From: a virus
Strand: one strand, 5' to 3'
Virus record (IMG/VR): IMGVR_UViG_3300025941_000088
Span: 1 to 25,803 of that record
DNA: 25,803 bases
Notes under the pieces: model-generated
Told to the model about the DNA's origin: nothing
The model's database searches: none
The model's input: the letters and a program-made list of their open reading frames with translations, nothing else
Shown: one piece after another, positions 1-25,803 of the stretch
Layout: each line of letters opens with the position of its first letter
Numbering within the stretch: position 1 is the stretch's first letter
Position numbers and translations under genes: made by a program

Positions 1-99
1 GTTATCGGAAGATGCGGACAGAATAGCCACTTGCTCTTCTGCTGTCGCATCACGCAAACACATCTCATTTTTCTCGACATCGTAATAAGCAATCTGCAT
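1..99 (-). CDS. Unknown tail-proximal phage protein (partial, N-terminal 33 codons)
   Basis: An open frame begins with ATG at 99 and runs off the left edge. The predicted start is MQIAYYDVEKNEM, followed by an acidic stretch (DATAEEQ). A GAGG Shine-Dalgarno lies 6 bases before the ATG and overlaps the TGA stop of the tail fibre gene, so the two genes are closely coupled. A small gene directly after a tail fibre gene is often a fibre assembly chaperone or a lysis gene, but the 33 visible residues do not decide this. The gene is real on start-site evidence; the function is unknown. Confidence 0.6.
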   Translation of the reverse strand, partial: MQIAYYDVEKNEMCLRDATAEEQVAILSASSDN

Positions 100-106
100 A
101 TTAACC

Positions 107-1354
107 TCACACTTTTGAATAGCCATAGACTGTAATCGAACCTACAGCATTGAAATTACTAGCAGACAACCAAAGTAATTGGAAACCAGTAACGATATTT
201 GCACGATTAAACACCGTATTTTGTTGTGTAGAAATAAATCCAGGCGTTGCAACACGTTGAGATATTCCACAAGAAAGAATTTGTTTTGCTCTTACAGAAT
301 CATTTACATTCAAAATATCGATTGTAAATGATGCTCCACTACCAGCAGTTGTAGTTGCTCCCCCTGTAACTGATGCAGAGGTTGCAGATGCGGTAATAGT
401 TGTTCCACTGGGAAGACCGCCATAATAATTACTAGTTGAATCAGCAGCATTAGTAACTGCCATGCGTAAAATCAGCGCATCGTCAGCAGCGGGTGTAATC
501 CCATCAATGATAACCCGATAGTTGTCATATGTGCTGTTGAATAGGCTCAGGAAATCAGCAGTAGCTGCCGCTGATGGAGTGACTGGGCCAGCGATCTTAA
601 CAAGCCCTGGCGTAGTTACCACTAAAGCACGACCGCTAAATGCTTCATAGCTCACAACACGCGCATTTGCCCCGTCACCGCGTACTCGCATAGTATCGCC
701 GGGGGCAGTCGTAATATTGGCATTCGACGGAAGAATAAGACTAGCGCTATTAACTAATGTAAGAATACCGTCAAACACAACGGTACGCTCAGCACCAGAA
801 GGAATAGTAATAGCACTGATATTCGTCGTTCCGGTAACATGGACAAGATTACCAGTTGCTGTCGTAAGATTAATAGTCGCAGCACTTGCGATATCAGCGC
901 CTTTGACTTCATTTACTGCGAATCCAGTAAATGTTACGCTGAACGACGCGACAGTACCGCTAGAAATAAGAAAACCAAGTGATTGTGCAGGTAATGCCGA
1001 GCTGAATGCTACCTGATTAACAAATGCAGTCGTCGCTAATAGAAGGCTATTATTCCCATTAGGCGGACTAGTCGTGGCAGATGGAGTAACAAATGTCGGA
1101 TTGTTAAATACCTGGGTGTAATTAACAGAATCTGTAGTATTTACACCATTTGCCAATCCGGTAATCTTGAATCCGCCAGCAGGGATATTAGCAAGCCATG
1201 GAGATTGCCCATCACGCGTGACGCAATTGGTCAAGCCAGCAGCAATATCATTGCTATCAGTGTCTGTGCGAGTTGCATCAACGAAGATACCATTAGCGGC
1301 ATCTTGCACCCATTGGTAAACCCTAACGAATACGCCTGTTCCTGAAAATGGCAA
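107..1354 (-). CDS. Tail fibre protein
   Basis: This 415-aa protein starts with a module typical of podovirus tail fibres: residues 1-85 contain GVFVRVYQWVQDAANGI, then TRDGQSPWLANIPAGGFKITG, then NTTDSVNYTQV. That module usually anchors the fibre to the tail. The middle (about 120-260) is Ser/Thr/Ala-rich and beta-prone. The C-terminal 150 residues (from LFNSTYDNYRVIIDG to the terminal GSITVYGYSKV) resemble a beta-sandwich tip domain seen at the ends of phage fibres, so they probably form the receptor-binding part. The start codon is TTG at 1354, supported by a GAGG Shine-Dalgarno about 8 bases upstream; the ATG at 1368 is out of frame. It follows the internal virion genes, as expected for the last structural module. 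Confidence 0.85.
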   Translation of the reverse strand: MPFSGTGVFVRVYQWVQDAANGIFVDATRTDTDSNDIAAGLTNCVTRDGQSPWLANIPAGGFKITGLANGVNTTDSVNYTQVFNNPTFVTPSATTSPPNGNNSLLLATTAFVNQVAFSSALPAQSLGFLISSGTVASFSVTFTGFAVNEVKGADIASAATINLTTATGNLVHVTGTTNISAITIPSGAERTVVFDGILTLVNSASLILPSNANITTAPGDTMRVRGDGANARVVSYEAFSGRALVVTTPGLVKIAGPVTPSAAATADFLSLFNSTYDNYRVIIDGITPAADDALILRMAVTNAADSTSNYYGGLPSGTTITASATSASVTGGATTTAGSGASFTIDILNVNDSVRAKQILSCGISQRVATPGFISTQQNTVFNRANIVTGFQLLWLSASNFNAVGSITVYGYSKV

Positions 1355-1410
1355 AATACACCTCGCATTCTTTGCTAAACTGCTGTCATTGTAATTCCAA
1401 AATAAAACAT

Positions 1411-1566
1411 ATGGAACCTTGGCTCATTGCGCTACTTCTTCGACCATTTATTGCGCTGGTCGTTCTTGGCTTTATCGCACTTCCCATAAAATTAGCAGTT
1501 GAGCGCTATATGAAGCCATGCAAACTGAAGTCATTCCTATTGCTGCCCCTGAATGATTCCAGGTAG
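1411..1566 (+). CDS. Small single-pass membrane protein on the opposite strand
   Basis: This is a plus-strand frame of 51 aa in the 182-base gap between the tail fibre gene and the upstream virion gene, where all neighbours are on the minus strand. It overlaps the 3' end of the virion gene by 30 bases. The protein is MEPWLIALLLRPF, a hydrophobic segment at about residues 4-30, then a basic tail (ERYMKPCKLKS). I recall similar short phage membrane proteins of the pattern EPWLIALLLRPF followed by KLKRFLL, but could not check this. No good Shine-Dalgarno precedes the ATG. A longer version from ATG 1348 is possible but adds a segment with no family resemblance. The frame may be a chance ORF. Confidence 0.45.
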   Translation: MEPWLIALLLRPFIALVVLGFIALPIKLAVERYMKPCKLKSFLLLPLNDSR

Positions 1567-3321
1567 CGCGAACGCCGATCCCTGAGCACCCATACGCAAT
1601 ACTTCTGCAATCTTGCTTGGCGGGACGCCTGCATTCCTCAACGCTTCCGCAGTCTTCTTTGGATCACGCAGCGTATCGGCTAGTATATTGCGCATAGCCT
1701 CATCGCTCTGCCCATAGAGGAAGTTACCAGCAGCTTTCGCATAACCGCCTGGCACTCGGGCGATAGAGCCAATCCAGCTTGGCAAACCAGCCTCATTAAT
1801 CAAATTCGACATTGCCATCTTTTGCACGGTATCCGAGCCAACGCCACGCCCTGCATTCTGCGCAGCAGCGCGCATAGCGGAATCGGATACGACACCTTGC
1901 AGCGATGCCATTTGCTCTGGCGTCATGATGTTTTCAAGCTTGGCGTTTTTCATGCCTGTAACGCTCTTAGCTAGCTGATCACCATTGCGCAAAGCTTGGG
2001 CCAGTGCATCGGCGCGAGACTTGAATGGGATTGTGGTCGCATCAGCCAATGCAGGAACGAAGCGGTTATACAACTCTTGCCCGATATCCTGCTGGCTAAT
2101 TGGCTTGCTCATTTCAGCGAAAGTCTGACGCGCCTGACCATATTCGGGAATCTGCGCCTCAAGCTGACTCAGAAACTCATTTCGTGTCGCATCCGCAGCC
2201 GCTTTCTTCGCGCCCATGAACCCCTGTTGCGGGTCCATAATTGCGGTATCAAGGCCCATTTTTAGGTCATGCAAAGCTTGTCCGGTATATCCTGGCTGAC
2301 CATTCGGCAAAGTAGCGCCGAAAGTACCACCACGTTCTGCGGCAAGATCGCTTGCAGCACGGCTAGCCGCTTGCATCGATGGGCGCTGCATCAGTGCCTC
2401 AAATTCTGGCGTAGGATTGAACGTGGCTTTCGTAGCTGCCTCATAAAGTGGAGCCGTAGCCGATTCACGCGCTGCTACTGCTGCTGCACGTTGCTCTGGC
2501 GTTCCTGCTACACCTCGTAGAGCATTCACTAATGCTGCCTGTTGCCCAGTATCGACAGCGCCGAACTCTGAAGGCTGAATTGCCCGCGCAGCACGCTCAA
2601 GAGAAGCCAATCCAGCATCATCGGCCAGTTGCCCAGCGGTCGCCTCAAATCCTGGCGTTGCAGCGGTTCGTGTAGCCAGATTCTGCGCGGCTTGCTCAGG
2701 ATTAGACGCAGCACGTCGCAGAGCCTTCGCGACAATGCGGCCTCGACCTGCTTCGGTAATTGGATCGATAAGCGCTGCTTTGCCAATCTTTGCAGCTTTA
2801 ACAGTAGTCGGCACAGCAGCTCCAAATAGAGCGCCAGTGCCAATATTCTGCAGTCGGCTATCCTTTTCACCTACTGGCTGCAAAGCGCCTTGCGCGGCCC
2901 CTAGAAGCGCTGCACCACCGATCGTATTCGCGCCAGGGATAAAGGCCGTTGGAAGCGCTGCCAAGACAGAACCGCCAACATTGCCGGCAGTGCCTGCACC
3001 AGTTCGCATTAATGGCGCGTCTAGACGGCGTGATTCTTCAATATCAGCAGCGGTTGGTAAGCCAAGATTGTTAGCAGTTGATTCAGGAAGAATACCGCGC
3101 AACATTTGACCAGCACCACGCCCCAAATCGACTACAGCCTTACCAGCGCCAGCTTTCGCTAATTCCCATTGGGACATTCCCTCCGTGGGGTCGATTGGCT
3201 TCGAAGGCGCTACAACGCTTCGTTGGCGTCGAATTTCAGCCGCAAGCATCTGTGCTGCCTGAACATCGCCAGCGGCATCAGCATTGCGTAGTGCATTCTC
3301 AAGTTGAGAAATATCAGCCAT
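1537..3321 (-). CDS. Internal virion / DNA ejection protein
   Basis: This 594-aa, Ala-rich, mostly helical protein begins MADISQLENALRNADAAGDVQ, a pattern common at the start of large podovirus internal or ejection proteins. A Gly/Ala-rich, weakly hydrophobic stretch (about 105-185, with AALPTAFIPGANTIGGAALLGAA) could insert into a membrane during DNA entry. The rest is amphipathic helix (ARRAIQ- and AAQNAGRG-type segments). No lysozyme or transglycosylase motif is visible. A strong GGAGG lies 6 bases before the ATG, and the start overlaps the preceding gene's stop (TAATG). Position after the tail hub and before the fibre fits the three-gene ejection cassette of P22-like phages. The virion role is inferred from family pattern and location. 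Confidence 0.7.
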   Translation of the reverse strand: MADISQLENALRNADAAGDVQAAQMLAAEIRRQRSVVAPSKPIDPTEGMSQWELAKAGAGKAVVDLGRGAGQMLRGILPESTANNLGLPTAADIEESRRLDAPLMRTGAGTAGNVGGSVLAALPTAFIPGANTIGGAALLGAAQGALQPVGEKDSRLQNIGTGALFGAAVPTTVKAAKIGKAALIDPITEAGRGRIVAKALRRAASNPEQAAQNLATRTAATPGFEATAGQLADDAGLASLERAARAIQPSEFGAVDTGQQAALVNALRGVAGTPEQRAAAVAARESATAPLYEAATKATFNPTPEFEALMQRPSMQAASRAASDLAAERGGTFGATLPNGQPGYTGQALHDLKMGLDTAIMDPQQGFMGAKKAAADATRNEFLSQLEAQIPEYGQARQTFAEMSKPISQQDIGQELYNRFVPALADATTIPFKSRADALAQALRNGDQLAKSVTGMKNAKLENIMTPEQMASLQGVVSDSAMRAAAQNAGRGVGSDTVQKMAMSNLINEAGLPSWIGSIARVPGGYAKAAGNFLYGQSDEAMRNILADTLRDPKKTAEALRNAGVPPSKIAEVLRMGAQGSAFALPGIIQGQQ

Positions 3322-4886
3322 TAGCGGCCTCCGCCATATTTGTTAAGCAGATCATCGATACTTGCAGGCTTTGCGCCACCTTTAGTTTGTTTGAGCGCTT
3401 CCGTTGCCATGCTGCTTTGATTCTGTTGCAGATATTTCTGATTGAGACGAAGAATCGTATCTGCTGCTGCCGCCTTAACATCAGAAGGAACGGAAGGATC
3501 ACCGATACGGCCCGCCATTTCTTTATAAAGCAAAACATCTTTATCGGATTGTGGGCCGGACATTTTGGGTTGCTTCGATACAAGTTGACCGCCAATCGCG
3601 GCCAATCGAGCAGCATCACGACCAGCATTGGTAGATTGCCCAACCAGTCCAAGCGCAGCATCCCGCAGATTGCCCGCAGTGCTGCCCGTTGCGCTTTGAA
3701 TATATGGCGAAGCTTCCTGAAGCAGATTCACTACCGATTGAGCATCAGCAATACGTTGTTGCGCCTCTGGTGATTGGGCGTTCTTTGCCAGATCCTTAGC
3801 CAATTCCACAGTGTTGCGCGCTTGACCAACTTGCAGTTCTTTCTGCGCTTCGGATTGAAGCGGAATACCCATCTGTTGCGGCTGCTGTCCACCGCTACGC
3901 ATCCATTCATTAACAGCTTGCATTACTTGTGGATCACGACTGGCTTGAGCAGCTTGAATGATTTGTTGAGGCGTTTTGCCTGATAGATTGATCGATACGC
4001 CATTCGATGCCTGGAAATTGACTGGCGCATTAGCTTGTGGTTGACGGCCACCACCAGCCAATTGAGCAGCTTGTTCTTCAGTAAGCAGAACTGGGCCATT
4101 AGGCGTATTAACCGTGATGGTATTGTAACCAGCTCGTCCTGCTGCCTCTGCTCTTGCTTTCTCACCAGCGATTTGGGGCAACACGTCCGATCCTGCAATG
4201 CGGCTAACTTGTGGCTGTCCATTGGGCCCAAATCCACCTTGCACACCATTTGCGAAATCGGGTGCGGCTGCAACAAATTGTCCAGTTTGTGGATTAAATA
4301 CGCTAGTTCCGGCGGCTACGTTCGTAACGCCACCTGCCACTTCTTTGCCTAGTCGTGCTTTACCAAATGCCGTAGGATCAATTCCTTGTGCAATAAGATT
4401 GCGTGTTTCTTCTGGCGTAGTTAGTTCGTTTTCCAATAATTTTTTCGCCAATGCTGGATCATAAGAATTTGCTGCTAGGATCTTGGCCCATCGACTCTTT
4501 GTGGCTTGATCTACTTTTGAAGTTGGCGGCTCTTCAGTCAGACCATTTCCTAATTGAATCGGCTCTTGACTTTGATCGAAAGTGCCGGCAGGAGCTAAAG
4601 CACGCAAAGCTGCAGCTTGGCGTTGTGCCGATGCTTGCCCAAGAGCGGCTTCATCTGCCGCATTTTGTGATTGCGCTTGATTCGCTAATCCAGCCTGGGC
4701 GAGCTTAATAGCTCCCAGCCAAGGACTAGTAGGAACAACCCGGCCCGAAACCATTTGAGATTCGATAGGAGCAAGAGATTGCGCACGCAATGCATCAGCA
4801 ATTTGTTGACGACGTGCGAGATCAATCTGTTGAGCCTGCAGATCCTGCTGGCTTGGTCCGAAACTAATTGTATTGACATTAGCCAT
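3321..4886 (-). CDS. Internal virion protein
   Basis: This 521-aa protein is rich in Ala and Gln. The N-terminus has MANVNTISFGPSQQDLQAQQ, then amphipathic helices with QAQSQNAADEAALGQASAQR (about 70-95). A central low-complexity portion contains GGRQPQANAPVNFQ. The C-terminal 150 residues are helical and end with ASIDDLLNKYGGGR. It has no enzyme motif I can identify. A very good GGAGG sits 7 bases before the ATG. It is the middle gene of three adjacent internal virion genes and shares a one-base stop/start overlap with the next gene, which suggests coordinated stoichiometry. I infer an ejection or core protein; the exact role is unknown. Confidence 0.65.
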   Translation of the reverse strand: MANVNTISFGPSQQDLQAQQIDLARRQQIADALRAQSLAPIESQMVSGRVVPTSPWLGAIKLAQAGLANQAQSQNAADEAALGQASAQRQAAALRALAPAGTFDQSQEPIQLGNGLTEEPPTSKVDQATKSRWAKILAANSYDPALAKKLLENELTTPEETRNLIAQGIDPTAFGKARLGKEVAGGVTNVAAGTSVFNPQTGQFVAAAPDFANGVQGGFGPNGQPQVSRIAGSDVLPQIAGEKARAEAAGRAGYNTITVNTPNGPVLLTEEQAAQLAGGGRQPQANAPVNFQASNGVSINLSGKTPQQIIQAAQASRDPQVMQAVNEWMRSGGQQPQQMGIPLQSEAQKELQVGQARNTVELAKDLAKNAQSPEAQQRIADAQSVVNLLQEASPYIQSATGSTAGNLRDAALGLVGQSTNAGRDAARLAAIGGQLVSKQPKMSGPQSDKDVLLYKEMAGRIGDPSVPSDVKAAAADTILRLNQKYLQQNQSSMATEALKQTKGGAKPASIDDLLNKYGGGR

Positions 4887-6032
4887 TTATAGACCTCCAG
4901 ACAGAAGCAATGAAGAAAGTCCTTTGGAAATACCGCCAAAATTACCAAGTGCCGCTGATCCAAGACCAAATAGACCACCAGTCAACGCATTATTTCCTGC
5001 TTGCTGAGCATTATAGTTTGCCAATTGACCTTGATATTGTTGATTATAAAGATTTGCAATATCAGTATTTCCAACTAAAGCTTGTGGAACTCCGGAAAAT
5101 TGAGGAGCAGTTACTTGTGATCCAGAACGAATTGCATTCAATTCATTCAATGGTTGTTGACGTAAATAATTCTGCTCATTGATATACTGATTTCGGCCTT
5201 GATTTTGCAAATTAGCATTTGCCATGGATTGATTAAATCCGGCATTTTGATTAAATGATGCCTGATTAAATCCTTGTGCTTGCGCAGCATTATGGAACTG
5301 AGCATTTTGCAATGCTTGGTTATATGCATTCTGATTTGACGCAAGACCAATATTAAACAATCGAGATTGTTCCGCTCCACCACCAGTAATTGCGCTATTC
5401 CTTGCATTATTATATGCAAATTCCTTGTTTCGGCTAAAATCACCAACCGCTCGATTCCAGGCATCAGAATTTTGTGCAATCCCTTGCGAAATAAGTTTTT
5501 TCTCAAGATCAGATTGATCTTGCTTCCACTGGGGATCAAGGAATGAAGTTTGCTGATTATATAAAGAATCTCTTTGTGTCTGCAGATCCTTGACAAGATC
5601 CTGGCCACCAATCAAAGATGGGATTCTGCTCATATCCACATCATTTTGGATTGATCCATATGAAACAGGCCGATAATTACCAAGACTCAATGTTTGAGAT
5701 GGCGCATTATCGTAATTGAATGGCTTGCTCAATGTATCCGATGTTGAGTTAAGCTGGTTTAGCCCAAGATTCGCCAATGCCTGACTGATTGAATTATTAG
5801 AATTCAATAGCTGTTGTTGTTCAGGCGATAAATTAATGGTTTGTGTATATTTCGGAATACCATTGGCGTCAACGCCATTTTGAGTATAAGTCAAATTACC
5901 CCATGGCGTAACTTGATCAATACGATTCAAAGCCGCATTAGCAATTGCCGTATCTTTATTTTGCTGAGTCTGAGCAGCAGCAACCACATTTGGATCGGGT
6001 GGGGTTGGTGCTTTAGGGCTACTTTTACCCAT
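4887..6032 (-). CDS. Gln/Asn-rich internal virion protein
   Basis: The frame is open from 6077, but I place the start at ATG 6032 because an AAGGA Shine-Dalgarno lies 8 bases upstream and the protein then starts MGKSSPKAPTPPDPN, a common opening for this podovirus family. That gives 381 aa. The body is unusually rich in Gln and Asn: residues about 220-330 contain repeated NQNAYNQALQNAQFHN and FNQASFNQNAGFNQ motifs. The C-terminus is Gly-rich and hydrophobic (NALTGGLFGLGSAALGNFGG), possibly membrane-active. The coding strand is more A+T-rich than its neighbours. It is the first of the three probable ejection genes. Family knowledge suggests a virion internal protein; the specific function is not known. 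Confidence 0.65.
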   Translation of the reverse strand: MGKSSPKAPTPPDPNVVAAAQTQQNKDTAIANAALNRIDQVTPWGNLTYTQNGVDANGIPKYTQTINLSPEQQQLLNSNNSISQALANLGLNQLNSTSDTLSKPFNYDNAPSQTLSLGNYRPVSYGSIQNDVDMSRIPSLIGGQDLVKDLQTQRDSLYNQQTSFLDPQWKQDQSDLEKKLISQGIAQNSDAWNRAVGDFSRNKEFAYNNARNSAITGGGAEQSRLFNIGLASNQNAYNQALQNAQFHNAAQAQGFNQASFNQNAGFNQSMANANLQNQGRNQYINEQNYLRQQPLNELNAIRSGSQVTAPQFSGVPQALVGNTDIANLYNQQYQGQLANYNAQQAGNNALTGGLFGLGSAALGNFGGISKGLSSLLLSGGL

Positions 6033-6042
6033 GATTATGTCC

Positions 6043-6459
6043 TTATATCCATTTGCATTCATCGCGCAGCATTCCATACACTACGCAATCATCATCACAA
6101 AATCCTTTTCGCATAATTCCTTCCTGAGTAAATCCAACTCGCTCAAGGAATTGGCGCGTATGGACGTTCTTGGATGGCGTCAATGCCGTAACACGTATGC
6201 ATCCAAGCTGCGAAAACGGATATCTAAAAATAGCTTCTAAAGCTTTCTTACTTAACCAATGTTTGTCATCTGCTGCACATGACATTTGAATATCATTGTC
6301 TCTATATTCATGATAGACCACAGCCCCCAACGGTTGCCCATTTTCAGATTGCACGCCAATAGTCATCATGTTACTGAATTCTGAGACATGAGGAATTCTA
6401 TCTGAAACCCATTTTGCTATGGCTTTGTTTGCTTCGCCAGTCGCAAAAATAAGTTTCAT
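6043..6459 (-). CDS. GNAT-family N-acetyltransferase
   Basis: This 138-aa protein has a GNAT fold pattern. A beta strand with QPLGAVVYHEYRD (42-54) matches the core sheet, and RVTALTPSKNVHTRQFLERVGF (89-110) matches the end of the acetyl-CoA domain, where the N-x-x-(T/S)-R-x-F-L-E-x-x-G-F pattern is typical of RimJ/RimL-like enzymes. EGIMRKGF (113-120) follows. The usual pyrophosphate-binding Q/RxxGxG/A loop is weak here (around SKKALEAIF), so activity needs testing. Its start overlaps the tail hub stop by ATGA, and its stop lies within the leader of the next virion gene, so it is part of the late operon. Related acetyltransferases sit in the same slot in other podoviruses; the substrate is unknown. 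Confidence 0.75.
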   Translation of the reverse strand: MKLIFATGEANKAIAKWVSDRIPHVSEFSNMMTIGVQSENGQPLGAVVYHEYRDNDIQMSCAADDKHWLSKKALEAIFRYPFSQLGCIRVTALTPSKNVHTRQFLERVGFTQEGIMRKGFCDDDCVVYGMLRDECKWI

Positions 6460-8912
6460 AGAACACCACCTAGCCTAAAGACATATGTAACAGCTTGCCA
6501 ATTGGTAGCACTCATGTTGTTCACGATCCGCATATGGAGTGCGCCGGCATTACCGACACCAGTCAGACCCTGCCAATCAGTTTTTGTGCTGACACCTGGA
6601 CTCCATGGGAATGTGTTCCAAAGCTTTGTATTCCATAAAGTACCGCCAGTTCCGCTAAAAGTTGGATTCGCAATCGGATAATTGTCGTTGAAATCCATAT
6701 CAATCCCAAGCGTAGCAGTCATATTGCCAGTGAGATTGAAAATTGGCTGAGCCATGGTCACATGCTTTTTCCTGCCTGGTGCTCCGAAATATTGAAAAGC
6801 AGTCTTTGCCTCGCCAAAGATATAACCACCATCATCAGAATAACCAGTATCTGCTTTTGCTACATATGCGGAACCAGCAATAACATTCGATCCGAAATAG
6901 AGATCATTGCCAAGAATTTCAAATGTGTTTGCATTCCAATTCGTGAATTTGCACCACGAATTATTGACTACATTCATCACATATTGGTATTGATTGGCGT
7001 TCTGTACTTGCGGAATATTGACGAATATCTTATTACCAGTTGGATAATAGATTGCATGGAACCCGAAATTATTAAAATAATTTTCGGTGTCGCTGTTGAC
7101 CAATACTGAGATTTTATCGCTCAGTGAATCGCGCAATTGAGCACGATCAGTCAAAAGAGACTTCGATAATGCGGTAAACCCATCCGTGGTCAGCAAAATA
7201 ACATCAGAGCCATAGCGAGTATAGAAACGCCTGCCTGGGGGGCGTCCAACGAAGAAATGGCCTGCTTTAGTCCAATTGGCGGCATTGCTAGGATCGGTGC
7301 CGGCATACATTAAAACTTCGCCTTCTGTCGAAATGAAGCAAGCATATTCCTGGATGCCTGCAGCATTATCAATTGTCCATGTCACCATAGCCTGTAGAGA
7401 ACCGCCGAGATTCATCAATGAGCCAAAGTCAAAGACTTGTGCTGCACCAGAAATAGCATTAGGCGCGAGGAACCATATTTTCAGCGTGTTCTTTTCGACA
7501 AAGAACAAGCGATTAGCATAGATGTTCAGGTGAATCAGATTGCGCGCATCCACTCCCGTAATGGCAGGAGTGACAATGAATGTCCCGGTTACGGTCGCAT
7601 TGGTTGCCGGAACCGCGCTCATTGTATAAGTGAACGTGGTAGGACTGGTGACGGTAATTACAAATGTCCCATTATATTCATTCGGATTTGCACCAGAAAC
7701 GATAATGGTCGTGCCAGTCGTCAGATTGTGTGGAGTGCTAGTTGTATATGTCGCCGTAGTACCCACAAAGGTAATCGAGACTGGACGCTGAACAATCGTA
7801 TATGTCCCGGTAATCGTTGCATTGCTGCCAGGGACTTTGACAAACGTTCCTACAGGAGCCGCATTAGAGCCCGGATCGCTCTGCATGTTATAGGTGAATG
7901 TCGTCGCGCCAGTAACAGTGACTTGGAACGTACCGTTAAAGGCCGCTGGTGTCGCGCCAGAGACTAGAACGAAGTCACCCGTCACAAGATTGTGCGGAGT
8001 GCCAGAAGTCAGCGTAGCGAGCGTTCCAACGCGTGTAAGCGTGCTTGTCGTCTGGTTGACGACATATTGCCCGACAGTCGTTGCATTAGTCGCTGGCGTG
8101 CCACCCATCGTATAAGTGAATGTAGTAGCACTTACGACCGTGATATTCGATGTGGCATTGTATGTAGCCGGCGCAGCACCAGAAACCGTGATGTTGTTGT
8201 TAGTGCTCAGGCCATGCGGGAAGATCGTCGTGACGGTCGCGGTCGTTCCGGAGAACGTGATAGATGCGATCGCATATTGGCCCATCACATAAGTAAATGT
8301 ATTCGCTCCCGTCGAAGTGATCACATACGCACCGTTATACATCGATGGTGTAGCGCCCGTCAGACTGATAATCGTGCCAGTCGAGAGCAAATGAGGCGCG
8401 CTGGTCGTTGCAGTAGCCGTACTGCCCGAATAAGTAATCGTGTTGATTGTCTGCGAGCCAAGGCCAGAAACAGCTTTCCAAATCGTGCCATCATAGATGC
8501 GCGGATAATCAGCGCCATTCACGGCATAAAGGAATGATCCGCCTGGCGTCGTGAAGTTCACATGCTGCCAGCGCGCATTGGTCAATCCAGTTACAACAGC
8601 CGCACCTACGGCACCTTGGGCCGTGGCGTCATAGAAAGAGGTTCCTGATGCAGCAAAGAGCTTGCTTGTTCCGCCAGCGTTATAAGCCATCAAGCTTTCT
8701 ACTGCAGCCGAATAACCAGTTGACCAACGAACGAATCCCTTACGCAGCTCTACGCTGGTTGTATTGGGGAAAAAGTTGGTCAGAATAGTGGCATCAGTCG
8801 GCGGCATGGCCGCGAGCGCATCACGCGCATTCAAGCCCCCCGTAGGGGCAGGAAGCGTGAGAGTCTGTGCCGGAGGTTGTTGCGGCGGTCGTTTTTGGCG
8901 AGGAATGAACAT
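6456..8912 (-). CDS. Tail hub / DNA-stabilisation protein with four internal repeats
   Basis: This 818-aa protein matches the large podovirus tail protein placed after the tail adaptor (P22 gp10-like or tail tubular protein B-like). Residues 20-150 contain PTGGLNARDALAAMPPTDA, then ELRKGF, then LYAVNGADYPRIYDGTIWK, and residues 450-620 continue with GVDARNLIHLNIYANRLFF and FFVGRPPGRRFYTRYGSDVI. These look like beta-propeller segments. Four related modules of about 60-70 residues are inserted between 156 and 448, each with a (T)PHxLxTG..IxVSGAxPxxYNGT..V....TTFTYxM pattern. The C-terminus ends in an antiparallel beta region (TNWQAVTYVFRLGGVL). A GGGAA Shine-Dalgarno precedes the ATG, three bases after the previous stop. 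The hub role is inferred from gene order and family pattern. Confidence 0.75.
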   Translation of the reverse strand: MFIPRQKRPPQQPPAQTLTLPAPTGGLNARDALAAMPPTDATILTNFFPNTTSVELRKGFVRWSTGYSAAVESLMAYNAGGTSKLFAASGTSFYDATAQGAVGAAVVTGLTNARWQHVNFTTPGGSFLYAVNGADYPRIYDGTIWKAVSGLGSQTINTITYSGSTATATTSAPHLLSTGTIISLTGATPSMYNGAYVITSTGANTFTYVMGQYAIASITFSGTTATVTTIFPHGLSTNNNITVSGAAPATYNATSNITVVSATTFTYTMGGTPATNATTVGQYVVNQTTSTLTRVGTLATLTSGTPHNLVTGDFVLVSGATPAAFNGTFQVTVTGATTFTYNMQSDPGSNAAPVGTFVKVPGSNATITGTYTIVQRPVSITFVGTTATYTTSTPHNLTTGTTIIVSGANPNEYNGTFVITVTSPTTFTYTMSAVPATNATVTGTFIVTPAITGVDARNLIHLNIYANRLFFVEKNTLKIWFLAPNAISGAAQVFDFGSLMNLGGSLQAMVTWTIDNAAGIQEYACFISTEGEVLMYAGTDPSNAANWTKAGHFFVGRPPGRRFYTRYGSDVILLTTDGFTALSKSLLTDRAQLRDSLSDKISVLVNSDTENYFNNFGFHAIYYPTGNKIFVNIPQVQNANQYQYVMNVVNNSWCKFTNWNANTFEILGNDLYFGSNVIAGSAYVAKADTGYSDDGGYIFGEAKTAFQYFGAPGRKKHVTMAQPIFNLTGNMTATLGIDMDFNDNYPIANPTFSGTGGTLWNTKLWNTFPWSPGVSTKTDWQGLTGVGNAGALHMRIVNNMSATNWQAVTYVFRLGGVL
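7568..8447 (-). repeat. Four tandem protein-coding repeats in the tail hub gene
   Basis: Residues about 156-214, 215-284, 290-358 and 377-448 of the tail hub protein share one pattern: ITxxGTTATxTTxxPHxLxTG, then SGAxPxxYNGT, then TTFTYxM. An extra partial piece lies near 359-376. The copies have diverged, so they are protein-level rather than DNA-level repeats. Modules like this occur as surface-exposed beta domains in phage tails and may bind cell-surface sugars; that role is inference. Confidence 0.8.
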
Positions 8913-8915
8913 AAG

Positions 8916-9815
8916 TTAATTCCCATAGCCGCTGTCAGGGACATTTTCCCACCCAATCAACGTGTTGAGAGGATCTGGAGCCATATGCAATGTCGCGCTG
9001 CCCGAATCATTCGCCTTGGCGATCGACCAGAGATTTTCAAACTCTGAGGTATATTGATCGCCGAAACCTTTAGCCTGGTAATAGGCATTCTTCAGCCCGA
9101 CAATAATCAGGCCATCAGGGAAGATACAAGTATCTGTATCAGCAGTGAAATACTGCTTACGATTGCCGGTGGCATCAAATACTGCGCCATTACTGATGTA
9201 TTCAAAGCCGAGATATTCCGGCGAGCTAACTGCGGGCCAGATTTGGAAGAATCCGCCGAGATAAGTCCATCGAATACGTGGGCCAGTCGAAATATAGCCT
9301 GACTTCAGCCATTGCCATTGTTGCGGAGTTTCAGGACCAAGCATTTCCCAATGCTTCGACTTGTCCCATTGGGTACGATCAACAGGACGGTCATAATCGG
9401 CCGGCATGGAATATTTCGTTTTGCAGAAGGTAATCGGAATATTCGTCCCCGATGCACTAGCTGCTTGCGTCATCGTTACCTGAGTCGCGGAATCCTTGGT
9501 TTGAATATACGTATCGTTATTCACGCCAGTGGCGACGATCTGATAGGTATTATCCAAGCCAGTCGTATTCGCGATATTCGTGATGATTGGGCTATTAGCC
9601 GCGACAGTCCCGGTAGTCTGCAGGAATTGCGTGGTAAAGCGATATTCAACACGAAGAGACTGCCAGATGTAATCACGCTGCAAATCACTCAGGACGCGAT
9701 TCAACAGTGCAAAAAGCTGGATCGTATCGGTAGAAGTTGAGCCAGCTACTAGCGTCGGAACTGGGATTGCCATTTCCTGTGTCGCAGCCTGGATGATTTG
9801 CAGCATGGTTTTCAT
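8916..9815 (-). CDS. Head-tail adaptor / tail accessory protein (gp4-like)
   Basis: This 299-aa protein starts with a helical segment (MLQIIQAATQEMAIPVP, then FALLNRVLSDLQRDYIWQSLRVEYRF) typical of podovirus tail accessory factors that bind the portal. A beta-rich portion in the middle includes IVATGVNNDTYIQTKDSATQVTM-like strands. The second half has conserved aromatic blocks (PADYDRPVDRTQWD, FFQIWPAV, YLGFEYISNG, CIFPDGLIIVGLKNAYYQAKGF). The order decoration proteins, adaptor, tail hub matches P22-like and BPP-1-like genomes. The Shine-Dalgarno (AAAGGAAAG) lies before ATG 9815. I am confident of the family role and less so of exact equivalence to P22 gp4. Confidence 0.7.
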   Translation of the reverse strand: MKTMLQIIQAATQEMAIPVPTLVAGSTSTDTIQLFALLNRVLSDLQRDYIWQSLRVEYRFTTQFLQTTGTVAANSPIITNIANTTGLDNTYQIVATGVNNDTYIQTKDSATQVTMTQAASASGTNIPITFCKTKYSMPADYDRPVDRTQWDKSKHWEMLGPETPQQWQWLKSGYISTGPRIRWTYLGGFFQIWPAVSSPEYLGFEYISNGAVFDATGNRKQYFTADTDTCIFPDGLIIVGLKNAYYQAKGFGDQYTSEFENLWSIAKANDSGSATLHMAPDPLNTLIGWENVPDSGYGN

Positions 9816-9818
9816 CGA

Positions 9819-10484
9819 TTAACTTTCCTTTGGCGGTCGGCCACGGCGCGGCGCTTCCTCAGATTTTACTTCTTCCTGAGTAACTTGAGTTTGATTTGCC
9901 AGCATTTCAAAATGCGCCTGCATTTTCTGCATTTGATCGCGCATCGCCTGATTCTCAGCTTCCATTGCTTTCAGACGTTCATCGCTCTTAGCTGCTGCCG
10001 ATTCATCAGACGCCAGTTTCAAATAGCGTTGAGCAGCCTCACGGAAAGCATATGGCGACATGCCGGCCAGCATACCAATCTGCTGAATATTGGAATCCGA
10101 TGCATTTGCAATATCCTCAACGGAGAGGAATTTCAAAGCGCGCAATTCTTCAGCTTGGGCAGGAGTAATACGCGGCCACTGATTGATCGGAGTCTTGCCA
10201 GCCAAACGCTGATCGCCCTGCATCTTGTTCTGATAATGCGCCCATTGCAGCGGGAAACGGCGTTTATGATCCTCGCGCACGAATGTTTCAACGATGTTCT
10301 TATCGTCGCCTGGTACATAGATGCGCACCATATCGCAATCATCGAAGATCGGACGACCTTCCTGCTCAGTTTTGAAGTTATTCTTCAGCGGCTTGCTAAA
10401 GAACACCACAGACAGTCGCGCATCAGGATTAGATGCGCCGACAAACTCAGGATTATTCAGGTCGGAAGCTAGCATGTTACTCAT
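9819..10484 (-). CDS. Conserved phage structural-operon protein with AT-hook-like tail
   Basis: This 221-aa protein opens MSNMLASDLNNPEFVGASNPDARLS and has a mixed N-terminal domain (DMVRIYVPGDDKNIVETFVRE), then a helical region. A coiled coil covers about residues 150-195 (DERLKAMEAENQAMRDQMQKMQAHFEML). It ends in EEAPRRGRPPKES, where RRGRPPK is an AT-hook-type minor-groove binding motif. The helical segment near 108-150 (ITPAQAEELRALKFLSVEDIAN, then IGMLAGMSPYAFREAAQRYL) could be a helix-hairpin-helix-like fold. The gene sits between the decoration-like proteins and the tail adaptor and has a GAAGGG Shine-Dalgarno. Related proteins occur in other podovirus head operons but have no assigned function. 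DNA binding is an inference. Confidence 0.6.
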   Translation of the reverse strand: MSNMLASDLNNPEFVGASNPDARLSVVFFSKPLKNNFKTEQEGRPIFDDCDMVRIYVPGDDKNIVETFVREDHKRRFPLQWAHYQNKMQGDQRLAGKTPINQWPRITPAQAEELRALKFLSVEDIANASDSNIQQIGMLAGMSPYAFREAAQRYLKLASDESAAAKSDERLKAMEAENQAMRDQMQKMQAHFEMLANQTQVTQEEVKSEEAPRRGRPPKES

Positions 10485-10520
10485 TTGTGATTTCCCTTCA
10501 AGTAATTGAGGTAGTCATTA

Positions 10521-10544
10521 GAAAAATGGGGAGCGAACTCCCCA
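10521..10544 (-). terminator. Hairpin terminator after the second decoration-like gene
   Basis: On the minus strand a perfect 7-bp stem (TGGGGAG/CTCCCCA, plus positions 10527-10533 and 10538-10544) has a TTCG tetraloop and is followed directly by TTTTTC. This is the form of an intrinsic terminator just past the stop at 10549. It probably terminates only part of the transcription, because the tail genes continue on the same strand. Confidence 0.75.
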
Positions 10545-10548
10545 CGAA

Positions 10549-10929
10549 TTACGCGCTGACGATAGCGAAGTAATTGCCGTCGCCGCGAGCAAGGAACAAT
10601 GCGGATTTACCGCTAGCGACAGAAACTGCCGCATTCGTCGCTGCAAGACCGATCTTGAAGCCTACTGGCGGATAAACAGACAGCGCATTAGCGCCATTGT
10701 TCACTACCACCAGAGCATCACCACCAGTCACGCGAAAACCAGTTGCAGGCAAAACAGCACCAGTGCTCGCGGCTGCTGTGGTGAACTCAGTAGTTGCGGC
10801 GGTCAGTGCGAATGCAGTTGCTTGACTGTTGCCCGTTGCGGTCTGCCCGAGTTGCTGCAAACCACCGATTGCTTGTGCGGCAGGCCAGGAAATACCTGCA
10901 CCCATCATGTCCGTCTGAAAACCTAGCAT
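10549..10929 (-). CDS. Small virion protein, probable capsid decoration or stabilising protein
   Basis: This 126-aa protein is rich in Ala, Gly and Thr with alternating hydrophobic residues, as in a beta-sandwich. It contains ATAFALTAATTEFTTAA, then TGFRVTGGDALVVVNNGANALSVYPPVG, and the closing AALFLARGDGNYFAIVSA-like strand. Short proteins of this pattern follow the major capsid gene in many podoviruses. A strong AAAGGAG lies about 7 bases before the ATG. The gene is flanked by two UUCG-loop hairpins, so its mRNA level is probably set separately from the tail genes downstream. Role inferred from position and composition. Confidence 0.6.
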   Translation of the reverse strand: MLGFQTDMMGAGISWPAAQAIGGLQQLGQTATGNSQATAFALTAATTEFTTAAASTGAVLPATGFRVTGGDALVVVNNGANALSVYPPVGFKIGLAATNAAVSVASGKSALFLARGDGNYFAIVSA

Positions 10930-10950
10930 GTTGTTCTCCTTTGAGAAGAA

Positions 10951-10966
10951 TGGGGCCGAAGCCCCA
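10951..10966 (-). terminator. UUCG-loop hairpin (weak terminator or processing element)
   Basis: A perfect 6-bp stem TGGGGC/GCCCCA with a TTCG loop on the minus strand sits just after the stop of the first decoration-like gene. The tail is TTCTTCTC, not a clean T run, so read-through is likely. It is nearly the same as the hairpin at 10521-10544. Confidence 0.55.
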
Positions 10967-10970
10967 TTTA

Positions 10971-11480
10971 TTAGGTAATCGCGCCCTGTGCGTGCGGACG
11001 ATTAATCTCAACAACAGCTTGGTTCGCAGCAGGAGTGCCAGTAGCAGTCACGTTGATTGCACCGAGAACTTGAGTGCCAGCGGCGGCAGTCGAGGTCAAT
11101 TGACCAGAACCAGCCAGATATACCGGAGCCGGACCAGCAGCCAGAGTGCCATTAGTAGCGCAAACTGCATTGCCATAGACCTGATACCAGCCATACTGAC
11201 CAGCCACGTTTACCGACATTGCCACCGCGATAGGACGAGCCTGGTTAGCAGTGTTTGCCGCCAGCGTGGTTTGGCCGGTTGGCGTGCCAGTGGTATTGCC
11301 CACATAGGTAACTACCGAGCCGACAACGGTCGAAGCAACACCCAGCAGATAAATAAATTCGCCAGCGCCATAAACAGGATCTACAGCGCTGACAATCATG
11401 CCGATTGGGTGATTTTTGACCGTGTCAGTCACGGCGATAGGCTGGAAGCCAGCCAGGGGATTTTGAATAGTGTAAGCCAT
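10971..11480 (-). CDS. Capsid decoration-like virion protein
   Basis: This 169-aa protein begins MAYTIQNPLAGFQPIAVTDT and contains GEFIYLLGVASTVVGSVVTY, then QYGWYQVYGNAVC, and ends QAVVEINRPHAQGAIT. The beta-rich, small-residue composition, the short length and the position directly after the major capsid gene fit a head decoration or cement protein. It has a strong AAGGAG Shine-Dalgarno about 7 bases before the ATG, like the coat gene, which suggests a high copy number. I have no enzyme motif to report. Confidence 0.65.
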   Translation of the reverse strand: MAYTIQNPLAGFQPIAVTDTVKNHPIGMIVSAVDPVYGAGEFIYLLGVASTVVGSVVTYVGNTTGTPTGQTTLAANTANQARPIAVAMSVNVAGQYGWYQVYGNAVCATNGTLAAGPAPVYLAGSGQLTSTAAAGTQVLGAINVTATGTPAANQAVVEINRPHAQGAIT

Positions 11481-11504
11481 GTTATTTCTCCTTAACTGTT
11501 TCCA

Positions 11505-12506
11505 TCAGGAAATCAAAACGCCCTGGAATTGCGAGCCAGAAACGGTCAGATTGCCAGCCCAGCCATACAGACGCACAATCGCATCCTGGTTCACGGCTTG
11601 ACGTTCGCCACCGATTGGCACGAAGTTACGGTCTTTATGTGGACGGAAGAAGATGTATTTGGTGTTCAGGAACCACATGTGATTTGCAGTTGCTGCAGCA
11701 CCGATACCACCATCCAGAACCACATCAGCCGAAGTACCGCCGCCATAGAATTTCAGGCTAGCGAAACCAGCGCCAGCATCACCGGAGCCGTCCGAAGTAA
11801 CACGCTGGATAGCTTGCAGCGAGTTGGCATACAGAGCGTAATAGTTGGTATCTGCAACGATCAGATCGGGCATATCAGTACCGCGAACCAGTTGCAGAGC
11901 CAGCTTGGTCATGTATTGCTGAATGTTCGCTACCGAAACAGCGGCACCGCCATCAGTCACGCCGGAAAACTTACGTGGTTGCCAGAAGGTCCATGTTGCA
12001 CGGTCAATGCCGCCATAAGTGCCAGTGGTTGGTACATCAGGTACGGCAGCTGCCAGGCCGGTAATATTCTTACCGCCATTGCCGGTACCATCCTGATAGA
12101 TGTCCGAACCGATACGGTTCAGCAGACGAGCTTCGGAAACCATCATACGACCGTCCAGCAGGTCAATGATTTGTTCTTTACCGCTGTTTTGCAGCATTTC
12201 CAAGCCAGACATCGTCACAGCATCGGCATATTGCTTGATGCTGTATTGAGCAGCCGAAATCGGGCTATCTGGCGAAATATTGATCGCTTCATAGCCAGAG
12301 TAAGATGCGCTGTTATCCGTTGCCGGATCGTTATACATGATTTCTTCCAAAATCACGTTACCACCGGAGAATGGTCGAACATTGCCACGCGCTTTCAAGC
12401 GACGCAGCAGCGCATTGTTGTTGGTCAAGTTGTCGGCCAGTTCACCAGAGCGGCTCTGGATCGTGGTCGCGATGATATCGGTAATTTGAGAGTTGGCAAA
12501 AGCCAT
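11505..12506 (-). CDS. Major capsid protein
   Basis: This 333-aa protein has the general layout of HK97-fold coat proteins. The N-terminal helical arm has SRSGELADNLTNNNALLRRL, followed by an E-loop-like section with FSGGNVILEEIMYNDPATDNSASYSGYE. The long helix region includes AAQYSIKQYADAVTMSGLEMLQNSGKEQIIDLLDGRMMVSEARLLNRIGSDIYQDG (residues roughly 80-140). DLIVADTNYYALYANSLQAIQRV and FLNTKYIFFRPHKDRNFVPIG are typical of a P domain and A domain. It directly follows the scaffold gene and has the best Shine-Dalgarno of the operon (AAAGGAG). It is a close match to the podovirus coat protein type seen in this gene order. Confidence 0.85.
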   Translation of the reverse strand: MAFANSQITDIIATTIQSRSGELADNLTNNNALLRRLKARGNVRPFSGGNVILEEIMYNDPATDNSASYSGYEAINISPDSPISAAQYSIKQYADAVTMSGLEMLQNSGKEQIIDLLDGRMMVSEARLLNRIGSDIYQDGTGNGGKNITGLAAAVPDVPTTGTYGGIDRATWTFWQPRKFSGVTDGGAAVSVANIQQYMTKLALQLVRGTDMPDLIVADTNYYALYANSLQAIQRVTSDGSGDAGAGFASLKFYGGGTSADVVLDGGIGAAATANHMWFLNTKYIFFRPHKDRNFVPIGGERQAVNQDAIVRLYGWAGNLTVSGSQFQGVLIS

Positions 12507-12527
12507 GATATTTCTCCTTTAGACAGA

Positions 12528-13556
12528 TCAAACTCGGCCAGGCTCAACGGAATCAAATGCTTCCATCAGAGCACCGCGCCTATCCTTTGCGGTAGGGACT
12601 GGAATCATTGTGCTAGGAGTAGCACTTTTTACCTGTCCACCACTCGCTTTCGCTTTCGCGACTTGAACTGCTTTGGCCTGTTGCTGAGTCTGCAGATTGG
12701 CTTGAGCTACTCGCTCTTGTTCAGCTTTCCATGCATCATCAGACAGCCTTACAGCCTTCGCATAAGCGTCATCAAGGTCTTGAGCACGACCTGCCTCTAG
12801 TAATAGGGCCATGTCCTCGCGTACCTGCTCAAAGTGCGGATACTTAGCGGCATCCGTAAACTTTGCCAATTCTTGTTGCACTACTGCTTGTTCCTGCTGC
12901 TCGCGCCAGTTAGTGACGCCACTTACTTGCTGCTTAATATTTTGAAGCTCTTGCATCAATTGCATGGCAACCGGATCGACTTGACCTTGCTGCGCCTGAT
13001 GAACTGCTGCCAATGGGACGCCATATTCTTGCGCCAATTGGCTGAACATCTGCAATTTCTGCTCTGGCGTACCCATCACGAGAGTGCGATGGGCATTACC
13101 AAGATTCTTAATCCATGTAGCCGGCTGAATGTTGTTCTGCTGCAGAATTGGCATGAACTCATTCATTACACTCGTAAGCTCGCGGGCCTGTTCTGCTTCG
13201 CCCTTGTAAGCCGTTACGCCTGCTGCATATTGCTTTTCACGCTCAAAGTTATATTCGTACAGCTTACGTGCTTCTTCGGCGCTGAGCGCTTCACCACGAC
13301 CCAATTTGTCCTGCAATGGGCGATATTCTTTGCGCCAGGTAGTCAGCTCTCGCTGGGTCATTTGCTGCTCATCAGGCGTCAACGGCTCTTTTGGAGCTTC
13401 GGCCTTTGGAGTTTCAGGAGCAAATTTACCCTGCTCATCCCGATTGCGATCAATTACAGGCTTAGTTTCTACTTCTGGAGTTTCCAGATTATCAAAACTA
13501 GCCGCAAGCATATCACGTCGAGATTCGGGCTGATCTACTTCGTTTTCGAGTTCCAT
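12528..13556 (-). CDS. Capsid scaffolding protein
   Basis: This 342-aa, highly charged, Gln-rich and mostly helical protein starts MELENEVDQPESRRDMLAASF. It has an acidic, probably disordered N-terminus (about 1-70), then helical segments (ELTTWRKEYRPLQDKLGRGE, then ARKLYEYNFEREKQYAAG), and the block KYPHFEQVREDMALLLEAGRAQDLDDAYAKAVRL (about 240-275), which is characteristic of phage scaffolds. The C-terminal basic end (KDRRGALMEAFDSVEPGRV) could contact the coat protein. It lies between portal and coat genes, the usual place. A Shine-Dalgarno AGAGGA precedes the ATG. Confidence 0.8.
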   Translation of the reverse strand: MELENEVDQPESRRDMLAASFDNLETPEVETKPVIDRNRDEQGKFAPETPKAEAPKEPLTPDEQQMTQRELTTWRKEYRPLQDKLGRGEALSAEEARKLYEYNFEREKQYAAGVTAYKGEAEQARELTSVMNEFMPILQQNNIQPATWIKNLGNAHRTLVMGTPEQKLQMFSQLAQEYGVPLAAVHQAQQGQVDPVAMQLMQELQNIKQQVSGVTNWREQQEQAVVQQELAKFTDAAKYPHFEQVREDMALLLEAGRAQDLDDAYAKAVRLSDDAWKAEQERVAQANLQTQQQAKAVQVAKAKASGGQVKSATPSTMIPVPTAKDRRGALMEAFDSVEPGRV

Positions 13557-13585
13557 TTAAATCCTCTCAAGTAATCGAGAAAGAG

Positions 13586-13915
13586 TTATTTCAATTTTTC
13601 ATTTATCGTGCGGATAAGAGTATCTTTTAATCCAGGCGGTGGCGCAATATGTTTCTTTGGTGCTGGTAATTTCTCATTACCTACTTCTACTACATTATGT
13701 TGCTTTAAATGTGCCCGATGCTGACTGCGACTAGTAATCCAACTTCCATCGCACATACTCTGATAAGGCTGAATATCGGCAGTAACCATTGATGCAACAA
13801 TCTTGCGCTGCATGGTAACTCCGCAATGCTGAGGCAAATTCTCATCCATCTTGGAGATAGGGCGATAAATATCCTCTTCATGACCGCATTGGCACATCAT
13901 GGCGTAAATCGGCAT
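13586..13915 (-). CDS. FmdB-like zinc-ribbon protein
   Basis: This 109-aa protein begins MPIYAMMCQCGHEEDIYRPISKMDENLPQHCG: Cys8, Cys10 and Cys31 with a nearby histidine make an FmdB-type zinc ribbon (the usual family pattern is YxxxCxxCGxxFE...PxCG). Here the first knuckle is CQC, so zinc binding may be atypical. The rest is basic and ends TLIRTINEKLK. It overlaps the portal stop by one base (TAATG), so translation is coupled. Similar proteins lie between portal and scaffold in other podoviruses with no assigned role. Confidence 0.7.
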   Translation of the reverse strand: MPIYAMMCQCGHEEDIYRPISKMDENLPQHCGVTMQRKIVASMVTADIQPYQSMCDGSWITSRSQHRAHLKQHNVVEVGNEKLPAPKKHIAPPPGLKDTLIRTINEKLK

Positions 13916-16086
13916 TATTGCGGCTCCTGAGAGGCATTTTCAGCGGCAGTAACTTGGGAAGCTTGCAGTGTAGTTTGCGCGCCAATCTCAGCCACTTCAA
14001 TTCTATTAGCGTTTTCCATGGCTTTAATCAGCAATTGCACTTGACCACGCATTGCTTCCAATTCTTTAGCATTAGCCTGTCGCTGCATTTCCAATTGGGC
14101 TTCAAGGCGTGCTTCCAATTGAGAACGTTGAGCTTCCAATTGATTGCGATTCTGTTCCTCTTGCGCCTGGAATTGCTGGCGAGCCAATTCAAGCTCTTTC
14201 TCTGCTTGAATCTCACGGTCTTTCAGCATGGCTTGCAATTGAGCTTTCTGTTGTTCAGCCTGGGCGTTAGCTTGTGCTGCCAATTCTTCTTTGCTTGGCT
14301 TCGGCTGCGGATTCTGCGCCTCTTGAGTCAATTGGTCGATCATCTGATCAATCGCACCCTCTACCGTTTTACCAACTTTGAAACCACTTACGCCATATTT
14401 CAGGAGCAGAGCAGATAAAGGAGCCAGTTGTGGAGCTTGCTGTACAGCAGCCATGGCATCACGCAGGAAGCCAGAAACGGCCCCCAAAAATTGAACACGG
14501 TCATTCTTTTCCTGTTCCTCATTCATCTGCACCATGGAATCACTGGAAACCTCGATACGGAAGCCCATTAGCGGGCCTTCGTTCGTTTCAGCTTCGGGAT
14601 TCATTGCGCGATCGCCCATCAGCAATTGAACGGCTGGGCCAACCAATTGTTGATCGGATGGCTGCAATTGCTGGGCCGATGCAATCTTGAGGAAGTTTTC
14701 AGGCTGGAAATGCTTGCAGATGATCTGCGCTTTGATCTGGAGCAGCTCAGTTGCAAATTTGACAACCGCCTCTTGGTTAGAGCGCAGACGCATACTGCCG
14801 AACTGACCTTTCAGCTTCTGAGCGCCGTAAGTCTCCTGTGGGTCAGAGGAACCACGCACGATATCCGAGATCCCCATCAGCTCGTAAATCTCGTTCTTGA
14901 CTGCATCCATCGCGGCATAGGCTTCGTTCAGCGCCTGGACAATGGGAGCAATATCAAACAAGTCGATCGAGCCTTTAAGCCCCGCTTTCTCGGAGAAGTT
15001 CTGGAAGCTCTTGACCGGGATCAGATCGCCATTTCCTGCTTCCTTAAATAGTCGGGCCAGTTCAGGGATAGATGCGTCATAGACGCCCTTCACCACCAGC
15101 ATCTTAATCAGGCCATCAATGCGGACAGCCAATTTGTTAAGCTGCTGCGCCTGATCTTGATACTGCTTATAGTCAGGAACAGGGATCAGCGTATCGCTGG
15201 TCAGCGTGGCATAGAGAGGGCGAGGGCATGGGAAGAAGCATTCCAGCTTCAGCGGATCGGGACGCTCATCAATGATCTGTTTCAGCGTCTTAGAGAACCA
15301 AATAGCTTTCTGATTCTCTTTGTCCCAAATCTCATAGATACAGGCCTGGGATTTAGCATCTTGGCTGCTGTTTTGCGTGAAATTACCGTTATTGATCGCA
15401 TCCGGTTTGGTATCCAGTGGAATGCGATAGGCAATCTCTTCGCCAAAGCGCTTAATCAGCGCGTCACGATTCATGTATACCTTGCGCCATACTGCCGGCA
15501 CCTCTTCCCATGTGCGCGCAATGACGTGCCCAAAATCCTTCCAGTGGACATAATCTACCGGGCAGCATTCGTATTCAATCTCTTCGATTTGCTCGCCCAC
15601 AACACCTGCGTCAGCATCATCGGTGACTTGCAATCCATCTTCTGGCTCGCCTGGCAGAGCAACAATATGCGGCTCATAGCGCACCCATGCCTGTCCTCGA
15701 CCACCCAAGAATCGATCACGCACGCAGTTTTCCATTGCTGCGCCGTAATCTGGATAGTGGTCTACTTCAAAGGATAGAGCACGCTCAAGCAACAGAGCTG
15801 CAACCCGGCCCACTGGATCAGTGTCGCGGTAGCGGCGGGATACGTCAGGTTTGGGAAGTCGGGAGAATACTGCGGGCAGCAGCGTTTGAATGTTGGACCA
15901 GAGAATATTGAAATTGACCGCTTGAGTATTCCGATTATCCGCATTGCTGTCGAAATCACGGTAAATCTTGACGATTTTCTCGGCGCGATTCTCCCATTTC
16001 TTGAATTCGCGCTCATAAGCAGCAATGGCCTCTACCCACTTTTGGGAAGGACTGGTAACAATATCGCGATTATCAGTAGTAGCCAT
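13915..16086 (-). CDS. Portal protein
   Basis: This 723-aa protein is the length of the P22 portal. The N-terminus has KWVEAIAAYEREFKKWENRAEKIVKIYRD and the typical podovirus portal block NILWSNIQTLLPAVFSRLPKPDVSRRYRDTDP (about 60-90). The middle contains VRDRFLGGRGQAWVRYEPH, and the helical SGDIVRGSSDPQETYGAQKLKGQFG-like segment lies near 400-420 (written MGISDIVRGSSDPQETYGAQ). The last 125 residues are one long Gln/Glu/Ala coiled coil, comparable to the barrel that extends from the P22 portal into the head. It begins directly after the TerL stop (TAA then ATG), suggesting translational coupling. The family call is firm; the barrel comparison is inference. Confidence 0.85.
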   Translation of the reverse strand: MATTDNRDIVTSPSQKWVEAIAAYEREFKKWENRAEKIVKIYRDFDSNADNRNTQAVNFNILWSNIQTLLPAVFSRLPKPDVSRRYRDTDPVGRVAALLLERALSFEVDHYPDYGAAMENCVRDRFLGGRGQAWVRYEPHIVALPGEPEDGLQVTDDADAGVVGEQIEEIEYECCPVDYVHWKDFGHVIARTWEEVPAVWRKVYMNRDALIKRFGEEIAYRIPLDTKPDAINNGNFTQNSSQDAKSQACIYEIWDKENQKAIWFSKTLKQIIDERPDPLKLECFFPCPRPLYATLTSDTLIPVPDYKQYQDQAQQLNKLAVRIDGLIKMLVVKGVYDASIPELARLFKEAGNGDLIPVKSFQNFSEKAGLKGSIDLFDIAPIVQALNEAYAAMDAVKNEIYELMGISDIVRGSSDPQETYGAQKLKGQFGSMRLRSNQEAVVKFATELLQIKAQIICKHFQPENFLKIASAQQLQPSDQQLVGPAVQLLMGDRAMNPEAETNEGPLMGFRIEVSSDSMVQMNEEQEKNDRVQFLGAVSGFLRDAMAAVQQAPQLAPLSALLLKYGVSGFKVGKTVEGAIDQMIDQLTQEAQNPQPKPSKEELAAQANAQAEQQKAQLQAMLKDREIQAEKELELARQQFQAQEEQNRNQLEAQRSQLEARLEAQLEMQRQANAKELEAMRGQVQLLIKAMENANRIEVAEIGAQTTLQASQVTAAENASQEPQ

Positions 16087-17520
16087 TTAAATGCGCCCTG
16101 GTTCTCTTTTAGGCGTCGAAGCCCACATTTCCTCAAGTGTAACATTATTTTTGCCGATGCCGACAAAGATGGCTCGCATATCCTCTGGTTTTTGAGGTGG
16201 CGGTTCAGCTTGTTGCATTATCTGGCAGCCATAACTAAATCCATCGCCATCATGGGATGACCAATCGTGAACAGGATCAGATCCGAATATCTTGGCTTCT
16301 TCGTCATATTCATAGCGCCAATTGCGTAGACCATCTAATCCACGCTCGCATTTAGTCTGATTGAATTTAACTTTGCCAATCATCACCCTAGCAGCATTAA
16401 CACGGTCAGCAATAGAAGATCGGGGAACCATAGCCACATATTTAGTGCCGAATTTCTCGATGAATATCTCAACCGCGCTATGCTTTGCGCTAAATGTCTT
16501 AGCCCTAGCATCATGTGGCATCCAGATCCTGCCTAAAGCTGGCTTTCCCTCGCTGGTCTTATAAGCCTCAAGCATATTTTTCAGCTTATAGCACCATTCC
16601 TCCGCATCAATCGCCCATCCACTGGCATAATCGATGATCTGATAGCCGCCAATCTGTGGTTGCCAGAACCACCAAGTAGCTGTGTCGCGTCGGCCCAAGT
16701 CACAAGTAATCTCGATTGGCGCACCGTAGGGATCGTATTGGACTTCATCACTGACTCGGCCTTCTTTCTCTGCTGCAGCGATAGAACGAGCCAGGATTGC
16801 GCCCATGATTGCCGCATCGAAGGAACAGAGATATTCCTGTTCAAATTTGGCTCGCCCGTAATCTTCACCGAATGAATCGACATATTCCTTCAGCTCAGCC
16901 GCGAGTTGTGCGGGCGTCATTGTTCGGACGTCGTAAGCATCCAGGCGCTGAGCAAATACGTCTAAGCCAGCGCGCATGTTCTTTTCAGCCGCTGCGAATG
17001 TCGTATAAGCGTGATTCCTGCCGCGTGGAGTGGTGATGAAGGCTTGCCAACCGTTATTTTCAGCGATGATAGGACGGAGATATGCGCGGACGTTTGGATT
17101 CGATAGCGCCCATTCCGAATAGACAATGCCCGCAGGTGTGGTGCCGACCAAGCTATCCGGGTTATCTGAGCCTACGACCTGCCACGTGCTGCCATTGATA
17201 AACTCAATGGTCATTTTGGTGTTGTCAGTGCGCTTTCTCAGTTCTAGCGGGAAAGCTTCATCAATGCGCTTCTTACCAGTGCTCGGATTAACCGCATCCC
17301 AAATTGCCTTACGCGCCTGGTTGTACTCGGGAAGCATATGCCAGTAGTTGGCAACACGCTCAAATGAAGCGCATGCCGCCCAATGAAGGCAGACAGCATC
17401 CTTACCAGCTCGGCGCGGCCAAATGAGCTCAGCATGCCGCCCGCCATTTTCCAAATATGACCAAGCGGCCATTTGATATTCGCGTGGCCGCCATTCATTC
17501 GGAAGCTGGATAATGCTCAA
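16087..17520 (-). CDS. Terminase large subunit (packaging ATPase-nuclease)
   Basis: This 477-aa protein has an N-terminal ATPase: a Walker A-like loop WPRRAGKD at 34-41 (variant with D after GK), Walker B GIVYSEW with the acidic residue at 136, and coupling motif ITTPRGRN at 162-169. The C-terminal RNase H-type nuclease has candidate acidic residues in ITCDLGRRDTA (D274), MPHDARAK (D336) and DWSSHDGDGFSYG (D424/D426). The frame starts at TTG 17520, whose bases overlap the previous stop (TTGA); an AGGAAG Shine-Dalgarno lies about 8 bases upstream. No ATG occurs in the frame before residue 17. TTG and overlap suggest expression depends on translation of the preceding gene. Confidence 0.9.
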   Translation of the reverse strand: MSIIQLPNEWRPREYQMAAWSYLENGGRHAELIWPRRAGKDAVCLHWAACASFERVANYWHMLPEYNQARKAIWDAVNPSTGKKRIDEAFPLELRKRTDNTKMTIEFINGSTWQVVGSDNPDSLVGTTPAGIVYSEWALSNPNVRAYLRPIIAENNGWQAFITTPRGRNHAYTTFAAAEKNMRAGLDVFAQRLDAYDVRTMTPAQLAAELKEYVDSFGEDYGRAKFEQEYLCSFDAAIMGAILARSIAAAEKEGRVSDEVQYDPYGAPIEITCDLGRRDTATWWFWQPQIGGYQIIDYASGWAIDAEEWCYKLKNMLEAYKTSEGKPALGRIWMPHDARAKTFSAKHSAVEIFIEKFGTKYVAMVPRSSIADRVNAARVMIGKVKFNQTKCERGLDGLRNWRYEYDEEAKIFGSDPVHDWSSHDGDGFSYGCQIMQQAEPPPQKPEDMRAIFVGIGKNNVTLEEMWASTPKREPGRI

Positions 17521-18263
17521 AGTAGAACTTCCTGTCCTGGCCTAGCCGTGAATGTCGGTGTCCCTGTATTATTCTCAGTCACTAGTTGAACCCACATGCC
17601 AGCAGGAATCACACCATTTAGTGTAGCAGTGACATTTTGTGTCAGTGCCAAGCCAATAGTAAGCGTACCAGTCTGCCCATTGACAAATCTTGTCACTTCC
17701 TGAGTCCCAGTCGTACACCCAGAATTGGTATAAATGCGCATATAGACCGTTCCTTGCTGGCCCGTCGTCAAGCTCAAGCTAGTAGCAATATCAACACTAT
17801 AAGAAACAAAAGCATCGCGACTAGAAGAGACTTGAAAACATGTGTTTAGACTACGAGTCGTATAGCTAAATGATCGCGTTGGGATTGTCGGGATAGTTGG
17901 CTTATTGAAGATCTGAGCCACTCCAGAGACTGCATTCCAATCCGAATTAACTTGTGATGCTGGAATGTTAGGTTTGTTAAGAATTTGAGCAAATCCGCTA
18001 GATGCATTCCAATCTGCATTTACTTGTGCAGGCGCCGTTGCAGAAAGAATACCACTAGACCATGCCAAGCCATCGCCCAATGTCGTAAATGTCGGACTAG
18101 TTGGATCGAAAGTTAGAAAGCCTGGCGTCGATGGTGGACCGACAAGCAATTGCTGTGTGCCGGTATCATCGGAATTGCGTTTTAGCACAATCATCGAATC
18201 TGGCCCAGCATATGCAAGCATCGCCATGCCAAAAGTAATCAATGCAAGGATAGAACGTTTCAT
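17517..18263 (-). CDS. Secreted tail-fibre-like protein coupled to terminase
   Basis: This 248-aa protein starts with a clear signal peptide: MKRSILALITFGMAMLAYA, with a signal peptidase I site after residue 19. A 24-residue motif appears twice in tandem at 80-125: QVNADWNASSGFAQILNKP, then QVNSDWNAVSGVAQIFNKP. That motif is common in tail fibres. The C-terminal 118 residues form a beta-rich domain that ends PAGMWVQLV then TARPGQEVLL, resembling fibre tip domains, and contain two Cys (142, 183) that could form a disulfide in the periplasm. A GGAGG lies 8 bases before ATG 18263. Its stop overlaps the TTG start of TerL. A fibre-like protein with an export signal is unusual. Confidence 0.75.
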   Translation of the reverse strand: MKRSILALITFGMAMLAYAGPDSMIVLKRNSDDTGTQQLLVGPPSTPGFLTFDPTSPTFTTLGDGLAWSSGILSATAPAQVNADWNASSGFAQILNKPNIPASQVNSDWNAVSGVAQIFNKPTIPTIPTRSFSYTTRSLNTCFQVSSSRDAFVSYSVDIATSLSLTTGQQGTVYMRIYTNSGCTTGTQEVTRFVNGQTGTLTIGLALTQNVTATLNGVIPAGMWVQLVTENNTGTPTFTARPGQEVLL

Positions 18264-18613
18264 AGTTCACGCCTCCATGTGTTAGAACCAATATACATAT
18301 AGGTATACATGTCGCTAGCAGACATCCCTGAGACAAGACCGTTCACAGTCGAACCAGAAACGCTGACAGTTGTGATGCTTTGACTAGTTGTAATTGTGCA
18401 ACGTTGTCCCGCGACTGCCTGTGCAGAAGTTGGCATGACAATTGTAAGCGCTGCAATCCCTGCTGCTGGTGTCAGCAACATTAGACGGTCACTGGCATCA
18501 TTCGTATAACTGACTGTCTGCCCTGTCGTCGGCGAGAATGCATCCACTCCCGGGCGAGTAGCCGCTTGGGCGCCAGAAGCGCTCATAGCTCCATTTCGAT
18601 TGACCTGTGTCAT
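18260..18613 (-). CDS. Beta-rich phage protein, possible head or tail accessory
   Basis: I place the start at ATG 18613 (117 aa) because it overlaps the upstream stop in TGATG form and has GGGGAG 8 bases before it; the open frame extends to 18664 without better signals. The protein opens MTQVNRNGAMSASGAQAATRPG, then VSYTNDASDRLMLLTPAAGIAALTIVMP, then the final SDMYTYMYIGSNTWRREL. This is the short beta-strand pattern of phage decoration or fibre domains. It overlaps the next gene by ATGA. It belongs to a four-gene coupled block of beta-rich proteins. Function unknown. Confidence 0.6.
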   Translation of the reverse strand: MTQVNRNGAMSASGAQAATRPGVDAFSPTTGQTVSYTNDASDRLMLLTPAAGIAALTIVMPTSAQAVAGQRCTITTSQSITTVSVSGSTVNGLVSGMSASDMYTYMYIGSNTWRREL

Positions 18614-18939
18614 CAGCTGGACTCCCCGGCATAGAATTCGACCGTTGCTGTACCAGAGCGGCAAATAGCGCTCACGAAATAAGCAGCATCTGCAGGAATA
18701 GAGAAATTCACATCCGCATTTGGAGCCACGTAGCAGCTGGTAGTAGAGCCATTGCTTGGCAGCGTGGCAATTGCAGTCGCAGATGTTGGACCAACAGCAA
18801 TGAATACTGCGCCTGTTCCTTCATTTACTACGCGAAGAGTATTGCCAGGATTGGAAAGCTGAACTGGCGTCGGCGCGCTGGTCGTAGCTGCGAAAGTGGT
18901 GACTTTGGATTGAGCGCTAAAAAGATTTGCGGTCTGCAT
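18613..18939 (-). CDS. Small beta-rich phage protein
   Basis: The start at ATG 18939 gives 108 aa: GAGG lies 6 bases upstream and the protein opens MQTANLFSAQSKVTTFAATTSA. An upstream ATG at 18987 would overlap the preceding gene by 41 bases and lacks a Shine-Dalgarno. The sequence has short strands with TLRVVNEGTGAVFIAVGPTS and YVAPNADVNFSIPADAAYFVSAIC, then ends VEFYAGESS. The pattern resembles small phage virion-associated proteins. The function is not known. It is coupled to the next gene by TGATG. Confidence 0.6.
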   Translation of the reverse strand: MQTANLFSAQSKVTTFAATTSAPTPVQLSNPGNTLRVVNEGTGAVFIAVGPTSATAIATLPSNGSTTSCYVAPNADVNFSIPADAAYFVSAICRSGTATVEFYAGESS

Positions 18940-18946
18940 GATGTCC

Positions 18947-19753
18947 TCAATTGTTATAGAGATGAGCTTCCCAATCCATGCTGACAATCATGCTGTTATT
19001 GCTTGTGCCAACACATTGTGGAATAAAGTTGAATCGCTGTGCCACACGGATTTTAGTCTCAGCGCGCAATGTAAATGGCTGTAAATCAGTACATGTAATA
19101 GCTTTTGGCGCACTGACCGAGCCATTAGGATTTCGGAAATTAAGCCTGAAGTCGGCTCCTCGAGGAGTGCCTGTTAAGCCAGAAGCCAAGATTTTAGCTT
19201 CCATCGAGAAGATTTCGAGAGTTTTATTGATCGGCACAGTATAAACAGCATTCGATAGATTGCCAGTGAATGCCGGGATAATGCCACGTACTTTCGTATT
19301 ATCTCCTGCACTGCCTGCAACACGGATGGTAATGTCACCCTGATTCTTTACTCGCTGGGCTGAAGATGTAATACGCCCAGTCACAGCTCCATTCAGCCAT
19401 GCATATGATGCGGCATTAGGAAGAATTACCGGAGTCGTTCCGTTGAGATTAACTGTAAATGCTGCGATTTCGTTATAGCTGAAATCGAGAATAGTGAATG
19501 TAACTGTTTCTGAGCCAGATCCGCCTACCGTGTCATTAAGGCTCGCTGATACAATTTCCCAGGACTCATTAGCGGTAGGGAAAGTCATTTCACTGTTTAC
19601 GCCAGCCCAAATATCCTGACCTGCAGATAAGCTACTGAAAGCTGTTGCAATAGATCTAGTGCAAAGCGCATTGACTCTCACCACGCCAGAAACAATGTTC
19701 CGGCTAACATCTGCCGTAAAATCGCGTTCAATGCCACCACCAGACCTGCTCAT
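18947..19753 (-). CDS. Putative virion-associated beta-rich protein
   Basis: This 268-aa protein has the segment FPTANESWEIVSASLNDTVG then SETVTFTILDFSYNEI and AAFTVNLNGTTPVILP. I recognise these from a family of podovirus virion-associated proteins of unknown role, in which EVVSSSANDT and GTTAV motifs recur. The C-terminal half has IIPAFTGNLSNAVYTVPINKTLEIFSMEAKIL and ends VSMDWEAHLYNN. A CAGGAG sits 6 bases before the ATG, and the stop is followed at 8 bases by the next start. It is the first gene of the block between the small and large terminase. Virion association is inferred from the family. Confidence 0.6.
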   Translation of the reverse strand: MSRSGGGIERDFTADVSRNIVSGVVRVNALCTRSIATAFSSLSAGQDIWAGVNSEMTFPTANESWEIVSASLNDTVGGSGSETVTFTILDFSYNEIAAFTVNLNGTTPVILPNAASYAWLNGAVTGRITSSAQRVKNQGDITIRVAGSAGDNTKVRGIIPAFTGNLSNAVYTVPINKTLEIFSMEAKILASGLTGTPRGADFRLNFRNPNGSVSAPKAITCTDLQPFTLRAETKIRVAQRFNFIPQCVGTSNNSMIVSMDWEAHLYNN

Positions 19754-19756
19754 AGC

Positions 19757-20059
19757 TTACTCCTGTGTCTTGGCCTCCCCGAAGCGAACAATTTGCACTT
19801 GGAGTGGCGCATCTTTATCGCCTGTTACCTGTAGCGGCAAGAGCTTGGTATAAATCGTTCCCCAAAATACGCGCTCATTGGCCGGATCCTCTTTCACCCA
19901 GTCCAACATACGTTCCGCACCGCCTAACATCTCTGCCGTTTTAGCAATTACATCCTTGGCAGCACGAGTATTATGGTTCACCGCACCCTTAGGCTTGCCA
20001 GGATTGCCTTTTCCGAACCGACCCGTATTTTTCGGTTTCTCATCTGCAATTTTAGTCAT
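19757..20059 (-). CDS. Probable terminase small subunit
   Basis: This 100-aa protein has a basic N-terminal tail NTGRFGKGNPGKPKGAVNHNTRAAKDVIAK (11-40), then helices (AKTAEMLGGAERMLDWVKEDPANERVFWGTIYTKLLP) and a final strand LQVTGDKDAPLQVQIV. This layout is common in short phage proteins that precede TerL and are called small terminase or DUF5681-like. A strong AAGGAG precedes ATG 20059 by 7 bases, and its start overlaps the previous stop by ATGA. Four unrelated genes separate it from TerL, so the terminase role rests on order and family pattern, not on a visible DNA-binding fold. Confidence 0.5.
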   Translation of the reverse strand: MTKIADEKPKNTGRFGKGNPGKPKGAVNHNTRAAKDVIAKTAEMLGGAERMLDWVKEDPANERVFWGTIYTKLLPLQVTGDKDAPLQVQIVRFGEAKTQE

Positions 20060-20241
20060 TGACCGTCTCCTTGAAACGAATCAATATCGACATCAGCAGT
20101 CCAATCAGTACCGCATTTCGGGCAGATTACTTTATCGCCAATCTTTTCTAGCTTAATCAGTTTTGCTGGCAAATAATCTGTGGGAATGCATTTGCTGCAA
20201 CACCACATATGCCGCTGCGTAAGCATAATTTGCTCGTACAT
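20056..20241 (-). CDS. Small zinc-ribbon protein
   Basis: This 61-aa protein has two CxxC knuckles: CCSKC (residues 14-18) and CPKCG (40-44), with the 22-residue spacing and hydrophobic strand between them typical of a zinc ribbon. It ends TADVDIDSFQGDGQ. The Shine-Dalgarno is weak. Its stop overlaps the next start by ATGA. Such small zinc ribbons are common near phage packaging genes and may bind nucleic acid; that role is not shown here. Confidence 0.65.
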   Translation of the reverse strand: MYEQIMLTQRHMWCCSKCIPTDYLPAKLIKLEKIGDKVICPKCGTDWTADVDIDSFQGDGQ

Positions 20242-20298
20242 TCTTATTCATCCAAGTAATTGGATGCCTCGGAATTGATATTGAATGGGATTGTAACG

Positions 20299-20448
20299 CT
20301 ATTTTGACTGTTTGTTGTTTTTCTGTTGCGCTTCTCTTTTAACTGAGTAGGCAATGGCAACAGCTTGGTCTTTTGGCTTTCCGGCCCGGAGCTCGGCAAT
20401 GAGATTGGCTTTAAAAGCTTTATCGGATTTGGAATGAGTAAGAGGCAT
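20299..20448 (-). CDS. Small conserved phage protein (DUF6496-like)
   Basis: A 49-aa frame starts at ATG 20448 and ends with TAG at 20299. The protein is MPLTHSKSDKAFKANL, then IAELRAGKPKDQAVAIAYSV, then a basic tail KREAQQKNNKQSK. I recognise the SKSxKAFKxNxxAExxAGKPxxQAVAIAYSV pattern from short phage proteins of unknown function. A GGGG Shine-Dalgarno lies about 7 bases upstream. It is the first gene after the terminator at 20461-20485, so it heads the late transcript. Confidence 0.7.
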   Translation of the reverse strand: MPLTHSKSDKAFKANLIAELRAGKPKDQAVAIAYSVKREAQQKNNKQSK

Positions 20449-20460
20449 AGTAATCCCCAT

Positions 20461-20485
20461 AAAAAGAACCCGGCAGGGCGCCGGG
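20461..20485 (-). terminator. Intrinsic terminator between early and late genes
   Basis: On the minus strand a 6-bp stem CCCGGC/GCCGGG (plus 20469-20474 and 20480-20485) with a 5-base loop is followed by TTCTTTTT. It stands upstream of the first late gene, so any early transcript, or one started just upstream, would stop here unless it is made resistant. Confidence 0.75.
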
Positions 20486-20549
20486 CTTTAAGATCGCTGC
20501 CAGGGCTGGTATCTGGCTAAGCCTTCAGATAGAAGATGAATCTGGAGTT

Positions 20550-20578
20550 AGTGTAGTGCTTGTTTGTTGGCAATGCAA
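20550..20578 (-). promoter_or_regulatory. Possible late promoter
   Basis: On the minus strand TTGCAT (20573-20578) and TACACT (20550-20555) are 17 bases apart and resemble weak -35 and -10 boxes. Transcription would start near 20543 and meet the terminator about 70 bases later, as in a pR'/tR' arrangement. The match to consensus is only moderate. Confidence 0.3.
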
Positions 20579-20579
20579 G

Positions 20580-21008
20580 TCATGCCGCCTCCCCAAACAA
20601 TGCTGCTACCAATGGATCACGTTTTTTGCCTTCATTTCGGGCAGGAATCGTGATGATTTTGCGGGTGTCGCCTGTCATCGAAGACTTTGGCATATCCGCT
20701 CGCTTTGGCCTGCCAGGCTTTTTCCCTGTAGCCCGAGATGGCCGTTTTCCCCATATTGGCTCAGGAATGTCGTAGAACGTTCCAGCATTGGTCAAAGTGT
20801 AGATTCGCGCCGCGTTGCTCCTCGCTTGCGAGAATGTCGCTTTGCCTTCTTCGACTAGTTGGTTCAGATAGGTCAGTACCCGCTTCTTCTCCAGCCCAAC
20901 TCGCGGAACCATTTCATCAGCAGTTTCTAGTCCTTCCATCATCAGCCGAATAATCCTATTCATCCGCGCATAGCCTATGCCAGCGCCTTTGTATTTTCCT
21001 TGGTTCAT
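20580..21008 (-). CDS. Winged-helix DNA-binding regulator, possible late control protein
   Basis: This 142-aa protein has a helix-turn-helix at about 12-75: RMNRIIRLMMEGLETADEMVPRVGLEKKRVLTYLNQLVEEG, followed by a wing-like hairpin AARIYTLTNAGTFYD. A basic, AT-hook-like KKPGRPKR lies at 96-103. It ends KRDPLVAALFGEAA, an ending I recognise in phage regulatory proteins of this kind. Its start overlaps the previous stop by ATGA. It is the last gene before the terminator at 20461-20485, where phages often place an activator or antiterminator of late genes. DNA binding is well supported by pattern; the target is inferred. Confidence 0.65.
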   Translation of the reverse strand: MNQGKYKGAGIGYARMNRIIRLMMEGLETADEMVPRVGLEKKRVLTYLNQLVEEGKATFSQARSNAARIYTLTNAGTFYDIPEPIWGKRPSRATGKKPGRPKRADMPKSSMTGDTRKIITIPARNEGKKRDPLVAALFGEAA

Positions 21009-21217
21009 TCTTCATCTCCCCAAGGAACAATGTTATCAACAGAAATTGGCTCATAAATTGGCATCTTGCATGAATCGCATTTTATCGTATCCCCATTTTT
21101 TATCGGAGTTCCATCCAGCCATGTGGCTTTTGTTGCGTCGCTAACTTCTCCAGGCTTTGGCATTTCTTTAAGCAAAAATGCTGCTTGCCCGCAATCTCCA
21201 TGAATGTATGCCCACAT
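21005..21217 (-). CDS. Small Cys-rich protein, possible zinc binding
   Basis: I set the start at ATG 21217 (70 aa): AAGGAG lies 7 bases upstream, whereas the longer frame from 21283 lacks a Shine-Dalgarno. The protein is MWAYIHGDCGQAAFLL, then TIKCDSCKMPIYEP and VPWGDEE. Cys9, Cys46 and Cys49 with a nearby His suggest a metal-binding knuckle. It overlaps the preceding gene's stop region. Function unknown. Confidence 0.6.
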   Translation of the reverse strand: MWAYIHGDCGQAAFLLKEMPKPGEVSDATKATWLDGTPIKNGDTIKCDSCKMPIYEPISVDNIVPWGDEE

Positions 21218-21218
21218 T

Positions 21219-21392
21219 TCATTTCTCCTTGTTGTCGGCGCGTCGATCGGCCAATGCTCCGTAAAGCTCGCATGCAGACTCAATCAACTGCTTCAGCGCA
21301 TAGGCTCCGATAAGTGGCAAGCTGCAAATGAACGTCCAGGCGATGATCTGGTCTGCTTGCATGCCGTTTAGGTGGTCGAGGAAGGCTCTCAT
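21219..21392 (-). CDS. Small membrane protein
   Basis: The frame is open from a TTG at 21407, but ATG 21392 overlaps the stop of the preceding 37-aa gene by ATGA, so I use it (57 aa): MRAFLDHLNGMQADQ, a hydrophobic segment IIAWTFICSLPLIGAYAL (about 16-33), then an acidic-basic tail ending ADRRADNKEK. One transmembrane helix is likely. Together with the gene before it, it makes a coupled pair of tiny membrane proteins. Function unknown. Confidence 0.55.
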   Translation of the reverse strand: MRAFLDHLNGMQADQIIAWTFICSLPLIGAYALKQLIESACELYGALADRRADNKEK

Positions 21393-21502
21393 GGCATTAC
21401 AAGCCAATCAAGTTTGTTAGCAATAACCAACCCAGACATTCCGTACATCATTCCAGCCGCAAAGGCCAACCATAACTCTTTCTCAAAATTATCTGTGTCC
21501 AT
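21389..21502 (-). CDS. Very small membrane-associated protein
   Basis: A 37-aa frame starts at ATG 21502 with a strong AAGGAG six bases upstream. The protein is MDTDNFEKELWLAFAAGMMY, then GMSGLVIANKLDWLVMP, a hydrophobic helix after an acidic start. Its stop overlaps the next start by ATGA. The Shine-Dalgarno and the overlaps argue that it is translated. I do not recognise the family. Confidence 0.5.
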   Translation of the reverse strand: MDTDNFEKELWLAFAAGMMYGMSGLVIANKLDWLVMP

Positions 21503-21518
21503 CTTCTTCTCCTTCAGG

Positions 21519-21710
21519 TTATTGAGCTTCGATCTTTGGAACTTCCATATCAAGCGCTTGGTATGCAAATAGGATCTGCACCCAGATTAAGCTTTTATCG
21601 CGGCGCTCAGCACGATAAACAATTCGTTTTGCCCATGCCTTGTAGTCACATCCGTTCGTGGTCTGGGTCGGATATTTCGCCTCAGCTTCATATTTGAGCT
21701 GGTAGCTCAT
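21519..21710 (-). CDS. Small phage protein of unknown function
   Basis: This 63-aa protein, MSYQLKYEAEAKYPTQTTNG then WAKRIVYRAERRDKSLIWVQILFAYQALDMEVPKIEAQ, is mixed and mildly basic with no motif I recognise. Its start overlaps the loader gene's stop by ATGA, so it is part of the replication operon. A gene is likely from the overlap and the absence of better frames. Function unknown. Confidence 0.55.
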   Translation of the reverse strand: MSYQLKYEAEAKYPTQTTNGCDYKAWAKRIVYRAERRDKSLIWVQILFAYQALDMEVPKIEAQ

Positions 21711-22360
21711 TTCACAGCCCTCAGGTCAGCCAGTAATGCTTTCACAGCAGCTTTTCCTTTCTCGCTCGGGCCAGCCAACAGAGGATGATTCTTGACGCCG
21801 GCCATCTTCACAATCTCTGTCGCGTATTCGGGCTTCCATTCCAATGCTGCATCAAGGCTTACCTGGCCCGTTTGCACAGCCTTGGCGAGCATAGAAACGA
21901 CTCCATGGCGGTCTGTGCCATAGGAAGGGAAATAACGCGGCTGGCGGCCTTCTAGCTTGGCTCGATCGACTAGGCGTGTGTAGCAGTCCTTGAACGCCAT
22001 CCGAGCTGCTATGCGGTCGCCAGCTTCGATAAGTGGAGTGGCGGCGGCAATGGCTTGTGCAATCTCGTCTGTCAGCATGGCCGATTCATGCTCGGACTTC
22101 GGCATTAGCGCCCAGGCTTCATCTGCACCGAGCCATTGGCCGTCGAGCTGAGCGGCGCAAAGCTTTGCGATGTCAGCAAGTTGTGGCTTGAAGTGACTCG
22201 ACTTCAGATGCTGAGTTGCAGCAGCCATAACGGCGCCATCAGGGAATGCTCTTAACGCTTCCCACCACATTTCCAGACGGGGACCGACTACTTCGCCCAT
22301 ATCCGCATATTCGGCTTGTAGGACTGCGATTGCATTGCTGAGTTCTTGCTTTGTCGTCAT
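21707..22360 (-). CDS. Probable replicative helicase loader (G39P-like)
   Basis: I use ATG 22360 (217 aa) because it overlaps the initiator gene stop by ATGA; ATG 22375 is also possible. The N-terminal domain, with IAVLQAEYADMGEVVGPRLE, then MWWEALRAFPDGAVMAAATQ, then HLKSSHFKPQLADIAKLC (about 10-68), matches the pattern of the SPP1 G39P-type helicase loader and inhibitor N-terminal domain. The rest is helical, with a central YTRLVDRAKLEGRQPRYFPS and a basic C-terminal end KGKAAVKALLADLRAVK. In such operons the initiator is followed by the loader, as here. I infer that it brings a host DnaB-like helicase to the origin. Confidence 0.6.
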   Translation of the reverse strand: MTTKQELSNAIAVLQAEYADMGEVVGPRLEMWWEALRAFPDGAVMAAATQHLKSSHFKPQLADIAKLCAAQLDGQWLGADEAWALMPKSEHESAMLTDEIAQAIAAATPLIEAGDRIAARMAFKDCYTRLVDRAKLEGRQPRYFPSYGTDRHGVVSMLAKAVQTGQVSLDAALEWKPEYATEIVKMAGVKNHPLLAGPSEKGKAAVKALLADLRAVK

Positions 22361-23151
22361 GGTTGAGCCATCCATTCGTTGAGTGCATCGATCTGTCTTT
22401 GCATCCGGCTGTCAATGCCTGGGATCACATTAGGCTTGTCAGCATGGGCTATGAACTTGTCCACCCTTGGTCCATCACGGCAGATCAGCTCAATGTCGTT
22501 GTAAAGCGTGCTCCGATCATTCTTACCCATGCTGAATGGATCTTTCCTGCATCCGTCGATCGCCTTGCAGAGTTGTTCTGGCGTATAACCATCCTTTAGC
22601 CTGCCAGTAATCGCTTTCTTGCGCTTAGCATCCAACTGAGCGCGTGGCTTTTCCATAATCTGCTGCCAATAGGCAAAAATCCGAGCGGTCGGGCCGTCAG
22701 GCTCGACAGTGCTTTTGACTTTATCTATTGGTTTATGGTTAGTGGTTAGTGGTTTATGGTTAGGTTGCTCTGTGGTGCTACTTTCGTGCTCTTGTGGTGA
22801 ACCATTCGTGCACGAATCGTCCTCTTTTCGTGCTTTCTTTTTGTTTTCCCTATCGATAGCGATCTGTCGATTGACTTCAGCACGACCACGATAGGATGCA
22901 AGTTCTTCTTCTACGCGAGCTTGCGAGTAGCGTTCGCCATCAAAGACAAAGAACTCATCGAGGATTCCTAGAACAGCCTGTTTCTCGTCTTCAGTGCGTG
23001 CTCTGGCCCAACGAGTAGCCTCTAGCAGCGTAGGAGCCAACTCGCGGTCATAGTAAGCATGAAGAATAAGCAGATAGATACCATGCTCAAGCGGCGACAG
23101 GTGGCCTGTCTTTTTTGCGTAATCGCCAACATGGATTTTGAAGTAGTACAT
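22357..23151 (-). CDS. Replication initiation protein (DUF1376-like)
   Basis: This 264-aa protein has an N-terminal DUF1376/YdaU-type domain: MYYFKIHVGDYAKKTGHLSP, LEHGIYLLILHAYYDRELAP, and helices to about residue 100. A Lys/Ser/Thr-rich linker (106-145) contains the repeated NHKP motif. The C-terminal domain (150-264) has IFAYWQQIMEKPRAQLDAKR then TGRLKDGYTPEQLCKAIDGC and NDIELICRDGPRVDKFIA, a replication-protein pattern common in phages. The Shine-Dalgarno is weak (GGAAAA). The start is overlapped by a leader ORF, and a C4-like RNA lies just upstream, so its expression is probably under antisense RNA control. The linker DNA holds origin-like repeats. Confidence 0.7.
   Translation of the reverse strand: MYYFKIHVGDYAKKTGHLSPLEHGIYLLILHAYYDRELAPTLLEATRWARARTEDEKQAVLGILDEFFVFDGERYSQARVEEELASYRGRAEVNRQIAIDRENKKKARKEDDSCTNGSPQEHESSTTEQPNHKPLTTNHKPIDKVKSTVEPDGPTARIFAYWQQIMEKPRAQLDAKRKKAITGRLKDGYTPEQLCKAIDGCRKDPFSMGKNDRSTLYNDIELICRDGPRVDKFIAHADKPNVIPGIDSRMQRQIDALNEWMAQP
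22729..22833. other. Candidate replication origin: phased repeats in the initiator linker
   Basis: On the plus strand five tandem heptamers TGGTT(T/A)(A/G) fill 22729-22763. TTCGTGC then occurs at 22783, 22805 and 22827, exactly 22 bases apart, and the middle copy is the left half of a 14-bp palindrome ATTCGTGCACGAAT (22804-22817). These repeats lie in the coding region for the initiator's linker (residues 106-141), the location of the lambda origin inside gene O. A T-rich tract follows at 22834-22848. Known: phage origins often sit in the initiator gene and use phased repeats. Inferred: that this is an origin. Confidence 0.55.
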
Positions 23152-23267
23152 AAATTTTCCGGTGCATTGGGGACGGGTCCTGGCCGGACCCCGCAGCAGG
23201 TTCGGGGAGGAAGTCTACTGACAAACCTACCCGTCTCCGATGCACCCCCACTGTTGCAGTAATCCAT
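23022..23267 (-). CDS. Leader ORF overlapping the C4-like RNA (Icd-like?)
   Basis: A frame of 81 aa starts at ATG 23267, with GAGG three bases before it. The first part, MDYCNSGGASETGRFVSRLP, then CCGVRPGPVPNAPENL, is translated from the C4-like RNA itself; the last 43 codons overlap the start of the initiator gene in another frame. I recognise similar short proteins in prophages, where they are products of the same RNA. In P1 an icd frame lies at this place relative to c4 and its translation affects the gene after it. The peptide may matter only as a translated leader. I am not sure that it is a functional protein. Confidence 0.35.
   Translation of the reverse strand: MDYCNSGGASETGRFVSRLPPRTCCGVRPGPVPNAPENLCTTSKSMLAITQKRQATCRRLSMVSICLFFMLTMTASWLLRC
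23161..23246 (-). ncRNA. C4-type antisense RNA
   Basis: On the minus strand an 18-bp stem joins 23229-23246 to 23161-23178 with two G-U pairs. It encloses a 7-bp hairpin AGGTTTG/CGAACCT (23222-23228, 23198-23204) whose loop shows CTTCCTC, and a second element GGGTCC/GGACCC with loop GGCCA that competes with the outer stem. CTTCCTC and GGCCAGGA are the exact complements of GAGGAAG and TCCTGGCC in the leader just upstream, in the correct antiparallel order. That two-part match is the form of c4 RNA of P1/P7 and of P4 CI RNA. I judge this call strong but not checked against Rfam. Confidence 0.8.
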
Positions 23268-23282
23268 CTTCCTCGGCCAGGA
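23268..23282 (-). promoter_or_regulatory. C4 target site (a1-b1-like) over the leader ORF Shine-Dalgarno
   Basis: The minus strand reads TCCTGGCC (23275-23282) directly followed by GAGGAAG (23268-23274), then ATG. The two pieces pair perfectly with the two exposed segments of the C4-like RNA. GAGG is also the Shine-Dalgarno of the leader ORF, so pairing should block its translation, as known for c4 of P1. Confidence 0.7.
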
Positions 23283-23328
23283 TTCAGATGGTGCTCAGGG
23301 TATTAACGCATTGCGCGCCAACATGTAA

Positions 23329-23357
23329 ATTATCGCTCTCGTAACTAATTCCCGCAA
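23329..23357 (-). promoter_or_regulatory. Promoter for the C4/replication leader
   Basis: The minus strand has TTGCGG (23352-23357), 17 bases, then GATAAT (23329-23334; 5 of 6 match to the -10 consensus). A start near 23322 would give a leader of about 170 bases before the initiator ATG. It is the best candidate promoter in this gap. Confidence 0.45.
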
Positions 23358-23367
23358 GCACTTAGTT
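23343..23367. promoter_or_regulatory. Operator-like dyad over the leader promoter
   Basis: AACTAA at 23343-23348 and TTAGTT at 23362-23367 form a perfect 6-bp inverted repeat with a 13-base spacer. The -35 box of the leader promoter lies inside it. A bound repressor would block the promoter; the binding protein is not known. Confidence 0.35.
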
Positions 23368-23382
23368 GTGAAATCTTACGGA

Positions 23383-23413
23383 GCGCTCGCTTAACGTTTA
23401 CTCAAGCGAGCGC
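23383..23413 (-). repeat. Long inverted repeat at the end of the early operon
   Basis: GCGCTCGCTT (23383-23392) and AAGCGAGCGC (23404-23413) form a perfect 10-bp stem with an 11-base loop. The stop codon of the upstream gene lies in the loop. No T run follows on either strand, so an mRNA-stabilising or Rho-linked element is more likely than an intrinsic terminator. The 150 bases from 23247 to 23397 hold no gene except the leader signals. Confidence 0.5.
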
Positions 23414-23649
23414 ACAGCTGTGGCGGCGTCAATACATGCGAACTGCCTGCCAATTTTTCTTTGACGGGAGCCTTCTTCTAAGACCACTTTTGCGCATCGC
23501 TCACGCTCAGCCGCAGCTATAAGCTTAGCGAAAGCTAAAAGTGTCTCGCTATCGCTTACTGGCATCAGCTTTGGCGACTCTTGTCCGTGCATTGTGCTCA
23601 ACATAAAGCCAGCTTCCATGGCAACCGAGATTATTTCTTTTTTGTCCAT
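23398..23649 (-). CDS. Small conserved phage protein
   Basis: I place the start at ATG 23649 (83 aa), 6 bases after a strong GGAGG; it overlaps the previous stop as TGATG. The protein contains IISVAMEAGFMLSTMHG, then a helix TLLAFAKLIAAAERERCAKVVLEEG and ends CIDAATAVRSLE. The AAAERERCAKV pattern recurs in short phage proteins of unknown function. It is the last gene before the replication leader. Confidence 0.65.
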   Translation of the reverse strand: MDKKEIISVAMEAGFMLSTMHGQESPKLMPVSDSETLLAFAKLIAAAERERCAKVVLEEGSRQRKIGRQFACIDAATAVRSLE

Positions 23650-23804
23650 CATTTACCTCCTTCACAGCAAGCCAGCCATACCCACACCAAAGGAATCCAG
23701 CAAGAGAACGCGATAGCCCAGCCGAGTATGCGTTTAGCCTGGTTGCGGCGATCTTTGGTGTAGGGAAGATAGCCGCGCAGAGTGTTGTAGATTAGCTGCA
23801 TCAT
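23649..23804 (-). CDS. Small single-pass membrane protein
   Basis: The start at ATG 23804 (51 aa) overlaps the previous stop by ATGA; the longer frame from 23840 has no Shine-Dalgarno. The protein has a basic front part TLRGYLPYTKDRRNQAKR, then a transmembrane segment ILGWAIAFSCWIPLVWVWLA (about 28-47) and a short tail CCEGGK. Topology with the basic part inside is likely. No family recognised. Confidence 0.55.
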   Translation of the reverse strand: MMQLIYNTLRGYLPYTKDRRNQAKRILGWAIAFSCWIPLVWVWLACCEGGK

Positions 23805-24031
23805 GATTTCCCTTTCGGCTTTTCGGATAAGCCACGCCACTTATTTTCTTGAAAATACGATTCAAAATAAGCATGCGATGCACTAAAGCAACCATCTATA
23901 GAAGCGGAACGAAGGCCCCACTTCTTACCATTCCAATGTTGGAATGTCGGCCCGTCTTCTGGATCGTACACCTCATAAACACCAATATGAATTGGCTTAA
24001 TTTCTCGTTTAAACCATGGCGTCTTTTTCAT
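23801..24031 (-). CDS. Small conserved phage protein
   Basis: This 76-aa protein starts MKKTPWFKREIKPIHIGVYE, then GPTFQHWNGKKWGLRSAS. The TPWF..xIKPxxxGVYxV and YWNGxxWG-like patterns are ones I recognise from short phage proteins of unknown role. It overlaps the ninG stop by ATGA. Probably soluble and beta-rich. No function is assigned. Confidence 0.65.
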   Translation of the reverse strand: MKKTPWFKREIKPIHIGVYEVYDPEDGPTFQHWNGKKWGLRSASIDGCFSASHAYFESYFQENKWRGLSEKPKGKS

Positions 24032-24627
24032 TCTCTTTCTCCTATCAGTTTCTTCAGTTCGTGGGCTTTCTTACGATATGAATCGCGGATGACCAATATG
24101 TCATCGATGCTCCATTTTTTGGTACTAAAGTCAGACTCCAACAATTCGACACGGGATAAGCCGATTCGGGCGATAAGACCAATGCGATAATCCACGGCGC
24201 GGCCTGAGTCATAACGATTGCATTTTTTGCATTGGCCATGAGCATTGTCTTCATGAAATCGAAGGTGAGGAGCGGAACCGACAGAGCGCCAATGCCCACA
24301 ATCGTATCCACCACCCATTCTCCCTCCAGAGAGTGAGGCCCCACAACTGATACAGTTTTTATCGGCATCCCGGAGCCGAATGAAGCTATTGAACGCAACT
24401 TGTGCCTCCTTGATATAATCTCGCTTCGTTTTAAGTGCCTGTAGGCCTTTCTGGCGCTCCTGGCGGTCTTTCTTGGCTTTCTCTTGCTTCACATATTCCT
24501 GTGCGCATTCAGGGCCGCACGCTTTCTGAAGGCTAGAGCGCGGCGTAAAATATTCGCGGCAGACCTTGCACTTTTTGGATCGGATCTTTGGCGCTGGCTT
24601 CATGGGCTTGAACTCACCTGGCCTCAT
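24028..24627 (-). CDS. ninG: NinG/Rap recombination nuclease
   Basis: This 199-aa protein matches NinG. An N-terminal zinc knuckle holds Cys20, Cys23, Cys37 and Cys41 (KKCKVCREYFTPRSS, then KACGPECA). A basic coiled segment follows (EKAKKDRQERQKGLQALKTK). The C-terminal half has NCISCGASL (Cys92, Cys95), DCGHWRSVGSAPHLRFHEDN and HGQCKKCNRYDSGRAVDYRIGL, the NinG core with an HNH-like, metal-binding layout. Known: lambda Rap/NinG is a structure-specific nuclease acting on recombination intermediates with NinB. The start overlaps the previous stop by ATGA. Confidence 0.9.
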   Translation of the reverse strand: MRPGEFKPMKPAPKIRSKKCKVCREYFTPRSSLQKACGPECAQEYVKQEKAKKDRQERQKGLQALKTKRDYIKEAQVAFNSFIRLRDADKNCISCGASLSGGRMGGGYDCGHWRSVGSAPHLRFHEDNAHGQCKKCNRYDSGRAVDYRIGLIARIGLSRVELLESDFSTKKWSIDDILVIRDSYRKKAHELKKLIGERE

Positions 24628-24869
24628 TCAACTTCCTTGTCGCATTTCGGCATAGCTTGAGCCATTCGGATCAGCGTTTGCTTACCGCGTTCATCCATCA
24701 TGGCGAACAGGGCAACCAGGGAACCGATGCGATCATCAGACATGAGACGTTGCAAAAGTGCGTCATCGACTCGTCGGCGATGTTGATCATTCCATTGACC
24801 TTGATTGAGTTTCTCAGACATGTCTTGCTGAGATTTGTACATATGAATTGCTGCTTCTGCGTTACCCAT
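24624..24869 (-). CDS. Small helical phage protein
   Basis: The start could be ATG 24869 (81 aa), 24872 or 24881; I prefer 24869 because GGAG lies six bases before it. The protein has charged helices, with SQQDMSEKLNQGQWNDQHRR, then DALLQRLMSDDRIGSLVALFAMMDERG, and ends KCDKEVE. It lies between ninB and ninG and is coupled to both by stop/start overlaps, so a role near recombination is possible but not shown. Confidence 0.55.
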   Translation of the reverse strand: MGNAEAAIHMYKSQQDMSEKLNQGQWNDQHRRRVDDALLQRLMSDDRIGSLVALFAMMDERGKQTLIRMAQAMPKCDKEVE

Positions 24870-25330
24870 CATGCACTCCATTGAATGTTAATTTCGCTTC
24901 CGAAGGCATAAAGCCACTCGATGAAGATTCCAGCTAATTTCACCGGAAATCGCCTTGTCTGCACGCCAAAAACAACAACTCCTGAACCGTCCAAAGATGG
25001 CGCCATTTCGACCTGATCCATGGATTGCCAGAGCTGTGCAATATCTGGATCTTTGAACGTATCTCGGCGGAATTGATCCACGAGCAAACGCTTCATATCT
25101 TCAGCAGACCAGATCTTGCCGCAATGCTCAAACTGCTTGGCGATATCGCAGATCATTGCGTGGTACTTTTCTTCTTGCTCGCGGCTTTTCTTTGGCAGTG
25201 GATCATCAATCACGATGCGCAGAGGCCTCTCATCGTCCAAAGGAAGCGCAGGAATCAGTTCAATCAATCGGCCCTGAACTTCGACCGATCGCAATATGAA
25301 CGTTCGCTTTTCGAATGGTGGCCTATTCAT
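24869..25330 (-). CDS. ninB: NinB/Orf recombination mediator
   Basis: This 153-aa protein matches NinB. The N-terminus has KRTFILRSVEVQGRLIELI, then the core block KKSREQEEKYHAMICDIAKQ and WSAEDMKRLLVDQFRRDTF (about 50-100), which is characteristic. It ends in beta segments with MAPSLDGSGVVVFGVQTRRFPVKLAGIFIEWLYAFGSE. Known: lambda Orf/NinB is a recombination mediator that replaces RecFOR functions. It overlaps the Cro-like gene by 8 bases and precedes ninG. Confidence 0.9.
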   Translation of the reverse strand: MNRPPFEKRTFILRSVEVQGRLIELIPALPLDDERPLRIVIDDPLPKKSREQEEKYHAMICDIAKQFEHCGKIWSAEDMKRLLVDQFRRDTFKDPDIAQLWQSMDQVEMAPSLDGSGVVVFGVQTRRFPVKLAGIFIEWLYAFGSEINIQWSA

Positions 25331-25547
25331 GTTCGTTCAGAAGCTGCTGAATACGGCGAAGAGAGATGGGATAAGCCTCCATCATTCGCACAATGATTGT
25401 AGGACCGAGTTTCACGCGACCAGCTCGGACATTGCATAGTTGGCTGGCAGAAATGCCCAGGCTTCGCGCTAGATCAGCATCATTCGGCACATTCTCCTCT
25501 CGCATGATTGTGTCGAACAGATTGTTGGAATTTTGACCAATGTTCAT
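25323..25547 (-). CDS. Cro-like Xre-family HTH regulator
   Basis: This 74-aa protein has a helix-turn-helix at about 24-46: ADLARSLGISASQLCNVRAG, then LGPTIIVRMMEAYPISLRR. The length and position as first gene of the leftward early operon, beside divergent promoters, fit a Cro-type repressor. The frame resembles small Xre-like proteins of betaproteobacteria that share the NDADLARSLGIS pattern. I infer binding to the dyads at 25598-25657. Confidence 0.75.
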   Translation of the reverse strand: MNIGQNSNNLFDTIMREENVPNDADLARSLGISASQLCNVRAGRVKLGPTIIVRMMEAYPISLRRIQQLLNEHE

Positions 25548-25576
25548 TTCATCCTCATTTCGTTGTTGATAACTTC

Positions 25577-25605
25577 ACTATACACTTTACGGCACGCATG
25601 TTCAA
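25577..25605 (-). promoter_or_regulatory. Leftward early promoter
   Basis: The minus strand has TTGAAC (25600-25605), 17 bases, then TATAGT (25577-25582, 5 of 6 to consensus). It lies about 30 bases before the Cro-like ATG and drives the leftward operon. Its -35 box is covered by an operator-like dyad. Confidence 0.65.
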
Positions 25606-25618
25606 GTCTATTTGACAT
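25598..25618. promoter_or_regulatory. Operator-like dyad over the leftward -35
   Basis: ATGTTCAA (25598-25605) and TTTGACAT (25611-25618) form an imperfect inverted repeat (6 of 8) with a 5-base centre. A related half-site, TTGACAT, recurs at 25651-25657 over the rightward -35. This fits Cro/CI-type binding sites; no protein has been shown. Confidence 0.4.
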
Positions 25619-25639
25619 ACGTTGCGATTTTTAGACGAA

Positions 25640-25653
25640 CAACATTTGTGTTG
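25640..25653. promoter_or_regulatory. Second operator-like dyad near the rightward promoter
   Basis: CAACA (25640-25644) and TGTTG (25649-25653) form a perfect inverted repeat around TTTG. It overlaps the start of the rightward -35 box, so it could control that promoter. Confidence 0.35.
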
Positions 25654-25679
25654 ACATGAAGTGCACCGTGTTCTAAGAT
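25651..25679 (+). promoter_or_regulatory. Rightward promoter
   Basis: The plus strand has a consensus TTGACA (25651-25656), 17 bases, then TAAGAT (25674-25679, 4 of 6). It would start near 25686 and lies 48 bases before the ATG at 25727. This is the best promoter on the plus strand in the window. Confidence 0.65.
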
Positions 25680-25726
25680 TCATCCATCAGCAGCGCATTG
25701 GGCGCGGCGAGTAACTGGAGAAGAAA

Positions 25727-25803
25727 ATGAAAGCAGCAGAATTCGGCATCAAACACAAAGTAACGGGCCTGTTCTTCGGCGGCTTTGATAAAGACAATAC
25801 GCC
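25727..25803 (+). CDS. Rightward gene of unknown function (partial, N-terminal 25 codons)
   Basis: A plus-strand frame starts at ATG 25727 with GGAG 6 bases upstream and runs off the right edge. The visible product is MKAAEFGIKHKVTGLFFGGF then DKDN. It does not look like the HTH start of a CI-type repressor, the usual occupant of this place. The strong promoter and Shine-Dalgarno make the gene real; its function cannot be read from 25 residues. Confidence 0.6.
   Translation, partial: MKAAEFGIKHKVTGLFFGGFDKDNT

Follow-up and report, generated by a model that had tools for sequence, protein, structure and literature searches.

C4 and the CI RNA of P4 are known from few phages and are covered by one covariance model. 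In P4 the CI RNA keeps the phage's own replication genes from being expressed: through its pairing with seqA and seqC, transcription ends prematurely (PMC4825925). Processing by RNase P has been described for C4, for which the roles of the loops have also been summarised (PMC5320573), and action in trans is established for both C4 and P4 CI (PMC4825925, PMC5320573). The Rfam C4 model (RF01695) has a 12-nt loop on its second hairpin and a linker before the closing of the outer stem. Inspection by eye of P1 and P4 places an antisense segment a' in this loop and a second segment b' in the linker, with an upstream target in which b comes before a.

The window analysed here is a virus record of 25.8 kb, carrying an RNA module on the minus strand at 23357-23151. 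On this strand an HTH gene (25547-25323) heads the early operon; NinB, NinG and small ORFs come next, and then a leader (about 23360-23152), a replication initiator and a gene with some likeness to helicase loaders. The early region of the module-carrying phages is lambda-like, with NinB/NinG. The original prediction placed a C4-like antisense RNA and its target immediately upstream of a DUF1376/primosomal-type initiator, with no antirepressor adjoining the RNA, and both points are supported. The initiator gene (22357-23151, minus strand) matches PF07120 at 1.5e-21 as well as primosomal and replication families of PHROG, and it starts 10 nt downstream of the outer stem of the RNA. The gene after it (21707-22375, minus strand) shows partial likeness to helicase loaders (phrog_2289, 1.2e-6), next to a match to a family of unknown function (phrog_6028, 2.6e-32).

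Read along the minus strand, the leader opens with a promoter-like element (23329-23357) consisting of TTGCGG (23357-23352), a 17-bp spacer and GATAAT (23334-23329). The promoter is predicted purely from its match to the consensus; its TTG..N17..-10 layout is preserved in nine aligned modules and in L143. At or adjoining the predicted transcript start lies a 5' hairpin (TTGGCGC-GCAAT-GCGTTAA, 23303-23321) whose pairing is kept despite base changes: the full-length stem survives them in eight of the nine modules and the inner 5 bp in all nine. It is followed by the target hairpin (CCATC ... GATGG, 23264-23291), holding target b (TCCTGGCCG, 23274-23282) in its loop, and by target a (CAGTGGG, 23247-23253). 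Folding and alignment then define a C4-like antisense domain (23161-23246), in which an outer stem (23246-23229 with 23178-23161) encloses hairpin 1 (about 23228-23208), hairpin 2 (23207-23189) and a linker. Covariation and cognate preference point to the hairpin 2 loop as antisense a' (CCTGCTG, 23194-23200) and to the linker preceding the closure of the outer stem as antisense b' (CGGCCAGGA, 23178-23186). Every relative shows the same order of promoter-like element, 5' hairpin, target hairpin, linker, a, and outer stem enclosing hairpin 1, hairpin 2 and the b' linker. Between target hairpin and a lies a linker (ATTACTGCAA, 23254-23263 in the window) that is near-invariant (ACTGCAA) in all modules and is used by neither pairing.

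The predicted module is thus real and extends beyond what was first described. The strings named earlier are all present on the minus strand (TCCTGGCC at 23282-23275, GAGGAAG at 23274-23268, CTTCCTC at 23213-23207 and GGCCAGGA at 23185-23178), and the outer stem of about 18 bp is found as described. The b pairing exists as well, although its length had to be corrected to 9 nt (TCCTGGCCG with CGGCCAGGA), with b inside the loop of the target hairpin.

A search of IMG/VR for relatives by protein, motif and pattern yielded nine further contigs with the module, near-identical copies being counted once: L002 (and L003), L004, L020, L120, L121, L122, L123 (and L124, L125), L126 and L143. The DUF1376 initiator follows the module immediately in the window, L002, L004 and L020. 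The module of L120-L126 is followed by a small ORF of about 61 aa (or similar) and then by replication genes, some of them of other types. The RNA is thus retained while the downstream genes are swapped. The 61-aa ORF (M..RFIVAGP.DG.YHV.Y.VPGT..) is often seen between module and replication genes, at 10835-11020 (minus strand) in L121, at 7749-7934 (plus strand) in L124, and likewise in L126 and L120. One further contig, L127, matched the b' pattern and was rejected on inspection since it has no module. DNA similarity revealed no homologous module in phage and plasmid collections, and most of the DUF1376-encoding reference phages inspected have another gene right up against the initiator, so that a module would not fit in between. 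Model R1 found no match in 768 genomes (Burkholderiales plus a gammaproteobacterial class sample), an absence from which nothing is inferred.

The simplest alternative to a conserved RNA device is an ordinary strong leader hairpin with some chance complementarity, and the window alone would leave room for it: its fold is only moderately better than shuffled sequences (z -2.2 and -1.7). With a fold just about two standard deviations above shuffles, relatives are needed to decide. Pairs were therefore counted on an alignment of the nine modules, L143 being outside this set, fitted to a model that contains neither a-a' nor b-b'. Overall 95.7% of the pair cells form. The fraction is 100% for the target hairpin (with two-sided changes in 4 of 6 pairs), 97.6% for the outer stem, 88.9% for hairpin 1 and 100% for hairpin 2; it reaches 83% for a-a', with two-sided changes in 5 of 6 pairs, and 100% for b-b', which pair in all nine modules and show two-sided changes at three positions. 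Two-sided changes occur in 70 cells against 21.7 in shuffles. The covariation score is 0.548 against 0.221 +/- 0.021 after shuffling, a value reached in 0 of 500 shuffles; kinship among the modules inflates this test. If the partners are slid by 1-3 columns the score drops to 0.13 or less, and a single column is enough for the collapse. Together with the variety of pair types, this slide control makes chance pairing untenable despite the kinship, and we regard that explanation as barely credible, given that target hairpin, outer stem, a-a' and b-b' all co-vary. Covariation, the lack of which had been named as evidence against the RNA, is clearly present, and the comparison of sequences confirms that the RNA structure and both target-antisense pairings are real and co-evolving.

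The pairings are also specific. When duplex energies are computed for each target against every antisense segment, the b duplex averages -17.1 kcal/mol for cognate and -11.7 kcal/mol for non-cognate partners, and the a duplex -6.1 against -1.2 kcal/mol (permutation p 5e-5 in both cases). The nine modules differ in their b, of which four kinds occur (TCCTGGCCG, TCTTGGCAGA, TCTTGGAGG(A) and TCTTGGCGGA), and in their a, of which eight kinds occur; the natural a/a' pairs include CAAAGT/ACTTTG in L123 and CGAAGT/ACTTCG in L126. L143, which was discovered once the structure had been fixed, carries an already-known kind of b together with a new pair of a (CATCAGG) and a' (CCTGATG), matching exactly at the predicted sites as judged by eye. 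A different second pairing had been proposed for the window, between GAGGAAG and CTTCCTC. This one is not conserved: only some members of the TCCTGGCC subgroup have it in exact form, and its preference for the own partner is small (mean -9.5 against -8.1 kcal/mol), many rows favouring a foreign partner. The conserved second pairing joins CAGTGGG (23253-23247) to CCTGCTG (23200-23194) in the hairpin 2 loop. Because the hairpin 2 loop holds a' both in C4 (P1, P4) and here, the earlier placement of a' in hairpin 1 was wrong.

In its topology the module closely follows C4 (RF01695; P1, P7): an outer stem, hairpin 1, hairpin 2 with a' in its loop, the b' linker, and an upstream target in which b and then a are complementary to b' and a'. 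The P4 CI RNA shares this topology, seqA also presenting its b in a hairpin loop (by eye), and controls replication genes (PMC4825925), so that it supports the role of P4 as functional precedent that had been assigned to it; as in P4-type immunity, the antisense RNA is encoded in the leader of replication genes. Target hairpins upstream of the C4 RNA, as found in P1 and P4, are described by c4-a1b1 (RF03163) and isrK (RF01394). Differences concern the surroundings. C4 is followed by icd/ant and an antirepressor is controlled, whereas here the initiator follows. In C4 the gene that follows has a second target (a2b2) at its ribosome site, and P4 has seqC downstream in addition to seqA upstream; here we found an upstream target only, with neither an a2b2 nor a seqC-like counterpart. 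In the loci searched, no second b target with a match of 8-9 nt was conserved. Finally, unlike in P4, the early region is lambda-like with NinB/NinG and the RNA lies immediately before the start of the initiator.

The covariance models do not capture this resemblance. RF01695 (gathering score 45 bits) scores P1 at 68.8 and P4 at 74.9 bits but finds nothing at E <= 10 in 14 related virus records, or at E <= 5 in the window, so the Rfam C4 search proposed earlier came out negative, an outcome that had been named beforehand as counting against the RNA. Conversely, model R1 matches neither P1 nor P4. Searches with Rfam at gathering and permissive E-values gave no C4, c4-a1b1 or isrK in the window or in any relative tested, whereas P1 and P4 as positive controls were matched by the c4-a1b1 and isrK models. 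The module can accordingly be described as a divergent RNA that would work like C4 and P4 CI, placed on a replication operon and not filed under RF01695. No earlier description of it was found in the literature searched, which left out most subscription journals.

How such an RNA might act was first thought of along the lines of icd/ant, with the antisense hiding a Shine-Dalgarno sequence and thereby blocking an 81-aa ORF (23022-23267) behind the ATG. The target does cover a Shine-Dalgarno and ATG (GAGGAAGATG) in the window and L121, but this arrangement is missing from most relatives (for example GGAGGATTGAGGCCGG and GGCAGACTTAGACGGG). The ORF, moreover, matches no family, and the antisense domain lies within it. 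We consider this mechanism very improbable. With the Shine-Dalgarno and ATG absent in most relatives, the 81-aa ORF is probably not a real gene. A leader ORF across the target was likewise discarded, as frames and stops differ between relatives (by eye).

A second architecture is present in other DUF1376 leaders (L005, L019, L027, L046, L064 and L098), where an intrinsic terminator comes after the outer stem. Like the first kind, these modules precede DUF1376 initiators and present a loop b, then a, then an outer stem around an a'-bearing hairpin and b'; they differ in the T-run behind the outer stem and in the order of the inner hairpins, and gave no Rfam C4 match where tested. A descriptor scan matched 7 of 70 leaders, compared with 12 of 4200 shuffles; L005, one of the 70, had been added at its known position, and two of the seven matches belong to the first kind of module. 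The scan is a fairer measure than the permutation test on these modules, which is partly circular as the segments were picked by eye. Elsewhere in the loci the descriptor also matches 98 of 10,192 windows, a count that includes true modules, and it is thus not diagnostic alone. L005 has the promoter and 5' hairpin common to the relatives of the window but another RNA behind them, and this same front end with a different RNA suggests that RNA modules are exchanged between leaders. Its initiator shares the C-terminal half of the window's protein and has a different N-terminal half. In L005 (2120-2572) and L098 (2028-2501) an HNH-endonuclease-like ORF separates module and initiator. Directly before other DUF1376 initiators, the slot of the C4-like module is occupied by int-alpA RNA (RF02996), at L063:655-723, L097:2407-2481, L079:2406-2481, L037:2185-2260 and L093:2410-2484, one of these matches being above the gathering score and four slightly below.

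Terminator-ended elements also occur in left operons, behind the same kind of promoter as the right-hand module; the window itself stops short of its own left operon. Both pairs, a and b, are found in L134 (19541-19360, minus strand; element about 19511-19360) and L125 (5073-5238, plus strand; element about 5104-5238). A loop b with matching b' is found in L132 (16186-16330, plus strand; element about 16216-16330), L126 (about 6060-6161, plus strand; element about 6090-6161) and L137 (15119-14971, minus strand; element about 15088-14971). Three of the five elements have one b in common and show no clear a. In L132 and L134 the element lies upstream of Erf or RecT genes, and none was seen in L136 or in the available part of L121. 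Within one phage the right-hand and left-operon specificities are unlike each other. Directly behind the left-operon module of L134, at 19202-19327 (minus strand), we observed a Betaproteobacteria-1 RNA (RF02932, 73 bits), which hints that the host is betaproteobacterial.

That the parts exist, follow one another in this order, pair as described and co-evolve is demonstrated by this comparison; for what they do, we lean towards a self-contained RNA switch of the C4/P4-CI kind in the leader of the replication operon, whose release and trans action we infer. The leader would be made from its own host-type promoter, with the target (loop b, then a) first and the antisense domain downstream, the long stem closing this domain (loop a', linker b') ending just upstream of the initiator start. 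Freed from readthrough transcripts, the antisense domain would accumulate and pair in trans with b and a of newly made leaders, so that transcription or translation would be halted before the initiator. Replication would in this way come under negative feedback, and phages sharing the a/b pair would meet immunity. Ten modules of the same anatomy, the co-varying pairings, the new pair of L143, the layout of C4 and P4, the P4 precedent and the retention of the RNA amid gene exchange argue for such a switch. Against it stand the failure to find a second target near a ribosome site, unlike in P1 and P4, and the fact that one transcript would also fit a cis fold.

A leader of the latter type would act in the manner of the put RNAs of HK022. 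In it, a-a' and b-b' would knot a single transcript into an attenuator, an antiterminator or a protein-binding site, with no free antisense at all. This purely cis-acting leader is a serious rival, which we judge a real possibility though not the probable one, because target and antisense share a transcript and because tyrosine integrase (PF00589) and S24 repressor (PF00717) were not found in the 14 related virus records (G000-G013). Several of these records are fragments, and several are 33-43 kb long and encode structural, lysis, recombination and replication functions. That target and antisense are invariably found in the same leader, that no second target was found elsewhere, that left and right modules of one phage differ in specificity and that an intrinsic terminator ends some related modules would all suit it. 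Yet a cis fold has no need of an unpaired a-b segment in C4 order, and the bounded antisense domain with its outer stem is laid out as in the trans-acting C4 and P4 CI (PMC4825925, PMC5320573).

The lack of both families in the 14 records also means that immunity, strictly meant, may be absent in these phages. Tentatively, and with some doubt, it might be argued that two independent C4-type switches, each with its own a/b specificity, form the main early-gene control in these phages, where the tyrosine integrase and S24-type repressor are not found; the first would precede the recombination genes and the second the replication genes.

Summarizing, phages with a lambda-like early region carry, directly on the replication initiator, an RNA family that appears to share the logic of C4 and is missed by the C4 model, and related modules add a built-in terminator. 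The family makes trans immunity versus cis attenuation, or both, directly testable, as the natural a/b exchanges provide ready matched and mismatched pairs.
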